Shown piece after piece: positions 1 through 64,000 of a DNA stretch of 64,000 bases. Under the pieces are notes generated by a model. It was not told the origin of the DNA, searched no databases, and saw nothing but the letters and a program-made list of their open reading frames with translations. The stretch is from Streptomyces sp. M92 (GTDB lineage Bacteria > Actinomycetota > Actinomycetes > Streptomycetales > Streptomycetaceae): contig NZ_CP101137.1 of NCBI RefSeq assembly GCF_028473745.1, positions 3,720,001-3,784,000 of the forward strand, in the 5' to 3' direction. How positions within the stretch are numbered: position 1 is the stretch's first letter; every line of letters starts with the position of its first letter. The translations under genes and the position numbers were made by a program.

Positions 1-53
1 CCCTTCACAGCCCGACCCGCACGCCGACATACAGACCGCCCCGGAGACCGCCC

Positions 54-716
54 TTGACGTCCGCACGGCCACCGATCCGCGTCCTGCTCGCCGACGACCA
101 CACCCTCGTACGCCGGGGAGTCCGGCTCATTCTGGACGGTGAACCGGACCTCACGGTCGTCGCCGAGGCCGGGGACGGGGCCGAGGCGGTCGCGGCGGCC
201 CGGACCACCGAGGTCGACCTCGCCGTCCTGGACGTCGCCATGCCCCGCATGACGGGCCTCCAGGCGGCGCGAGAGCTCTCCCGCCGCCTGCCCGGACTGC
301 GCATCCTGATCCTGACCATGTACGACAACGAGCAGTACTTCTTCGAGGCGCTCAAGGCCGGTGCCTGCGGGTACGTGCTCAAGTCCGTCGCCGACCGCGA
401 CCTGGTCGAGGCGTGCCGGGCGGCCGTACGCGACGAGCCGTTCATCTACCCGGGTGCCGAGCGTGCCCTGGTCCGCTCGTACCTGGACCGCCTGCACGGC
501 GGTGGCGGCCTGCCCGACCGGCCCATCACCGAACGCGAGGAGGAGATCCTCAAGCTGGTCGCCGAGGGCCACACCTCCAAGGAGATCGGCGAGCTGCTGT
601 TCATCAGCGCCAAGACCGTGGAGCGCCACCGCGCGAACCTCCTCCAGAAGCTCGGCGTCCGCGACCGACTGGAGCTCACCCGGTACGCGATCCGCGCCGG
701 CCTCATCGAACCCTGA
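54..716 (+). CDS. NarL/LuxR-family two-component response regulator
   Basis: Cytoplasmic DNA-binding response regulator of 220 aa. The receiver domain (about residues 8-120) has the acidic pair in LLADDH, the phospho-acceptor Asp60 in AVLDVAMP and the conserved Lys110. A LuxR/GerE helix-turn-helix follows at about 158-212 (ITEREEEILKLVAEGHTSKE, then KTVERHRANLLQKLG). The start is a TTG at 54; there is little sequence upstream, so the true start could differ slightly. The partner histidine kinase would be expected just left of the window. Position beside miaB matches, from memory, the SCO5784/SCO5785 two-component pair of S. coelicolor. Function beyond transcription control is not visible here. 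Confidence 0.9.
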   Translation: MTSARPPIRVLLADDHTLVRRGVRLILDGEPDLTVVAEAGDGAEAVAAARTTEVDLAVLDVAMPRMTGLQAARELSRRLPGLRILILTMYDNEQYFFEALKAGACGYVLKSVADRDLVEACRAAVRDEPFIYPGAERALVRSYLDRLHGGGGLPDRPITEREEEILKLVAEGHTSKEIGELLFISAKTVERHRANLLQKLGVRDRLELTRYAIRAGLIEP

Positions 717-802
717 CCTGCACGACCCGCCGTGACCTGCCGTGACCCCGGTTGTCCACAGGCGGCCCGGGACACCGCCGCCGACCGCCTACCCTTATTG
801 CC

Positions 803-2320
803 ATGAGCAGCATCGACCGGAGCCAGTCAGTGGGCGGCCCACGCACCTATGAAGTACGCACCTACGGGTGCCAGATGAACGTCCACGACTCCGAGCGATT
901 GTCCGGTCTGCTGGAGGACGCGGGCTACGTCCGCGCCCCCGAGAGCGCCGACGGCGACGCGGACGTCGTCGTCTTCAACACCTGCGCCGTCCGGGAGAAC
1001 GCCGACAACAAGCTGTACGGCAACCTCGGCCACCTCGCCCCGAAGAAAGCGAGCCGTCCGGGGATGCAGATCGCGGTCGGGGGCTGCCTGGCGCAGAAGG
1101 ACCGCGACACCATCGTCAAGCGGGCGCCCTGGGTGGACGTCGTCTTCGGAACGCACAACATCGGCAAGCTGCCGGTGCTCCTGGAGCGCGCCCGCGTCCA
1201 GGAAGAGGCGCAGGTGGAGATCGCCGAGTCCCTGGAGGCGTTCCCGTCCACGCTGCCCACCCGTCGCGAGAGCGCGTACGCGGCCTGGGTCTCCATCTCC
1301 GTCGGCTGCAACAACACGTGCACCTTCTGCATCGTCCCGGCACTGCGCGGCAAGGAGAAGGACCGCCGCCCCGGCGACATCCTCGCCGAGGTCGAGGCCC
1401 TGGTCGCGGAGGGCGTCTCCGAGATCACCCTCCTCGGGCAGAACGTCAACGCCTACGGCTCCGACATCGGCGACCGCGAGGCCTTCAGCAAGCTGCTGCG
1501 GGCCTGCGGGAAGATCGACGGCCTGGAGCGCGTGCGCTTCACCTCCCCGCACCCGCGCGACTTCACCGACGACGTCATCGCCGCCATGGCCGAGACGCCG
1601 AACGCCATGCCGCAGCTCCACATGCCGCTCCAGTCCGGGTCCGACCCGGTACTGAAGGCGATGCGCCGCTCCTACCGGCAGGAGCGCTACCTCGGCATCA
1701 TCGAGAAGGTGCGGGCCGCCATCCCGCACGCGGCGATCACCACCGACATCATCGTGGGCTTCCCCGGCGAGACCGAGGAGGACTTCGAGCAGACCCTGCA
1801 CGTGGTGCGCGAGGCCCGGTTCGCCCAGGCCTTCACCTTCCAGTACTCCAAGCGGCCCGGTACCCCGGCCGCCGAGATGGACGGCCAGATCCCCAAGGCG
1901 GTCGTCCAGGAGCGCTACGAGCGTCTGGTCGCCCTCCAGGAGGAGATCTCCTGGGAGGAGAACAAGAAGCAGGTCGGCCGCACCCTGGAGCTGATGGTCG
2001 CCGAGGGCGAGGGCCGCAAGGACGGCACCACCCACCGCCTCTCCGGCCGCGCCCCGGACAACCGCCTGGTGCACTTCACCAAGCCCGACCAGCAGGTCCG
2101 CCCCGGCGACGTGGTGACCGTCGAGGTCACCTACGCCGCCCCGCACCACCTCCTCGCCGAGGGCGCGGTGCTCGACGTGCGCCGCACCCGCGCGGGCGAC
2201 GCCTGGGAGAAGCGCAACGCGGCCGAGCAGGCCAAGCCCGCGGGAGTGATGCTGGGCCTGCCGAAGATCGGCGTCCCCGAGCCCCAGCCCGCCGTGGCGA
2301 GTGGCTGCGGCTGCGACTGA
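803..2320 (+). CDS. miaB: tRNA-2-methylthio-N6-dimethylallyladenosine synthase MiaB
   Basis: Radical-SAM methylthiotransferase that converts i6A37 to ms2i6A37 in tRNAs reading UNN codons; it acts after MiaA, whose gene lies 2 kb downstream. The N-terminal UPF0004 domain has Cys23 in [12 protein letters not shown], then [11 protein letters not shown] and GGCLAQKD, which together ligate one 4Fe-4S cluster. The radical-SAM CxxxCxxC motif is GCNNTCTFC. The C-terminus carries a TRAM domain ([13 protein letters not shown] onwards) and ends in a Cys-rich tail CGCD. The ATG at 803 is preferred over an in-frame TTG at 752, because homologues begin shortly before [13 protein letters not shown]. The length of 505 aa is usual for actinobacterial MiaB. 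Confidence 0.97.
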
Positions 2321-2374
2321 CTGACCGCAGGGCGTGCGGTGGCGGCGGGCGGTCCGGGGGATACGCTGCCGATC

Positions 2375-3097
2375 ATGCTTGTCGCAGCCGCCGTCTGTCC
2401 CTGCCCGCCGCTCCTCGTGCCGGAGGTCGCCGCGGGCGCCGCACCCGAGCTGGATGCCGCGCGTGCCGCGTGCACGGACGCGTTGGGCGTGCTCGCCGCC
2501 GCGCGGCCCGACCGGCTGGTGGTCGTCGGGCCCGCCGGCGACGCGGGGCCCGAGATCTATCCGCAGGGCACGCCGGGGACCTTCCGGGGCTTCGGGGTGG
2601 ACGTGGACGTCCGCCTGGGCACGGTGCGCGGCCTCGGCACGGAGGAGACCGGACGCGAGCTGCCGTACGGGCTGGCCGTGGGCGCCTGGCTCCTCGGGCG
2701 CGTCGGATGGGCCGACGGCCCCGTCGAGGGGGTCGGCGTCGGCGAGGAACTGCCCGCCGAGCGCTGTGCCGCCCTCGGACGGGACCTCGCCGCCCGGCCC
2801 GGACGGCTCGCGCTGCTGGTGCTGGGCGACGCCAGCGCGTGCCGCACCCTCAAGGCCCCCGGTTACCTCGACGAACGGGCGGCGCCCTTCGACGCGGAGG
2901 TCGCGCGGGCGCTGGCGGCGGCGGACCCCGCCGCCCTGGCGGCCCTCGACGTCACGCTGGCACGCGAGCTGCAGGCTTCCGGCAGGGCACCGTGGCAGGT
3001 ACTGGCGGGCGCGGTCGGCGACGCCGGCCTCGCCGGCGCGCTGCTGTACGAGGACGCGCCGTACGGGGTTGGGTACGTGGCGGCGACCTGGTCGTAG
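2375..3097 (+). CDS. Class III extradiol dioxygenase subunit B-like protein
   Basis: Predicted 240-aa cytoplasmic protein. It begins MLVAAAVCPCPPLLVPE, the usual opening of the actinobacterial family annotated as class III extradiol ring-cleavage dioxygenase, LigB-like, and has the RPDRLVVVGPAGD strand region. A reaction cannot be assigned from sequence, as the family is mostly uncharacterised. The ATG at 2375 is chosen over an upstream GTG at 2339 because it restores the conserved N-terminus. It lies 54 bp after miaB on the same strand, so co-transcription is likely. Immediately downstream begins a 26-bp tandem repeat array. Confidence 0.75.
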   Translation: MLVAAAVCPCPPLLVPEVAAGAAPELDAARAACTDALGVLAAARPDRLVVVGPAGDAGPEIYPQGTPGTFRGFGVDVDVRLGTVRGLGTEETGRELPYGLAVGAWLLGRVGWADGPVEGVGVGEELPAERCAALGRDLAARPGRLALLVLGDASACRTLKAPGYLDERAAPFDAEVARALAAADPAALAALDVTLARELQASGRAPWQVLAGAVGDAGLAGALLYEDAPYGVGYVAATWS

Positions 3098-3118
3098 CGG
3101 CGGCGACCGCCGGGACGC

Positions 3119-3296
3119 AGTCGCGGTCACCGTCCGGCGGTAAGGGTCGCGGCCACAGTCTGGCGGTAAGGGTCGCGGCCACAGTCTGGCGGTAAGGGTC
3201 GCGGCCACAGTCTGGCGGTAAGGGTCGCGGCCACAGTCTGGCGGTGAGGGTCGCGGTCACTGTCTGGTGGTGAGGGTCGCGGTCACTGTCTGGCCG
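3119..3296. repeat. 26-bp tandem repeat array, about six units
   Basis: The unit GGTCGCGGCCACAGTCTGGC plus GGTAAG recurs with exact 26-bp spacing: TAAG marks fall at 3141, 3167, 3193 and 3219, then TGAG variants at 3245 and 3271. The central copies are identical and the outer ones diverge (GGTCAC instead of GGCCAC). Degenerate relatives (GGTCACCGTCCGGCCG) continue to about 3380. It lies between two genes and encodes nothing convincing. Confidence 0.9.
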
Positions 3297-3422
3297 GGAC
3301 CCCGGTCACCGGCCGCGGCCGACCGTGGGGCCCCGGTCACCGTCCGGCCGGGATGCCCCCGTCACCGTCCGGCCGCAGCGGCCGCCGCCACCCGGTCGCC
3401 AACGCTGCCCACCACCCGGTCA

Positions 3423-3483
3423 CACGCGCGTCGGCGGACGGTCCGGAGCCGGGGTGGCTCGTGACCGTCCGCCGACGCGCGTG
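3423..3483. terminator. Perfect 20-bp inverted repeat, probable terminator
   Basis: The arms 3423-3442 and 3464-3483 are perfectly complementary (CACGCGCGTCGGCGGACGGT and its reverse complement) around a 21-nt loop. It sits 27 bp past the stop of the minus-strand antitoxin-like gene and downstream of the plus-strand dioxygenase-like gene, so it could end transcription from both sides. Confidence 0.7.
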
Positions 3484-3510
3484 CGACCGTCCGCGCCGGA
3501 CGCGTGACCC

Positions 3511-3804
3511 TCAGGAAGCCGGCGGCGGCCCGGCGGGCGGGGGGTCGCCCGGGGTGGTGCCCGGCGTGCCTCCGCCTCCGGGCGTGCCGTCGTCGTCCTT
3601 GTGGGCGAGGCGGTCCATGGCACCCTTGGCCTTGCCGGTGCCCGTCTGGATCCGGTCGCTGTACTTGCCCTTGGTCCTCTCGTCGACGGTCCTCGCCACC
3701 TTGTCGAGACCGCGATCGATCTTGTCCCCGTGCTGCTGCGCGAGGTCGGAGACCTTGCCCTTCGCCGGTCCCAGCCTGGCCTTCAAGTTGTCCATCAGAC
3801 CCAT
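3511..3804 (-). CDS. MT0933-like antitoxin family protein
   Basis: A 97-aa basic protein starting MGLMDNLKARLGPAKGKVSD and continuing through GDKIDRGLDKVARTVDERTKGKYSDRI, the repeat-like amphipathic helix pattern of the MT0933/Rv0909 antitoxin family (PF14013). The C-terminal 25 residues are Gly/Pro-rich and disordered (GTPGGGGTPG). No toxin-like partner is visible on either side, so the antitoxin label is only a family name. Many streptomycetes carry solitary members. The ATG lies at 3804 and transcription would converge on the 3423-3483 hairpin. Confidence 0.75.
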   Translation of the reverse strand: MGLMDNLKARLGPAKGKVSDLAQQHGDKIDRGLDKVARTVDERTKGKYSDRIQTGTGKAKGAMDRLAHKDDDGTPGGGGTPGTTPGDPPPAGPPPAS

Positions 3805-3828
3805 GGTTCGCCTTCCCTCACGGGGCGG

Positions 3829-4101
3829 TCAGGTGCGGGCGCCGTTGTCGGCCTCGTTGTCGACGGCCTCCCCGGCGGACTGCTGCTTGGGGATGCCGAC
3901 GCCTTCCGCGTCGGTTGCACCGGCGGCCTCGTCGGCCTCCGCGGACTCCGACGTGTCCCGGGGGCCGGAGTCGGCCGTCTCCACGGCCTGTGCCGTCTCC
4001 TCAGCCGCGTGCTCGGTGTCCGGGGTGCCGGTCCGCGCCTCCTCGGCCGACGCCTCCTCAGTGGTCTTCGACCTCCGAAGAAGCCGTGCAAAAACGCCCA
4101 T
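3829..4101 (-). CDS. Hypothetical acidic protein, Ala/Glu-rich
   Basis: A 90-aa protein with a short basic N-terminus (MGVFARLLRRSKTTEE) followed by a strongly acidic, Ala/Glu/Asp/Thr-rich low-complexity tail. The basic amphipathic start could contact the membrane, but nothing identifies a function. It lies 24 bp upstream of the antitoxin-like gene on the same strand, so the two probably form one operon. The ATG at 4101 is chosen because the upstream reading frame is antisense to miaA and shows no family resemblance. Confidence 0.6.
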   Translation of the reverse strand: MGVFARLLRRSKTTEEASAEEARTGTPDTEHAAEETAQAVETADSGPRDTSESAEADEAAGATDAEGVGIPKQQSAGEAVDNEADNGART

Positions 4102-4284
4102 ATCAACTCCATACGTTACTCGTGCGGGCGAAATCCCGCGGCATCCGGTGCGTCCGTTTGCGTGGCCGGGGCCGTGGCCCCGGTGGCCCGGGGAGCGGGG
4201 ACTTCGCAACGGGCAACGACTCCCGCCCCGCGCCGTCACGTAACTCGTTCGAGGGCCGGGCGAGAGGTTTGGGACACTGGTGCG

Positions 4285-5223
4285 GTGAGCAGCGCACCCC
4301 CCGCCCCCCGCGTCATCGCCGTCGTCGGTCCCACCGCGGCCGGAAAGTCCGATCTGGGCGTATTCCTGGCCCAGCGGCTCGGCGGCGAGGTCGTCAACGC
4401 CGACTCCATGCAGCTCTACCGCGGGATGGACATCGGCACCGCGAAGCTGACGCCCGGGGAACGCGGCGGCGTCCCGCACCATCTGCTCGACATCTGGGAC
4501 GTGACGGTCACGGCCTCCGTCGCCGAGTACCAGCGGCTGGCCCGCGAGCGGATCGACGCGCTGCTCGCCGAGGGACGCTGGCCGGTCCTCGTCGGCGGCT
4601 CCGGCCTCTACGTCCGCGGAGCCGTCGACAACCTGGAGTTCCCCGGCACCGACCCCGAGGTCAGGGCCCGGCTGGAGGAGGAGCTCGCCCTGCACGGCCC
4701 CGGGGCGCTGCACGCCCGGCTGGCCGCGGCCGACCCCGAGGCGGGCCGGGCCATCCTGCCCAGCAACGGACGCCGCATCGTGCGCGCCCTCGAGGTGATC
4801 GAGATCACCGGCAGGCCCTTCACCGCCAACCTCCCCGGCCACGACTCCGTCTACGACACGGTCCAGATCGGCGTGGACGTGGCCCGCCCCGAGCTGGACG
4901 AGCGCATCGCCCGCCGCGTCGACCGGATGTGGGAGGAAGGTCTGGTGGACGAGGTGCGCTCCCTGGAGGCGCGTGGGCTGCGCGAGGGGCGTACGGCATC
5001 GCGCGCGCTCGGCTACCAGCAGGTGCTCGCGGCGCTCGCCGGCGAGTGCACCATGGACGAGGCGCGGACCGAGACCGTGCGTGCCACCAAACGCTTCGCG
5101 CGCCGTCAGGATTCATGGTTCAGGCGCGATCCGCGGGTGCACTGGTTGAGTGGGGCTGTGGCGGACCGCACGGAACTTCCGCAGCTCGCGCTGTCGTTGG
5201 TCGAACGACCGGTTACAGCCTGA
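4285..5223 (+). CDS. miaA: tRNA dimethylallyltransferase MiaA
   Basis: Transfers a dimethylallyl group from DMAPP to N6 of A37 in tRNA, giving the substrate of MiaB. The 312-aa protein has the P-loop VVGPTAAGKSDLG at about residues 14-24, the DSMQLYRGMDIGTAK substrate motif and VGGSGLYVRG, all diagnostic of IPP transferases. The C-terminal region RATKRFARRQDSWFRRD is the tRNA-binding end. The start is GTG at 4285. Homologues begin only a few residues before the P-loop, and the long upstream open frame is antisense to the two small genes. The spacing to miaB (1.96 kb) is normal for Streptomyces. Confidence 0.97.
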   Translation: MSSAPPAPRVIAVVGPTAAGKSDLGVFLAQRLGGEVVNADSMQLYRGMDIGTAKLTPGERGGVPHHLLDIWDVTVTASVAEYQRLARERIDALLAEGRWPVLVGGSGLYVRGAVDNLEFPGTDPEVRARLEEELALHGPGALHARLAAADPEAGRAILPSNGRRIVRALEVIEITGRPFTANLPGHDSVYDTVQIGVDVARPELDERIARRVDRMWEEGLVDEVRSLEARGLREGRTASRALGYQQVLAALAGECTMDEARTETVRATKRFARRQDSWFRRDPRVHWLSGAVADRTELPQLALSLVERPVTA

Positions 5224-5324
5224 TCACGTGATGGCATCGGGAAGCCCCGGCCGTCATCCGGGCCTTCGGCGGCGTGCCATCATCGAGCTTCGATCGACCG
5301 AGTGAGTCCTAGTTGGGAGGGCGC

Positions 5325-5831
5325 GTGGCGATGGAGGCCGGCCCTCGCGACACCGCACCAAGCACCGAGCACGGCGCCGCCGACCACGACGGCCCGGAGC
5401 CCGACGGAACCGCCCTGAGCCCCGACGGCCCCGACGAGGCGTCGGAGGGCGTGACGACGGACGGCCCCGAGCCCGCCGAGATGTACGGCGACGAGGTCGA
5501 GGTCGAGCTCCGCCCGCAGCGTCGGCTGCGCATCTGGCAGCTCGCGCCCATCGTGGGCCTGGCCGCGGTCGGCTCCCTGATGTTCGCCTTCCCGCTGGCC
5601 TTCGACTTCGGCGACAGCGGCGCCGTGATCGCGATGCTGGGGCTGCTGATCTGCTCCTGCGCGGCCGGCTGGGGCATGATGGCCGCCCGCCGCGTCGGCT
5701 ACACCCTGCCGGGGCTGCCGCAGCGCGGCTCGGGACGCCGTGCCGACTGGCGCATGATCCTCGTCTACGTCCTGACGGTGGCCGCCGTCGTCGCCCTGGC
5801 CGTGTGGCGGGTCGCCCGCCTGCGCGGGTGA
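5325..5831 (+). CDS. Hypothetical membrane protein with acidic N-terminal tail
   Basis: A 168-aa protein. Residues 1 to about 70 are acidic and disordered (Asp/Gly/Pro/Glu-rich). A membrane domain follows with helices IVGLAAVGSLMFAFPLAF, IAMLGLLICSCAAGWGMMAA and VLTVAAVVALAVWRV, so three transmembrane segments. It is widely conserved between miaA and dapF in Streptomyces, but no function is known. A GGGAGG ribosome site at 5315-5320 serves either GTG 5325 (4-nt spacing) or ATG 5331 (10-nt spacing); the difference is two residues. Confidence 0.75.
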   Translation: MAMEAGPRDTAPSTEHGAADHDGPEPDGTALSPDGPDEASEGVTTDGPEPAEMYGDEVEVELRPQRRLRIWQLAPIVGLAAVGSLMFAFPLAFDFGDSGAVIAMLGLLICSCAAGWGMMAARRVGYTLPGLPQRGSGRRADWRMILVYVLTVAAVVALAVWRVARLRG

Positions 5832-5938
5832 CACGAGCCCACCGGCGCCACTGACCCGGGTCCACCGTCACGGCACCGGCGCGTGCGCGGGCGCCCGCCA
5901 CACGACGGCACGCCCCGCCCACCCCGTACGATCGAGGA

Positions 5939-6808
5939 ATGAGCACGCGGATCGCCTTCCTCAAGGGTCACGGCACCGAGAACGACTTCGTGATCGTCCC
6001 GGACCCGGAGAACGCCGTCGAACTGCCCCCCGCCGCCGCAGCCGCCCTGTGCGACCGCCGCGCGGGCATCGGCGGAGACGGCCTGCTGCACGTCGTGCGG
6101 TCCGCGGCGCACCCCGAGGCCCGGCACATGGCCGCCGAGGCGGAGTGGTTCATGGACTACCGCAACGGCGACGGCTCGGTCGCCGAGATGTGCGGCAACG
6201 GCGTACGCGTCTTCGCCCGCTACCTCCAGCGCGCCGGACACGCCACCGAGGGTGACCTCGCCGTCGCCACACGCGGGGGCGTGAAGACCGTGCACCTCGC
6301 CAAGAACGGAGACGTCACCGTCGGCATGGGCCGCGCGCTGCTCCCCGAGGGCGACGTCGAGGTGAGCGTCGGCGAGCGCAGCTGGCCCGCGCGGAACGTG
6401 AACATGGGCAACCCGCACGCGGTCGCCTTCGTCGCCGACCTCGACCACGCGGGCGACCTGTACACCGCGCCGCCGTTCCGGCCGGCCACCGCCTACCCGG
6501 ACGGGGTGAACGTCGAGTTCGTCGTCGACCGCGGCCCGCGCCACGTCGCCATGCGCGTGCACGAGCGCGGCTCCGGGGAGACCCGTTCCTGCGGCACCGG
6601 CGCCTGCGCCGTCGCCGTCGCCACCGCCCGTCGGGACGGCGCCGACCCGGCCGTCACGGGCACCCCGGTGACGTACACCGTCGACGTGCCGGGCGGCACC
6701 CTGGTGATCACCGAGCACCCCGACGGGGAGATCGAGATGACCGGCCCCGCGGTGATCGTCGCCGAGGGCGAGTTCGACGCGGAATGGCTCGAGGGGGTGC
6801 TCGTCTGA
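5939..6808 (+). CDS. dapF: Diaminopimelate epimerase DapF
   Basis: Epimerises LL- to meso-diaminopimelate for lysine and, in other bacteria, peptidoglycan synthesis. Streptomyces walls contain LL-DAP, so here the role is mainly lysine supply. The 289-aa protein begins MSTRIAFLKGHGTENDF and carries both catalytic cysteines: Cys85 in EMCGNGVRVFARY and Cys218 in GETRSCGTGACAV. GNPHAVAFV and GVNVEFV are further family motifs. The ATG at 5939 follows GAGG (5933-5936) closely. It is preceded by the membrane protein gene and followed, after 216 bp, by the rsh gene. Confidence 0.97.
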   Translation: MSTRIAFLKGHGTENDFVIVPDPENAVELPPAAAAALCDRRAGIGGDGLLHVVRSAAHPEARHMAAEAEWFMDYRNGDGSVAEMCGNGVRVFARYLQRAGHATEGDLAVATRGGVKTVHLAKNGDVTVGMGRALLPEGDVEVSVGERSWPARNVNMGNPHAVAFVADLDHAGDLYTAPPFRPATAYPDGVNVEFVVDRGPRHVAMRVHERGSGETRSCGTGACAVAVATARRDGADPAVTGTPVTYTVDVPGGTLVITEHPDGEIEMTGPAVIVAEGEFDAEWLEGVLV

Positions 6809-7024
6809 ACCACAGCCCGGTCCATGACACTCAGTGCGAAAACGTAAACCCTCGGTCCATCGCTCGAATGGGTGATCCGTTTCACGCTCCGCGAGAGGCG
6901 GTCGGCCGCACGTGATGGGCTCGATAGCATCAAGCACCGGCCCGGACGGGGGAACGACACCATCCCTTGAGCCGCGTCCGCCCCGGGATGCCCCGTCCGC
7001 CGGTCCACGCAGCCGGAGGTGCCC

Positions 7025-9196
7025 ATGAACGCGGAGGCCGTGAATCCAGCGAGCCCGGGACCGGTGCCGCCCGCGACCACCGGCGCCGCCGCTCCGTCCG
7101 CGTCCCGCAGGAAGGCCCGCCCCCGGATCGACCTGCGCCGCCTGGGCCGCGCCGCGCTGCTCGGCTCCGCCGCCCGCGGCCGGCAGCTCCCCGACGCCAT
7201 CGGCCACGTCGTCGAGGCCCACCGCGCCCACCACCCCGACGCCGACCTCGACCCGCTGCGCCGCGCCTACGTGCTGGCCGAGTCCTCGCACCGCGGCCAG
7301 ATGCGCAAGAGCGGCGAGCCGTACATCACCCACCCCCTCGCCGTCACCCTGATCCTCGCCGAACTCGGCGCCGAGACCACCACACTCACCGCGTCCCTCC
7401 TCCACGACACCGTCGAGGACACCGACGTCACCCTGGACCAGGTCGGCGAGGAGTTCGGCGCCGAGGTACGCTACCTCGTCGACGGCGTCACCAAGCTGGA
7501 GAAGGTCGACTACGGCGCCGCCGCCGAGCCCGAGACCTTCCGCAAGATGCTCCTCGCCACCGGCAACGACGTCCGCGTGATGTCGATCAAACTCGCCGAC
7601 CGGCTGCACAACATGCGCACCCTCGGCGTCATGCGCCGCGAGAAACAGGAGCGCATCGCCAAGGTCACCCGCGACGTCCTCATCCCGCTCGCCGAACGGC
7701 TCGGTGTCCAGGCGCTCAAGTCCGAACTCGAGGACCTGGTCTTCGCGGTCATGCACCCCGAGGAGTACGCGCACACGCGTGAGCTCGTCGCCGCGAACGC
7801 CGCCCGCGCCCAGGACCCGCTGGCCGAGGTCGCCGAGGACGTGCGCAAGGTGCTGCGCGAGGCCGACATCAGTGCCGAAGTCCTCATCCGGCCCCGCCAC
7901 TTCGTCTCCCTGCACCGCGTCTCCCGCAAACGCGACCCGCTGCGCGGCGCCGACTTCGGCCGCCTCCTGGTGCTCGTGCAGGAGGACGCCGACTGCTACG
8001 CCGTCCTCGGTGAACTGCACACCTGCATGACCCCGGTGGTCTCGGAGTTCAAGGACTTCATCGCCGTACCCAAGTTCAACCTGTACCAGTCGCTGCACAC
8101 CGCCCTCGCCCGCCCGCAGGACGGCCAGGTCGTCGAAGTCCTCGTCCGTACCCACCAGATGCACAAGGTCGCCGAGGCCGGAGTCGTCGCCCTCGGCAAC
8201 CCCTACGCCCAGCCGACGGAGGACCAGAGCACGGGCGACGGGGAGCGCGCCGACCCGACCCGGCCCGGCTGGCTCTCCCGGCTGCTCGACTGGCAGCGCG
8301 GCGCCCCCGACCCCGACACCTTCTGGTCCACCCTCCGCGAGGACCTCGCCCAGGACCGCGAGATCACCGTCTTCCGCCCCGACGGCGGCACCCTCGGCCT
8401 GCCCGACGGCGCGACCTGCGTGGACGCCGCCTACGCCCAGTACGGCGAGGACGCGCACGCGGCCATGGGCGCGCGGGTCAACGGACGCCTGGCGACCATG
8501 AGCACGGTGCTGCGGGACGGCGACACCGTGCAACTCCTCATGGGCCAGGACCCCGCCTCCGAGCCCTCCCGTCAGTGGCTGGAGCATGCCCGCACACCGG
8601 CCGCGCGGATCGCCATCCAGCGTCGGCTCGCGGCCCGCCCGGAGCAGACCTCCGTCGAGCCGGAGGACGCGCCCCGCACCTCCCTGACCGGTGACGCACC
8701 CGCCGCCCGCCCGGCATCCGACGGACCGGCGCCCCGCCCCGCCTCCGCCGACGTCCTCGCCGACCGGCCGGGGGCGGCCGTGCGGCTGGCCGGCTGCTGC
8801 ACTCCCGTACCGCCCGACGAGATCACCGGTTTCGCCGTGCGCGGGGGAGTGGTGACCGTGCACCGCGCGGAGTGCGCCGTGGTGGCGCGCATGAAGGGCG
8901 CGGGGCGACCGGAGGTCGGCGTGCGCTGGGGGGAGAGCACCCAGTGCCGGGTCACCCTGCTCGCCGAATCGTTCGGCCGTCCGCATCTGCTGGCCGACCT
9001 CACCGAGGCGATGGCCGTCGAGGGCGCCGAGATCGTCTCCGCGACCGTCGAGCCGCCCGACCGCCAGCGGGTCCGGCACACCTACACCGTCCTGCTGCCC
9101 GACGCGGCACGGCTGCCCGGCCTCATGCGCGCGATGCGGGACGTGCCCGGGGTGTACGACGTGAGCCGGGCGCAGCCGCAGACCACGGGGGTCTGA
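7025..9196 (+). CDS. rshA: RelA/SpoT homologue (RSH), (p)ppGpp synthetase/hydrolase
   Basis: A 723-aa RSH protein that controls the alarmone (p)ppGpp. The HD hydrolase domain (about residues 75-230) is intact, with SSHRGQMRKSGEPYITHPLA and HDTVED at about 127-132. The synthetase domain has VSRKRDPLRG and DFIAVPKFNLYQSLHTAL, but the usual DLLAVRVLV segment reads DFGRLLVLV, so synthetase strength may differ from RelA. A TGS domain (ITVFRPDGGTLGLPDGATC) and a C-terminal ACT domain (VTLLAESFGRPHLLADLTEA) follow. The synthetase region diverges from RelA, and the position after dapF matches RshA (SCO5794, from memory). CCGGAGG at 7012-7018 favours ATG 7025 over GTG 7019. Confidence 0.88.
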   Translation: MNAEAVNPASPGPVPPATTGAAAPSASRRKARPRIDLRRLGRAALLGSAARGRQLPDAIGHVVEAHRAHHPDADLDPLRRAYVLAESSHRGQMRKSGEPYITHPLAVTLILAELGAETTTLTASLLHDTVEDTDVTLDQVGEEFGAEVRYLVDGVTKLEKVDYGAAAEPETFRKMLLATGNDVRVMSIKLADRLHNMRTLGVMRREKQERIAKVTRDVLIPLAERLGVQALKSELEDLVFAVMHPEEYAHTRELVAANAARAQDPLAEVAEDVRKVLREADISAEVLIRPRHFVSLHRVSRKRDPLRGADFGRLLVLVQEDADCYAVLGELHTCMTPVVSEFKDFIAVPKFNLYQSLHTALARPQDGQVVEVLVRTHQMHKVAEAGVVALGNPYAQPTEDQSTGDGERADPTRPGWLSRLLDWQRGAPDPDTFWSTLREDLAQDREITVFRPDGGTLGLPDGATCVDAAYAQYGEDAHAAMGARVNGRLATMSTVLRDGDTVQLLMGQDPASEPSRQWLEHARTPAARIAIQRRLAARPEQTSVEPEDAPRTSLTGDAPAARPASDGPAPRPASADVLADRPGAAVRLAGCCTPVPPDEITGFAVRGGVVTVHRAECAVVARMKGAGRPEVGVRWGESTQCRVTLLAESFGRPHLLADLTEAMAVEGAEIVSATVEPPDRQRVRHTYTVLLPDAARLPGLMRAMRDVPGVYDVSRAQPQTTGV

Positions 9197-9692
9197 GCCG
9201 CACCGCCCCGCCCGGCCGACGCTCGGGACGCACCCGCCCCGACCGGCGGGCTCCCCCGTCGGGCATGGCCGACCCCTCTCCGGCCCGGGGCACCGTGACG
9301 CACCCGCGCGGTCGGCCATCGCCTCGCCGTCCCGGACGTGATTGCCTCCCTGCCCCAGCGGCAAGGTTCCCGTTCCAGGGGCCCGGGAGCGCGCCCTTGC
9401 CGCGCGAAGGATCGCCTGTTCGCGAATGCCGGGGTCCAGCCCTCAGGGCCAGACGCCCTGTGCGGCCCGCCGAGGGATGCCCGTCCACCGGGCAGCGGCC
9501 TTCGTGCACTACTCGCGCCCCCCGCGCCGTGCCCGCGGCCGGTCGGCACTTCCCAGTGCGACCCGCAGCCGACCGAACCTCCCCGTACGTCCGTTGCCGG
9601 CACACCCGCCCCGCCCGCCGGACCGCACCCGTTCGGGTGCCCCGGGCGCGCGTCGGCGTCGCGGCACGGGTGCGCGCTGATAGCCGTGGGGC
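9197..9692. other. Long intergenic region, no gene supported
   Basis: This 496-bp gap between rshA and the M1 peptidase gene has stretches of open frame in several phases, but none shows a recognisable protein or a good ribosome site. A 10-bp inverted repeat (ATGGCCGACC near 9264 and GGTCGGCCAT near 9309) could be a weak terminator after rshA. Promoter elements for the downstream gene are presumably here but I cannot place them. Confidence 0.5.
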
Positions 9693-11180
9693 ATGCCGCA
9701 CACCCCGCACCCCCCGGCTTCCCGCCCCCGCGCGCGAGCACGCCGTCGGCTCAGGGCCGCCGCGCTGCTCGCCTCGGCCGTCTCCGTATGCCTGGTCGCC
9801 GCGAGCGCCCCGCCGACCCCTCTGGGCGTCGGCGACCGCCTCTACCCGCACCTGGGCAACCCCGGGTACGACGTGGCGGCGTACGACCTCTCCTTCACCT
9901 ACTCCGGCAGCAACAGCGAGCCGTTGCGGGCCGTCACCGTCATCGACGCCCGGACGACGGCCGACCTCGACCGGGTCAACCTCGACTTCGCCCACGGCAA
10001 GGTCGACTCCGTCGAGGTCGACGGCGAGCCCGCGGCCTTCGCCACCGCCGGCGAGGACCTCGTCGTCACCCCCGAGGACCCGCTCGACGAGGACGAGTGG
10101 ACGCGGATCACCGTGCGGCACACCAGCGACCCCGTGTACCCGGAGGACCGCGAGGGCGGCTGGGTGCGCACCTCGGACGGGCTCGCCATGGCCAACCAGG
10201 CGGACGTCGCCCACCTGGTGTTCCCCTGCAACGACCACCCCTCCGACAAGGCGGGCTTCACCTTCCGCGTCACCGCCCCGGACGGCCTCACCGCCGTCGC
10301 GAACGGCCTGCCGACGGGCGTCGAGCGGACGGACGGAACCACCACCTGGACGTACCGGACCGCGCACCCCATGGCCACCGAGCTGGCGCAGGTGTCCATC
10401 GGCCGCTCCACGGTGCTGCACCGCACCGGCCCGCACGGGCTGCCCGTGCGGGACGTCGTGCCGACCGAGCACCGCGCGGCGCTGGAACCGTGGCTGGAGA
10501 AGACGCCCGGCCAGATCGCCTGGATGGAGGAGAAGGTCGGGCGCTACCCCTTCGAGACGTACGGGCTGCTCATGGCCGACGCCACCACCGGCTTCGAGCT
10601 GGAGACCCAGACGCTCTCCCTGTTCGAACGGGAGCTGTTCACCGAGCCGGGCTACCCGAAGTGGTACGTCGAGTCGATCATGGTGCACGAGCTGGCCCAC
10701 CAGTGGTTCGGCAACAGCGTCGGCCCCGCCACCTGGTCCGACCTGTGGCTCAACGAGGGCCACGCCACCTGGTACGAGGCGCTCTACGCGGAGGAGACCG
10801 CCGACAAGCCCCTTCTGGCGCGGATGAAGGCCGCCTACGGCGCCTCCGACGGCTGGCGCGCCAAGGGCGGGCCGCCCGCCGCCCCGAAGCCGCCCACTTC
10901 CGGCAGCAAGACCGGCATCTTCCGCGCCAACGTCTACGACGGCGCGGCCCTCGTCCTCTACGCCCTGCGCCAGGAGATCGGCCGCCCCGCCTTCGAGCGC
11001 CTGGAACGGGCCTGGGTCACCCGCCACCGGGACGGCACGGCGACGACCGCCGACTTCGTCCGGCTCGCCTCCGAGACCGCGGGCCGTGACCTGGGCGACT
11101 TCCTCCACGGCTGGCTGTACGGCGAGAAGACCCCGCCGATGCCCGGACACCCCGACTGGAAGCCGGGGGCCGGGGAATAA
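9693..11180 (+). CDS. Secreted M1-family metallopeptidase
   Basis: A 495-aa zinc aminopeptidase-like protein. The N-terminus has basic residues (RPRARARRRLR) and a hydrophobic stretch AAALLASAVSVCLVAASA, a signal peptide or membrane anchor. The catalytic core reads MVHELAHQWFGNS (HExxH zinc motif), followed 18 residues later by the third ligand in LWLNEGHATW. The M1 exopeptidase substrate motif is altered or not obvious, which is common in actinobacterial secreted members. The length fits the short N-terminal plus catalytic-domain form without the long C-terminal superhelix. It is followed by a hairpin at 11193-11239. Confidence 0.9.
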   Translation: MPHTPHPPASRPRARARRRLRAAALLASAVSVCLVAASAPPTPLGVGDRLYPHLGNPGYDVAAYDLSFTYSGSNSEPLRAVTVIDARTTADLDRVNLDFAHGKVDSVEVDGEPAAFATAGEDLVVTPEDPLDEDEWTRITVRHTSDPVYPEDREGGWVRTSDGLAMANQADVAHLVFPCNDHPSDKAGFTFRVTAPDGLTAVANGLPTGVERTDGTTTWTYRTAHPMATELAQVSIGRSTVLHRTGPHGLPVRDVVPTEHRAALEPWLEKTPGQIAWMEEKVGRYPFETYGLLMADATTGFELETQTLSLFERELFTEPGYPKWYVESIMVHELAHQWFGNSVGPATWSDLWLNEGHATWYEALYAEETADKPLLARMKAAYGASDGWRAKGGPPAAPKPPTSGSKTGIFRANVYDGAALVLYALRQEIGRPAFERLERAWVTRHRDGTATTADFVRLASETAGRDLGDFLHGWLYGEKTPPMPGHPDWKPGAGE

Positions 11181-11192
11181 GCCGGTGACGAG

Positions 11193-11239
11193 ACGGCCCG
11201 TGCCGTGCGACCATCTTCGGGACGGCACGGTACGGGCCG
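11193..11239 (+). terminator. Probable terminator after M1 peptidase
   Basis: ACGGCCCGTGCCGT (11193-11206) pairs with ACGGCACGG-TACGGGCCG (11222-11239) with a two-base interruption, forming a GC-rich stem just after the peptidase stop codon. Confidence 0.65.
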
Positions 11240-11336
11240 CGGGAATCTCCCCGGCGGTCCGTGCGTTGTGAAGAGTGTCGCAGCGACGCACCGCCGCGCG
11301 ACTCGTCGATTCGTTTCCCAGCTACGTAAGGATCCA

Positions 11337-12830
11337 ATGACCTCCTCTTCTTCCCCTTCCCAGGACACCAAGCGTCTCGCGCAGACCTATCCCGAGGGCC
11401 TTCGGGCCGATGCCCTGATGGAAGAGGACGTCGCCTGGAGCCACGAGATCGACTCGGAGTGGGACGGCGAGCAGTTCGACCGCTCCGAACGCGCGGCTCT
11501 GCGCCGGGTGGCGGGCCTCTCCACCGAGCTCGAGGACGTCACCGAGGTCGAGTACCGCCAGCTCCGCCTGGAGCGGGTCGTCCTCGTCGGCGTCTGGACC
11601 TCGGGCACCGTGCAGGACGCGGAGAACTCGCTGGCCGAGCTGGCCGCCCTCGCGGAGACCGCGGGTGCGCTGGTGCTCGACGGCGTCGTCCAGCGCCGCG
11701 ACAAGCCCGACGCCGCCACCTACATCGGCTCCGGCAAGGCCGAGGAGCTGCGGGACGTCGTCCTCGAAACGGGCGCGGACACCGTCATCTGCGACGGTGA
11801 GCTGAGCCCGGGCCAGCTGATCCACCTCGAGGACGTCGTCAAGGTCAAGGTCATCGACCGCACGGCCCTGATCCTGGACATCTTCGCCCAGCACGCCAAG
11901 TCCCGGGAGGGCAAGGCGCAGGTCGCGCTCGCTCAGATGCAGTACATGCTGCCGAGGCTGCGCGGCTGGGGCCAGTCGCTGTCCCGGCAGATGGGCGGCG
12001 GCAAGGGCGGCGGCCTCGCCACCCGTGGTCCCGGTGAGACCAAGATCGAGACGGACCGGCGCCGGATCCGCGAGAAGATGGCGAAGATGCGCCGTGAGAT
12101 CGCGGAGATGAAGACCGGCCGCGAGATCAAGCGCCAGGAGCGCCGGCGTCACAAGGTGCCGTCCGTGGCCATCGCGGGCTACACCAACGCCGGCAAGTCC
12201 TCGCTGCTCAACCGCCTCACGGGCGCGGGAGTGCTGGTGGAGAACGCGCTGTTCGCCACCCTCGACCCGACCGTGCGCCGCGCCGAGACCCCGAGCGGCC
12301 GCCTGTACACGCTGGCGGACACCGTCGGCTTCGTCCGGCACCTGCCGCACCACCTGGTCGAGGCGTTCCGCTCCACCATGGAGGAGGTCGGCGACTCCGA
12401 CCTGATTCTCCACGTCGTGGACGGTTCGCACCCGGCTCCGGAGGAGCAGCTGGCCGCCGTGCGCGAGGTGATCAGGGACGTCGGCGCCACCGACGTACCC
12501 GAGGTCGTCGTGGTCAACAAGGCCGACATGGCCGACCCGCTGGTGCTCCAGCGGCTGCTGCGGGTCGAGAAGCGGTCCATCGCGGTCTCGGCACGCACGG
12601 GCCAGGGCATCGACGAGCTGCTCGCCCTGATCGACAACGATCTGCCGCGCCCGTCGGTCGAGATCGAGGCGCTCGTGCCGTACACCCACGGCAAGCTGGT
12701 CGCCCGCGCCCACGACGAGGGCGAGGTGATCTCCGAGGAGCACACCCCGGAGGGCACCCTGCTCAAGGTGCGGGTGCACGAGGAACTGGCGGCGGAGCTC
12801 ACGCCGTACGTTCCCGCGCCGCTCGCCTGA
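11337..12830 (+). CDS. hflX: GTPase HflX
   Basis: A 497-aa ribosome-associated GTPase that splits or rescues stalled 70S ribosomes under stress. The HflX N-terminal domain includes DKPDAATYIGSGKAEEL and the glycine-rich loop RQMGGGKGGGLATRGPGETK. The G domain has G1 GYTNAGKSS (about residue 281), G3 DTVGFVRHLPHHLVEAF and G4 NKAD. The ATG at 11337 has AAGG five bases upstream, and the 44 upstream in-frame codons overlap the preceding terminator, so they are rejected. It ends at a strong hairpin shared with the convergent protease gene. Confidence 0.96.
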   Translation: MTSSSSPSQDTKRLAQTYPEGLRADALMEEDVAWSHEIDSEWDGEQFDRSERAALRRVAGLSTELEDVTEVEYRQLRLERVVLVGVWTSGTVQDAENSLAELAALAETAGALVLDGVVQRRDKPDAATYIGSGKAEELRDVVLETGADTVICDGELSPGQLIHLEDVVKVKVIDRTALILDIFAQHAKSREGKAQVALAQMQYMLPRLRGWGQSLSRQMGGGKGGGLATRGPGETKIETDRRRIREKMAKMRREIAEMKTGREIKRQERRRHKVPSVAIAGYTNAGKSSLLNRLTGAGVLVENALFATLDPTVRRAETPSGRLYTLADTVGFVRHLPHHLVEAFRSTMEEVGDSDLILHVVDGSHPAPEEQLAAVREVIRDVGATDVPEVVVVNKADMADPLVLQRLLRVEKRSIAVSARTGQGIDELLALIDNDLPRPSVEIEALVPYTHGKLVARAHDEGEVISEEHTPEGTLLKVRVHEELAAELTPYVPAPLA

Positions 12831-12853
12831 CGGCCCGGCACCGTACGACGACC

Positions 12854-12889
12854 GAGGGCCCGTCCCCTGCCAGGCAGGGACGGGCCCTC
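12854..12889. terminator. Bidirectional terminator between hflX and protease gene
   Basis: GAGGGCCCGTCCCCTGCC pairs with GGCAGGGACGGGCCCTC with a single bulge and almost no loop. It lies between the convergent stops at 12830 and 12919. Confidence 0.85.
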
Positions 12890-12918
12890 GTCATGCGTGG
12901 ATCACCGCTCGCCGCGGG

Positions 12919-14133
12919 TCACTGCCCGCCGTACGTCCGGCTCATGTTCTGGTACATCGCCTCGGCCTCCGGGCCGAGCTGCGGGCCCGCCAGCCAGGTG
13001 TTGTCGAGCGGGCCGATCGACGTGTTCGAGACCAGCTTCGTCTCGCCGTCCACCACCCGGAACCAGCCGCCGCCGGAGGAACCGCCGGTCATGGTGCAGC
13101 CGATGCGGTACATCGTCGGCAGCGACGGGCTCAGCGACAACCGGCCGGGCCGGTCGACGCACGTGAACATCTTCAGGCCGTTGTACGGCGGGGCCGCCGG
13201 GTACCCCCAGGCGCCCATGCTGCCGACCTCGGTCGCGGAGGGTGCCGAGAAGTCCACCTCCAGCGCCGCGCCGACCGTCTCCTCCAGGGACTTGCTGCCC
13301 TGCTCCGGCTTCACGTGCAGCACGGAGTAGTCGTGCGCGGCGCCGTCACCGCCGTTCTCCGCGCCGCCCTGGATCCACTGGTTGGAAGTCGAGGCCCAGT
13401 CGGCCCACCAGGTGCCGTACGGGGCCATCTCGGTGGTCGTCGCGCCCGCCAGCTCCGTCTCGGACTTGCCGAGGTCGTTGTACGACGGTACGAAGGCGAT
13501 GTTCCGGTACCAGCCGCCGCTGCCGCCGGCGTGCACGCAGTGGCCCGCGGTCCACACCAGGTTGGACTTGCCCGGGTTGTTCACGTCCTTGATGACGGTG
13601 CCGGAGCAGACCATCGACCCCTCGGGGGAGTCGAAGAAGACCTTGCCGACCGGTGCGGCGTTGTCGTGGTACGGCGTCTTCTCGGCCACGGCCTCGACGG
13701 GTGCCGGCTCCGGATCGGTGGCGCCCTGGTCGGCGGCCGTGTCCTTGGTGGTGACCGTCTTGTCGGCCTCCTTCGCGGACCGCATCCGGTCCGGCTTCCA
13801 CAGGCCCTCGATCACCGGGTTGACGAAGTCCTTGGCCTCACTGAGCCACTTGTCCTTGTCCCAGTCCTTCCAGTCCCCGTCCTTCCACCGGTCGACGTCG
13901 ATGCCGTGCTCCTTGAGCCGGTCCGCGAGGTCGCCCGGCAGCTGGACCCCGCCGCCAGCGGTGTCGCCGGCGTCGGCCGCCTGGGAGGTACCGCCGCTGG
14001 GCTTCGCGTCGGCCTCGTCCTTCTCCGAACCGCCGCAGGCGGTGGCGGTCAGCGCCAGGGCGGCGACCAGGCCGGTGGCGGCCAGGACGGTACGCCGCCG
14101 GTGTGGCGCGGCGGGCATGGGTACGGAACGCAT
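12919..14133 (-). CDS. Trypsin-like serine protease, lipoprotein (paralogue 1)
   Basis: A 404-aa exported serine peptidase. The N-terminus has RRR, then a hydrophobic run ending LTATAC-GGS, a lipobox predicting lipidation of the Cys. An acidic/Trp-rich helical region (about 60-110, VDRWKDGDWKDWDKDKW) precedes the protease fold. The catalytic triad is visible: His in VWTAGHCVHA, Asp in HDYSVLHV, Ser in MTGGSSGGGW. Paired Cys in MVCSGTV and GHCV fit a chymotrypsin fold. It is about 60% alike by eye to the next gene downstream in coordinate order (14211-15440), same strand, suggesting tandem duplication. Substrate unknown. Confidence 0.88.
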   Translation of the reverse strand: MRSVPMPAAPHRRRTVLAATGLVAALALTATACGGSEKDEADAKPSGGTSQAADAGDTAGGGVQLPGDLADRLKEHGIDVDRWKDGDWKDWDKDKWLSEAKDFVNPVIEGLWKPDRMRSAKEADKTVTTKDTAADQGATDPEPAPVEAVAEKTPYHDNAAPVGKVFFDSPEGSMVCSGTVIKDVNNPGKSNLVWTAGHCVHAGGSGGWYRNIAFVPSYNDLGKSETELAGATTTEMAPYGTWWADWASTSNQWIQGGAENGGDGAAHDYSVLHVKPEQGSKSLEETVGAALEVDFSAPSATEVGSMGAWGYPAAPPYNGLKMFTCVDRPGRLSLSPSLPTMYRIGCTMTGGSSGGGWFRVVDGETKLVSNTSIGPLDNTWLAGPQLGPEAEAMYQNMSRTYGGQ

Positions 14134-14210
14134 GGTGGATCGACCCCCGTTGGAACGTGCGGATGTGGAACGTACAGATGTCGTTGACGGGCGCTGCGCT
14201 CAGCCCGCGC

Positions 14211-15440
14211 TCACTGGCCCGCGAACTTGTCGCTCACCGCGTCGAACACGTCCTTGGCCTCATCACCCAGCCGCGGACCGGCCAGCCAGCCCGCCGTCAC
14301 CGGGCCGATCGAGGTGTTGGACACCAGTGCCGGCTCGCCGTCGGAACCGTTCGCGACCCAGCCGCCGCCGGAGGAACCGCCGGTCATGGTGCAGCCGATG
14401 CGGTACATCGTCGGGTCGGAGGCGCTGATCGACAGCCGTCCGGGCTTGTCCTCGCACTGGAACATCTTCTGACCGTCGTACGGCGGGGCGGCCGGGTAGC
14501 CGATCGCCTTCATGCCCTCGATCTCCGGCACGGCGGGCGCGTCGAAGTCGACCGGAAGCGCCGCGCCGACGGTCTCCTCCAGCGACCTGCCGTCGCCGCC
14601 CTTCTCCGGCGTCACGTGGATGACGGCGAAGTCGTACGAGGCCCCGTCGCCACCGGTAGCTCCGCCCTGCTCGATCCACTGGTCCGAGGTCTGCGCCCAG
14701 TCGCCCCACCAGACGCCGTAGGGAGCGAGGTCCTCCTTGGTGGCGTTCTGCAGTGCCTCGGTCGACATGCCCGTGTCGTTGTACGACGGCACGAAGGCGA
14801 TGTTGCGGTACCAGCCGCCGTTCTTGCCGGCGTGCACGCAGTGGCCCGCGGTCCACACCAGGTTGGACTTGCCGGGGTTGGCCGGGTCCTCGACGACGGT
14901 GGCCGAGCAGACCATCGAGCCCTTCGGCGAGTCGAAGAGCAGCTTGCCGGACGTGGCGGCGCTGTCGTGGTACTTGGGCGGCACGGCCGCCGCCTGGACG
15001 GGCGCCGGCTCCGGGTCGGTGACGCCCTGGTCACCCGTGAGGTCGCTCTCGTCGACCTCCTGGTCCGGCTCCTCGGCGTCCCGCATCCGGTCCGGGTCCC
15101 ACAGGTCCTCGATGATCGGGTTGACGAAGTCCTGCGCCTCGCGCAGCCAGTCGTCCTTGCTCCAGTCCTTCCAGGCACCGTCCCGCCACTTGTCGACGTC
15201 GATGCCGTGTTCCTTGAGCTTGTCCTTGATGTGGTCCGGGATCCGGATCTCGCCGTTGCCCCCGTCCGCGGCGGACGCGGAGGCCGAGGCGTCGCCGCCC
15301 GCCTCCGGGTCGCCGGACTCACACGCGGTGGCGGTGAGCGCGAGCGCCGAGACGAGCGCGACGGCGACCGGTGCGGGGGAGGTCCTGCGCCGCCCGCGCT
15401 GGTGCCCGCGCGTGGTGAACGACGGCCGTATGGATCGCAT
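14211..15440 (-). CDS. Trypsin-like serine protease, lipoprotein (paralogue 2)
   Basis: A 409-aa paralogue of the 12919-14133 product. It has an RGRRR basic patch, a hydrophobic segment and the lipobox LTATAC-ESG, then the shared segment KEHGIDVDKWRDGAWKDW. The triad residues are in VWTAGHCVHAG (His), YDFAVIHV (Asp) and MTGGSSGGGW (Ser). The ATG at 15440 is preceded by GGGGGAG on the minus strand; the longer upstream frame is rejected because it would bury the signal sequence. A 77-bp gap separates the two paralogues; they may be co-transcribed, with this one first. Confidence 0.88.
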   Translation of the reverse strand: MRSIRPSFTTRGHQRGRRRTSPAPVAVALVSALALTATACESGDPEAGGDASASASAADGGNGEIRIPDHIKDKLKEHGIDVDKWRDGAWKDWSKDDWLREAQDFVNPIIEDLWDPDRMRDAEEPDQEVDESDLTGDQGVTDPEPAPVQAAAVPPKYHDSAATSGKLLFDSPKGSMVCSATVVEDPANPGKSNLVWTAGHCVHAGKNGGWYRNIAFVPSYNDTGMSTEALQNATKEDLAPYGVWWGDWAQTSDQWIEQGGATGGDGASYDFAVIHVTPEKGGDGRSLEETVGAALPVDFDAPAVPEIEGMKAIGYPAAPPYDGQKMFQCEDKPGRLSISASDPTMYRIGCTMTGGSSGGGWVANGSDGEPALVSNTSIGPVTAGWLAGPRLGDEAKDVFDAVSDKFAGQ

Positions 15441-15687
15441 GGTGGTGACTCCCCCTGGTGTGAACTGCATAAGAACGGGCCACACACTATGCGGTCGCTG
15501 TGGGGGAGTTCCGACGGTACGGCAACGGTTCGGATACAAGCGGCCTGACCTGGCACGCCGTTGCGGGACCACCCGTAACCCGGCCGACCGTCCGCGGTTG
15601 TAGCGGTGGGGGCCCGCTGTCCGGGTGCGGCCCCCGCCGAGAGCCGCCGGTGAGCCGGACGCGCGGGGACAGCGGGAGGTCGGAGCC

Positions 15688-16932
15688 GTGGCGAAGAGCG
15701 CAGTACGCAGGGTGACCGCGCGCGGGTGTGCTCCGAGACGGGGTCCGGTGCGCGACGACGCCGTGGCCGGCACCGGGGCGGGCGTCCTTCCGGTCGTACC
15801 GGTCCGGGCCCGGGGGCTCACCATCGAGGGCGCCGACGGCCGCCGTTACCTCGACTGTGTGTCCGGTGCGGGCGCTCTGCCGCTGGGGCACAACCACCCG
15901 GTCGCCCTGCGGGCGATCCGCGAAGTCCTCGACGCCGGCGCTCCCTTGCAGGTCGCCGGCCTGACCACTCCGGTCGAGGAGGCCTTCGTCGCCGAGCTGA
16001 TGCGTACGCTGCCGCCCGCACTGGCGGATCGCGCGCGCGTGCGGTTCTGCGATCCGGCCGGGAAGAGCCCGGTCGCCACCGCCGCCGGACTGGTCCGTGC
16101 CGCCACCGGCCGAACGCGGGTGATCCACTTCATGGACGCGGACCCGGACCACGCGGCCCGGCCCGGTCTCACCGACCCGGGGCCGGCAGAAGCACTGCCC
16201 GCCGGAATGCTCCTGGAACCGGTCCGGTGCCGGGACGGTGTGCTCCCCACGCCGGACGCCGTGCTGCGCCGCCTGCGCCACGGCAAGGCCGAACGGTCCG
16301 TTCCGCTGATCGTCGACGAGACCGAGACCGGTGTCGGACGAACCGGAACCTTCTGGGCGGTCGGGCACAGCGGTGTCGTTCCCGACGTCCTGGTCCTCTC
16401 CAGGGCGATCGGCGGCGGCCTGCCCCTCGCCGCCGTGGTGTATCACGACGACCTGCACACGGGGGAGGGGAGCACCTTCCGCGGCAATCAGCTCGCCATG
16501 GCGGCGGGCGCCGCCACCCTCGCCCACGTCCGCGAGCACGGTCTCGCCGAACACGCCGCTGCCCTGGGCGGCCGGACGCTGGCCCGGCTGCGTGGCCTGG
16601 CGGAGGACTTCCCCTGCGTCGGCGCCGTGTGCGGGCTCGGTCTGATGATCGGGATCGAGCTGACGGCACCGGACGGCACGGCCGATGCCGCACCGCGCGG
16701 CGCTCGTCCCGGTACCGCAGCCGCCGTTCAGTGGGAGTGCCTGCGCCGGGGGCTGATCGTGGACCTCGCCGGCCCGTCCGGGAACGTCGTACGACTGCTG
16801 CCGCCGCTGATCGTCACCGAGGAGCAGATGTCGGCGGTGCTGGACCGTCTCGCCGACGCTGTTCAGGCGGTGCAGCGGGGCTCGGGCGGTCACGCCCCAC
16901 CGCGCGGGGTGCGCGCCGCGCGCCGGCTGTAG
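15688..16932 (+). CDS. Degenerate class III aminotransferase, siderophore cluster
   Basis: A 414-aa member of the diaminobutyrate/4-aminobutyrate transaminase family. Recognisable segments are GADGRRYLDCVSGAGALPLG, VDETETGVGRTGTFWA and FRGNQLAMAAGAAT. Two things are odd. The motif that normally holds the PLP-binding lysine (LSKAIGGGLPL) reads LSRAIGGGLPL, with Arg239 encoded AGG at 16402-16404. About 70 residues are also missing after ATGRTRVIHF compared with full-length relatives, where PLP-contacting residues lie. It is therefore probably not a working PLP enzyme. The GTG start has GGGAGG nine bases upstream. It leads directly into the NIS synthetase gene, so a structural or vestigial role in siderophore synthesis is possible. 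Confidence 0.8.
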   Translation: MAKSAVRRVTARGCAPRRGPVRDDAVAGTGAGVLPVVPVRARGLTIEGADGRRYLDCVSGAGALPLGHNHPVALRAIREVLDAGAPLQVAGLTTPVEEAFVAELMRTLPPALADRARVRFCDPAGKSPVATAAGLVRAATGRTRVIHFMDADPDHAARPGLTDPGPAEALPAGMLLEPVRCRDGVLPTPDAVLRRLRHGKAERSVPLIVDETETGVGRTGTFWAVGHSGVVPDVLVLSRAIGGGLPLAAVVYHDDLHTGEGSTFRGNQLAMAAGAATLAHVREHGLAEHAAALGGRTLARLRGLAEDFPCVGAVCGLGLMIGIELTAPDGTADAAPRGARPGTAAAVQWECLRRGLIVDLAGPSGNVVRLLPPLIVTEEQMSAVLDRLADAVQAVQRGSGGHAPPRGVRAARRL

Positions 16933-16974
16933 CGACCCGCAGCCCTGACCCCCAGCACGTCACGAGGAACCGCG

Positions 16975-19047
16975 TTGCACACCACCCCCACACCGGAACC
17001 GGCGGCCACCGCGGACGCCGGGCCGTCCAGCACTGCCGCTGCCGCGTCGGCCTCCTGCGCCGTGCCCGCCTCCGGGCCGGCTGACGGCGTCGCTCCCGGG
17101 CCCACGACCGCCGTCGTTCCCGCGCCCGCGACCGCCGTCGACCCGTCGGGAGGGCAGGGCCCGTACGCCGAGGCGCGGGCCGCGGCCGTGGAGAACCTGC
17201 TGCGCTGCTGGGCGCGCGAGACCGACGCCCGTGCCCCCGACGACGGCGACCTCGCCGTACCGCTGCCGTCGAGCGGTACCGCCCTGGCCGTTCCCGTCCT
17301 CTACTGGTCGCCGACGGGATGGCACCGCTTCGGCGCCCCGCGTCTGGCCGACGCGCCCGCCCCGGCCCCACCCGTCGACGCCGTCACCGTCGCCGCGCTG
17401 CTGGCACGGGAGTGCGCCGACGGCAATGAGACCGATGGCAGTGAGACCGATGGCAGTGAGACCGATGGCAGTGAGACCGACGGCAGGGTGACCGATGGCA
17501 GTGAGACCGACGGCAGGGTGACCGATGGTTCGGAGTCCGACGGCCGGGGGGCCGACGGGACGGACCTCGTGGCCCGCGTCGCGGACTCCGTCCGCCGCAC
17601 CGCCGCGATCCTCCGCGAACGGCCGAAGGGCCCGGCGCACGCGCACGCCCCCGGCGCCCGCGACACCGCCGGCACCTCCACGGAGCCGGACCTCTTCCTC
17701 GCCGCCGAACAGGCCCTCGTCCTCGGGCACCCGCTGCACCCCACCCCGAAGAGCAGGGAAGGCCTCACCGAGGCGGAAGCGCGACTGTACTCACCCGAAC
17801 TGCGCGGCGCCTTCCGACTGCACTGGCTGGCCGTCGCCCCCTCCGTCCTCGCGGCCGACTCCGCGTGGACGGAAGGGGGCCGCCCGGTCACCGCCTCCCG
17901 GCTCACCGCGCGCCTCCTCGGAAACCGGGCGGCGGCGCCGGACGGACACGCGGTGCTGCCCCTGCACCCCTGGCAGTTCCGCGCCGTACGGCACAGACCG
18001 GAGGCCGAGGCGCTGCTGGACGCGGGGCTGCTCAGGGACCTCGGTGTCCAGGGCGTCCCCTGGTACCCCACGTCATCCCTGCGGACCGTCCACCGCACCG
18101 GTGCCCCCGCCATGCTCAAGCTCTCCCTGGCCCTGCACATCACCAACTCACGCCGGGAGAACGTCCGCAAGGAACTCCACCGCGGAGTCGAGGTGCACCG
18201 TCTGCTGCGCAGGGGCCTGTCCGGCCAGTGGCGGGCCGCCCACCCGTACTTCGACATCCTCCGTGACCCGGCCTGGCTCGCCGTCGACGGACCGGACGGC
18301 ACGCCCGTCCGAGGGCTCGACGTCGTCGTCCGGCACAACCCGTTCCGGCCCTCGGACGACGTCTCCTGCGTGGCCGGTCTCGTCGCGCCGTGGCCGGACG
18401 GCCGAGACCGGCCCACCACCCGCGTGCCGTGCTCCCGGCTGGCCGAGCTCGTCACCCGGCTGGCCGGGCGGACCGGCCGTCCCCGCGAGGCGGTCGCCGC
18501 CGAGTGGTTCCTGCGGTACCTCCACCACGTCGTGCGGCCTGTCCTGTGGCTGGACGCCCACGCCGGGATCGCCCTGGAGGCGCACCAGCAGAACACGCTG
18601 CTCCTGCTGGACGCGGACGGCTGGCCCGCCGGCGGCCGCTACCGCGACAACCAGGGCTACTACTTCCGCGAGTCGCGCCGCGCGGAACTCGACGCCCGGC
18701 TGCCCGGCATCGGTGAGCGGAGTGACACGTTCGTCGCCGACCGGGTCACCGACGAGCGCTTCGCGTACTACCTCGCCATCAACAACGTGTTCGGCCTCGT
18801 CGGCGCCTTCGGCTCCCAGCGACTCGCCGACGAGCGGCTGCTGCTGGCGGCCTTCCGCCTCTTCCTCGAAGACGTCGCCTCCGGTCCCGTCCCGCTGGAC
18901 AGCCCGCTGCCCGCGCTGCTCCTCGACTCGCCCGTACTCCGCTGCAAGGCCAACCTGCTGACCCGTCTGCGGGGACTCGACGAACTGGTCGGGCCGGTGG
19001 ACACGCAGTCCGTCTACGTCACCATCGCCAACCCACTGCACGTCTGA
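16975..19047 (+). CDS. IucA/IucC-family NIS siderophore synthetase
   Basis: An ATP-dependent synthetase of about 690 aa that condenses a carboxylic acid with an amine or hydroxylamine substrate, as in aerobactin and desferrioxamine pathways. Family motifs are HPLHPTPKSREG, LPLHPWQ, KLSLALHITNSRRENVRKEL, HQQNTLLLL and RDNQGYYF. The start is TTG at 16975, 42 bp after the aminotransferase stop. Residues about 150-190 hold an in-frame pentapeptide repeat (TDGSE/TDGRV type) of variable DNA origin, inside a poorly conserved Ala/Asp-rich insert. The next gene encodes an acyltransferase, giving an operon for an NRPS-independent siderophore; no transporter is visible in the window. Confidence 0.92.
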   Translation: MHTTPTPEPAATADAGPSSTAAAASASCAVPASGPADGVAPGPTTAVVPAPATAVDPSGGQGPYAEARAAAVENLLRCWARETDARAPDDGDLAVPLPSSGTALAVPVLYWSPTGWHRFGAPRLADAPAPAPPVDAVTVAALLARECADGNETDGSETDGSETDGSETDGRVTDGSETDGRVTDGSESDGRGADGTDLVARVADSVRRTAAILRERPKGPAHAHAPGARDTAGTSTEPDLFLAAEQALVLGHPLHPTPKSREGLTEAEARLYSPELRGAFRLHWLAVAPSVLAADSAWTEGGRPVTASRLTARLLGNRAAAPDGHAVLPLHPWQFRAVRHRPEAEALLDAGLLRDLGVQGVPWYPTSSLRTVHRTGAPAMLKLSLALHITNSRRENVRKELHRGVEVHRLLRRGLSGQWRAAHPYFDILRDPAWLAVDGPDGTPVRGLDVVVRHNPFRPSDDVSCVAGLVAPWPDGRDRPTTRVPCSRLAELVTRLAGRTGRPREAVAAEWFLRYLHHVVRPVLWLDAHAGIALEAHQQNTLLLLDADGWPAGGRYRDNQGYYFRESRRAELDARLPGIGERSDTFVADRVTDERFAYYLAINNVFGLVGAFGSQRLADERLLLAAFRLFLEDVASGPVPLDSPLPALLLDSPVLRCKANLLTRLRGLDELVGPVDTQSVYVTIANPLHV
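17430..17535 (+). repeat. In-frame 15-bp tandem repeat in siderophore synthetase gene
   Basis: GAGACCGATGGCAGT is repeated three times exactly and then in diverged copies (GAGACCGACGGCAGG, GTGACCGATGGCAGT). Each unit is 15 bp, so copy-number change keeps the frame; the encoded units read ETDGS or VTDGS. Confidence 0.9.
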
Positions 19048-19114
19048 GCAACACGTGGCGTATCCCCCCTGCCCCCTGCCCCGTTCCCGTCCCCGTCCCC
19101 GAAAGAGCGACCCC

Positions 19115-19816
19115 GTGACTTCCACCGACGCGAGCGCCGACGACACCCTGGACCTGCACCTGCCCGCGGAGTTCATCGCCCTCTTCGGTAAGGACGGGAA
19201 GGAGGGCGCGCCCGCCGGGACGCCGCCGCCCCGGCGGACCGGCGGCGATCTGCTCGACCGCGTCGCCGACTGGGGCCCGGTCGCCACCGCGGCGGGCGAG
19301 TTCCACCTGGTTCCCGTGCACGCCGAGCGGGACCTGCCACTCGTCGACCGCTGGATGAACGACCCCGCCGTCGCCGAGTTCTGGGAACTGACCGGACCGC
19401 AGAGCGTGACCGAGGACCACGTACGGGCCCAGCTGGCCGGTGACGGACGCAGCGTCCCGTGCCTCGGCCTGCTGGAGGGGGTGCCGATGAGCTACTGGGA
19501 GCTGTACCGCGCCGACCTCGACCCGCTGGCCCGCTACTGTCCCGTACGACCGCACGACACCGGCCTCCACCTGCTGATCGGCGACGCCGCCGACCGCGGG
19601 CAGGGCATCGGGACGACCTTGATCAGGGCCGTCGCCGAGCTCGTCCTCGGCAGGCGGCCCTCCTGCACGCGCGTGCTCGCCGAACCCGACGTCCGCAACC
19701 GTCCGTCCGTGGCCGCGTTCCTCGGCGCCGGGTTCCGGTTGTCCGGCGAGATCGACCTGCCGGCCAAGCGGGCCGCCCTCATGATCCGCGACCGGTCCCC
19801 GCGCGAGGTGCCGTGA
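19115..19816 (+). CDS. GNAT acyltransferase, siderophore cluster
   Basis: A 233-aa protein of the IucB/RhbD/AlcB-type N-acyltransferase family, which acylates the N-hydroxylated amine used by NIS synthetases. The motifs FHLVPVHAERDLPLVDRWMN and PAVAEFWEL open the fold. The acetyl-CoA loop region is DRGQGIGTTLIRAVAEL, and AEPDVRNRPSVAAFLGAGF forms the C-terminal part. The GTG at 19115 is chosen over the upstream frame start at 19055 because residues before it are Pro/Arg-rich and unlike the family. It follows the synthetase by 67 bp and is probably the last gene of that operon. Confidence 0.88.
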   Translation: MTSTDASADDTLDLHLPAEFIALFGKDGKEGAPAGTPPPRRTGGDLLDRVADWGPVATAAGEFHLVPVHAERDLPLVDRWMNDPAVAEFWELTGPQSVTEDHVRAQLAGDGRSVPCLGLLEGVPMSYWELYRADLDPLARYCPVRPHDTGLHLLIGDAADRGQGIGTTLIRAVAELVLGRRPSCTRVLAEPDVRNRPSVAAFLGAGFRLSGEIDLPAKRAALMIRDRSPREVP

Positions 19817-19955
19817 CGCCGTGCCGCTCGCTCGCCGACCATTCCGCCCAGGAGCCACTTGTGCCGCCGCCGTCCCCACAGTCCCGCCGGCCCCTCCCGA
19901 CCGCAACCGCCTTCCGTGCCCGATTGTCAGTCCCGGGCCGTAGGGTGGTCGCGCT

Positions 19956-21938
19956 ATGACGAAGCCCTCTCTCCCCGAACTCCTGCACGCCGCCGTCACC
20001 GCCGTCGGCGGCACGGAGCGTCCCGGCCAGGTGGCCATGGCCGAAGCCGTCGAGGAAGCCATCGACGGCGGCTCCCATCTGCTGGTCCAGGCCGGCACCG
20101 GCACCGGTAAGTCGCTGGGGTACCTGGTGCCCGCGCTGGCCCAGGGGGAGCGGGTCGTGGTCGCCACGGCGACCCTCGCCCTGCAGCGCCAGCTGGTCGA
20201 GCGCGACCTGCCCCGCACGGTCGACGCGCTCCACCCGCAGCTGCGCCGCCGCCCGGAGTTCGCGATGCTCAAGGGCCGGTCGAACTACCTGTGTCTGCAC
20301 CGGCTCCACGAGGGGGTGCCGCAGGACGAGGAGGAGGGCCTCTTCGACCAGTTCGAGGCCGCCGCGCCCACCAGCAGGCTGGGCCAGGACCTACTGCGGA
20401 TGCGCGACTGGGCGGACGAGACCGAGACCGGCGACCGGGACGACCTGACGCCCGGCGTCTCGGACCGGGCCTGGTCGCAGGTCTCGGTGTCCTCCCGGGA
20501 GTGCCTGGGCGCCTCGAAGTGCGCGTACGGCGCGGAGTGCTTCGCCGAGATGGCCAGGGAGCGCGCCAAGCTGTCCGAGGTCGTCGTCACCAACCACGCC
20601 CTCCTCGCCATCGACGCCATCGAGGGCGCGCCGGTCCTGCCGCAGCACGAGGTGCTGATCGTCGACGAGGCGCACGAGCTGGTCTCCCGGGTCACCGGGG
20701 TCGCCACCGGAGAGCTGACCCCCGGCCAGGTCAACCGGGCGGTGCGCCGGGCCGCGAAGCTGGTCAACGAGAAGGCCGCCGACCAGCTCCAGACCGCCGC
20801 CGAGGGCTTCGAGCGACTGATGGAGCTGGCGCTGCCGGGCCGCCTGGAGGAGATCCCGGAAGACCTCGGATACGCGCTGATGGCGCTCCGTGACGCCTGC
20901 CGTACGGTCATCTCCGCGATCGGCGCGACCCGCGACAAGTCCGTGCAGGACGAGGACGCCGTGCGCAAGCAGGCGCTCGCCTCCGTGGAGTCCGTGCACG
21001 ACGTGGCGGAGCGCATCACCAACGGCTCCGAGTGGGACGTCGTATGGTACGAGCGGCACGACCGCTTCGGCGCCTCCCTGCGCGTCGCTCCCATGTCCGT
21101 CGCGGGCCTGCTGCGGGAGAAGCTCTTCGCGGACCGCTCGGTGATCCTGACCTCCGCCACCCTGAAGCTGGGCGGCGACTTCAACGGCGTCGGGGCCTCC
21201 CTGGGCCTCGCCCCCGAGGGCACCGAGGGCGAGGACGTGCCCCAGTGGAAGGGCGTCGACGTGGGCTCGCCCTTCGACTACCCCAGGCAGGGCATCCTGT
21301 ACGTCGCCAAGCACCTGGCCCGCCCCGCCCGGGACGGCGACCGCGGTGACATGCTCGACGAGCTCACCGAGCTGATCCAGGCGGCCGGCGGACGCACGCT
21401 GGGCCTGTTCTCCTCGATGCGTGCGGCCCAGCTGGCCGCCGAGGAGCTGCGCTCCCGGATCCCGGAGTACCCGATCCTGCTCCAGGGCGAGGAGACGCTC
21501 GGCGAGCTGATCAAGAACTTCGCCGCCGACCCGGAGACCTGCCTCTTCGGCACGCTGTCGCTCTGGCAGGGCGTGGACGTCCCCGGGCCCAGCTGTCAGC
21601 TGGTCGTGATGGACAAGATCCCGTTCCCGCGGCCGGACGACCCCTTGATGAGCGCCCGCCAGAAGGCGGTGGAGGAGGCCGGCGGCAACGGCTTCATGGC
21701 GGTCGCCGCCACGCACGCCGCGCTGCTGATGGCGCAGGGCGCGGGGCGTCTCGTGCGGGCGTCGGGCGACCGAGGTGTGGTCGCCGTACTGGACCAGCGG
21801 CTGGCCACGGCGCGGTACGGGAGCTATCTGAAGGCCTCACTGCCCGATTTCTGGTTCACCACGGACCGCAATCAGGTCCGCAAGTCGCTCGCCGCGATCG
21901 ACGCGGCGGCCCGGCGGACGGAGTCCGAGGGCGACTGA
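19956..21938 (+). CDS. dinG: DinG-family ATP-dependent DNA helicase
   Basis: A 660-aa XPD/DinG superfamily 2 helicase (5'-3') that resolves R-loops and other structures in DNA repair. Walker A is VQAGTGTGKSLGYLVP near residue 47 and the DEAH box is LIVDEAHELVSRV. Four cysteines between them (NYLCLHRL, then the CLGASKCAYGAECF group) match the 4Fe-4S cluster pattern. Motif VI is ALLMAQGAGRLVRASGDRG. It lies convergent with lexA across two hairpins, an arrangement conserved in Streptomyces. SOS control is plausible by name and neighbourhood, but I saw no clear LexA box upstream. Confidence 0.93.
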   Translation: MTKPSLPELLHAAVTAVGGTERPGQVAMAEAVEEAIDGGSHLLVQAGTGTGKSLGYLVPALAQGERVVVATATLALQRQLVERDLPRTVDALHPQLRRRPEFAMLKGRSNYLCLHRLHEGVPQDEEEGLFDQFEAAAPTSRLGQDLLRMRDWADETETGDRDDLTPGVSDRAWSQVSVSSRECLGASKCAYGAECFAEMARERAKLSEVVVTNHALLAIDAIEGAPVLPQHEVLIVDEAHELVSRVTGVATGELTPGQVNRAVRRAAKLVNEKAADQLQTAAEGFERLMELALPGRLEEIPEDLGYALMALRDACRTVISAIGATRDKSVQDEDAVRKQALASVESVHDVAERITNGSEWDVVWYERHDRFGASLRVAPMSVAGLLREKLFADRSVILTSATLKLGGDFNGVGASLGLAPEGTEGEDVPQWKGVDVGSPFDYPRQGILYVAKHLARPARDGDRGDMLDELTELIQAAGGRTLGLFSSMRAAQLAAEELRSRIPEYPILLQGEETLGELIKNFAADPETCLFGTLSLWQGVDVPGPSCQLVVMDKIPFPRPDDPLMSARQKAVEEAGGNGFMAVAATHAALLMAQGAGRLVRASGDRGVVAVLDQRLATARYGSYLKASLPDFWFTTDRNQVRKSLAAIDAAARRTESEGD

Positions 21939-21947
21939 GCGACCGGG

Positions 21948-22008
21948 CCCGCGCTGTGCGGCCGCCGCACAGCGCGGGGCCCCGGAACCGGCGCAGAGGT
22001 TCCGGGGC
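21948..22008. terminator. Two tandem hairpins between convergent dinG and lexA
   Basis: First stem: CCCGCGCTGTGCGG (21948-21961) with CCGCACAGCGCGGG (21965-21978), perfect with a 3-nt loop. Second stem: GCCCCGGAACC (21979-21989) with GGTTCCGGGGC (21998-22008). They abut each other and would stop transcription from both directions. Confidence 0.88.
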
Positions 22009-22058
22009 CCGGTCGGGTCGGCGGGTCGCTGGTGTCGCGTACCCGCCCGCCGTGGCGC

Positions 22059-22838
22059 TCAGACGCGGCGCAGTACGGCCACCACCTTGCCGAGGATGGT
22101 CGCGTCGTCACCCGGGATCGGCTCGTACGCCGCGTTGTGCGGGAGCAGCCACACATGGCCGTCCTCCCGCTTGAAGCGCTTGACGGTGGCTTCGCCGTCG
22201 AGCATCGCGGCCACGATGTCGCCGTTCTCGGCGACCGGCTGGCGGCGGACCGTGACCCAGTCGCCGTCGCAGATGGCGGCCTCGATCATCGAGTCGCCGA
22301 CGACCTTCAGGACGAACAGCTCGCCGTCGCCGACCAGCTGTCGGGGCAGGGGGAAGACGTCCTCGACGGACTCCTCGGCGAGGATCGGACCACCGGCCGC
22401 GATGCGCCCGACGAGCGGGACGTACGACGCGGCGGGCTTGCCGGCGGTGTCCGTGGGCTGCACGGAGGCGGCCTGGTCGGAGCCGCGTACCTCGTAGGCG
22501 CGCGGGCGGTGCGGGTCGCGGCGCAGGAAACCCTTGCGCTCGAGTGCCATCAGCTGGTGCGCGACGGAGGAGGTGCTGGAAAGGCCGACGGCCTGGCCGA
22601 TCTCCCGCATCGACGGCGGGTAGCCGCGCCGCTGCACCGAGTCGCGGATGACTTCGATCACCCGGCGCTGGCGGTCGGTCAGTCCCGAGCTGTCCGCCCG
22701 GATGCCCGGAGGGCGGCCCGGCAGGGAGCGCTTGTGCCCCTCTGGAGTCGCGGCGTCGCTCATGGCGTGCATCGGCTCAGGTCGGCCCTGGGGGCGGTCC
22801 TGGGCAGTGATGGCGGCACTGTCGGCGGTGGTGGTCAC
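22059..22838 (-). CDS. lexA: SOS repressor LexA
   Basis: Represses DNA-damage genes until RecA* stimulates its self-cleavage. The 259-aa protein has the winged [23 protein letters not shown]...[20 protein letters not shown], the Ala-Gly cleavage site in GRIAAGGPI, the catalytic Ser in [11 protein letters not shown] and Lys in [10 protein letters not shown]. The start is GTG at 22838 with GAGAGGGG upstream. A later Met ([12 protein letters not shown]) is a possible alternative, because the first 25 residues are not part of the fold. An imperfect SOS box lies about 60 bp upstream, consistent with autoregulation. Confidence 0.95.
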
Positions 22839-22898
22839 GTCGGCCCCTCTCGATGGTCTCCCTGCTGCCCAACGGTAGTAGCTTTCGAAAGGTTGCGC

Positions 22899-22912
22899 CA
22901 AACACACGTTCG
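22899..22912. promoter_or_regulatory. Imperfect LexA (SOS) box upstream of lexA
   Basis: CAAAC-ACAC-GTTCG matches the Gram-positive LexA consensus CGAAC-N4-GTTCG at nine of ten positions. It is 61-74 bp upstream of the lexA start, a normal place for an autoregulatory operator. Confidence 0.7.
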
Positions 22913-23298
22913 AGTGAAAAAACGGGAATCGCTCGCCTGGATCGTATGTCTGGGTGTATAGCTACCGCGGCGCCCGACGGACAAAAGCGCTCATTGCTGT
23001 ACTCTTCACCGCCGTGGCGACAACCTCGGAGGTGTCGCCCCAGTCTGCCATCCGGCATCCCGTTCGACGGGGCGGGTCCGTCCATCTGTGCGGTAGTCCC
23101 ACTCCCCCTCCCCGCGGCGGCCACGGTATCTCCGCATGCCCTCGCCGGATACGGCCGTGCGTGTGCATGTGCGTGCATGCGGGTGTGGCCGCAGATGCGT
23201 GTGCGGGCGCGTGTGAGTGACCGCGGGGCCGTGGCGGCCGTACGGGTTCCGTACGGATTGGCGCGACACGCGTGCAGGGCGTGTATGTGTGAGCCAAT
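22913..23298. other. Intergenic region lexA-nrdR with GT/CA-rich tract
   Basis: No gene is supported between the SOS box and the NrdR boxes. The stretch 23153-23290 is rich in alternating purine-pyrimidine steps (GTGCGTGTGCATGTGCGTGC and similar), unlike its surroundings. The upstream promoter of lexA must lie around 22860-22960 on the minus strand. Confidence 0.55.
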
Positions 23299-23346
23299 CC
23301 CCACATCTAGTGGTTGGATTGCGGGAGCAGCCCACAAGTTGTGGTC
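23299..23346 (+). promoter_or_regulatory. Two NrdR boxes upstream of nrdR-nrdJ
   Basis: CCCCACATCTAGTGGT (23299-23314) and CCCACAAGTTGTGGTC (23331-23346) are 16-bp near-palindromes whose centres are 32 bp, three helical turns, apart. This is the known pattern for the ATP/dATP-sensing repressor NrdR in front of ribonucleotide reductase genes, and it implies autoregulation of nrdR-nrdJ. Confidence 0.92.
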
Positions 23347-23453
23347 CCCCGGGTCTTCGGGCCCGCCGCGATCGCCTATGCTTGGGGCTGCTTCGAGGGG
23401 TCTGAAGGGCCCTTTGTGGCTAATGGGTCTGCTGTGAGGAGGGTTCGGAGTAC

Positions 23454-24008
23454 ATGCACTGCCCCTTCTGCAGGCACCCCGACAGCCGTGTCGTCGACAG
23501 CCGCACCACCGACGACGGCACGTCGATCCGCAGGCGCCGCCAGTGTCCCGACTGCTCCCGTCGTTTCACGACCGTGGAGACGTGCTCGCTCATGGTGGTG
23601 AAGCGGTCCGGGGTCACCGAACCGTTCAGCCGCACCAAGGTGATCAACGGCGTGCGCAAGGCCTGCCAGGGCCGGCCCGTCACCGAGGACGCGCTCGCGC
23701 AGCTCGGCCAGCGGGTCGAGGAAGCGGTGCGGGCCACCGGAAGTGCCGAGCTGACCACCCACGACGTGGGGCTGGCCATCCTCGGCCCGCTGCAGGAACT
23801 CGATCTGGTCGCCTATCTGCGGTTCGCCTCCGTCTACCGGGCGTTCGACTCGCTCGACGACTTCGAGGCCGCGATCGCGGAGCTCAGGGAGACGACGGGG
23901 CGCCCCGGCGCGGACGGCGACGGCGACGCCGGTGCGGGGAGCCAGGAGAACGACCGCGGGTCCACGGGGGCGGCACAGGTCCCCGAGCCCGCAGGCGCCG
24001 CCGACTGA
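23454..24008 (+). CDS. nrdR: Transcriptional repressor NrdR
   Basis: A 184-aa repressor of ribonucleotide reductase genes that senses nucleotides through an ATP-cone. The zinc ribbon uses Cys3, Cys6, Cys31 and Cys34 (MHCPFC, QCPDC). The ATP-cone follows ([20 protein letters not shown]) and the segment ends with [19 protein letters not shown]. The last ~40 residues are a disordered Gly/Asp-rich extension typical of Streptomyces. The ATG at 23454 follows GAGGAGGG (23437-23444) at 9 nt. It leads into nrdJ 167 bp later, and both sit behind the two NrdR boxes. Confidence 0.97.
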
Positions 24009-24175
24009 CCGGCGGGCCGGACCCGGACTTCGGCGCCCGGGCCCGGCCGGTCGACGGCGAACGAGAAGACCTGTCGCGGGCGGAGCGAGAGACGCCCGCG
24101 ACACCAGACAGAACACCGTGCCCACGGGAACAATCGGGGCACTTCAGGGCGTTTTCGCCCGTACAGGGAGGCGGC

Positions 24176-27070
24176 ATGACAGAGACGGCGAGCGGTCCGG
24201 CACGGAGTTCCCGCGCCAAGGGCACCAAGGCGGGCAAGGGACTCCGTGTCGAGCGCGTCCACACCACTCCCGGCGTCCACCCCTACGACGAGGTGGCCTG
24301 GGAGCGTCGTGACGTCGTCATGACCAACTGGCGCGACGGCTCGGTCAACTTCGAGCAGCGTGGCGTCGAGTTCCCCGAATTCTGGTCGGTGAACGCGGTC
24401 AACATCGTCACCAGCAAGTACTTCCGGGGCGCCGTCGGCACCCCGCAGCGCGAGGTGAGCCTGAAGCAGCTCATCGACCGCATCGTGAAGACGTACCGGA
24501 AGGCCGGTGAGGACCACAAGTACTTCGCCTCGCCCGCCGACGCCGAGATCTTCGAGCACGAGCTGGCCTACGCCCTCCTGCACCAGATCTTCAGCTTCAA
24601 CAGCCCGGTCTGGTTCAACGTCGGCACGCCCCAGCCGCAGCAGGTCTCCGCCTGCTTCATCCTGTCCGTCGACGACTCCATGGAGTCGATCCTCGACTGG
24701 TACAAGGAAGAGGGCATGATCTTCAAGGGCGGCTCGGGCGCCGGCCTGAACCTGTCCCGCATCCGCTCCTCCAAGGAGCTGCTCTCCTCCGGCGGCAACG
24801 CCTCCGGCCCGGTCTCCTTCATGCGCGGCGCCGACGCCTCCGCCGGCACCATCAAGTCCGGCGGCGCCACCCGCCGCGCCGCCAAGATGGTCATCCTCGA
24901 CGTCGACCACCCCGACATCGAGGACTTCATCGAGACCAAGGTCAAGGAGGAGGAGAAGATCCGCGCCCTGCGCGACGCGGGCTTCGACATGGACCTGGGC
25001 GGCGACGACATCACGTCCGTCCAGTACCAGAACGCCAACAACTCGGTCCGCGTGAACGACACGTTCATGAAGGCCGTGCAGGACGGCGGCAAGTTCGGCC
25101 TGACGTCCCGCATGACCGGCGAGGTCATCGAGGAGGTCGACGCCAAGGCGCTCTTCCGCAAGATGGCCGAGGCCGCCTGGGCCTGCGCCGACCCGGGCAT
25201 CCAGTACGACGACACCATCAACCACTGGCACACCTGCCCGGAGTCCGGCCGCATCAACGGCTCGAACCCCTGCAGCGAGTACATGCACCTGGACAACACG
25301 TCCTGCAACCTCGCCTCGCTGAACCTGATGAAGTTCCTGAAGGACGACGGCAAGGGCAACCAGTCCTTCGACGTCGAGCGCTTCTCGAAGGTCGTCGAGC
25401 TCGTCATCACCGCCATGGACATCTCCATCTGCTTCGCGGACTTCCCGACGCAGAAGATCGGCGAGAACACCCGCGCCTTCCGCCAGCTCGGCATCGGCTA
25501 CGCCAACCTCGGCGCCCTGCTGATGGCGACCGGCCACGCGTACGACTCCGACGGCGGCCGCGCCCTGGCCGGCGCCATCACCTCCCTGATGACCGGCACG
25601 TCGTACAAGCGCTCCGCCGAACTCGCCGCGATCGTCGGCCCGTACGACGGCTACGCCCGCAACGCGCAGCCGCACCTGCGGGTCATGAAGCAGCACTCCG
25701 ACGAGAACGCCAAGGCCGTCCGCATGGACGACCTGGACACGCCGGTCTGGGCCGCCGCCACGGAGGCCTGGCAGGACGTGCTGCGCCTCGGCGAGAAGAA
25801 CGGCTTCCGCAACTCCCAGGCGTCCGTCATCGCCCCGACCGGCACCATCGGTCTCGCGATGTCCTGCGACACCACCGGCCTCGAGCCCGACCTCGCCCTG
25901 GTCAAGTTCAAGAAGCTGGTCGGCGGCGGCTCGATGCAGATCGTCAACGGCACCGTCCCGCAGGCCCTGCGCCGCCTGGGCTACCAGGAGGAGCAGATCG
26001 AGGCGATCGTCGCCCACATCGCCGAGCACGGCAACGTGATCGACGCCCCCGGTCTCAAGCACGAGCACTACGAGGTGTTCGACTGCGCCATGGGCGAGCG
26101 CTCCATCTCCGCGATGGGCCACGTCCGAATGATGGCCGCCATCCAGCCGTGGATCTCCGGCGCCCTGTCCAAGACGGTCAACCTGCCGGAGTCGGCGACC
26201 GTCGAGGACGTCGAAGAGGTCTACTTCGAGGCGTGGAAGATGGGCGTCAAGGCGCTCGCCATCTACCGCGACAACTGCAAGGTCGGCCAGCCCCTCTCCG
26301 CCAAGAAGAAGGAGCAGGAGAAGGCGGAGATCACCGAGAAGACCGAGGCGGCCATCCGCGAGACGGTCGAGAAGGTCGTCGAGTACCGCCCGGTCCGCAA
26401 GCGCCTGCCGAAGGGACGCCCCGGCATCACCACGTCCTTCACCGTCGGCGGCGCCGAGGGCTACATGACCGCCAACTCCTACCCGGACGACGGTCTCGGC
26501 GAGGTCTTCCTGAAGATGTCCAAGCAGGGCTCGACCCTCGCGGGCATGATGGACGCCTTTTCCATCGCGGTCTCCGTCGGCCTCCAGTACGGCGTGCCGC
26601 TGGAGACGTACGTCTCGAAGTTCACCAACATGCGCTTCGAGCCGGCCGGCATGACGGACGACCCGGACGTGCGGATGGCGCAGTCGATCGTCGACTACAT
26701 CTTCCGCCGCCTGGCGCTGGACTTCCTGCCCTTCGAGACGCGTTCCGCGCTCGGCATCCACTCCGCCGAGGAGCGCCAGCGCCACCTGGAGACCGGCTCG
26801 TACGAGCCGTCCGACGACGAGCTCGACGTCGAGGGCCTGGCCCAGTCGGCGCCGCGCGCCCAGGAGCTGAAGGCCGTCGTCACGCCGAAGGCCGAGGTCG
26901 AGGCGGCCAAGCCCGCTCCGCAGCAGGCGCACACCAGCGCCGAGCTGGTGGAGATGCAGCTGGGCATCCAGGCCGACGCCCCGCTGTGCTTCTCCTGCGG
27001 AACGAAGATGCAGCGCGCCGGCTCCTGCTACATCTGCGAGGGCTGCGGCTCGACGAGCGGCTGCAGCTGA
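24176..27070 (+). CDS. nrdJ: Vitamin B12-dependent (class II) ribonucleotide reductase
   Basis: Reduces ribonucleotides to deoxyribonucleotides using adenosylcobalamin, so it needs neither oxygen nor a small subunit. The 964-aa protein includes FNSPVWFNVGTPQPQQVSAC, GSNPCSEYMHLDNTSCNLAS (active-site Cys region) and APTGTIGLAMSCDTTGLEPD. The C-terminus LCFSCGTKMQRAGSCYICEG is a zinc-binding/redox cysteine tail. ATG 24176 has GGGAGG four bases upstream; the open frame extends further upstream, but that part overlaps nrdR out of frame. It terminates at a 20-bp perfect palindrome. Confidence 0.97.
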   Translation: MTETASGPARSSRAKGTKAGKGLRVERVHTTPGVHPYDEVAWERRDVVMTNWRDGSVNFEQRGVEFPEFWSVNAVNIVTSKYFRGAVGTPQREVSLKQLIDRIVKTYRKAGEDHKYFASPADAEIFEHELAYALLHQIFSFNSPVWFNVGTPQPQQVSACFILSVDDSMESILDWYKEEGMIFKGGSGAGLNLSRIRSSKELLSSGGNASGPVSFMRGADASAGTIKSGGATRRAAKMVILDVDHPDIEDFIETKVKEEEKIRALRDAGFDMDLGGDDITSVQYQNANNSVRVNDTFMKAVQDGGKFGLTSRMTGEVIEEVDAKALFRKMAEAAWACADPGIQYDDTINHWHTCPESGRINGSNPCSEYMHLDNTSCNLASLNLMKFLKDDGKGNQSFDVERFSKVVELVITAMDISICFADFPTQKIGENTRAFRQLGIGYANLGALLMATGHAYDSDGGRALAGAITSLMTGTSYKRSAELAAIVGPYDGYARNAQPHLRVMKQHSDENAKAVRMDDLDTPVWAAATEAWQDVLRLGEKNGFRNSQASVIAPTGTIGLAMSCDTTGLEPDLALVKFKKLVGGGSMQIVNGTVPQALRRLGYQEEQIEAIVAHIAEHGNVIDAPGLKHEHYEVFDCAMGERSISAMGHVRMMAAIQPWISGALSKTVNLPESATVEDVEEVYFEAWKMGVKALAIYRDNCKVGQPLSAKKKEQEKAEITEKTEAAIRETVEKVVEYRPVRKRLPKGRPGITTSFTVGGAEGYMTANSYPDDGLGEVFLKMSKQGSTLAGMMDAFSIAVSVGLQYGVPLETYVSKFTNMRFEPAGMTDDPDVRMAQSIVDYIFRRLALDFLPFETRSALGIHSAEERQRHLETGSYEPSDDELDVEGLAQSAPRAQELKAVVTPKAEVEAAKPAPQQAHTSAELVEMQLGIQADAPLCFSCGTKMQRAGSCYICEGCGSTSGCS

Positions 27071-27093
27071 CCCGTAGTGCTCTGTAGCGCTCA

Positions 27094-27135
27094 ATGAGTA
27101 AGGGGCGTCCACCCTGGTGGACGCCCCTTACTCAT
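27094..27135. terminator. Perfect 20-bp inverted repeat terminator
   Basis: The arms 27094-27113 and 27116-27135 (ATGAGTAAGGGGCGTCCACC and its reverse complement) are separated by only CT. It lies between the convergent nrdJ and TerD-like genes and would act in both directions. Confidence 0.93.
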
Positions 27136-27147
27136 GCACGCGCGCCG

Positions 27148-27681
27148 TCAGGAGCGGCGCACCGCGCCCATGGTGGCGGCGAAGGCCGCTGGGTCGCCCT
27201 CGAAACCGTGGACGCCGGCCCGGAACTCCCAAGCCCCCGTCTCGTCCCGCACGAACTCCGCGACCGTCGCCGCGGTCGCGCCGGGGACTCCGCCGAAGTC
27301 GTCCGTGGCCAGGTCGGTGTAGCCCTCCCGGATGCGCAGGCCCGGGTTGGTCACGTCGCCGAAGGTCCGGTCCTCGGTGCGCTGCTGGATCGCGACCCCG
27401 ACCACCACGCGCGCGTACCGCGCGTCGAGCCGCTCCAGCTCCAGGGTCATGACCTCGTCGTAGCCGAAGCCCTTGCCGTCCTGGCTGTCCCGGTCGAGAT
27501 AGATGGTGCCGTCGGGGGAGCGGCTGTCGTGGTGCACCACGTAGACGGGAGCACCGTACGGGTCCTCGGCCGAGTAGGTCCCGGCGACGACGTCCAGGTC
27601 GGCGGGTGGCTGCCCCGCCGGGTTCGGATCCCACCGCAGCGCGACCTCGACCTTGCCCATGCCTTTGCTGAGGCCGTTCAC
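27148..27681 (-). CDS. TerD-family protein
   Basis: A 177-aa calcium-binding stress protein of the TerD/CABP family (tellurite resistance and general stress in other bacteria; role here unknown). Family hallmarks are VEVALRWDPNP, ADLDVVAGTYS, TIYLDRDSQDGKGFGYDEVM and RIREGYTDLATDDFGGVPGATA, with the acidic loops that ligate calcium. GTG 27681 is chosen because GGAAGGGGAAG precedes it and relatives begin xNGLSKGMGKVEVALRW. It is a single gene, convergent with nrdJ across the 27094-27135 terminator. Confidence 0.88.
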   Translation of the reverse strand: MNGLSKGMGKVEVALRWDPNPAGQPPADLDVVAGTYSAEDPYGAPVYVVHHDSRSPDGTIYLDRDSQDGKGFGYDEVMTLELERLDARYARVVVGVAIQQRTEDRTFGDVTNPGLRIREGYTDLATDDFGGVPGATAATVAEFVRDETGAWEFRAGVHGFEGDPAAFAATMGAVRRS

Positions 27682-27838
27682 AGACTTCCCCTTCCAGGTA
27701 CCCCGCCCCTGCCCGGCCACCTCAACTGCCGAGCGGTGACGGCCGGTTGTCCATCCTGCCACGCACAGCGACTCCGGCGGTGGCAAGCGGTCCGCCGGAC
27801 AGTGACCGGTGCCACGTTCCTGGCCTTACGATGGCGCG

Positions 27839-28444
27839 GTGCTGGTCAAGTGGATTCGCTGCACCGTGGTGGACCGCCGGGGGTTCGAGCGGGGGCAGCG
27901 AAAGTGGGCGGGGCTTCCGGGGGAGCCGGGTTTTCGGGGGCAGGGGGGCGGCTGGAGCCGGGGACGCCCGGACGTGGCGCACGTCTTCGCCTTCTGGGAG
28001 AGCCGTGCCTTCTACGACTCCTTCATGGCCCGCTCCCACGACCGGCTGGCCTCGGCGCAGGCGGGCACCTTCAAGGACGCGCAGGTCAGGCTCTTCGACT
28101 ACCGCTTCGACGTGAAAACCGGGTTCGAACCCCGCTTCACGGACGCCGACCTGCTGCGGGTGGCGCTCTGCCGCGTGCACGAGGAGCGGGCCGAGCACTA
28201 CGTCCTCATGCAGGAGAAGGTCTGGAACCCGGCGATGGCCGGCTCGCCCGGCATGATCCGCGGGCTGTTCGGCGAGGCGCCGGGGAACGAGTACCTGGTG
28301 CTGTCCATGTGGCGGTCGGCCGCCGAGCACGGCAAGTACCGCACCGAGCGGGTGGAGCGGCTCGCCCTGCGCGCCCAGACGGAGGCCGACATCGCGGCCC
28401 TGACGGGGGACATCGTGCAGCTGGAACCCTCCTGGACCGTCTGA
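27839..28444 (+). CDS. DUF4937 (YdbC-like) family protein
   Basis: A 201-aa protein beginning VLVKWIRCTVVDRRGFERGQ, with the paired dimeric alpha/beta-barrel-like halves of the DUF4937/YdbC family. WxxR-type repeats are visible in HVFAFWESRAFYDSFMARSH and LSMWRSAAEHGKYRTERVERL. Some members resemble small monooxygenases, but no activity is established. GTG 27839 is preferred over an upstream frame start at 27809 since the conserved N-terminus begins there. It is followed by a clear hairpin, so it is probably monocistronic. Confidence 0.72.
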   Translation: MLVKWIRCTVVDRRGFERGQRKWAGLPGEPGFRGQGGGWSRGRPDVAHVFAFWESRAFYDSFMARSHDRLASAQAGTFKDAQVRLFDYRFDVKTGFEPRFTDADLLRVALCRVHEERAEHYVLMQEKVWNPAMAGSPGMIRGLFGEAPGNEYLVLSMWRSAAEHGKYRTERVERLALRAQTEADIAALTGDIVQLEPSWTV

Positions 28445-28480
28445 GGGCCCGGCCGGCACCCCGTGCCGGTGTGCGGGCCC
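28445..28480 (+). terminator. Terminator after DUF4937 gene
   Basis: GGGCCCGGCCGGCAC pairs with GTGCCGGTGTGCGGGCCC, with a small internal bulge and a CCC loop, immediately after the stop codon. Confidence 0.75.
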
Positions 28481-28571
28481 TGACGGCGGCGGTGTGAGAA
28501 GTGTGTGACGTACGCCGTACGGGGCCCCTGCGAGTGCTTGGTTCGCCCCGTCTCGATCTAGGGTGCAAGGC

Positions 28572-29231
28572 ATGGCACGACCACGGCGCATCGTTCTGGT
28601 ACGGCACGGCGAGTCGACCGGCAACGTCGACGACTCCGTGTACGAGCGCGAACCCGACCACGCCCTCGCCCTCACCGAGCAGGGCCGGGCGCAGGCGGAG
28701 GAGACCGGGAGGGCGCTGCGCGAGGTGTTCGGCCGTGAGCGGGTCAGTGTGTACGTCTCCCCGTACCGCCGCACGCATCAGACGCTGCACGCCTTCCACC
28801 TGGATCCGGGGCTGATACGGATCCGGGAGGAGCCCCGGCTGCGTGAGCAGGACTGGGGGAACTGGCAGGACCGTGACGACGTGCGCCTGCAGAAGGCCTA
28901 CCGGGACGCCTACGGCCACTTCTTCTACCGCTTCGCCCAGGGCGAGTCCGGTGCCGACGTGTACGACCGGGTCGGTGGCTTCCTGGAGAGCCTGTTCCGG
29001 AGTTTCGAGGACCCCGACCATCCTCCGAACGTCCTCCTGGTCACCCACGGTCTGGCCATGCGGCTGTTCTGCATGCGGTGGTTCCACTGGACGGTCGCGG
29101 AGTTCGAGTCGCTCTCGAACCCCGGGAACGGCGAGATGCGGATGCTCGTTCTCGGTGAGGACGGCAAGTACGGTCTTGACCGGCCCTTCGAACGCTGGCG
29201 AGATCCGGAACCGTACGGGATCACCGGCTAG
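28572..29231 (+). CDS. Histidine phosphatase family protein (phosphoglycerate mutase-like)
   Basis: A 219-aa member of the histidine phosphatase superfamily. The catalytic motif is VLVRHGESTGN near residue 8 (RHG with phospho-His), with Arg in VSPYRRTHQT, Glu in REQDWGNWQ and the second His in VLLVTHGLAMR. It is probably a phosphatase rather than a glycolytic mutase, because it lacks the mutase-specific segments; substrate not predictable. ATG 28572 is preferred over 28563 by position of the conserved motif. The next gene starts 12 bp after its stop, so the two are co-transcribed. Confidence 0.87.
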   Translation: MARPRRIVLVRHGESTGNVDDSVYEREPDHALALTEQGRAQAEETGRALREVFGRERVSVYVSPYRRTHQTLHAFHLDPGLIRIREEPRLREQDWGNWQDRDDVRLQKAYRDAYGHFFYRFAQGESGADVYDRVGGFLESLFRSFEDPDHPPNVLLVTHGLAMRLFCMRWFHWTVAEFESLSNPGNGEMRMLVLGEDGKYGLDRPFERWRDPEPYGITG

Positions 29232-29243
29232 AGTGGCGAGGCG

Positions 29244-30149
29244 ATGACCGCTCATTCAACCTTCGAGGGGCGCCTGGACCGCGCCCTCTCCAGCCTGCGC
29301 GGACTGTCGGTGGGAGACGCGCTCGGCTCACAGTTCTTCGTGCCCGCGAACTACCCGCTGCTCAAGGACCGTGCGTTGCCGCCCGGCACCTGGCAGTGGA
29401 CGGACGACACGGAAATGGCCTGTTCCGTGGTCTCCGTCCTGGCCACCCACCACCGCATCGACCAGGACGCGCTGGCCCTCTCCTTCGCCCACCACCACGA
29501 CTTCGACCGCGGCTACGGCCCCGCGGTCAACCGGCTGCTGCGCCTGGTCCGTGAGGGCGGCGACTGGCGGGAGCTCGCCGCCGCGCTGTTCAACGGCCAG
29601 GGATCCTGGGGCAACGGTGCGGCGATGCGCATCGCCCCGCTGGGTGCCTGGTACGCGGACGACCCGGAACAGGCCACCCATCAGGCGGAGATCTCCGCCT
29701 ACCCCACGCACCAGCACCGTGAGGCGGTGGTCGGCGCCATGGCGGTCGCCGCCGCTGCCGCGCTGGCCGCGGACCCCGGCGGGCCTCCCACCGCGCACGC
29801 GCTTCTGGACGGCGTGATCGCGCTGGTGCCGAAGAGCGCGGTCGGGGCCGGGTTGCGACGGGCCCGGGACATGCTCGACTACGGCGACGCCGCGACGGTC
29901 GCGGCCGTGCTGGGCTGCGGCAGGCGTACCACCGCCCACGACACCGTTCCCTTCGCTCTCTGGTCGGCCGCGCGGGCCCTCGGGGACTACGAGCGAGCCT
30001 TCTGGACGACCGCCCAGGTCGGCGGGGACGTGGACACCACGTGCGCCATCGTGGGCGGCGTGGTCGCCGCGGGCGAGGCGGGTGCGCCGCCGGCCGGCTG
30101 GGCGGAGCGGGTCGAGGCTCTGCCCGGGTGGATGGCCACGACCGCATAG
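29244..30149 (+). CDS. ADP-ribosylglycohydrolase family protein
   Basis: A 301-aa DraG/ARH-like hydrolase that removes ADP-ribose from proteins or related substrates. The metal-site motifs are present: LSVGDALGSQF, the WTDDTEMACSVV loop (two Asp), and the C-terminal GGDVDTTCAIVGGVVAA with two more acidic ligands. GNGAAMRIAPLGAWY is also typical. It lies 12 bp after the histidine phosphatase gene. Its exact substrate (protein-ADPr, ADP-ribosylated DNA or a nucleotide metabolite) cannot be told from sequence. Confidence 0.9.
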   Translation: MTAHSTFEGRLDRALSSLRGLSVGDALGSQFFVPANYPLLKDRALPPGTWQWTDDTEMACSVVSVLATHHRIDQDALALSFAHHHDFDRGYGPAVNRLLRLVREGGDWRELAAALFNGQGSWGNGAAMRIAPLGAWYADDPEQATHQAEISAYPTHQHREAVVGAMAVAAAAALAADPGGPPTAHALLDGVIALVPKSAVGAGLRRARDMLDYGDAATVAAVLGCGRRTTAHDTVPFALWSAARALGDYERAFWTTAQVGGDVDTTCAIVGGVVAAGEAGAPPAGWAERVEALPGWMATTA

Positions 30150-30356
30150 CCACGCTCCGTGCATGCCGGGAACTCTGCGTGACCGCTGCCCGTTCTCATG
30201 ACATCCGCCGTGCGAGGCAGCAGCTTCGTAGGGGGTCGGGGTGCCGTGGGAAGGGGGAAGCGGGGCATGGAAGTGCTGTGGCTGTTGCTTGTCGCGCTGC
30301 CGCTCCTGGTGTTCCTCACGCGGCCGAGCACGCGGGCGGGGGAGCGCGGAGCGGAC

Positions 30357-30426
30357 CGGTACCGGTCGGCCGGGCGGCGGGCAGGTGTGCCGCCCGCGGA
30401 CGCTATCCGCCCGGCCGCCGGTACCG
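30357..30426 (-). terminator. Nested hairpin downstream of MFS gene
   Basis: The outer arms CGGTACCGGTCGGCCGGGCGG and CCGCCCGGCCGCCGGTACCG pair with one bulge. An inner stem GCGGGC/GCCCGC-like pair lies in the loop. It sits six bases beyond the MFS stop codon at 30432 and is a likely terminator for that gene. Confidence 0.75.
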
Positions 30427-30431
30427 CGGCG

Positions 30432-31976
30432 TCAGCCGATCCCCGGACCGGCGGAGCCGGACAGGGCCTCCAGGTCGCTCTTGCGCACCCGGATCACCAG
30501 CCACGCCGTGGCGAGGGCGAGGACTGCCATGGCCGCGGCCGGGATGAAGGCCGCCGAGATGCCCTGCGCCAGCACGTCGTGCCCCCAGGGGGCCGGCAGC
30601 TGCTGTGTCCGGGCGAACTCCGCCTTCTGCTCCGCCGAGCCGTCGGCGAGGAAGTCCGGCACCTGCTTCTCCGCCTCGTTCTTGCTGGCCGTGCCGAAGA
30701 CCGTCGTCAGGATGGCGAGGCCGATCGATCCGCCCACCTGCTGACTCGTGTTGAGCAGACCGGACGCGGCGCCCGCCTCGTGCTGGGCGACCCCGGAGAC
30801 GGCGGTCAGTGTCAGCGTCACGAAGTTCAGCCCCATGCCGAATCCGAAGATCAGCATCGGGCCGAGGACACCGCCGACGTACGAGCTGTCGGAGCTGATC
30901 AGGGCCTGCCAGCCGAGTCCGATCGCGGCGAGCGTCGAGCCCGCGATCATGAAGGGCTTGGGGCCGAAGACCGGCAGGAACCGCTGGGACAGGCCCGCAC
31001 CCAGTGCGATCACCACCGTGACCGGCAGGAAGGCCAGGCCGGCTTCGATCGGGGTGTAGCCCAGTACGTTCTGCACGAACAGCACGATGTAGAAGAACAT
31101 GCCGAACATCGCCGCGGCCAGGCTCAGCATGATCACGTACGTGCCGGCGCGGTTGCGGTCGGCGAACATCCTCAGCGGGGTGATCGGCTCCTTGGCCCGC
31201 CGCTCGATGAACACGAAGGCCAGCAGCAGGACAACGGCGGCCGCGAAGGAACCGATGGTCAGGTCGTCCCGCCAGCCCTCGTCCGCGGCGCGGATGAAGC
31301 CGTAGACGAGGGAGGCCATACCCGCCGTCGAGGTCACCGCCCCGGCTATGTCGAAGCGGCCGGAGTGCCGTTCGGACTCGTTGATGTACAGCGGGGTGAG
31401 CACGGCGATCAGTACGCCGATGGGCACGTTGACGAACAGGACCCATCGCCAGTCGAGCCACTCGGTGAGCATGCCGCCCGCCAGCAGACCGATGGCGCCG
31501 CCGCCCGCCGACACGGCCGCGAAGACACCGAAGGCCCGGTTGCGTTCCGGTCCTTCGGGGAAGGTGGTGGTGATGAGGGCCAGCGACGTGGGCGACGCGA
31601 TCGCGCCGCCCACGCCTTGCAGCACACGAGCCGCCAGCAGCTGCCAGGGTTCCTGGGCGAAGCCGCCGAGCAGCGAGGCGAAGGTGAACAGCAGGATGCC
31701 GGTCATGAAGACCCGGCGCCGGCCGAGAATGTCACCGGCCCGGCCGCCGAGCAGCAGCAGACCGCCGAAGGTGAGCGTGTAGGCGCTGACGACCCAGGTG
31801 AGGTCGGTGGTGCTGAAGCTGAGCGCTTCTTGAATGTGCGGGAGGGCGATGTTCACAATCGTCGCGTCGAGTACCACCATGAGTTGGCAGGCCGCGATGA
31901 CCGTGAGCGCGATGCCGGGGCGCCCCTCCCGGCGGGCGGCCCCCGGTTTCCGGTCCGGTATCAGAGAGGTTGTCAC
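30432..31976 (-). CDS. DHA2-type MFS drug exporter (14 TM)
   Basis: A 514-aa multidrug efflux permease driven by the proton gradient. It starts with a cytoplasmic basic tail (MTTSLIPDRKPGAARREGRP), then TM1 ALTVIAACQLMVVLDATIVN with the DHA2 family motif D1 (LDATIVNIALP). Motif A is GGRAGDILGRRRVFMTG and motif C-like glycines are in GGGAIGLLAGGML. The length fits the 14-helix subfamily. It is divergent from a TetR gene, with two palindromic operators between them, so it is very likely repressed by that regulator and induced by its own substrates. Confidence 0.93.
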   Translation of the reverse strand: MTTSLIPDRKPGAARREGRPGIALTVIAACQLMVVLDATIVNIALPHIQEALSFSTTDLTWVVSAYTLTFGGLLLLGGRAGDILGRRRVFMTGILLFTFASLLGGFAQEPWQLLAARVLQGVGGAIASPTSLALITTTFPEGPERNRAFGVFAAVSAGGGAIGLLAGGMLTEWLDWRWVLFVNVPIGVLIAVLTPLYINESERHSGRFDIAGAVTSTAGMASLVYGFIRAADEGWRDDLTIGSFAAAVVLLLAFVFIERRAKEPITPLRMFADRNRAGTYVIMLSLAAAMFGMFFYIVLFVQNVLGYTPIEAGLAFLPVTVVIALGAGLSQRFLPVFGPKPFMIAGSTLAAIGLGWQALISSDSSYVGGVLGPMLIFGFGMGLNFVTLTLTAVSGVAQHEAGAASGLLNTSQQVGGSIGLAILTTVFGTASKNEAEKQVPDFLADGSAEQKAEFARTQQLPAPWGHDVLAQGISAAFIPAAAMAVLALATAWLVIRVRKSDLEALSGSAGPGIG

Positions 31977-32000
31977 TATGTGTCCCCCACGAACGAATTA

Positions 32001-32066
32001 GTGAACGCTCGCGTTCACTGCTGCTCAAACGTTAGTGACTCCCGGACAGTGAACGCAAGCGTTCAC
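32001..32066. promoter_or_regulatory. Two near-identical TetR-type operators
   Basis: GTGAACGC-TC-GCGTTCAC (32001-32018) and GTGAACGC-AA-GCGTTCAC (32049-32066) are perfect 8-bp-arm palindromes differing only in the central two bases, centre spacing 48 bp. They lie between the divergent MFS and TetR genes. Confidence 0.92.
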
Positions 32067-32163
32067 TTGTTGGGGTGTCGTGCGGTCCGTCCCCCGCTGT
32101 GGCCGCCCGGCACGCCTCTCGTCCCCGAAAACCCGTTGTCCCCGCTCATTGGAGACCTTGGTC

Positions 32164-32787
32164 ATGGTTGCTTCGCACTGGGTGGCCGCCTCCGCCCAGA
32201 CGCCGCCCTCCCGTCGGCGTGGCGCGGTCCTCGAACGCGCGATCCTCGACGCCGCGCTGGAGCAGCTCGGAACCGTCGGCTGGAACGGCCTCACGATGGA
32301 GGGCGTGGCCGCCGGCGCACAGACCGGCAAGGCGGCCGTCTACCGCCGCTGGCCGTCCAAGGAGGATCTCGTCGCGGACGCGCTGCGGTCCGGGCTGCCG
32401 CGCTTCGACACGGTGCCGGACCTGGGAAGTGTGCGCGACGACCTGCTGGCGCTCTGTCGCAGAGCGCGCGACGCGATGTTCTCGCGCCCGGGGTTCGCCC
32501 TGCGATCAGTTATTCACGAATGCGACAGCGTGCAGGCGGAGCGCTTCCATGCGGTGATCTTCGAGGGCGTGATCGAGCCGACCCTCGCCATGCTCCGCGA
32601 GGTCATCACCCGTGGGATAGAGCGGGGTGAAGTCCGGAGTGACGCGGCGAACGCATACGTCTTCGACGCCATCCCGGCAATGATGATGTACCGCTCCAAG
32701 ATTTGTGGAAGCGAATGGACGGACCGGGAGATCGAGGAAATGATCGACCGGATGATGGTGCCGCTGCTGCGGCCCGACGGCGCCTGA
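32164..32787 (+). CDS. TetR-family repressor
   Basis: A 207-aa regulator. The N-terminal HTH is RGAVLERAILDAALEQLGTV...LTMEGVAAGAQTGKAAVYRRW, with the usual recognition helix TGKAAVYRRWPSK; the C-terminal ligand domain is variable. It is transcribed away from the DHA2 exporter and most likely binds the two GTGAACGC palindromes to repress the pump and itself. ATG 32164 is chosen, since the frame upstream runs through the operators. The gene is followed 82 bp later by rnhB, probably with its own promoter. Confidence 0.9.
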   Translation: MVASHWVAASAQTPPSRRRGAVLERAILDAALEQLGTVGWNGLTMEGVAAGAQTGKAAVYRRWPSKEDLVADALRSGLPRFDTVPDLGSVRDDLLALCRRARDAMFSRPGFALRSVIHECDSVQAERFHAVIFEGVIEPTLAMLREVITRGIERGEVRSDAANAYVFDAIPAMMMYRSKICGSEWTDREIEEMIDRMMVPLLRPDGA

Positions 32788-32869
32788 TCCCCGGCCGGCG
32801 TGGATCCCCGCCGCTCTCGGGGAACCGGGGTGTCGTCGGCGGTTCGGGGCGGCGTAGGCTAAGGGCGTC

Positions 32870-33571
32870 ATGCCCTACGAACCGCCTACCCACACTGTCG
32901 AGCGCTCACTCCGCGCTACGACCGGAGCGAAGATCATTGCCGGTGTCGACGAGGTGGGGCGCGGCGCGTGGGCCGGACCGGTCACGGTCTGTGCCGCGGT
33001 CACCGGCTTGCGACGGCCCCCGGTGGGCCTCACCGACTCCAAGCTGCTCACCATCAAGCGCCGCACCGAACTCGCCGAGGAACTGCGGACTTGGGTGACG
33101 TCTCACGCCCTGGGGCACGCCTCGCCGGAGGAGATCGACGCCATGGGGATGACCGCGGCGCTTCGACTGGCGGCGGTGCGAGCTCTGGAGGGCCTGCCGG
33201 TCCGCCCCGACGCCGTCATCCTCGACGGCAAGCACGACTACCTCGGGGCGCCCTGGAAGGTCCGTACGGTGATCAAGGGTGACCAGTCCTGCGTGGCTGT
33301 CGCGGCGGCCTCGGTGCTCGCCAAGGTCCAGCGCGACAAAATGATGGCCGAACTGGGCATCGACCATGCAGACTTCGCTTTCGCGGACAACGCCGGGTAC
33401 CCGTCTCCCGTGCACAAGGCCGCACTGGAGGAGCGGGGGCCCACTCCGCACCACCGGTTGTCGTGGGCGTATCTTGATGCGCTGCCCCAGTGGCGGCACC
33501 TCAAGAAGGTCCGCAGTTGGGTGGACGGAAGCGTTCCGGAAATCGAGGGCCAGCTCGGATTCGATTTCTGA
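32870..33571 (+). CDS. rnhB: Ribonuclease HII
   Basis: Cleaves the RNA strand of RNA-DNA hybrids and initiates ribonucleotide excision repair. The 233-aa protein has catalytic Asp/Glu in [16 protein letters not shown], a further Asp in [11 protein letters not shown] and the last in [29 protein letters not shown] is another family segment. The length is normal and the ATG at 32870 gives the expected short N-terminus. A proline-rich hypothetical gene follows after 68 bp. Confidence 0.95.
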
Positions 33572-33639
33572 CCGCTCCGCTCGCAGGCACGTGCCACCCG
33601 CCGACGCGAGCCGCACCAACGTTTGATAAATATCAGCCC

Positions 33640-34272
33640 ATGCCTCTCATTCCCGAGGAGCCTCAGATTCACGAGAAGGCCCAGGGTCCCCGCGCCACTC
33701 CGGCCAGCGGCCGCACCGCGCCGACCCCCCGCCCCGTACCCGGCCCCCGCCCCGCGGCTCCGCCGCGCCCCGGCCGTCCCGGTCCCGCGCGACCGGCGCC
33801 GCCGGCGCAACGCGCGTCGCGTGACTCGGCAGCCGCCAAGCCTGGCCCCTCGGGCCCGGCTGCTCCGGCCGCCGCCCCGGCCACCGCGCAGATCCAGCTC
33901 ATCCCGGCTTCTCCCGAGGGCGCGCTCGACGCGGCCGAGGAGGCCGTGGACCTGCTGCTGGACTCCGGCCGCACCCCCGGTGACGTGCTGGTGATCACCA
34001 CTGGCGATCCGCACCCGTGGGCCGCCCACGAACTCTCCTTCGGCGACGCGGCCTACTGGGCGCAGCACGACGCGGGCGACGACGTCTTCTACGCGGACGC
34101 CGCCGTCGCGAGCCGTGCCACGTCCCGGCCGGTGGTCGTGGTGGCGCTCAACGGTGGCCCCGAGGCCTCCGCCGTCACCGCCCTGTCCGCGGCGCACGCC
34201 CGCGCCGGCGCCCTGCTGATCGTCTGCGGTGACCCGGAGCGCATCAACTCGTTGCTGGGCGCTGGGGTCTGA
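33640..34272 (+). CDS. Hypothetical protein with Pro/Ala-rich N-terminus
   Basis: A 210-aa protein. Residues 1-85 are a Pro/Ala/Arg-rich disordered segment. The folded remainder (about 88-210) begins QIQLIPASPEGALDAAEEAVDLLLDSGRTPGDVLVITTGD and ends GALLIVCGDPERINSLLG, a Rossmann-like alternation of strands and helices. The VLVITTGDPHPWAAHE and VVVALNGGPEAS stretches resemble part of the UvrD/helicase C-terminal region, but no enzymatic motif is complete. It is conserved after rnhB in streptomycetes; function unknown. Confidence 0.7.
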   Translation: MPLIPEEPQIHEKAQGPRATPASGRTAPTPRPVPGPRPAAPPRPGRPGPARPAPPAQRASRDSAAAKPGPSGPAAPAAAPATAQIQLIPASPEGALDAAEEAVDLLLDSGRTPGDVLVITTGDPHPWAAHELSFGDAAYWAQHDAGDDVFYADAAVASRATSRPVVVVALNGGPEASAVTALSAAHARAGALLIVCGDPERINSLLGAGV

Positions 34273-34465
34273 GCCTGTTCGGCCGGGGTGGCGGACACCG
34301 ATGCGATGCGGGGCCGCTCGGCCGGCCCCGCATGGTGTGGGCCTCGTCGTCCCCGGTGGCCGCCGTGCTCGTCGCACCCGTGGGTCCGTGGTCAGGCTCC
34401 TCCACGGACCTGACGCGGTACGGGACTTCGTGGCGCGGTGCTCTGGTGCACCGTGCCCGTGGGGC

Positions 34466-35080
34466 TCAGCGGGCCGCTGCGCGACGCAGTACGTCCGAGG
34501 CGACGCCGCCGGTACGCGGTGGCGGGAGCGGTGCCTGAGACGTGGCGAACGGCTCCGGTGCCGAGTCCGCGTTGGGCCGACGGCCGCCACGGCCCTCGCC
34601 GAGGACCTGCCATCCGTCCCGGGTCAGCGTGATGTACGCGCCGCAGCGCAGCCCGTGCAACGTGCACGCGTCCCGCAGGCCCCACATCCACGCACCGTCC
34701 TCCTCCGTCCAACGCGCGTCGCCCTCACGGCAGTAGAGCAGCACGGCGGTGCGCACAGGAGTGCGGCGCCGCAGGTCGTGCGGGATGACGCGGCGCAGCT
34801 GGGCGAGCAGCGCGTTGCGGAACATCCAGCCGTCGGCCGCGGCCCGGTGGCCGGTGAACGAGGCGCTGGCACGCACTCGTTCGTCGGGATCGAGCACGGC
34901 CACGATCGCGGTCGCGGGACCCGGGCGGTGTCGCGTATGGAGTCCGCTGACGACCTCTCGCGGATTGCGCAGCAATGGGATTCCGGCGGCGGCCCACTCC
35001 GCCGGTTCGAGCATACGAGTGGCGGTTGAGGCGGACGACGACAAGGGTGCCGTCGAGGACGGAGCGAATCCGAAGGTCAC
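34466..35080 (-). CDS. Hypothetical protein
   Basis: A 204-aa protein without a recognised domain. The core (about 25-165) is mixed alpha/beta with RMLEPAEWAAAGIPLLRNPR, ATAIVAVLDPDERVRASASF and LRCGAYITLTRDGWQVLGEG. The last 40 residues are disordered. GTG 35080 has GGGAGG just upstream on the minus strand, which decides the start against the longer frame to 35221. By position it is the usual neighbour of recQ here; the protein could be a DNA repair JAB-like domain relative, but I cannot show this. Confidence 0.6.
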   Translation of the reverse strand: MTFGFAPSSTAPLSSSASTATRMLEPAEWAAAGIPLLRNPREVVSGLHTRHRPGPATAIVAVLDPDERVRASASFTGHRAAADGWMFRNALLAQLRRVIPHDLRRRTPVRTAVLLYCREGDARWTEEDGAWMWGLRDACTLHGLRCGAYITLTRDGWQVLGEGRGGRRPNADSAPEPFATSQAPLPPPRTGGVASDVLRRAAAR

Positions 35081-35312
35081 GTTCCTCCCTTCGGCTGCGC
35101 GCCCACACTGCGGGCGGGGTCGGGTTCGGGGAGCGCGCACCGCAGTGAAGCCCTGCCGGATCACGGACGAGCCGTGCGGGGAGCGGACTTCAATTCTTCC
35201 TGTCGAACTGGGATGCGGCAACGAGCAATTGGGACCGACGACCGTTATCGGATGATGCGCGTCCTATATCCCTACCCAGAGCGCGGCCGGGTGACGCACG
35301 GAACGTACCACC

Positions 35313-35332
35313 GGCGGCCGCGCGAGGCCGCC
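35313..35332 (-). terminator. Short hairpin downstream of recQ-like gene
   Basis: GGCGGCC-GCGCGA-GGCCGCC, 7-bp perfect arms, 30 bp beyond the RecQ stop codon. It could end the minus-strand transcript. Confidence 0.45.
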
Positions 35333-35361
35333 GCCCCGCGAAGCGCACTCACGGCCGGGTC

Positions 35362-37536
35362 TCATCCCTGCACGGCCAGGACCAGTGGCAACACCTCCCG
35401 CGCGCCCGCGCGGCGCAGTAGTCGGGCCGCCACCGCGAGGGTCCAGCCGGTCTCAGTACAGTCGTCCACGAGCAGAACCGGGCCGTCAAGACCGTCCAGG
35501 GTGGCGGCGAGCGCCGGCGGCACCGTCAGCGCGCCGTCGAGTACCTTGAGCCGCTGCGCGCTGTTGCTGCGGGACGCCGCGGGCGCCTCGCCCGTGTACT
35601 CGACCGAACCGAGCAACGGCAGCCTCCCGACCTGGGCGATGCGCGCCCCCAGGGAGTGGATCAGCTGAGGCCGGGTCCGCGAGGCGATCGTCACCACACC
35701 CGCCGGCCGGGGCCGTCCGTCGGCGGCGCCCGGAGCCCAGCCGCCCGGCCCCTTGGCCCAGTCGGCCAGTACTGTCACGACGGCCTGGGCGACATCGTCC
35801 GGTACCGGGCCGTCCGGCGCCTGCGCCGAGAGCATGGGCCGCAGCCGGTTGCCCCAGCCGATGTCGGACAGCCGGCCCAGGGCCCGGCCGGTCGAGGCCT
35901 GTTCCCCGGCCGGAATGCGCCCCTTGAGGTCCACCCCGATCGCCGGCAGACCGGTCGGCCACATGCGGCGCGGCTCCACCTCCACGCCCGCCCGGCCCAG
36001 ATCGACCCGCGCGGCGTCGAGGCTGCCGGCGGAGGTGTCCGCGGTGAAGCGCGGCCCCGCGCAGTTGTCGCAGTGACCGCAGGGCTTGGCCCCCTCGTCG
36101 TCCAACTGGCGTTGCAGGAACTCCATCCGGCACTCGCTCGTCGAGGCGTAGTCGCGCATCGCCTGCTGCTCGGCCTTGCGCTGCCGCGCCACCCAGTCGT
36201 ACCGCTCGGAGTCGTACGCCCACGGCTGCCCGGTCGCGATCCAGCCGCCCTTGACCCGCTTCACCGCGCCGTCCACGTCGAGGACCTTGAGCATGGTCTC
36301 CAGGCGGGAGCGGCGCAGCTCCACCAACGGCTCCAGGGCGGGCAGGGAGAGCGGCCGCTCGGCGCCCCCGAGGATGTCGAGGGTGCGGCGCACCAGGTCC
36401 TCCGACGGGAAGGCCAGCGAGGCGAAGTACTCCCAGATCGCCTCGTCCTCCTTGCCCGGCAGGAGGAGCACCTCGGCATGCTTGACACCGCGTCCGGCAC
36501 GGCCGACCTGCTGGTAGTAGGCGATGGGCGAGGAAGGGGAGCCCAGGTGCACCACGAACCCCAGGTCGGGCTTGTCGAAGCCCATGCCCAGCGCCGACGT
36601 GGCGACCAGTGCCTTGACCCGGTTGGCGAGCAGATCGTCCTCGGCCTGCTGCCGGTCCGCGTTCTCGGTCTTGCCGGTGTAGGAGGCGACGGTGTGGCCG
36701 CGGTGCCGGAGGAAGGCGGTGACCTCCTCGGCGGCGGCCACGGTGAGCGTGTAGATGATCCCGGAGCCCGGGAGCCGGTCGAGGTGGTCGGCGAGCCATG
36801 CCATCCGGTGCGCGGCGTCGGAGAGCCGCAGCACGCCGAGGCTGAGGCTCTCCCGGTCCAGTGGTCCGCGCAGCACCAGCGCGTCCGAGGTGCCCCCGGT
36901 GCCGAGCTGCTCCGCCACGTCGGCGGTCACCCGGGCGTTGGCCGTGGCAGTGGTGGCCAGGACCGGTACGCCGGGCGGGAGGTCGGTGAGCATCGTGCGC
37001 AGTCGCCGGTAGTCCGGACGGAAGTCGTGGCCCCAGTCGGAGATGCAGTGGGCCTCGTCCACCACGAGCAGTCCGGTCGCGGCGGAGAGCTTGGGCAGCA
37101 CCTGGTCACGGAAGTCCGGGTTGTTGAGCCGCTCGGGACTCACCAGCAGCACGTCGACCTCACCGGCGGCGATCTCGTCCTGGATCGCGTCCCAGTCCTC
37201 GGTGTTGGAGGAGTTGATCGTCCGGGCGCGAATGCCGGCCCGCGCCGCCGCCTCGACCTGGTTGCGCATCAGCGCGAGCAGCGGGGAGACGATCACGGTG
37301 GGGCCCGCTCCGCGCTCGCGCAGCAGGGCGGTCGCCACGAAATAGACCGCCGACTTGCCCCACCCCGTGCGCTGGACGACCAGGGCCCGGCGCCCCTCGG
37401 CGACCAGTGCCTCGATCGCCCGCCACTGGTCGTCCCGCAGTCGGGCGCTTTCGGACGCGTCCCCGACGAGGCGGGCGAGGACCGCGTCGGCGGCTGTCCG
37501 GAGATCCGCGTTGCTCGTGTGCTCCATGCGTTCCAT
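35362..37536 (-). CDS. RecQ-family helicase fused to a phosphoribosyltransferase-like domain
   Basis: A 724-aa protein. Residues 1-520 form a 3'-5' RecQ helicase: Walker A VVQRTGWGKSAVYF (about 53-66), DEAH in LLVVDEAHCISDWGHD (about 147), motif VI YYQQVGRAGRG, and a zinc site with Cys in SECRMEF and CGHCDNC. Instead of an HRDC domain the C-terminus is a PRTase-like fold, with AGVVTIASRTRPQLIHSLG and the PRPP-loop-like GPVLLVDDCTETGWTL. This fusion is familiar among actinobacterial 'RecQ' proteins. The ATG at 37536 is chosen; a second Met lies three codons on. It is divergent from the interrupted DUF4192 gene. Confidence 0.88.
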   Translation of the reverse strand: MERMEHTSNADLRTAADAVLARLVGDASESARLRDDQWRAIEALVAEGRRALVVQRTGWGKSAVYFVATALLRERGAGPTVIVSPLLALMRNQVEAAARAGIRARTINSSNTEDWDAIQDEIAAGEVDVLLVSPERLNNPDFRDQVLPKLSAATGLLVVDEAHCISDWGHDFRPDYRRLRTMLTDLPPGVPVLATTATANARVTADVAEQLGTGGTSDALVLRGPLDRESLSLGVLRLSDAAHRMAWLADHLDRLPGSGIIYTLTVAAAEEVTAFLRHRGHTVASYTGKTENADRQQAEDDLLANRVKALVATSALGMGFDKPDLGFVVHLGSPSSPIAYYQQVGRAGRGVKHAEVLLLPGKEDEAIWEYFASLAFPSEDLVRRTLDILGGAERPLSLPALEPLVELRRSRLETMLKVLDVDGAVKRVKGGWIATGQPWAYDSERYDWVARQRKAEQQAMRDYASTSECRMEFLQRQLDDEGAKPCGHCDNCAGPRFTADTSAGSLDAARVDLGRAGVEVEPRRMWPTGLPAIGVDLKGRIPAGEQASTGRALGRLSDIGWGNRLRPMLSAQAPDGPVPDDVAQAVVTVLADWAKGPGGWAPGAADGRPRPAGVVTIASRTRPQLIHSLGARIAQVGRLPLLGSVEYTGEAPAASRSNSAQRLKVLDGALTVPPALAATLDGLDGPVLLVDDCTETGWTLAVAARLLRRAGAREVLPLVLAVQG

Positions 37537-37668
37537 ACAACAGGACGGGACTGACAGCCGGACGTACGGGAGGAAGGGGCGCGGTCGCCGAGTGCCCGGT
37601 GACGCGTCCCTGCTCAGAGTTATCCACAGGGCAAAGCGGAACTTCGCGATCCGCGAGATCGTCGGGCC

Positions 37669-38717
37669 ATGACGAACCACAGCGAAACGACCGGACCCTC
37701 CGACAACGGTGACATCGAGGGATTCGAGGACTCCGGCCGGACGGCCCGCTTCCCGGACGACCAATCCCGTGACGAGCCGCAGGTCACCCTCCGCACCCCT
37801 GCCGAACTGGCCGACGCCCTGCCGTACCTGCTCGGATACCGCCCCGAGGACAGCATCGTCCTGGTCGCCCTGCGGGACCGGGACGGACGTGGCCGTTTCG
37901 GTGGCCGGGCCCGGCTCGGCGTTCCCGCGAACCCGGACGACTGGGCCGCCGCGGCCGGACAGCTGGTCCACGGCCTGGTGATCGGAAGCGAACGCCGAGG
38001 GGCACGCCCCGAGCAGATGGTGGCCTACCTCTGTCAGGAACCGGCACCGGGCGAGACGGGCCAGGACGTGATGGAACGACTGCGGCCGCTGGCTCAGCAA
38101 CTGCGCGTCGAGTGCGGCGCCCTGGACGTTCCGGTGGTCGAGGCGCTCTGCGTCTCGGCGGGACGCTTCTGGTCGTACGTCTGCGACGACCGGGCCTGCT
38201 GCCCGGCCGAAGGCACGCCCATGGGGCTGCCAGGCACGTCCGTGCTGGCCGCGGCGGCCACGTACGCCGGAATCCAGGTGCGCGGCACGCTCGGCGAACT
38301 GCGCGCCAGGCTCCTGCCCCGGGAGAACGATGTGGCCCTCGAGCAGGAAGCCGCCCTGGACGCGGCGGCCGTGCCGCTGGTGACGCGGATCCTCGACGAC
38401 GCCGGCCGCACGGAGGTGGCGCAGGAGACGCTGCACCTGGCACAGCGGGTGATGCGACGCCTCGCGGAGGCCCGGCCCGTGTCCGGAACGGCCGCCGAGG
38501 ACCTGCGCGACGACCTGCTGCTCGGACACGACGAGGCGGCGACGATGATCCTCGGCCTCCAGGACCGTACGACCCGTGATCGCGCCGCGGAATGGATGGA
38601 GGGGGACGAGGCGGCACCCGCGCTGCGCCTCTGGCGGGCCCTGGCCCGTCGCTGCGTCGGGTCGTACGGCGAGCACGCGGCCGCACCGCTCACCCTCGCC
38701 GGATGGGTCGCCTGGTC
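37669..38717 (+). pseudogene. DUF4192 gene, 5' fragment interrupted by the mobile element
   Basis: Encodes the first 349 codons of a DUF4192 protein (VTLRTPAELADALPYLLGYR, PEDSIVLVALRDRDGRGRF and onward to LTLAGWVAW). At codon 350 (TCT, 38716-38718) the family sequence stops. The frame then runs into the element and ends at 38814 after about 32 unrelated residues. The remaining 3' half is found in the same frame from 51167, beginning STGDELEAREALAMALG. Joined, the gene would encode about 520 aa. The truncated protein could still be made, because promoter and start are intact, but it lacks the conserved C-terminal part. DUF4192 function is unknown. Confidence 0.92.
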
Positions 38718-38745
38718 TGTTAACTGCACTATCTGGTTGATCTGC
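38718..38745 (+). repeat. Left terminal inverted repeat of the element
   Basis: CTGCACTATCTGGTTG at 38725-38740 pairs with the right-end repeat. In a circular form joined at GGTC, the two arms would flank a core of about 14 bp, as at tyrosine recombinase crossover sites. Confidence 0.7.
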
Positions 38746-38759
38746 TCGCGTCGAGGGCC

Positions 38760-39995
38760 GTGTGTGGTGAGCATGTGGGGATGCATGAGACTCCTTCGCT
38801 TCATGGCGATCTGATCGACGGACGGGTACGGATGCCCCGGGTGGGGGCGGTAGTGGCGGGTACGATGCCATCGCTGCCGTGGTTCGTGGTCGATGCCGCC
38901 GGCCGGGAGGTCGAGCCGGTCAGCCGGTACCTGCGGGACCGGATGCTGGGCGACGCCAGCCCCGAGACCTGCCGGAGCTACGCGTACGACCTGCTGCGCT
39001 GGTTCCGAGTCCTGTGGGCCCTGGACGTCGGGTGGGAACAGGTCACCGAGGCGGAAGCCGTCGCCCTGGTGGGCTGGCTCCGCCACGCCCGCAACCCGCA
39101 GCGGCAGCGCCGGCGCCCCGGCAGTCCCCAGCCCGGAACGGTGAACCCGAAGACCGGAAAGCCCAGGCTGCGGGCCGGATATGCACCGGCGACCATCGCC
39201 CACAACCTGACCGTGGTCCACGGCTTCTACGCCTTCCACATGCACTTCGGCCGCGGACCGGTGCTCAACCCCGTCCCGGAGAACCACGCTCGCCGTGCCG
39301 CGCTGTCCCACCGGTCGCCCCTGGAAACCCGGGCCGAGCACCGGCGGGGCCGATTGCGGCCGAAGCTGACCGCCCGGCAGCCGCGCGCCATGTCCGACCC
39401 GCAGTGGAACGAGCTGTTCGCGCAAATGGGATGCACCCGGGACCGGGCTCTGCTGGCCTGTTACGTCTCCTCCGGCGCCCGCGCCTCGGAACTGCTGGGC
39501 GTCGAACTCGGCGACGTCGACTGGACCAAGGGCCAGCTCTGGGTGATCACCAAAGGCACCCGGGCCCGGCAGCCCGTCCCGGCCTCCCCGGAGGCCCTGG
39601 CCCACCTCGCCGCCTACCTGGACGAGGCGGGACTGCCAGCGGACGGAGCCCTCATCTGGCGGACCCGGCGAGGTAAACCCCGGCCGCTGACCTACTGGGC
39701 GGCCCGACGGATCATCCAGCGGGCCGTCGAGAAGCTCGACTCGAACTGGACCCTGCACGACCTGCGGCACACGGCCGCCACCCGCATGGCCCGGGACCCG
39801 AAACTCACGCTCGTGGAAGTACAGACGATCTTGCGACACGCCCATATCAGCACCACCGAGCTTTACACGGTTGTCGGCCTGGACGACCTGGTCGACAAGC
39901 TTGCCGCCCACTACTCCCGGCCCGTTCAGCCGACGTCATGGCCGACCCAGTACGCTGCGGACGACATCGAGGCGGTGTTCGGTGGCGGGCAGTAA
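38760..39995 (+). CDS. Tyrosine recombinase A (TnpA-like)
   Basis: A 411-aa phage-integrase-family recombinase, probably the main integrase of the element. The N-terminal SAM-like DNA-binding domain spans about 45-150 (VSRYLRDRMLGDASPETCRS, LLRWFRVLWALDVGWEQV). The catalytic residues are Arg in SSGARASELLGVEL, HxxR in LHDLRHTAATRMA, His in ILRHAHISTTEL and the nucleophile Tyr in TTELYTVVG. The start is GTG 38760 or ATG 38781; neither has a strong ribosome site. Only about 45 bp separate it from the left junction, so it is likely transcribed from the host DUF4192 promoter. Its end overlaps the next recombinase gene by 14 nt. Confidence 0.9.
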   Translation: MCGEHVGMHETPSLHGDLIDGRVRMPRVGAVVAGTMPSLPWFVVDAAGREVEPVSRYLRDRMLGDASPETCRSYAYDLLRWFRVLWALDVGWEQVTEAEAVALVGWLRHARNPQRQRRRPGSPQPGTVNPKTGKPRLRAGYAPATIAHNLTVVHGFYAFHMHFGRGPVLNPVPENHARRAALSHRSPLETRAEHRRGRLRPKLTARQPRAMSDPQWNELFAQMGCTRDRALLACYVSSGARASELLGVELGDVDWTKGQLWVITKGTRARQPVPASPEALAHLAAYLDEAGLPADGALIWRTRRGKPRPLTYWAARRIIQRAVEKLDSNWTLHDLRHTAATRMARDPKLTLVEVQTILRHAHISTTELYTVVGLDDLVDKLAAHYSRPVQPTSWPTQYAADDIEAVFGGGQ

Positions 39996-42447
39996 GGTCG
40001 GCAACAGCCTGCGGTTGAAGGGCCCGACAACGAACAGGGTCCGCCGCCACGAACTCGACAGCTCCGTCTCGGCTGGCAACTTTGCGCCGACCGCGATCAC
40101 CCCCGCGCCGCCTCCGCCCCCGGCCCAGCCGCCCCGCTCTCTCGGCGACTTCAGCACTGTACCGGCCACGGAGATCGTCGCGGTCGCTGCCGAGCACTTC
40201 ACGCAGGGCGGGCAGGAGAAGGAGCGGTGGAGGCAGCGCAATGCCATGCGGGACTTCCTTGCACACCTCGCCACGTTCTCCGGGGCAACCTGGCAGGAGC
40301 GATGGGAGGCGTCCGGACACGATGGGGGACGGCCGGTCGGAGACGTTGCCGGCGACGACAAGCAGCTGCGTAACCGGCTGAACCGCGCTGCCGGTTACGC
40401 CTTCGCCATGCGGCTGGTCCGGCCCACCCTGCTGGGGTTCCGCTGCAACCGCTTCTTCCACTACGCGCCCTGGTTCCGCGGCGTCGCGAAGGACCCGTGG
40501 CTGGAGGAGTTCTGCGCGCGAGCCGACCAGCTGCCGATGGCACAGGCCCGCCGCAGCAAGGCGAAGTTCGACGTCTGCTGCGCGCTGACCGTCTTCGGCA
40601 TCGACCTGAAGGACCTGACGCCCGAGGCCCTGATGCACTACGCCGTCGAGTCCCGGGCCCATGGCCTGGCCGGTGAGAACTCGGAATCGGGCACCTACGC
40701 CGGAACTCTGGCCTGGCCGATCCTGCACGACATGGGACAGTTCCCCGCCTCCACACCCCGCAGCTTCCGGGCGGCCGTGACCCGCGGGCAGATCTCCGTC
40801 GAGGAGGCCGTCGACCGTCACCAGCTGCGCAACCGGGAAGTCCGGGACGTCCTGGTCGAGTACATCCGCCGACGCTCCGCCGGACTGGACTACTCCACGC
40901 TGCGCGGGCTGACCAACCTGCTGGTCAGGGTGTTCTGGAAGCAGATCGAGGAGATCAACCCGGACCAGAAGGACCTGCGGCTGTCGGAAGAGACCTTCAC
41001 CAGCTGGAAGGAATGGCTGCTGGTTCTGCCCAACGGCAAGCCCCGGCTGGACGTCGACGGGCCGCTGATGGCCGTCCGCGCCCTTTACCTGGATCTTCAG
41101 ACCTGGGCCGTCGCCGAGCCAGAACGCTGGTCGAAGTGGTCCGCCCCCTGTCCGGTCCGAGACGCTGACCTGCGTTGGTTCCACCTGCGGCGCCGTCGGC
41201 TGCAAGAGCGCATGGCCAACCGCACCCGCGACCGGCAGCCGCTCCTGCCGGTGCTGTCCCAGTACGTCAACGACACCTGGCACCGACTGCGGACCATGCT
41301 TGAAGCCGCCCGGCAGGTCGAGAACGGCGAAGAGTTCACCGTCGACGGGACCACCTGGCTGCGGGTCTCGACCAAGGACCAGCGGCACAACCGCCCGCCG
41401 ATCCGGGCCGTGAACCGCACCACCGGCGAACTCGTCCACCTGTCCCGGGACGAGAACAATGCCTTCTGGCAGTGGGCCGTCGTCGAGACCCTGCGGCTGG
41501 CCGGCCTGCGGGCCGAGGAACTGACCGAGCTGACGCATCTCAGCGTCCGGCAATACCAGCGATCCAGCGGCGAAGTCGTGGCCCTGCTGGTCATCTCCCC
41601 GTCCAAGAGTGACCGGGAACGGGTCATTCCCATGTCGGCCGAGCTGTTCCACGTGATCGCGCAGATCATCCGGCGTCACCGTGACCATCACGGCACTGTT
41701 CCGGTCTGCGCCCGCTACGACCTGCACGAAAAGGTCTGGAGTGAGGAGCTGCCCTACCTGTTTCAAACGTTCCACGGCGGCATCCAGCGAGGCATGTCCA
41801 CCACAACCATCTGGCGCATGATCAAACGGGCCTGCGACACACTCGCGGTCACGCACCCGCAGTTCAAGGGGGTGAAGTTCGCGCCCCACGACTTCCGCAG
41901 GCTGTTCGCCACAGAGCTGGTGAACAACGGTCTACCCATCCACATTGGGGCCGCCCTGCTCGGACACCTCGACATTCGGACGACCCGCGGTTACGTCGCT
42001 GTGTTCGACGAGGACGTGATCAGTCAGTACCAGCAGTTCCTCGCCCGGCGTCGGGCCGAGCGGCCCAAGGACGAATACCGCGAGCCCAGTGCCGACGAGT
42101 GGAGCGACTTCCAACAGCATTTCGACAAGCGTCGGGTCGAGCTGGGGTCCTGCGGCCGGCCTTACGGAACGTCCTGCGCGCACGAACATGCCTGCATTCG
42201 CTGCCCGATGCTAAGCATCAATCCCAAAATGCTGTTCCGGCTGGATGAGCTGGAGCAGGATCTGGTCCAGCGTCGCAACCGGGCAGTCACGGAGGGCTGG
42301 CAGGGCGAGATTGAGGGCATCGACCTGACTCTCACATTTCTGCGTGGAAAGCGGACGCAAGCCCAGCGCTTCCAGCGTAGCGAAACCGTTTACCTGGGGC
42401 TTCCTATTCAGAGGTCCTCAACAGGTGATCGGGCACGCGGATATTAG
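39982..42447 (+). CDS. Large tyrosine recombinase B (TnpB-like) with Cys/His tail
   Basis: An 821-aa site-specific recombinase. The first ~480 residues are a long N-terminal region without clear homology by eye. The catalytic domain has Arg in LRLAGLRAEELTEL, HxxR in FAPHDFRRLFATE, His in ALLGHLDIRTTRGYV and Tyr at RGYVAVF. A zinc-like cluster follows: SCGRPYGTSCAHEHACIRCP. This architecture (long N-terminus, catalytic core, Cys/His tail) fits Tn554 TnpB-type proteins. GTG 39982 has GAGG nine bases upstream and overlaps the end of recombinase A, so the two are translationally coupled. The expected third small gene (TnpC-like) is not found downstream. Confidence 0.87.
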   Translation: MAGSKVGNSLRLKGPTTNRVRRHELDSSVSAGNFAPTAITPAPPPPPAQPPRSLGDFSTVPATEIVAVAAEHFTQGGQEKERWRQRNAMRDFLAHLATFSGATWQERWEASGHDGGRPVGDVAGDDKQLRNRLNRAAGYAFAMRLVRPTLLGFRCNRFFHYAPWFRGVAKDPWLEEFCARADQLPMAQARRSKAKFDVCCALTVFGIDLKDLTPEALMHYAVESRAHGLAGENSESGTYAGTLAWPILHDMGQFPASTPRSFRAAVTRGQISVEEAVDRHQLRNREVRDVLVEYIRRRSAGLDYSTLRGLTNLLVRVFWKQIEEINPDQKDLRLSEETFTSWKEWLLVLPNGKPRLDVDGPLMAVRALYLDLQTWAVAEPERWSKWSAPCPVRDADLRWFHLRRRRLQERMANRTRDRQPLLPVLSQYVNDTWHRLRTMLEAARQVENGEEFTVDGTTWLRVSTKDQRHNRPPIRAVNRTTGELVHLSRDENNAFWQWAVVETLRLAGLRAEELTELTHLSVRQYQRSSGEVVALLVISPSKSDRERVIPMSAELFHVIAQIIRRHRDHHGTVPVCARYDLHEKVWSEELPYLFQTFHGGIQRGMSTTTIWRMIKRACDTLAVTHPQFKGVKFAPHDFRRLFATELVNNGLPIHIGAALLGHLDIRTTRGYVAVFDEDVISQYQQFLARRRAERPKDEYREPSADEWSDFQQHFDKRRVELGSCGRPYGTSCAHEHACIRCPMLSINPKMLFRLDELEQDLVQRRNRAVTEGWQGEIEGIDLTLTFLRGKRTQAQRFQRSETVYLGLPIQRSSTGDRARGY

Positions 42448-42532
42448 AGGGGTGGTGTGGTGCAGATATGGCCCGTCAGAGACGTGCCTTTCGTGAGGGG
42501 AATTAATCGCCCCGCGGAGAAACCTTGAACTG

Positions 42533-42847
42533 TCAGTGGGGCTGGGCAACCTCAAGCTCTGAGATGAATGTCAGTGTGGCTGCCTTGAGAACTGCATTGG
42601 CCCGGCGCAGGTCCCGGACTTCAACTTCCAGCTGGCGCAGCCGATCGTCAGCCGGAACTTCAACCGTAGGTTCACGACGGGCCTCGGCCTTCTTAACCCA
42701 ATGCCGCAGTACCTCAGGGTGGATCTTCATGAGGTCACCGACGGTACCTACTACGCCAACACGGTCCGGGTCCTGTGTACGGATGTCGAGCACCATACGA
42801 ACGGCGCGCTCCATGACCTCGGCCGGGTACCTGCGCTGAGCGGGCAT
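42533..42847 (-). pseudogene. IS3-family OrfA, orphan relic
   Basis: A 104-aa HTH_Tnp_1 protein, starting MPAQRRYPAEVMERAVRMVL, with IHPEVLRHWVKKAEARRE and the leucine-zipper-like LRQLEVEVRDLRRANAVLKAA. These are the hallmarks of OrfA of IS3 elements in Streptomyces. The OrfB integrase that should follow on the minus strand is absent: 85 bp beyond lies the end of the recombinase B gene. No IS inverted repeats were recognised. It is therefore a remnant, and its transposase function is lost unless supplied from elsewhere. Confidence 0.8.
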
Positions 42848-42987
42848 GTCACTACCTCCAAGCTGTTCGGCGCGGCCAGACAACGGTCACGGACCACGGC
42901 CTACTTAGCTGTCACCATGCGGCACGGCAAGAATTATGCACAACTGTTCATGGTGGTCAAAGAGGCGCGAGTGATCAAGTCGGTGCC

Positions 42988-43263
42988 GTGCCTCCGTCCC
43001 TGCCCGATCCTGTACTCCACGCCTTCGGGATGCACCTTCGGCGTATGCGTGAAGATCGCGGCATGACGCTGGAAGAGCTGGCAGCCCATAGTGGCCTGAG
43101 CTTCCGCGGAGTGGTCTACATCGAGCATGGTCAGCGCAATCCAAGCTTGACAACCTTGATTAACCTTGCTCGCGGCCTGCATGTCCAACCTTCCCGTCTG
43201 CTGGCCGTCTTCGACGCCGAGCAGGGAGCACTCTCGAAGGCAGAGACCCCGCCCCAAGGTTGA
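42988..43263 (+). CDS. XRE-family HTH regulator (small)
   Basis: A 91-aa protein with one Cro/C1-type HTH: FGMHLRRMREDRGMTLEELA, then SFRGVVYIEHGQRNPSLTTL and LARGLHVQPSRLLA, close to the complete five-helix domain. The start is GTG 42988 (another GTG at 42983 is out of frame); no strong ribosome site is visible. It stands alone between the IS3 relic and a minus-strand hypothetical gene. It may regulate element genes, for instance the recombinases or the downstream cargo; no operator was identified. Confidence 0.75.
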   Translation: MPPSLPDPVLHAFGMHLRRMREDRGMTLEELAAHSGLSFRGVVYIEHGQRNPSLTTLINLARGLHVQPSRLLAVFDAEQGALSKAETPPQG

Positions 43264-43420
43264 CGCGATGAACCAAGGCAGCCTGCACGGAGCTGAGGTC
43301 TCCATGGGCCGTTGCTATCCAACCTCGCGCTCTTCTAAAGCGGGTTGACCGACTCAGTACCTTGGCCTGGCGCTGGACTCAGGACTCCGTGAGTTCTCGA
43401 TTCGGCGCAGCTGGTGGGGG

Positions 43421-43894
43421 TTAGGAGGAGTGACCAGTGGAGCCTTTGTCGCCGCGGTGTCCTTTGCGGATCGTGTACTCGGGAACAGGCTTGGTGTACA
43501 CGCCGTATGGGTCTTCTCGCTCCCGCTTAGTGACCGGGATGATCGGGTGAATTGTGAAGCTGTCGATGTGAATTCTGTGGACTGCGGTGTTATTCATCTC
43601 GGCGAGGTAGGCGCGGACATGGGGCATGGCCTCGGTGTATGCCTCAGAAAGGGTTCCGTGCAGGGCATAGGTGCCTCGGTCTTTGTAATAGGGGATGCGG
43701 GAGTGGTCGCGTCCTTCCACGCGGTAGGTTGCGGTCCAGGTGCAGCCGATGGGGTTGGGTCCGAGGGGGTACTGCTTGGATCCGTCACAGTCTCCATAAG
43801 GGTCAATTTTGTGGTGCCCAACTTTGCCATCTTGCATTAGTTGGCGTTCCTGATGGCAGCCGCGGCATGTACCAGTCGACTTTTCGGTTGTCAT
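43421..43894 (-). CDS. Hypothetical protein with N-terminal zinc-like motif
   Basis: A 157-aa protein. The N-terminus TGTCRGCHQERQLMQDGKVGHH followed by DGSKQYPLGPNPIGC has a CxxCH...C pattern suggestive of a small zinc ribbon. The middle is SRIPYYKDRGTYALHG and HVRAYLAEMNNTAVHRIHID, and the end is charged and disordered. AGGAG lies six bases before the ATG at 43894, supporting expression. I do not recognise a family. It is a single gene on the minus strand between regulators; codon use is less GC-extreme than in the flanks. Confidence 0.6.
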   Translation of the reverse strand: MTTEKSTGTCRGCHQERQLMQDGKVGHHKIDPYGDCDGSKQYPLGPNPIGCTWTATYRVEGRDHSRIPYYKDRGTYALHGTLSEAYTEAMPHVRAYLAEMNNTAVHRIHIDSFTIHPIIPVTKREREDPYGVYTKPVPEYTIRKGHRGDKGSTGHSS

Positions 43895-44130
43895 GGTTTC
43901 TCCTGCTGGGTGTACGGCGCCTCACTGGGCATCGGTCGGGCTCTTGACGCGTGGCTCAGTCAGGCGTCCTCCAACTCCTCGTAAAATACTCATCCAGACC
44001 TGAGCCCAGTCTCAGTCCGGGTGGTACAAGATCAGCGTCTCCTCTCAGTCGAATACCCATTTGAGCTAACGAGGTGCCAGTCGCGAGCATTGAACGCTGG
44101 CAGTCCTTGCGGCTACTTCGCACTTCTCGA

Positions 44131-44706
44131 TCACGTGATGGGCGTGCGGAGAGGCGTGTAGCCGCTGTCGATCCGTTCGGCCGCTTCCTCCTCGTCCAAG
44201 TAGTCGACGCCTTCGCCGTGGCACTCGAAGCACCTCTCCCAGACAAGTTGGCCTTCGAGGTCAATGACTTGTAGGGACCCATCACCGTCGCATTCAAGGC
44301 ACGCAAATACATACTCGCCGGCTACCAAATCCATGTCGCTGAACCCGATTTGGAAATGGACGAACTGTTCTTCGGGGAGGCCGGTGCCGCTGGCGCGGCT
44401 ATCGCGCTTATGGATGGCTGTAGTCGTGCGGCTGTTGGAAAGGGCGAAGAAGCCTCCGACCGCTGCAGCCGCGATGCCGCCGACCATACCTACTTTGCCA
44501 ACGGGCCCGAGGCTGTTCCATCTGTCAGCGATTTGTCGACGCAAGGGCTTTGCCTCATGGCTGCCCTCTGGCGCTAGCTCGGAAGGCTGAGGCTCACCGC
44601 TCGGAGAGCGGGATGTCGTATCGTCCGGCGCTGTCATTTGACGGATCGCCCTCTCTTCTCTGGTAGTCGGGAGTTTGGCGGCATAGGTCTTGACTGCTTG
44701 CGTCAT
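44131..44706 (-). CDS. Hypothetical membrane protein with DnaJ-like zinc motifs
   Basis: A 191-aa protein. Residues 1-70 are hydrophilic (MTQAVKTYAAKLPTTREERA onward). One transmembrane segment follows at about 72-95 (VGKVGMVGGIAAAAVGGFFA). The C-terminal part has two CxxCxGxG motifs, CLECDGDG and CFECHGEG, separated by about 15 residues. These are the pattern of one half of the DnaJ central zinc-binding domain, and the tail is acidic. A role in folding or redox sensing at the membrane is conceivable but unproven. It is not in the HerA operon; the hairpin at 44867-44909 separates them. Confidence 0.6.
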   Translation of the reverse strand: MTQAVKTYAAKLPTTREERAIRQMTAPDDTTSRSPSGEPQPSELAPEGSHEAKPLRRQIADRWNSLGPVGKVGMVGGIAAAAVGGFFALSNSRTTTAIHKRDSRASGTGLPEEQFVHFQIGFSDMDLVAGEYVFACLECDGDGSLQVIDLEGQLVWERCFECHGEGVDYLDEEEAAERIDSGYTPLRTPIT

Positions 44707-44866
44707 GGGTCAGAGATAGGAGAATGAAAAGCTACCCGTTCCGGGCCTCCCCGGAGGTCGTGCCAGCTGGTCAAGCGCGCCTGCGGCGGCGTTGCGTGCG
44801 GGGCTCTGCCGACCCTGTACAGTCCGGCTCGCGCCCTTGGCTAGCTATCGGGCGCCCCTTCCTTAC

Positions 44867-44909
44867 GGCGCTCGGGGAGGTTGGCGGTCACCACACCTCC
44901 CCGAGCGCC
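44867..44909 (-). terminator. Terminator of the methyltransferase/NurA/HerA/HxlR operon
   Basis: GGCGCTCGGGGAGGT (44867-44881) and ACCTCCCCGAGCGCC (44895-44909) are perfect 15-bp arms around a 13-nt loop. It lies 23 bp past the HxlR stop codon. Confidence 0.88.
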
Positions 44910-44932
44910 AAGTGGCAGTTGCGGTAGGGCAT

Positions 44933-45268
44933 TCAGCGTGAACCGGCTGAGTATGCTGCCACGTCGCGCAGCCGATTCAGAGCGGCAGCTACTTGCTGGC
45001 CAAGGTCTGTGAGCCGGTAGGTGATGGTTACCGGTCGGGTTGCAGCGACGTGTCGGGAGACCAATCCGCTGCTCTCCAGATTAGCCAGGCGACTGGAGAG
45101 CATGCGGTTGGATATGCCAGGAACGTATCCCTGGATTTCGCCAAATCGTCGCGGGTTTCCGCAAGTGTGGAGTGCCAGCAGGATGTGCATCGTCCACCGG
45201 GCCGAAAGGGTTTGAAGAAGGTCATTTTCGGCTTCGGTCAGTGGGATTTTGCGATTGCTGGCGGTCAT
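44933..45268 (-). CDS. HxlR-family regulator
   Basis: A 111-aa winged-helix regulator. The family signature is present: LLQTLSARWTMHILLAL, then RRFGEIQGYVPGISNRMLSS and RLANLESSGLVSRHV, with LTDLGQQVAAALNRL closing. HxlR proteins often sense redox or reactive electrophiles through an N-terminal Cys; here the only early Cys is in LHTCGNPRRF. ATG 45268 has GGAAGGAAGG upstream and lies 28 bp beyond the HerA stop, so it is the last gene of the operon. It may autoregulate the module, which would fit a defence system kept silent until needed. Confidence 0.82.
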   Translation of the reverse strand: MTASNRKIPLTEAENDLLQTLSARWTMHILLALHTCGNPRRFGEIQGYVPGISNRMLSSRLANLESSGLVSRHVAATRPVTITYRLTDLGQQVAAALNRLRDVAAYSAGSR

Positions 45269-45296
45269 GTCCTTCCTTCCTCGGTGTGGTAGGAGC

Positions 45297-47525
45297 TTAG
45301 AAGGGAGGCTTTTCTCCGTTCTCGGCGGTGTCGAACAGAGTGTCGCTCTGCTTGTCCTCGTCCTTCTGGTTCGCTTCCGTCTCGGACTTCGGAGCGTGTT
45401 CCTTGAGCATGATGAACTTGGGGAATTTGCCCGGGCTCTTGTCGTCTTCCCGAGACTCTGAGACCCACTGATCCGGGTACAGTTGATCAAGCGCCTGCTT
45501 CACCAAGCGCCTGCCCCAGTCGAAGGCGGATCCATCGCGCTGGGCGTGAGCGGGTGCCTTCTCTGCCAGCATGTGGGAGACATGACCCCACTTGATGCCG
45601 CGGGGGGTGTTGATCATTTTGTGGAACTCGGGCTTATTGTCGCGCAGGTGGACGATCGCGATTGCGCTGTCGTCCCCCGTGAGATCTTCTCCAGCTGCCA
45701 CGCTGGTCGTGTTCTGGGGGTGGGTGGCGGCGAGGCTGGCGGAAGCGGCCCGCGCTTCGGAACGTCGTTCTTCGACTTCGGTCCGGGCCTGGGTGGCGAA
45801 GCTGTCGGGGGCCGGGAGCGAGTAGTCAGGGTCGGCCATCTCGTAGGAGCCCTCGAAACTGAGGACGCGCACGGAGACGGGGTAGGGGCGTGAGTGGCGG
45901 TCGGTGCCAGGTGCGCTGGACCAGTAGATGCCGTTGCCGACGAGCGGCTCGTTGAGCAGGGTGGCGAGCAGGTCTTCGGAGAAGTGGGCGTTGGCCTTCT
46001 TCAGGGAGATGAGGTCGCCCTGCGAGAGTAGGTGGAAGACGAAGAAGTTGTCGCCCTGGCTGAGGAGTTCCTGCGGCAGACTGCCCGGCTGCTGCGTGAT
46101 GAGAAGTGCGCCGAGATCGTATTTGCGGCCTTCCTTGACCCAGGAGACGAAGGGGCCGTCCTCGCTCTGGCTGGAGCCTCCGAGGACGGACTGAGCCTCC
46201 TCGATGACGGCGATGGTGGGGATGGACTTGGGGTCGGATTCGGTGAACTGGGTCTGGTTGTGTTCGAAGATGTCGCCGAGGATTACGCCGGCGAGCTGAA
46301 GTCCCTGAGAGCCGCGCATCTGGGAGATGTCCACCACGCAGAGTTTGCCCTGGGACAGGCAGTCCTTCAGAGCGCTCAGGAGCTGGCTGTCGGGGTCGTG
46401 GAGCGCGTTGACGACGCGGGTCATGTTGCCGATCGCGGCGTTGGTTTCGGCCTCCTGGCTTTCGCCAAGGTTCAGGATCTCTCGGACCTGGTCGCGGTCG
46501 GCTCCGTACTTGTCGCGGTGGATCAGGTCGACGAGACGGCTCCACCTGGGCCCGTCGAGGGACTTGAGTTTGACGACGTTCTGTTGATCCTGCTTCTCCG
46601 GCGGCAGCGCGATACCGAGCACGCGCGAGGCCTGCAGTTCCTTGATGTTGAGCTTGACGCCGTTGACGACAAAGGACTGGTAGAAGTCGCTGGGTCCCTT
46701 GCGGTTGGTGAAGACGACCAGCTTGTCGCGCAGGTGCGGCACGTCGCACAGGGCGGGGCGGCCCTTGAAGTCGGGCCAGAAGTATTCGCCGTCCGGGTCG
46801 AAGATGACCGTGCCCACAGGGGCTTCGCCAGAGCGGCGAGGGACGGTGGGCTGGTGCTCGTACAAGGCGGAAAAGAGCAGCTTGACGAGGTTGGACTTGC
46901 CGAAGCCGGCGCGGGCGAAGACGAAGCTGCGGCGGGCGACGAGCTTGTCGATCTGGAAGGTGGGCATGATCGCGGGCTGCTGGATCTGCATCCAGGAGGT
47001 GTCGCCTACGCGCTTGTCGTTGCCGGCGTAGACGAATTCACCGAAGGCGAGGTAGCCGATGGGCACTGCGCCGTCGTCGGTGTCGTTGGCGTTGACGACC
47101 TCGGCGAGCAGGTCGTCTCCCAGGAGTGCGACCTGGGCGCCGACGTGCGGCAGGCGCCGGTGGCTGGGGACGAAGATGTGCTTGTCGCCCTCCATGCGGA
47201 GCACGCCGAGGATGCGGATGTCGACCTTGTACTTCAAGTAGCGTTCGCGCAGCTCGTCGGGGATGGGCCGCTGGTCGCGCACGGCGCGGGTGGCGTAGTC
47301 CTCGCCGATGGGAGACACCAGGCGTCCCTGGGAGGAGATGGTGGTGATCCGCCCCAGGATGGCCTCACGCTCGTGCTCAAGCTGGACAAGGACGAATTGG
47401 CCGTGCATGGCCATGGTCTGGAAGTTGTCGTGGTGCGGCAGGACGAGATCGGCGTGGAACTCCATGCCACTTTCAGCGAAGCCGCGGAAGGTGCCGACGA
47501 CTTTGTCGCGCTCGAACAGGCTCAT
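45297..47525 (-). CDS. HerA-like hexameric ATPase (DUF87)
   Basis: A 742-aa FtsK/HerA-type ATPase predicted to pump or unwind DNA for a partner nuclease. The N-terminal HAS-barrel-like domain covers about 1-195. Walker A is FARAGFGKSNLVKLLF (about 202-217), and FDPDGEYFWPDFKG follows. Walker B is PTIAVIEEAQSVLGG (about 436-450), and LLITQQPGSLPQELLSQGDN is the conserved sensor region. A charged C-terminal extension (about 590-742) is extra compared with archaeal HerA. It lies 44 bp after the NurA-like gene. In bacteria, HerA homologues paired with nucleases are known anti-phage systems; this pairing is the basis for that inference here. Confidence 0.9.
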   Translation of the reverse strand: MSLFERDKVVGTFRGFAESGMEFHADLVLPHHDNFQTMAMHGQFVLVQLEHEREAILGRITTISSQGRLVSPIGEDYATRAVRDQRPIPDELRERYLKYKVDIRILGVLRMEGDKHIFVPSHRRLPHVGAQVALLGDDLLAEVVNANDTDDGAVPIGYLAFGEFVYAGNDKRVGDTSWMQIQQPAIMPTFQIDKLVARRSFVFARAGFGKSNLVKLLFSALYEHQPTVPRRSGEAPVGTVIFDPDGEYFWPDFKGRPALCDVPHLRDKLVVFTNRKGPSDFYQSFVVNGVKLNIKELQASRVLGIALPPEKQDQQNVVKLKSLDGPRWSRLVDLIHRDKYGADRDQVREILNLGESQEAETNAAIGNMTRVVNALHDPDSQLLSALKDCLSQGKLCVVDISQMRGSQGLQLAGVILGDIFEHNQTQFTESDPKSIPTIAVIEEAQSVLGGSSQSEDGPFVSWVKEGRKYDLGALLITQQPGSLPQELLSQGDNFFVFHLLSQGDLISLKKANAHFSEDLLATLLNEPLVGNGIYWSSAPGTDRHSRPYPVSVRVLSFEGSYEMADPDYSLPAPDSFATQARTEVEERRSEARAASASLAATHPQNTTSVAAGEDLTGDDSAIAIVHLRDNKPEFHKMINTPRGIKWGHVSHMLAEKAPAHAQRDGSAFDWGRRLVKQALDQLYPDQWVSESREDDKSPGKFPKFIMLKEHAPKSETEANQKDEDKQSDTLFDTAENGEKPPF

Positions 47526-47569
47526 GACGGTTCTTGCTCCACAGTGCGCGGGGCGGACAGAAGGAGGTG

Positions 47570-48694
47570 TTACTCGTAGCGGCGGGCAGCCACGTCGGAG
47601 GCCAGCCGCAGGGCGTCGATGACCGGGGCCTTCTCTTCGCCGACTTGGTCTCGGACGGCGTCGACGAGCTGGTCTTCGATGATGTCCATGTCCAGGTCGG
47701 CGACGCGGGAGAAGCTGTCAGCCTGCTGGATGCAGTTCGGGTAGAGCGGGATCGGGAAGCCGGCCACGGCGTCGGCTTGCAGGTAGCCGAAGATTGCCTG
47801 GGCTTCCTTGTCCTGGCGGGACATCACGTCCACAGTCCAGATGGGGTCGCCGGAGTAAGGTCCGAAGCGGACGAAGTACATGGAGCCGATGTTGAACTTC
47901 GGCTTCTCGCCCTTCGAGTCGTCGTCAATGCCCCTCGTGTACTCGTCCCACAAGTACACCTCGTCCAGCATCTTCGAAGGAACCTTGGCGAAGCAGGCGG
48001 CACCGTTGTCGAACACGCCGGACAGAGAGATCGCAAGCCGGTAGTACTCCAGGACCTGGGTCTTCTTCGCCAGCCCCACCAGCCACACCTTGCGGCGGTC
48101 ATTGCGGCGGATTCGTTCGATGGCCTCGTACATCAGCTCGCCCATCTTCACGAACAGCTCGCCGTGGAAGATCTTGCTGCGCAGCAGGCCGTCGCGGACG
48201 ATGAGGGTGTCGACTGCGTAGTCGCGGTGACAGATCAAGTCGTACAGGGTGGCCCACTCGCACAGGTCGCGGAAGACCAGCACCCAGCTGGGCGACTTGC
48301 CGGACATCATTGGCGACAGGTCCTGGAGCCTCTCGACGCCCAGTCCGTGCATCATCCTGCCGAGAGCGGTGCGTGGGCTGCCGTCCTCGTGGAACTGGCG
48401 GCGACTCAGGGCGTCGATGTCGGAGATCGGGGAGACGACCTCCATGCACAGCTCCTTGCCGCTGGAGTCCACGACCCGGACGACTTGAAGGTAAAACGGG
48501 TTGAAGGCGACCTTGTTGTTGCCACCGTCGGAGGCCATCAGGGCAACCGACGTAGCCGCCCGCGGCTTGATCACCCGGACCTCGGAGCGGATGGCGCGGG
48601 CCTGCTCGACGAGCTTGTCCAACTCCGCGCGGCCGGCCTCAACCTGGTCGCCGATCAACTGTTTGAGCTGCTTGATCTGCTCCGCGTCGAACAT
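47570..48694 (-). CDS. NurA-like nuclease, partner of HerA
   Basis: A 374-aa predicted DNA nuclease. After an N-terminal coiled helix (KQLIGDQVEAGRAELDKLVE) comes ALMASDGGNN with the first acidic residue (Asp56). TLIVRDGLLRSKIFHG follows with the second Asp (about 158), then WLVGLAKKTQVLEYY with the conserved Lys pair. This D...DG...K order is that of the NurA fold (5'-3' exo/endonuclease, Mn-dependent in archaea). The identification is by motif and by the adjacent HerA gene, so it remains inference. The start at 48694 has GGGGAGAGG directly upstream on the minus strand, which decides against the longer frame from 48706. Confidence 0.75.
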   Translation of the reverse strand: MFDAEQIKQLKQLIGDQVEAGRAELDKLVEQARAIRSEVRVIKPRAATSVALMASDGGNNKVAFNPFYLQVVRVVDSSGKELCMEVVSPISDIDALSRRQFHEDGSPRTALGRMMHGLGVERLQDLSPMMSGKSPSWVLVFRDLCEWATLYDLICHRDYAVDTLIVRDGLLRSKIFHGELFVKMGELMYEAIERIRRNDRRKVWLVGLAKKTQVLEYYRLAISLSGVFDNGAACFAKVPSKMLDEVYLWDEYTRGIDDDSKGEKPKFNIGSMYFVRFGPYSGDPIWTVDVMSRQDKEAQAIFGYLQADAVAGFPIPLYPNCIQQADSFSRVADLDMDIIEDQLVDAVRDQVGEEKAPVIDALRLASDVAARRYE

Positions 48695-48724
48695 GCCTCT
48701 CCCCACACCACGCTCGCGTTGTCA

Positions 48725-48769
48725 CAGACGAGTGGTTCACTCGTCTGGCCCCACAGCATGGCATGGGGC
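48725..48769. promoter_or_regulatory. Two adjacent inverted repeats upstream of NurA/HerA genes
   Basis: CAGACGAGT-GGTTC-ACTCGTCTG (48725-48747, perfect) is followed immediately by GCCCCA...TGGGGC (48748-48769). They lie in the 121-bp gap between the methyltransferase stop and the NurA-like start, and could be operators, or a hairpin that separates the methyltransferase transcript from the rest. Confidence 0.65.
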
Positions 48770-48815
48770 ACTGACAATCCGTCACGTAGTTGTGAGAAGT
48801 AACTGGGTTACCCGA

Positions 48816-49946
48816 TCATCGGACAAGTCCGATCAACTCGGCGACAAGATCGATCTCATCGACGGCGGAGCCCGCTTTGCCGAACTGCTGGGCCTGACGT
48901 GCGCGCTTGGGCGGAGTGCCTGCTTGGCGAACCTCCTTGACGACCCACCCGGCCTTCGCTTCCCTCACGGAGGCCAGAAGCATCTGTTCCGGGTCGGTAC
49001 GTGCAGAGGGCAGGGCGCCGAAGCGGATGGCGAGCCGGGCACCTTGGTGGCAGCGTCGGGCAGTGGCAGCCCACACTTCGGCCAGGGCCTGGATGAACGC
49101 CTCCTGGTTCGGCTGACGGGCGATCTGCCCGTGCGTACCGTAGGGGACCTCCGGAGGACCGCCGAGGAACCACGAGCGCAGCCACTGGTCCGCCACGTAG
49201 GTGCGCATGCCGTAGTACGGGGGAGAGGTGACTACCAGGTCGAACTTCTGGCGCAGGCCGTTGAGGATTTCGACGGAGTCACCGAGGTAGACCTTCCCGC
49301 CATGGGCGAGAGGGGCCGCCTCTAGTAGGCGTTTGGCCCGCCGCTCGATGACCTCCAGGGCCGGGATGCGCACCGGCTTCATGTCGCGCTTGGACCAGAA
49401 CTTCACCGCGTAGGCAGGCTTGGAGGCGTAGGTACGCGGCATCTGGTTCGACAGGTATGACGGGAGGTTCTTATTGCGCGGGCCGTGCAGAATGCCCAGC
49501 ATGACCGCCCGCAGCATCGCCGCCGTCGGCGTGGTCATCTCCAGCAGGGCCTCGCGCAGAGTCACAAGCTCGCGCAGCGTCTCGCGCTCGAAGCACCACT
49601 GCCAAAAATCGCCCTCGGGTTCCTCGCCCCGTACGCCGCCGTCGAGGATCTGCCGAGCGAGCCTGACCACGGCGGCGGGTGTGACCTGGATGAGCTTGGC
49701 CTGGGCTATGGCGGCGGCCACCGGGTTGATGTCGATGCCCACCGACGGCAGTCCGGCTAGGCGTGCGGCGTATAGCGTGGTGCCCCGCCCGCAGAACGGG
49801 TCCAGCACTCGGGTGCCCTGAGGGTGGGCGGCAAGTTGCTGAAGCGGGAAGTCCAACGGGAACATCGTGTAGTACGGGCAGACGGCGTTCAGCCGCAGCA
49901 CATCTTCGGGCCAGCTATAGGAAGGGGCCGCCGCGGTCACCGTCAT
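48816..49946 (-). CDS. Amino-type DNA methyltransferase (N4-cytosine/N6-adenine)
   Basis: A 376-aa SAM-dependent DNA methyltransferase. Motif I is RVLDPFCGRGTTLY (about 47-60, SAM binding), followed by GIDINPVA. The catalytic motif IV is DLVVTSPPYYGMRTYV (about 236-251); S/T-PPY favours N4-cytosine, but N6-adenine is possible. The long intervening region (about 90-235) may contain the target recognition domain. The ATG at 49946 lies inside a palindrome and just 30 bp from the divergent controller-like gene, so the mRNA is likely leaderless. It leads the operon with the NurA- and HerA-like genes downstream after a 121-bp gap. Confidence 0.9.
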   Translation of the reverse strand: MTVTAAAPSYSWPEDVLRLNAVCPYYTMFPLDFPLQQLAAHPQGTRVLDPFCGRGTTLYAARLAGLPSVGIDINPVAAAIAQAKLIQVTPAAVVRLARQILDGGVRGEEPEGDFWQWCFERETLRELVTLREALLEMTTPTAAMLRAVMLGILHGPRNKNLPSYLSNQMPRTYASKPAYAVKFWSKRDMKPVRIPALEVIERRAKRLLEAAPLAHGGKVYLGDSVEILNGLRQKFDLVVTSPPYYGMRTYVADQWLRSWFLGGPPEVPYGTHGQIARQPNQEAFIQALAEVWAATARRCHQGARLAIRFGALPSARTDPEQMLLASVREAKAGWVVKEVRQAGTPPKRARQAQQFGKAGSAVDEIDLVAELIGLVR

Positions 49947-49979
49947 GGGTGTAATGCTACAGGTATAGTTACACCCATG
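49944..49979. promoter_or_regulatory. Perfect inverted repeat spanning both divergent start codons
   Basis: CATGGGTGTAA (49944-49954) and TTACACCCATG (49969-49979) are perfect 11-bp arms separated by 14 bp. The outer ends are the start codons themselves: the methyltransferase ATG on the minus strand at 49946 and the XRE ATG at 49977. It resembles a controller-protein box of restriction-modification systems. A TATAGT-like -10 element lies at 49964-49969. Confidence 0.9.
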
Positions 49980-50279
49980 GCACGAAGGAGGCTCGATCCC
50001 GCCGCCCAGCGCCGCGGGCAGGTGCTCGCCTCCCGCCTGACGCAGGCCCGCCGTTCCTCTGGACGATCAGCCGAGGCTGTGGCTCGCAGCGCCGGCATCT
50101 CCGTCGAAACCGTGCGCAGCATCGAGAAGGGCCGCACAGCTACGCCGGAATTCTTCACCGTTGCTGCCTTGGCCACTGAGCTGGGGCTATCACTGGACGA
50201 GCTGTACACCTTCACCCGCCGTGACTCCGCCCACGACGCCCAAGCGCCCGTCGACCCAAGCGTCAGATCCTCTAGCTGA
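49977..50279 (+). CDS. Controller-like XRE regulator
   Basis: A 100-aa protein with a single Xre HTH: VLASRLTQARRSSGRSAEAV, then ARSAGISVETVRSIEKGRTA and FTVAALATELGLSLDELYTF. Size and layout match controller (C) proteins of restriction-modification systems, which bind a palindrome and time expression of methylase and nuclease. ATG 49977 is at the edge of the palindrome and has no ribosome site upstream, consistent with a leaderless transcript; the longer frame from 49824 overlaps the methyltransferase gene. Its 3' end overlaps the HNH gene by 90 bp on the opposite strand. Confidence 0.85.
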   Translation: MARRRLDPAAQRRGQVLASRLTQARRSSGRSAEAVARSAGISVETVRSIEKGRTATPEFFTVAALATELGLSLDELYTFTRRDSAHDAQAPVDPSVRSSS

Positions 50280-51011
50280 ACCCTCCGACCGGCAGGAGCT
50301 TGCGTCCCCAGCGGTCCTGTAGCTCACCGTAACCTCCGGGGAGTCGACGTCGCCGTGGAACTGCACACGCCGGCTCCTCCAGTCTTCGAGGAGAGGGATA
50401 GGGGCGTTTCCGGGCTGCGCCAGGTAGGTGCCTTCATACCACCCGAGCGCGTGTCGGTTACAGGCGATGCACAGCATCCCTCGCACGCAGCCCTGGCAGT
50501 AGTTATTGGGGCTGTGTCCTCTTGTGCAGTCGTGCGCATGGTCGAGCTGCCAGCCCCTCTGTCCTGGGTCCGATGCTCCGCAAAGGCAGAGGCCGCCTTG
50601 AAGAGCCAGGATTGCGTCGCGGGAAAACTGGGAAATGCCCCGGCCGTAGTGCACGTTGCACAGGCCGCGCGAGTGGGACGCAGCCTCGCAGTCTCCGTAC
50701 CGGCAGGTCGGTCCCCATTCCGCCTGTGACTTCCATCCCCGTATGGGGGTGAGCGGCTTACCATCCGACCACTGCTGGTAGTGAGTGGCGCAATAACCAC
50801 CGGAGGAGTGCGGGCGGTCGCACGGTGGGGCGTCGAACTGACACTTGGTGTACAGACCCGCGGGTAGCTTTGCCTTGATGGGTCTAAGGGGGAGTCCCTG
50901 ACGCGCTTGGTCGTAGTGCGACCTGCACAACGGCACGCCCGCTGACCGGGCCCGGAAGGGGCGTCCGCAGCCTTGGAAACTGCATGCTTCCGCGTTCTGG
51001 CCCACCGCCAC
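50190..51011 (-). CDS. HNH (endonuclease VII-like) protein with three Cys/His repeats
   Basis: A 273-aa protein. The first ~125 residues hold three zinc-finger-like repeats: CSFQGCGRP...LCRSHYDQ, CQFDAPPCDRP...YCATHYQQ and CRYGDCEAA...LCNVHYGR. The first two are each followed by G-x-PL-x-PI. The nuclease domain is LQGGLCLCGASD, WQLDHAHDC and RGMLCIACNRHALGWY, the recombination endonuclease VII HNH pattern. The start is GTG 51011 (a second GTG two codons on). It may be the nuclease of the methyltransferase system or an independent homing or defence nuclease. It is convergent with, and overlaps, the controller gene. Confidence 0.82.
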   Translation of the reverse strand: MAVGQNAEACSFQGCGRPFRARSAGVPLCRSHYDQARQGLPLRPIKAKLPAGLYTKCQFDAPPCDRPHSSGGYCATHYQQWSDGKPLTPIRGWKSQAEWGPTCRYGDCEAASHSRGLCNVHYGRGISQFSRDAILALQGGLCLCGASDPGQRGWQLDHAHDCTRGHSPNNYCQGCVRGMLCIACNRHALGWYEGTYLAQPGNAPIPLLEDWRSRRVQFHGDVDSPEVTVSYRTAGDASSCRSEGSARGSDAWVDGRLGVVGGVTAGEGVQLVQ

Positions 51012-51147
51012 CCCAGCCCGTCCCCGGTTCGATCACCAGACTTGACGGAACCTACCGCACCAGCTGTGGCCTCGGCGGCTATTTGACGCCTGGTACTCAA
51101 TTGCTTGCCGTATGTGCCTCAGACGCATGCCGGGTAACTCCGACAAC

Positions 51148-51164
51148 CGAGTTAGTGCAGAGAA
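51148..51164 (-). repeat. Right terminal inverted repeat of the element
   Basis: CAACCGAGTTAGTGCAG (51144-51160) is the partner of the left repeat CTGCACTATCTGGTTG, 16-17 bp with one gap and two mismatches. It lies immediately before the GGTC junction at 51165. Confidence 0.7.
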
Positions 51165-51166
51165 GG

Positions 51167-51682
51167 TCCACGGGCGACGAACTGGAGGCCCGTGAGGCCC
51201 TGGCCATGGCGCTCGGCGCGGATCCCGACTACCTCTTCGCCCGGCTCCTGCACCAGGCGTGCAACGAGGGGCTCGACCCGGAGTCGGTCCGTCGCTGTCT
51301 GCGTGCGGAGCGCGGGGGCCGGGAGGCCCCGAAGGGCGGCGTGCCGGACGGCGGGAAGCAAGCCGCCGGGGCAGCGGAACGTGAGCCGGCCGACCCCTCC
51401 CCGGCAGTGCGGCCACCCCTCGGCCGACGGAGTCGCACGCGCTCCGGCGTGACGGCCGACGGAGTCCCCCGTCGGCCGAGGGCGGCGCGTGGCCGCGAGC
51501 CGGGTGCGAAACTCGTGCGGCCTCGCACTCCGGCGTCGGGCGAGCGCCCGGGTCCCGCGCGGACGAGCCGTGCGCGTTCGCGGGCCGCGGAGGGGGAGGG
51601 CGTGGGCCGGACGGGCGCCTGCGCTGGTGGCGCACGCACGGGAGACCACGGGCCGAAGGGGGCGGCGAGCGACTCCGAATGA
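51167..51682 (+). pseudogene. DUF4192 gene, 3' fragment
   Basis: It resumes the DUF4192 frame: STGDELEAREALAMALGADP, then YLFARLLHQACNEGLDPESV, the conserved C-terminus. About 130 disordered residues rich in Arg/Gly/Pro/Ala follow, and the stop is at 51680. No start codon or ribosome site for this piece was found. The open frame extends back to 50984 only by chance, antisense to the HNH gene. Precise excision of the element would restore the gene. Confidence 0.9.
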
Positions 51683-52114
51683 GCACAGGGCGGGACGGCA
51701 CCAGGCCGACGGTGGGCGCCGGGGCGGCGCCGGACCGCCGGTGGGCAGCCCGGCAGCGCTGTGCCGCCGTCCCTGGCCGCCGTTCGCCGGCCGTTCCTTC
51801 TGGCTGCCCTCTCCCGGCCACCGTCCCTGGACCGTCGACCCTCGGCCGCGCTCCATGGCCGTGGTCCTTCCGGTGTGCTCCTCGGCCGTGGTCGATCGGC
51901 GAGGACCAGGCACCGTGGCCCCGGAGGCGGTACGTGGACCGCGTGCCTCCGGGCCCCGGGGCCTCCCGCCCCCGAGCGTGACCTGGAAGTCCCCCCTTCC
52001 GTTCACCTGAGTGGCCGAACGCCCGGACGGGCCGGGGCACCGCACCGCCAGTTTCGAAACCACCGCCACGGCGTCGCTCCGTTCGAGGGCGTCGAGCAGA
52101 GAGGGAGGTCTCCC
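51683..52114. other. Intergenic region, no gene supported
   Basis: 432 bp between the DUF4192 3' fragment and the debranching-like gene. Several overlapping open frames exist, but none has a recognisable product or ribosome site. It is Pro/Arg/Gly-coding by composition in every phase, typical of non-coding GC-rich Streptomyces DNA. Confidence 0.5.
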
Positions 52115-54343
52115 ATGCACCAGCCGACCCCGTCCTCGTCCGCCGTCACGGACCTCGGCGTGAGCGGCCGGCGGGGCACCGCGGTGCCGTCACTCGCCGG
52201 GCCCGCGGCGCCGGTCAGAAGAGGCGGCCCGGGGCCGGGGCGGAATCCTGGCGGACCGGCTGCTGCCCGGGTCGGGCCGCCGTCGGCACCGTCGGTCTCC
52301 CGGCCCGGTGGGGAGCCGACGGGCACCGGCCTCTCGGGCGTTGCCGCGGACCGTCCCCCTGCCCGGCGTACACCGCCCGGAAAGCCACACAGGCCCGGGG
52401 AGTTGCCGCCCACCCACAGCACCATGATCGGCGTGGCGCTCCCCGGCCTCGTGATCTCCACGGAGCAGGGCCAGCTGAACGGCCTGGGCCTGGAGGGGTT
52501 CTACCGCGCGGGCCGACGCCTGCTGTCCCGGTGCCGCCTTCGCGTGGCCGGACGTGAACCGCTCCCGTCCCAGGCCCGGATGACCGGCGCCGACGGTACT
52601 CGCTTCGTCGCCACGATTCGGACAGCCTCCGCGCCGGGACCGGATCCGGACGTGATGGTCGAGCGCACCCGCCACGCCGACGGCACGGAGCGGATCACGC
52701 TGCGCAGTTGGGCGTCCGTCCCGCTGCGCCTGCCGGTCGAGGTGATGCTCGGGACCGACCTGGCCGACCTGGGAGCGATCGCCGCGGGCGAAGCGGGGCC
52801 CGACCTGCCGGCCACCGTGCACGGCTCCGGGCTGCGGTGGACCCGCGGCACGGGCGGCGCGTCGGTCATGGCGGTCCCACCGCCCGCCGAGGCACTGGCC
52901 TCCGCGGGACTGCTGCGATGGGAGTTCGTGCTGCCCGCGGGCGGCAGCGCCGCCGTCGAACTGCGCGTACGGCCGGACGGCGCAGGGCCGCTCCGGGCAG
53001 TGGGCCGCACGGCGGCCGATCCGCTGGCCTCCGCACACGCCATCGGTGACGACCCCGGGGTCTCCGCTCTCCTGCGGACCAGCATCGAGGACCTCAGGGG
53101 CCTCCTGGTGCGCGACCCCGCGCATCCCGCCGACGTCCACCTGGTCGCCGGCGTCCCCTGGCGCTGCGGTCCGGCCCCCGCCGAGGCCCTCGCCGCCGCC
53201 CGGATGACACTCCCCCTCGGCACCCGGCTCGCCGCGGGTACCTTGCGCGCCCTCGCCCGCACCCAGCGGTCCGGCCCCGGACCGCGGTCCGGCATGATCC
53301 CCGGACCCGGGCGCGGCACCGGCCCGCACCTGCCGCCGGGCTGTACAGGTACGGAGGCCACCCTGCTCTTTCCCGTGCTCCTCGCGGAGGCCCGGCGCTG
53401 GGGGCTCGGGGCGCACGAGACGCAGGAGCTGCTGCCCGCCGCCGAGAGGTGTCTGACCTGGCTGCGGGCCACCGTGGGCGACGGCACGTACCTGCCTGAC
53501 CCGCACCCCCAGGGCCCCGTCCGCTGCGCGACCCAGGCCCAGGCTCACCGCGCCGCCCTGCTCGGCGCCGAGCTGCTCGACGACTTCGGCAGGCCGGGCG
53601 GCGCCTGGTTGCGGGAGTGGGCCCAGCGGCTGCGCACGGCGTTCCGGCGAGACTTCTGGATCGACGACGCGACGGGCGGAAGACCCGCGGCGGCCCGTAC
53701 CCCGGACGGACGCCTCGTGCCGCACCTGAGCGCGGCCGCCGCCCACCTCCTGGACACCGGGCTGCTGGGCGGGGGCACAGTCGCACCAGGCCTGCTCGAC
53801 CCGGTCCGCACCGGCCGACTCGCCCGGTTGCTGGGCAACCCGGTCATGGACTCGGGCTGGGGGCTGCGTGGCCTGGCTGCCACGGAGGCGGGATACAACC
53901 CCTTCGGGCATCGCGCGGGGGCCGTGCACGTGCAGGAGACGGCGATGGCGGTTGCGGGTCTGGCCGCCGCCGGTCACGACAAGGAAGCAGGCTCGCTGCT
54001 GCGCGGTGTACTGGCCGCGGCCGACGCCTTCGGGCACCGCCTGCCGGAGATGTTCGCGGGGGAGCAGCGCACCGACACGAGCGCTCCGCTGCCGCACCCG
54101 GCGGCCTGCCGCCCCGCCGCCACCGCGGCAGCCGCGGGAGTGCTGATGCTGACCACGCTCGCGGGCATCCGTCCCGACGCCCCGGCCGGTACCGTCACCC
54201 TGCGTCCCGTACGCAGCGCGCCCCTGGGGGAGCTCGGTCTGACCGGACTGAGGGTGGCGGGGGAGCCCTTCTCCGTGCGGGTCAGCCGACTCGGCCTGGC
54301 CATGGTGGAGGAGGCCGCCGACGGGCTGCGTCTAGGGGCTTGA
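52115..54343 (+). CDS. Glycogen debranching-enzyme-like protein
   Basis: A 742-aa protein related to amylo-alpha-1,6-glucosidases. Residues 1-115 are Pro/Gly-rich and disordered. The N-terminal beta domain is about 120-310 (ALPGLVISTEQGQLNGLGLE, GFYRAGRRLLSRCRLRVAG). The (alpha/alpha)6 catalytic domain spans about 350-700 with LVAGVPWRCGP, GCTGTEATLLFPVLLAEARR and SGWGLRGLAATEAGYNPFGH. The substrate in vivo is uncertain; a trehalose/glycogen role is usual for the family. ATG 52115 is preceded by GAGGGAGG. It follows the disrupted DUF4192 gene by 430 bp. Confidence 0.85.
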   Translation: MHQPTPSSSAVTDLGVSGRRGTAVPSLAGPAAPVRRGGPGPGRNPGGPAAARVGPPSAPSVSRPGGEPTGTGLSGVAADRPPARRTPPGKPHRPGELPPTHSTMIGVALPGLVISTEQGQLNGLGLEGFYRAGRRLLSRCRLRVAGREPLPSQARMTGADGTRFVATIRTASAPGPDPDVMVERTRHADGTERITLRSWASVPLRLPVEVMLGTDLADLGAIAAGEAGPDLPATVHGSGLRWTRGTGGASVMAVPPPAEALASAGLLRWEFVLPAGGSAAVELRVRPDGAGPLRAVGRTAADPLASAHAIGDDPGVSALLRTSIEDLRGLLVRDPAHPADVHLVAGVPWRCGPAPAEALAAARMTLPLGTRLAAGTLRALARTQRSGPGPRSGMIPGPGRGTGPHLPPGCTGTEATLLFPVLLAEARRWGLGAHETQELLPAAERCLTWLRATVGDGTYLPDPHPQGPVRCATQAQAHRAALLGAELLDDFGRPGGAWLREWAQRLRTAFRRDFWIDDATGGRPAAARTPDGRLVPHLSAAAAHLLDTGLLGGGTVAPGLLDPVRTGRLARLLGNPVMDSGWGLRGLAATEAGYNPFGHRAGAVHVQETAMAVAGLAAAGHDKEAGSLLRGVLAAADAFGHRLPEMFAGEQRTDTSAPLPHPAACRPAATAAAAGVLMLTTLAGIRPDAPAGTVTLRPVRSAPLGELGLTGLRVAGEPFSVRVSRLGLAMVEEAADGLRLGA

Positions 54344-54473
54344 CCAGGTTGGACCCTCCCTCGCCCGACACAGGGAGCAGACGGTGCCAAGACGGTTCGA
54401 CGGTGGCGGACCAGCCGTCGATGCGGCCGGTGAGGGGAGTGTTTATCGTCAGGCAGACGACTATGATCGCCGC

Positions 54474-55232
54474 ATGCCCTACGACCCGTCAGCCTTTCCG
54501 CCCTTCGCCGTCACTGTGGACCTGGTCGTACTGACCGTACGTCGCCATTCCCTGTGCGCGCTGGCGGTGCGCAGGGGCGAGCCTCCGTTCCAGGGCCGCT
54601 GGGCGCTGCCCGGTGGCTTCGTACGGGCCGGTGAGGACCTGGCGCAGGCGGCGGCGCGGGAGCTGGCCGAGGAGACGGGGCTCTGCGTCCACGACCCCGC
54701 CGCGCCCACTCAGGACAACGGCGCCCACCTGGAGCAGCTCGCGACGTACGGCGACCCCGAGCGGGACCCCCGCATGCGGGTGGTGAGCGTCGCCCACCTC
54801 GCACTCGCCCCGGACCTGCCCGCGCCCCGGGCGGGCGGTGACGCCAGCAACGCACGCTGGGCGCCGGTCGAGGAGTTGCTCGAGCAGGCAGGTCACGGTC
54901 GCGAGGGCGCACCGCCGGCCCCCCTCGCCTTCGACCACACCCAGATCCTGGCGGACGGCGTGGAGCGAGCCCGCTCCAAGATCGAGTACTCGTCGCTGGC
55001 CACCGCCTTCTGCCCGCCGGAGTTCACCGTCGGCGAGCTGCGCCGCGTCTACGAGGCGGTGTGGAGCGTGGCGCTCGACCCACGCAATTTCCACCGCAAG
55101 GTGACGGGCACCCCGGGCTTCCTTGTCCCCACCGGCGGGACGACCACCCGCCAGGGCGGCCGACCCGCCCAGCTCTTCCGGGCCGGCGGCGCCACTCTCC
55201 TCAACCCCCCGATGCTCCGTCCCGAGGTGTGA
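54474..55232 (+). CDS. NUDIX hydrolase with C-terminal winged-helix (NrtR-like)
   Basis: A 252-aa protein. The Nudix box is intact: GGFVRAGEDLAQAAARELAE followed by ETGL, so it may hydrolyse a nucleoside diphosphate-linked substrate. The C-terminal wHTH (about 165-230) includes YSSLATAFCPPEFTVGELRR and RNFHRKVTGTPGF, as in NrtR regulators of NAD metabolism and in ADP-ribose pyrophosphatase-like proteins. True NrtR often has a degenerate Nudix box, so an enzyme is also possible. ATG 54474 begins MPYDPSAFPPFAVTVDLV, the usual family start. No NAD genes are adjacent. Confidence 0.85.
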   Translation: MPYDPSAFPPFAVTVDLVVLTVRRHSLCALAVRRGEPPFQGRWALPGGFVRAGEDLAQAAARELAEETGLCVHDPAAPTQDNGAHLEQLATYGDPERDPRMRVVSVAHLALAPDLPAPRAGGDASNARWAPVEELLEQAGHGREGAPPAPLAFDHTQILADGVERARSKIEYSSLATAFCPPEFTVGELRRVYEAVWSVALDPRNFHRKVTGTPGFLVPTGGTTTRQGGRPAQLFRAGGATLLNPPMLRPEV

Positions 55233-55347
55233 GGCCGCTGCGGGAAGGGATCCCGGAGCGAACGGAGAACAAGGAAGCGACGAGGTCCGGCCTCCCGCAC
55301 CCCGGTGGGTCGCACGATGCCCGAAAAACCGGATATGACACGCTATC

Positions 55348-57765
55348 TTGCTGCGGGTGATCGAGGCCTTCGGACTGACCAGCAACCCCCGCAAGGAGTT
55401 CCCGCCCGCCGTCGACGACGTCTCCTTCGAGGCGTGCGCGGGCCGCGTCACCGCACTGCTCGGAGCATCGGGCGCCGGCAAGACGACAGTGCTCAGACTC
55501 ATGCTCGAACTCCAGCGCGGCCGTGGCCTCACTTATTTCAGAGGCCGCCCACTGCACCGCATCGCCCATCCCGCGCGGGAGGTCGGCACAGTGCTGGGGG
55601 AGGTGCCGGGGCATCCGGCCCGCACGGTTCGCGGCCATCTGCGCATGCTCTGCGCGGCGGCCGGAGTTCCCGTCCGGCGGGCCGACGAAGTCCTCGAGTC
55701 GGTCGGTCTCGTCGGTCTGCGCGATGAACGCCTGGGCACCCTCTCCCGCGGCATGGACCGACGTCTCGGCCTGGCTTGCGCACTGCTGCCCGACCCGCAC
55801 ACCCTGGTGCTCGACGACCCGGCCGGCGCACTGTCCGCCCGTGAGGCCGCCTGGGTGCACGCCACGCTGCGCGCGCACGCGTCCCACGGAGGGACCGTCC
55901 TGTTCAGCACGGCCGATCCCAAGGAGGCCGCGCGGACCGCCGATCACGTCGTGACGCTGGAGCGGGGCAGGGTCGTCGCCGACCAGGAAGCGGCGGAGTT
56001 CTCTCGCACTCGGCTGCGTCCCCGCGTCGCCGTGCGCACTCCGCATGCCGCCCGACTGGGCGCAGTCCTGGTCAAAGAGGCCCGTGCGGGCCGACGTTCC
56101 GTCGAGGTGGTGCGCGAGGGCGGCAACCGTCTGGCGGTGTACGGCAGTACGTGCGCCGACATCGGTGACACCGCGTTCCGGCACAGGATTCTCGTGCACC
56201 AACTGGCCGACGAGGTGGGCGACATGGGGCCGGGAGCCGGCACGGAGTCCGGGCCCCGGCGGCACGGGACCGGGAGCCGCGGTGAAGGGGACGCCGAGCG
56301 CGCGCCCGCTCCACCCCGGGGCGAGATTCCCCGACCGTCCGGCGACTCCAGGTCGTCTGCCGAGCCCAGGCCCTCGGCAGGCGCCGCGGCGCAGTCGGTC
56401 CCCGGTAAGGCGCTTCCCGGCGCAGACGCCCCGCGGCCGCCGGCGGAACCGACGACGCCCGGTACCGCCGCCGAAGCGCCGCCGGCTGTCGCGGCGTTGT
56501 CGGTGGCCGACAACTCCGGGGAATCGGCGACAGGCCCCGTCGGCGAGGGTTTGCCGGAGGCGGCCGGGGACGGGACACCGTCGGCAGGCGCCGACACTGA
56601 GGCACTGCCGACGGCCGCCGGCCCCGGGGCACCGTCGCCAGGCGCCGCCCTGCAGTCCCTGCCAGCCGCCGCTGAGCCCCGGGCAGGCGCCCCCCGGTCG
56701 GCCCCGGACGGCCCCGGACCGGGACCCGATGCCGCCCCCCACTCGTCCGGCGCCCATGAAACCGCCGACACCGACGGCCAAGCCTCCCCGGCCCCGCACG
56801 CGGCCACCGACACTCCCGCGCCCCGCGACCCCGACCCCCGCACACCGGACGCCCGCACGCCGGTCCCCCGCTCCACCCGGCCCGACCTCACCGGTCCCCG
56901 GGCGTCCCCGCGCCGCCACGCCTCCCTCACCCCCGCACCGGCCCACACCCGGGAGACGGCCTCCCCACTGCCGCCCCCCGTCACCGTCCGCGCCGCCCCC
57001 AGCCCTCTGCGACCGCTCCGCTACGAGCTCCGCCGCGCGGCCGGCATCAGGACCGGCCTCGTCACCGGCGCCGTCGTCCTCGTGCTCTCCGTCCTCACCG
57101 CCGTCGTCCTGGCGCGAGTCGGCCACACACCGCAGCCACGCCTGCTGGCCGCGTGGCCGCAAGAGCTCCCGCTGCCGCCCGCGGCGCTCGGCGCGGGACT
57201 GCTCGGAGCGCTCGCCTCCGGCGACGAGTTCCGCCACCCCGCGCTGGCGGCGGACCGCGGCGCCGTCCCCCGGCGCCTGGGGCTGCTGACCGCGAAACTC
57301 CTCGTCTCCGCGGCCACCGCGCTGGTGCTGGCCCTTCTCACCGTGGGCTGCAACGCCGAAGTGCTCCACCTGTTCTACGGACCGGAACTCGCCGGCGTTC
57401 CCGCCGACTGGCCCGCACTGGCCGCCGGTTGGCTCGCCCTTGTCGTCGGATGCGGCTGGGCGGGCGTGCTCGCCGCCGGTGTCTTCCGGTCCACCACGGC
57501 CGGGCTGGCCGCGGTGGTCGCCGTACCCGTACTCATCGTGCCGCTCGTACAGAGGGTCTGGGACGGCCCGTCCGTGCGGACCGCCGCCGGTCTCCCGATG
57601 CGGACGCGGGAGCTCCTCCTGACGACGTGGCCCTTCGGCGGCGAGCGGTATGTGGCCGAAGTGCTGCGCATGATCGCCCAACCCGTCGGCAGCGCACTGG
57701 CGTTGTCCGTGACCGCTCTGCTCTGCGCATATCTGCTCATGACCCTGCGCAGCAGACCCCAATGA
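55348..57765 (+). CDS. Single-chain ABC transporter-like protein with long disordered linker
   Basis: An 805-aa protein. The ABC ATPase domain is about 15-215: Walker A LLGASGAGKTTVLRL, signature LSRGMDRRLGLA (not LSGGQ), Walker B HTLVLDDPAGALS. The catalytic Glu after Walker B is Asp and the H-loop His is missing (TVLFSTADPKEAA), so ATP hydrolysis may be weak. Residues about 295-550 are a Pro/Ala/Gly-rich linker. The C-terminal ~250 residues are a permease with helices including LVTGAVVLVLSVLTAVVLA and AALLAVGCN-like segments. The TTG start at 55348 is taken; GTG 55357 is an alternative. Substrate unknown. The whiH gene follows. Confidence 0.8.
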   Translation: MLRVIEAFGLTSNPRKEFPPAVDDVSFEACAGRVTALLGASGAGKTTVLRLMLELQRGRGLTYFRGRPLHRIAHPAREVGTVLGEVPGHPARTVRGHLRMLCAAAGVPVRRADEVLESVGLVGLRDERLGTLSRGMDRRLGLACALLPDPHTLVLDDPAGALSAREAAWVHATLRAHASHGGTVLFSTADPKEAARTADHVVTLERGRVVADQEAAEFSRTRLRPRVAVRTPHAARLGAVLVKEARAGRRSVEVVREGGNRLAVYGSTCADIGDTAFRHRILVHQLADEVGDMGPGAGTESGPRRHGTGSRGEGDAERAPAPPRGEIPRPSGDSRSSAEPRPSAGAAAQSVPGKALPGADAPRPPAEPTTPGTAAEAPPAVAALSVADNSGESATGPVGEGLPEAAGDGTPSAGADTEALPTAAGPGAPSPGAALQSLPAAAEPRAGAPRSAPDGPGPGPDAAPHSSGAHETADTDGQASPAPHAATDTPAPRDPDPRTPDARTPVPRSTRPDLTGPRASPRRHASLTPAPAHTRETASPLPPPVTVRAAPSPLRPLRYELRRAAGIRTGLVTGAVVLVLSVLTAVVLARVGHTPQPRLLAAWPQELPLPPAALGAGLLGALASGDEFRHPALAADRGAVPRRLGLLTAKLLVSAATALVLALLTVGCNAEVLHLFYGPELAGVPADWPALAAGWLALVVGCGWAGVLAAGVFRSTTAGLAAVVAVPVLIVPLVQRVWDGPSVRTAAGLPMRTRELLLTTWPFGGERYVAEVLRMIAQPVGSALALSVTALLCAYLLMTLRSRPQ

Positions 57766-57926
57766 CATCCGCCGCACCCTTCCGGTCCGACCGTGCGCGC
57801 AACTCCCCGGGGAAAGCCCATTTCTTTCCGATAAGGCGTCAATTGCGACGGGGTGAGCGATCACCCTTTCGTGTGCTTTTCACCAAAGACCTCAAGGGAG
57901 TTGGGAACGACGCCGACAAAGGATGC

Positions 57927-58814
57927 GTGACTACCCTTGCGCACTCCATGATGACCGCCGCCCGCTCCGCCGACTCCGGCCTCACCAACCCGGGCGAACT
58001 CGACCGCTACCCCTACGCCGAGACGCCCGCCGTCGACCGCGTCGGGGCGCCCGCCTGGGAAGGGGTGGAGACCGAGCTGGGCCGCGTGGGCCGTCGCGCC
58101 ACGGGAAGCCGTGGGCGCGGACTGCACGGGCAACTCGTCCAGCAGCTGGGACAGATGATCGTTTCCGGCGACCTGGGTGCCGACCGTCCACTGGTGCCCG
58201 AGGAGATCGGCCAGCGTTTCGAGGTGTCCCGCACCGTGGTACGCGAGTCCCTCCGTGTCCTGGAGGCCAAGGGCCTGGTCAGCGCACGCCCGAACGTCGG
58301 CACCCGCGTGCGCCCCGTCAGTGACTGGAACCTGCTCGACCCGGACATCATCGAATGGCGCGCCTTCGGGCCGCAGCGCGACGACCAGCGCCGCGAGCTC
58401 GGTGAGCTGCGCTCGACGATCGAACCGCTCGCCGCGCGCCTGGCCGCCGGGCACGGGCGCGAGGAGGTGCAGCAGCGCCTGTCCGACATGGTCGGGATCA
58501 TGGGGCACGCCATGCAGCAGGGCGACGCCCTGACCTTCTCGCGTGCCGATGCCGAGTTCCACACGCTCCTCATCCAGATCGCGGGCAACCGCATGCTGGA
58601 CCACCTGTCCGGAATCGTCTCCGCGGCCCTGCACGTCTCCGGCGGCCCGGTCACCGGCTGTGACCGGCCGAACGACGTCTCCCTGGCGCAGCACGGGAGG
58701 ATCGTCGACGCCCTCGCCACCGGGGACGGAGCGGCGGCCGAGGCGGCCATGCGCCAGCTCCTGACCGTCCACCCGGAGGTGGAGCGCGTGGTGCCCGCCC
58801 CGCGCGAGCACTGA
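57927..58814 (+). CDS. whiH: Sporulation regulator WhiH (GntR/FadR family)
   Basis: A 295-aa GntR-family regulator. The HTH is GRGLHGQLVQQLGQMIVSGD and GADRPLVPEEIGQRFEVSRT followed by VVRESLRVLEAKGLV. The FadR-type C-terminal domain is about 135-290 (EPLAARLAAGHGREEV, DAEFHTLLIQIAGNRML). In S. coelicolor WhiH is needed for sporulation septation in aerial hyphae, and its gene lies directly before hrdB, as here; the sequence matches my memory of that protein closely. GTG 57927 has AAAGGA just upstream; the longer frame from 57153 overlaps the ABC gene out of frame. A hairpin at 58893-58930 follows. Confidence 0.92.
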   Translation: MTTLAHSMMTAARSADSGLTNPGELDRYPYAETPAVDRVGAPAWEGVETELGRVGRRATGSRGRGLHGQLVQQLGQMIVSGDLGADRPLVPEEIGQRFEVSRTVVRESLRVLEAKGLVSARPNVGTRVRPVSDWNLLDPDIIEWRAFGPQRDDQRRELGELRSTIEPLAARLAAGHGREEVQQRLSDMVGIMGHAMQQGDALTFSRADAEFHTLLIQIAGNRMLDHLSGIVSAALHVSGGPVTGCDRPNDVSLAQHGRIVDALATGDGAAAEAAMRQLLTVHPEVERVVPAPREH

Positions 58815-58892
58815 CTGCCTTCCGCCGGGCCGGCGCGGGCCGGACATGCCAGACCCCTCCTATGGCAGTGGCCGGCCGGTTCGCCGCCACCC

Positions 58893-58930
58893 CGGACCCC
58901 GTGGAATCCGTCGCGATCCCACGGGGTCCG
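58893..58930 (+). terminator. Terminator after whiH
   Basis: CGGACCCCGTGG (58893-58904) pairs perfectly with CCACGGGGTCCG (58919-58930), loop 14 nt. A partial second copy (ACGGGGTCCG) follows at once. Confidence 0.75.
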
Positions 58931-59253
58931 ACGGGGTCCGACGGTGCGATGAGAGGCTGAGCCTTCCGGTTGGGCCGGGTCGGAGTACTCAAGTGACCCC
59001 TTTTATTCGCGTATGACCGGTTTTGAACGCTTACGGGGTGTGACTCGGGCCACGCGGATTGGGCGTAACGCTCGTGGGAACAACGCGATGACCTAAGAGG
59101 TGACAGCCGCGGAGGGAATACGGGCGCCGTTTACGGCGCTGTGCAACTCCCCGGCCTCCGCCCGCGCCGTCGGCCCATTCCAAGCCGGCGGTCGGCCCCT
59201 GTCCGCCGTGGACGAGGCCGGAAGCCGTTTTCCAACGTTCCGAGAGGTTGTTC
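58931..59253 (+). promoter_or_regulatory. hrdB upstream region
   Basis: 323 bp without a gene between the whiH terminator and hrdB. Around 58990-59060 the sequence becomes unusually AT-rich for this chromosome (CCCCTTTTATTCGCGTATGA), a probable promoter zone for hrdB. I cannot assign exact -35/-10 elements. Confidence 0.55.
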
Positions 59254-60792
<1,539 letters not shown>

Positions 60793-60812
60793 ACCGAGGT
60801 AGTAGAACGACG

Positions 60813-60845
60813 AGGCCCGGTTCCACCAGGTGGGGAGCCGGGCCT
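60813..60845 (+). terminator. Terminator after hrdB
   Basis: AGGCCCGG-TTCCACC-A-GGTGGGGAG-CCGGGCCT forms a stem with a small internal mismatch, 20 bp past the hrdB stop. Confidence 0.8.
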
Positions 60846-60925
60846 TCGCCTTGCGCAGCGGGTGCGCGCGGAGGCGGGCTGGATCACTCTGAGTGTTCCA
60901 TCATCACCAGGAGTGAGGAGCCCGC

Positions 60926-61783
60926 ATGCGTCGCCTCTTTGCCCGGGCACTGGCCCGGCCGCTGGTCCTGGCGGCCGCGGCGACCGCGATACCGCTCGCG
61001 TCCGCCGCGCCCGCATCCGCCGACAGTATCGTCGTCGGTGGCTTTCCGGTCGAAGTGTCCGAAAGCCCGTGGGCCGTCGCCCTGTCCAGTCGTGACCGGT
61101 TCGGAGGTACGCGGGCGGGACAATTCTGCGGGGGAGTGGCCGTCGGCCGCACCACCGTCCTCACGGCGGCCCACTGCCTGGCGAAGGAGGTTCTCGGCTC
61201 GCCGCCCGAGCAGGTACGCGACCTGAAGGTCATCGCCGGCCGCACCGACCTGCTCTCCGACGAGGGACGGGAGATTCCCGTCCGCGACGTCTGGGTGAAC
61301 CCGGCGCACGACGACATCAGCAACGCCGGCGACTTCGCGGTGCTCACCCTGTCGGAAGCCCTGCCCACCGGCTCCGCCATAGGGATGGCGGCAGAGGGGG
61401 ACGCCGTCTACGGACCCGACACGGGCGCACTCGTCTATGGATGGGGTGACACCTCGGGGGCCGGGGACTACGCCACCAGCCTGCGGGCGGCGCGCGTACG
61501 GGTACTGCCCGACGCGGCGTGCGAGCGGGCGTACCCGGGGAGCGACGACGGACGCTATCTCGCGGGCACCATGCTCTGTGCCGGTGAGGACGCAGGCGGC
61601 CGCGATGCCTGTCAGGGGGACAGCGGTGGACCACTGGTCGCCCGGGGGAGGCTCATCGGACTCGTGTCCTGGGGGAGTGGCTGCGGGCGCCCGGGCAGTC
61701 CCGGGGTGTACACACGCGTCTCCGCCGTGTTGACGACGCTGGGATGGGACAAGCCGGCCGCGCGGCAGTCCGAGGGTGCCTGA
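60926..61783 (+). CDS. Secreted trypsin-like serine protease (S1)
   Basis: A 285-aa exported protease. The signal peptide is MRRLFARALARPLVLAAAAT through ASAAPASA, with cleavage after ASA. The catalytic triad is His in VLTAAHCLAKE, Asp in NAGDFAVLTL and Ser in CQGDSGGPLVARG. Asp/Gly around the S1 pocket (RDACQGDSGGPL, SWGSGCG) suggests trypsin-like Arg/Lys specificity. Six Cys in pairs support disulphides. The gene stands alone between the hrdB terminator and a strong terminator shared with the convergent DUF7455 gene. Such proteases function in mycelial growth or nutrient scavenging; the target is not known. Confidence 0.93.
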   Translation: MRRLFARALARPLVLAAAATAIPLASAAPASADSIVVGGFPVEVSESPWAVALSSRDRFGGTRAGQFCGGVAVGRTTVLTAAHCLAKEVLGSPPEQVRDLKVIAGRTDLLSDEGREIPVRDVWVNPAHDDISNAGDFAVLTLSEALPTGSAIGMAAEGDAVYGPDTGALVYGWGDTSGAGDYATSLRAARVRVLPDAACERAYPGSDDGRYLAGTMLCAGEDAGGRDACQGDSGGPLVARGRLIGLVSWGSGCGRPGSPGVYTRVSAVLTTLGWDKPAARQSEGA

Positions 61784-61812
61784 CGGCCTCCTGAGGCCCG
61801 CCGGGCACGCGC

Positions 61813-61851
61813 ACGGGCGGCCGCCCCTCGGCTGGAGGGGCGGCCGCCCGT
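61813..61851. terminator. Bidirectional terminator
   Basis: ACGGGCGGCCGCCCCT (61813-61828) and AGGGGCGGCCGCCCGT (61836-61851), perfect 16-bp arms, 7-nt loop, between the convergent protease and DUF7455 genes. Confidence 0.9.
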
Positions 61852-61894
61852 TGACCGGCTTGTGCCGGATCGGCTCGTCGTCGGGCGCGTCGCG

Positions 61895-62125
61895 TCAGCG
61901 CTCTTCCTCGGAGGAGGATCCCGGAACGGCGGTGAGCCGCTCCGTCTCGTCCTGTATCTCAGCGGCGATCTTCTTGAGTTCCGGCTCGAACTTGCGCCCG
62001 TGGTGGGCGCAGAAGAGCAGTTCTCCGCCGCTCAGCAGGACGACGCGCAGGTATGCCTGGGCGCCGCAGCGGTCGCAGCGATCAGCGGCCGTCAGCGGGC
62101 TTGCGGAAGTCAGAACAGTAGTCAC
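61895..62125 (-). CDS. Small zinc-binding DUF7455-type protein
   Basis: A 76-aa protein. The core is ADRCDRCGAQAYLRVVLLSG, then ELLFCAHHGRKFEPEL, giving a CxxC...CxxH zinc ribbon; the acidic C-terminus (VPGSSSEEER) is flexible. Such proteins are conserved next to parE/gyrB-like genes in Actinobacteria, without known function. The ATG at 62125 has no strong ribosome site directly upstream but the family begins the same way. It is divergent from parE by 440 bp. Confidence 0.75.
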   Translation of the reverse strand: MTTVLTSASPLTAADRCDRCGAQAYLRVVLLSGGELLFCAHHGRKFEPELKKIAAEIQDETERLTAVPGSSSEEER

Positions 62126-62565
62126 GTCGCCTCTTCTCTAGCTCGACGAGCTGTCGTACCAGGGTCAACATCCAACCAGCCCCAAAACGTTCCCGCTCGT
62201 GGCTTTTCCTCGAAAAAAATTTCCGAGGGGCCGGCTGTTGCCGGTTGGCGGCGAATGTGCCGTATTGCGTGTCTGTGTGTCGTACGGGTTCGCGCAGTCG
62301 GTCAGTGTCGGTCCCGCCGGCTGGGTTGCCGGTTTGTTCATGAGGACGTGCCCGGAGCCTAAATGGTTCATGCCTCGATGGGAACGTGATGTGTACTTCA
62401 CCCCATCGAGGGATCGAACAAGCATGCGACGCTCGACTAGGGTGAGTCTTCGACGAGGGTGGCGTTACAACGGCTCTACCAGGCCTCGGTACCCTCTGAC
62501 CGGTGAACCGAGCCGCGCCCTTACCCAGCGGGGCCCCATCTGAAATTCAGCGAGGAGCGAACCGC
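62126..62565. promoter_or_regulatory. DUF7455-parE divergent intergenic region
   Basis: 440 bp with no gene. It contains CCTCGAAAAAAATTTCCGAGG at about 62208-62228, a palindrome-like element around an A-tract, and lower GC than the flanks. Promoters for both divergent genes are expected here. Confidence 0.55.
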
Positions 62566-64000
62566 GTGACCGCCGAGACATCCGTGCCGTCCACTGCGCT
62601 GCTGGCAGGAGCAGACCGGGACGGATCCAACTACACCGCGCGGCACCTGCTCGTCCTCGAGGGTCTCGAGGCCGTGCGCAAGCGTCCGGGCATGTACATC
62701 GGATCGACCGACAGCCGTGGCCTGATGCACTGCCTGTGGGAGATCATCGACAACTCCGTCGACGAGGCCCTCGGAGGCTACTGCGACCACATCGAGGTGA
62801 TCCTCCACGACGACGCCTCGGTCGAGGTCCGGGACAACGGCCGGGGCATCCCGGTCGACGTCGAGCCGAAGACCGGCCTGTCCGGCGTCGAGGTCGTGAT
62901 GACCAAGTTGCACGCCGGAGGCAAGTTCGGCGGCGGCTCCTACGCCGCCTCCGGCGGTCTGCACGGCGTCGGTGCCTCCGTGGTGAACGCCCTGTCCAGC
63001 CGGCTGGACATCGAGGTGGACCGCGACGGGTACACGCACGCCATCAGCTTCCGGCGCGGCGTCCCCGGCGCGTTCACGGGGGCGGGCCCGGAGGCCGAGT
63101 TCGAGGCCAAGAGCGGACTGCGCAAGACCAAGAAGAAGATGCCCAAGACCCGCAGCGGCACGCGCGTGCGGTACTGGGCCGACCGGCAGATCTTCCTGAA
63201 GGACGCCAAGCTCTCCCTGGACAACCTGCACCAGCGGGCCCGCCAGACCGCCTTCCTGGTCCCGGGGCTGACCATCGTCGTCCGGGACGAGTTCGGTCTC
63301 GGCGACGGCGGCAGCAAGGGCGAGGAGTCCTTCCGCTTCGACGGCGGCATCAGCGAGTTCTGCGAGTTCCTGGCCAGTGACAGGCCCGTCTGCGACGTCC
63401 TCCGCTTCAGTGGACAGGGCAGCTTCAAGGAGACGGTCCCCGTCCTCGACGAGCACGGCCAGATGACGCCCACCGAGGTCACGCGCGAGCTCGGCGTCGA
63501 CGTCGCGATGCGCTGGGGCACCGGGTACGACACCACCCTCAAGTCATTCGTCAACATCATCGCCACGCCCAAGGGCGGCACCCACGTCGCCGGCTTCGAG
63601 CAGGCGGTGGCCAGGACGATGAACGAGGCGCTGCGGGCCAAGAAGCTCCTGCGGGTGGCCGAGGACGACATCGTCAAGGACGACGCCCTGGAGGGCCTCA
63701 CGGCGGTCGTGACGGTCCGGCTCGCCGAGCCGCAGTTCGAGGGGCAGACCAAGGAGGTCCTCGGCACCTCGGCGGCCCGCCGCATCGTGAACAACGTCAT
63801 CAGCAAGGAACTGAAGGCGTTCCTGACCTCCACCAAGCGTGACGCGGCCCAGCAGGCCCGGGTGGTCATGGAGAAGGCCGTCGCGGCGGCCCGCACCCGC
63901 ATCGCGGCCCGCCAGCACAAGGACGCCCAGCGCCGCAAGACGGCCCTGGAGTCGTCCTCGCTGCCCGCCAAGCTCGCCGACTGCCGCAGCGACGACGTCG
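62566..64000 (+). CDS. parE: DNA topoisomerase IV subunit B (ParE), 5' part
   Basis: A type II topoisomerase ATPase subunit; the window ends at codon 479. The GHKL ATPase domain has EGLEAVRKRPGMYIGSTDSR, the WEIIDNSVDEALGG motif (Asn/Asp), VRDNGRGIPVD and GGLHGVGASVVNALS. The transducer domain starts near TGYDTTLKSFVNIIATPKGG. It separates chromosomes with ParC, whose gene is outside the window. The choice of ParE over GyrB rests on the position after hrdB (gyrB in Streptomyces lies near dnaA-oriC) and the GTEVT-type details; confidence is high but not absolute. GTG 62566 follows GAGGAG with 8-nt spacing. Confidence 0.88.
   Translation, partial: MTAETSVPSTALLAGADRDGSNYTARHLLVLEGLEAVRKRPGMYIGSTDSRGLMHCLWEIIDNSVDEALGGYCDHIEVILHDDASVEVRDNGRGIPVDVEPKTGLSGVEVVMTKLHAGGKFGGGSYAASGGLHGVGASVVNALSSRLDIEVDRDGYTHAISFRRGVPGAFTGAGPEAEFEAKSGLRKTKKKMPKTRSGTRVRYWADRQIFLKDAKLSLDNLHQRARQTAFLVPGLTIVVRDEFGLGDGGSKGEESFRFDGGISEFCEFLASDRPVCDVLRFSGQGSFKETVPVLDEHGQMTPTEVTRELGVDVAMRWGTGYDTTLKSFVNIIATPKGGTHVAGFEQAVARTMNEALRAKKLLRVAEDDIVKDDALEGLTAVVTVRLAEPQFEGQTKEVLGTSAARRIVNNVISKELKAFLTSTKRDAAQQARVVMEKAVAAARTRIAARQHKDAQRRKTALESSSLPAKLADCRSDDV

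What the first reader, a model, noticed from the sequence alone, without database searches (positions are those of the whole stretch)
44933..49946. Candidate new defence module: DNA methyltransferase, NurA-like nuclease, HerA ATPase and HxlR regulator in one operon
HerA ATPases with nuclease partners are known anti-phage systems, and methyltransferases mark self DNA. Here all occur on one strand in order, within a mobile element, with tight spacing (44 and 28 bp between later genes), one terminator and a linked controller. I do not recall this exact combination (methylase + NurA + HerA + HxlR + C-protein-like regulator + HNH) as a described system.
Basis: partly seen in the sequence, partly recalled or inferred. 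Interest (0 to 1): 0.87.

Follow-up and report, generated by a model that had tools for sequence, protein, structure and literature searches.

The report
Methylase-linked NurA–HerA DNA degradation module
A 12-kb mobile element in a Streptomyces genome carries a DNA-marking enzyme next to a ring-shaped DNA pump and its nuclease, a three-gene set found in many bacterial and some archaeal groups that most likely destroys foreign DNA lacking the mark, although a similar gene set in Thermus is known for exporting DNA.

Summary
They lie in a 12,447-bp tyrosine-recombinase element (38718-51164) that interrupts a DUF4192 gene; the three relatives fetched are uninterrupted there. The core is MTase-NurA-HerA: of the 80 best HerA relatives in GTDB species contigs, 79 have NurA next to HerA (the 80th contig ends there), 60 have this MTase nearby and 3 more elsewhere in the genome. 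The NurA model is a NurA fold whose closest solved structure is TdpB (Z 24.1, against 14.4 for archaeal NurA); HerA's best PDB sequence match is TdpA. Best explanation: an RM-like module in which a TdpAB-type motor-nuclease destroys DNA lacking the MTase's mark. Defence itself is untested. The main rival is published: a gene set of the same make-up in Thermus ICETh1 (NurA, TdtA, methylase, plus a type IIG enzyme) drives DNA donation. HxlR, Endo VII and the 43-kb regulator are not part of the conserved core. New variant of a known kind.

The parts
38718..51164 (.). Integrative element of 12,447 bp inserted in the 3' part of a DUF4192 gene; GGTC at both junctions and CTGCACTA in inverted orientation near both ends (both read by eye; a script search for inverted words of 9 bases found none); GC 0.645 against 0.72 in the flanks
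   Evidence: window 38717 and 51165 are contiguous in L118 and L119; in L120 the nucleotide match also ends at 38717 and the protein reads through; GC
38865..39995 (+). Tyrosine recombinase of the element
   Evidence: PF00589 4.2e-21
39982..42447 (+). Second, large tyrosine recombinase (start uncertain; open frame from 39871)
   Evidence: PF00589 9.3e-18; gene call
48816..49946 (-). DNA methyltransferase, motif I DPFCGRGTT before motif IV SPPY; N4-cytosine or N6-adenine type
   Evidence: PF01555 6.4e-10; both motifs invariant in 38 rows; AF2 pLDDT 87.0, first Foldseek match E. coli Dam 5.7e-8, TM 0.37/0.51
47570..48694 (-). NurA/TdpB-like nuclease, 374 aa; D56, E146 and D168 invariant in 63 rows
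45297..47525 (-). HerA/TdpA-like translocase ATPase, 742 aa
   Evidence: PF01935 4.6e-15; best PDB match TdpA 6.1e-17; P-loop residues invariant in 6 rows
44933..45268 (-). HxlR-family regulator, last gene of the operon; accessory
   Evidence: PF01638 1.9e-20; start and 28-bp gap; also in L021, L032, L033, not in L034, L035, L049
44867..44909 (-). Hairpin of two perfect 15-bp arms directly after HxlR, candidate terminator without a T-run
   Evidence: sequence, read by eye; not listed by the scan
49977..50279 (+). Divergent Xre-family regulator, conserved with the module in five close relatives
   Evidence: PF13560 9.8e-11; 76-85% identical in L021, L032, L033, L034, L035; not found in L049
49944..49979 (.). 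30-bp gap between the two divergent start codons with an 11-bp perfect inverted repeat (CATGGGTGTAA/TTACACCCATG) covering both start codons: candidate operator
   Evidence: perfect in the window and L032 only, 2 of 6; 5 of 300 random 66-mers of the element hold an 11-of-11 repeat

Best explanation
A self/non-self DNA degradation module, RM-like in logic. The MTase marks host DNA (inferred). HerA assembles as a ring that pumps duplex DNA and feeds it to a NurA dimer, which degrades it (inferred from homologues). DNA bearing the mark is spared, so incoming unmarked phage or plasmid DNA is destroyed (inferred by analogy with Tdp, where recalled work says a phosphorothioate mark protects the host from TdpAB). 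The divergent Xre protein, at a candidate operator overlapping both start codons, probably times expression so that the mark precedes the nuclease (inferred). The module sits on a 12.4-kb tyrosine-recombinase element (shown). In short it works like TdpAB with a methylase in place of the phosphorothioation enzyme TdpC.
For: NurA model: TdpB ranks first (Z 24.1, 326 residues, 3.8 A), archaeal NurA Z 14.4; the profile of 63 rows hits TdpB alone in the PDB at E <= 0.01 (6.5e-6); HerA best PDB match TdpA 6.1e-17, next 2.1e-8. D56, E146, D168 invariant in 63 of 63. Of 80 HerA relatives, 79 have NurA on the same strand and 60 have the MTase, 59 of them within 500 bp; 3 more have it elsewhere in the genome, two of these on the same contig about 9 and 15 kb upstream of NurA. 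Pairwise distances of the three proteins correlate (HerA-NurA r 0.94, HerA-MTase 0.76; none of 2000 permutations as high; 53 rows). Patchy and mobile: 3 of 246 genomes of the genus, the window's included; relatives in 17 named phyla, one of them archaeal, and identical HerA in a Cupriavidus and a Pandoraea; one viral contig carries it beside phage head genes. T. kodakarensis HerA-NurA degrades both strands of dsDNA with ATP, and its authors suggest antiviral use (PMC12977600, abstract and passages). In G331 the MTase is open, HerA carries stops and NurA is missing, as expected if the nuclease is the costly part.
Against: No functional data. 12 of 18 genomes whose locus lacks the MTase also show none elsewhere at E <= 1e-10 (many are MAGs), so the pair can perhaps exist without this methylase; two MTase-less loci have another MTase-family gene nearby (L053 and L094). 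Enrichment of defence genes beside the module is modest and confounded: 164 PADLOC families hit among 120 near genes against 73 among 120 farther ones, but one RecQ helicase alone matches 17, the near set holds more residues, and no family is in more than 3 near genes. The window and 11 other rows have Asp where 50 of 63 NurA rows have His at position 326, so its activity should not be taken for granted. In G256 the MTase is broken too. No target-recognition domain was identified in the MTase.
Confidence: 0.6

Rival explanations
1. DNA-donation module: NurA and HerA process and push out DNA for transfer to other cells, as reported for the Thermus ICETh1 operon; the methylase is secondary.
For: The ICETh1 tdtA operon holds a NurA homologue (377 aa), TdtA (HerA/FtsK superfamily) and an N4/N6 methylase (410 aa) plus a type IIG enzyme, on an integrase element; loss of TdtA abolishes, and loss of NurA or the type IIG enzyme strongly reduces, donation (PMC5365140, passages); the methylase has only minor effect (PMC7767461, passages). 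The window copy too lies on an integrative element. RepB/ParB plasmid-partition-type genes are the most frequent Pfam family near the module (RepB 6 of 120).
Against: No type IIG-like gene in the window element; the Thermus process needs natural competence in the recipient; no relaxase or conjugation family among the 25 Pfam families shown (of 141 found) for 120 of 243 neighbouring genes. TdtA's sequence could not be reached, so homology below superfamily level is untested.
Confidence: 0.17
2. Defence in which the MTase is not a simple self-mark: the pair is triggered by DNA ends, phage proteins or foreign modification, and the methylase has a separate or regulatory role.
For: 20 of 80 loci lack the MTase nearby, 17 after whole-genome searches of 18 of them; the MTase sits before, after or opposite the pair, with 14 label changes on the HerA tree; archaeal HerA-NurA cleaves dsDNA whatever the structure of its end (PMC12977600 abstract).
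Against: 60 of 80 keep the same MTase family, and its distances track HerA (r 0.76); some of the 20 are cut by contig ends (such as L055, L061, L064), and 3 have it elsewhere in the genome.
Confidence: 0.13
3. DNA repair pair (end resection) with a hitch-hiking orphan methylase.
For: NurA fold; NurA-HerA pairs are discussed as end-resection factors in archaea and Deinococcus (abstracts in the listing, such as PMC9960219); a few actinobacterial copies lack the MTase and lie among housekeeping-looking genes (L036, names read by eye).
Against: Rare (3 of 246 genomes of the genus) and carried on an integrative element; no rad50/mre11-type family among the 12 scanned proteins of the element; TdpB far closer than archaeal NurA (Z 24.1 against 14.4).
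Confidence: 0.07

Closest known systems
TdpAB effector of the Tdp DNA-phosphorothioation system (PDB 8wet, 8wfd, 8y1k; An et al. 2025, Nat Chem Biol: paper not held; only its reference entry, and PDB titles were seen; its mechanism is recalled)
   Same: HerA-family motor plus NurA-like nuclease; best PDB matches for both proteins
   Different: A DNA methyltransferase stands where Tdp has TdpC; HerA is longer (742 against 586 aa); only 17% identity between NurA model and TdpB over the structural match
Thermus thermophilus ICETh1 tdtA operon (PMC5365140, PMC7767461, passages)
   Same: NurA-like nuclease, HerA/FtsK-family ATPase and N4/N6 methylase in one operon on an integrase element
Archaeal and Deinococcus HerA-NurA
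   Same: NurA fold and HerA partner
   Different: I know of no methylase partner (recalled); discussed as end resection, though T. kodakarensis work now suggests antiviral use
DUF4297-HerA and Sir2-HerA (Nezha) defence systems
   Same: HerA plus effector (PMC11291478, passages; PMC12948488, table passage)
   Different: Effector is DUF4297 or Sir2, not NurA; no methylase in the component lists seen

Membership tests
TdpABC phosphorothioation system | HerA-family translocase TdpA | tested here: met
   phmmer 6.1e-17, best PDB hit
TdpABC phosphorothioation system | NurA-like nuclease TdpB | tested here: met
   Z 24.1 over 326 residues; profile E 6.5e-6
TdpABC phosphorothioation system | TdpC phosphorothioation enzyme linked (recalled as defining) | tested here: not met
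   No sulfur-transfer or adenylation-type family among the 12 scanned element proteins, two of which are without any family; a DNA MTase stands in its place. Hence 'works like', not a member.
Thermus ICETh1 DNA-donation operon | NurA + HerA/FtsK-family ATPase + N4/N6 methylase on an integrase element | tested here: met
   paper passages
Thermus ICETh1 DNA-donation operon | type IIG restriction enzyme in the operon | tested here: not met
   no such gene found in 38718-51164
Thermus ICETh1 DNA-donation operon | orthology to TdtA and role in transfer | not testable with these tools
Classical type II restriction-modification | MTase plus sequence-specific restriction endonuclease | tested here: not met
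   MTase present, but the nuclease has a NurA fold and comes with a motor
DUF4297-HerA / Sir2-HerA | DUF4297 or Sir2 effector | tested here: not met
   no such family in any module protein
MADS | eight-gene set mad1-mad8 (recalled) | tested here: not met
   only mad2 (3.7e-10) for the MTase, mad8 (1.4e-10) for HerA and mad1 (0.0027) for the Xre, each below matches to other models
NurA family (Pfam PF09376) | match to the family model | tested here: inconclusive
   window protein no match; 9 of 63 rows E <= 0.01, best 6.3e-5; fold agrees

The most novel reading that the evidence does not exclude
HerA-NurA (TdpAB-type) is an exchangeable degradation engine whose self-mark can be swapped: phosphorothioate in Tdp, base methylation here, so that a ring motor reads modification of either backbone or base while pumping DNA. 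The same engine may be turned outward for DNA donation in Thermus, making restriction and DNA export two uses of one family spread over bacteria and archaea.
Probability: 0.35. Interest if true: 0.85.

Novelty: new variant of a known kind. Interest (0 to 1): 0.68.

Why it matters
It would join three separately studied things (phosphorothioate-linked TdpAB, Thermus DNA donation, archaeal HerA-NurA) through a common motor-nuclease core, and add a widespread methylation-linked restriction type that the library models used here do not name: in PADLOC 2.0.0 the HerA and MTase match only generic HerA and type II MTase models (4.1e-17, 2.6e-19) and NurA none. It poses a testable question: how a HerA ring tells marked from unmarked DNA.

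Tried and rejected
Considered and dropped: Endo VII and the 43-kb Xre as parts of the system (not conserved with it). The 1105-aa protein upstream of NurA in L077 was first taken for a type IIG enzyme like the one in ICETh1; Pfam shows a Sacsin-type domain plus NOV_C instead, so that link was dropped. A search for other constant partners gave none: apart from the core, the widest gene clusters are in 8 of 80 loci. Plasmids and phages: no NurA match in plasmids, no HerA match in phages, only partial HerA matches of 33% identity or less in plasmids. The first viral-contig scan, with the single NurA protein, found nothing; with the alignment it found one. Literature on TdpAB: no open paper found. 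Families missing from the VIA-align list are not used as evidence of absence.

Limits: gene calls in the loci come from my own scripts, not a standard gene finder; L047, L054, L095 and L101 gave few calls (3, 9, 5 and 4). The 80 loci are the best of 154 confirmed by HerA similarity, not a random sample, and many are MAGs. The neighbour scans used 120 of 243 near and 120 of 145 far genes and show only the 25 commonest families. The distance test used 53 rows with all three proteins at full length, the window included. L020 (G183) and L035 seem to be the same contig (both 21,285 bases long) and were not counted twice in the close-relative counts. The paper searches listed only the top 20-25 of 429, 155 and 570 papers.
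Full report
What is there. The window is G000 C1:3720001-3784000, in a genome of 7.79 Mb in 2 contigs. The genus is unnamed in that tool; that it is Streptomyces follows from G183, a genome of the same genus whose contig has the length of the Streptomyces sp. MBT53 contig L035, and from the closest HerA relatives. The genes of the finding are real and in the stated order. Pfam finds a DNA methylase, a HerA central domain and HxlR; the NurA-like protein is silent in Pfam, NCBIfam, PADLOC and PHROGs. NurA most likely starts at 48694, as in its relatives, which leaves 121 bp to the MTase, 44 bp to HerA, and 28 bp from HerA to HxlR.

The vehicle. In the relatives G007 and G006 the sequence left of window 38717 continues directly into that right of 51165, and the DUF4192 protein reads through; in G004 the nucleotide match also ends at 38717 and the reading frame continues. 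The window copy is therefore interrupted by 12,447 bp with GGTC at both junctions and CTGCACTA in opposite orientation near both ends (by eye; no inverted word of 9 bases was found by script), two tyrosine recombinases at the left end and a lower GC (0.645 against 0.72). All three relatives fetched show the uninterrupted site; of the five other genomes with a match, two with partial matches were not fetched.

The unit. NurA was sought in 246 genomes of the genus: 3 have it, the window's included. In 396 Actinomycetota, 6 have NurA at E <= 0.01 (one at 0.0015 over 41 residues is probably chance) and 8 have HerA at E <= 1e-20. A scan of GTDB species contigs with the HerA alignment gave 154 confirmed relatives, best 80 kept. 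In these 80, NurA lies next to HerA in 79, always on the same strand, with a gap of 60 bp or less in 78; the exception L049 looks disrupted, and the contig of L064 starts about 156 bp before HerA. The same MTase family is found in 60: 27 before NurA, 33 after HerA, 7 of these on the opposite strand. Of the 20 others, 18 genomes were searched whole: three hold a full MTase of the family (E < 1e-145), in two of them on the same contig about 9 and 15 kb upstream of NurA; three hold weaker partial matches; 12 none. No other gene cluster is found in more than 8 of 80 loci. HerA and NurA distances correlate at 0.94, HerA and MTase at 0.76 (53 rows, none of 2000 permutations as high); part of this is shared ancestry of the rows. 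The HerA tree mixes phyla (17 named, one archaeal), holds an identical protein in Cupriavidus and Pandoraea, and needs 14 label changes for MTase place or absence. One viral contig carries NurA-HerA-MTase beside portal, head protease and decoration genes.

The parts. AlphaFold of NurA with 63 sequences: pLDDT 87.6, pTM 0.85. Foldseek and VIA-align both put TdpB first (E 3.5e-11; Z 24.1, 326 residues, 3.8 A), then archaeal NurA (Z 14.4) and further off Argonaute-type folds. The family profile finds TdpB alone in PDB sequences at E <= 0.01 (6.5e-6). HerA's best PDB match is TdpA, 6.1e-17, the next 2.1e-8. D56, E146 and D168 of NurA are invariant in 63 of 63; position 326 is His in 50, Asp in 12 (the window among them) and Leu in 1. 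I recall that archaeal NurA needs a C-terminal His; whether Asp serves is open. The MTase has motif I before motif IV, both invariant in 38 rows; its first Foldseek match is E. coli Dam. Its base and target sequence cannot be told from here.

Control. The divergent Xre is 76-85% identical in five close relatives (L021, L032-L035) and was not found in the sixth, the disrupted L049, nor in five more distant actinobacterial loci; HxlR is in three of the five. The 30 bp between the Xre and MTase start codons, together with these codons, hold an 11-bp perfect inverted repeat with a 14-bp spacer; it is perfect in the window and L032 and imperfect in the other four loci compared, and 5 of 300 random stretches of the element hold as good a repeat, so it is suggestive only.

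Surroundings. Near genes hit more PADLOC families than farther ones (164 against 73 at E <= 1e-15, 120 genes each), with type I RM, type IV, DISARM-, MADS- and Pbe-type models among them, but helicases inflate the count and no family exceeds 3 genes. The commonest near Pfam family is RepB, a plasmid-partition family (6 of 120). This is weak support for defence islands and equally shows mobile surroundings.

How it most likely works. Shown: gene content, folds, linkage, the inserted element. From homologues: HerA-NurA of T. kodakarensis degrades both strands of dsDNA with ATP (PMC12977600, abstract and passages). Inferred: the MTase protects self, unmarked DNA is pumped and degraded, Xre times expression. 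The model predicts that MTase loss is harmful when NurA-HerA is active. Consistent with that, a decayed copy in G331 keeps an open MTase while HerA has stops and NurA is gone, although in G256 the MTase is broken too. Against it, a dozen genomes seem to hold the pair without this MTase.

Against what is known. Tdp is the nearest in structure but (recalled) carries a phosphorothioation enzyme instead of a methylase; its paper is not held. The ICETh1 operon has the same make-up plus a type IIG enzyme, and there the experiments showed DNA donation (PMC5365140 and PMC7767461, passages). Two recent surveys of HerA/FtsK capture systems and of BREX-related systems hold no occurrence of 'NurA' (PMC10853773, PMC12839542, passages). 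No paper describing MTase-NurA-HerA as a defence system was among those listed; the lists are capped and the library lacks most subscription papers, so priority cannot be claimed.

Verdict. Observation confirmed; interpretation partly supported. A widespread, mobile, methylase-linked relative of TdpAB; a new variant of a known kind, with the DNA-donation rival still open.

Noticed in passing
L122:3720-8091: A viral (IMG/VR) contig carries NurA-HerA-MTase directly before phage portal, head protease and head decoration genes; the portal match starts at profile position 121.
   Followed up: partly
L027 (G331) and L026 (G256): Decayed copies: in L027 the MTase is open but HerA is broken by stops and NurA is not found; L026 has a partial HerA and a broken MTase. 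L027 also holds an SNF2-type helicase and a PglZ protein upstream.
   Followed up: partly
L077:5378-8695 and L108:5484-8723: A protein of about 1100 aa (Sacsin-type and NOV_C domains in L077; L108's is its homologue by clustering) sits directly upstream of NurA in two loci whose MTase lies 9-15 kb upstream.
   Followed up: partly
window:50190-51011: Endonuclease VII family gene, convergent with and overlapping the 3' end of the divergent Xre gene by 90 bp; not conserved with the module.
   Followed up: partly
window:42533-42883: Transposase OrfA-like fragment (PF01527) inside the element.
   Followed up: no
window:43421-43894 and 44131-44706: Two small open frames of the element; the first without any Pfam family at E <= 0.1, the second with a weak DnaJ-type match (E 0.014).
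   Followed up: no
A4 column of window NurA position 326: His in 50, Asp in 12 and Leu in 1 of 63 NurA rows; the window has Asp.
   Followed up: partly
L036:4816-8149: NurA-HerA without MTase between alanyl-tRNA-synthetase-like and RuvX-like genes (names by eye), perhaps a domesticated copy.
   Followed up: no
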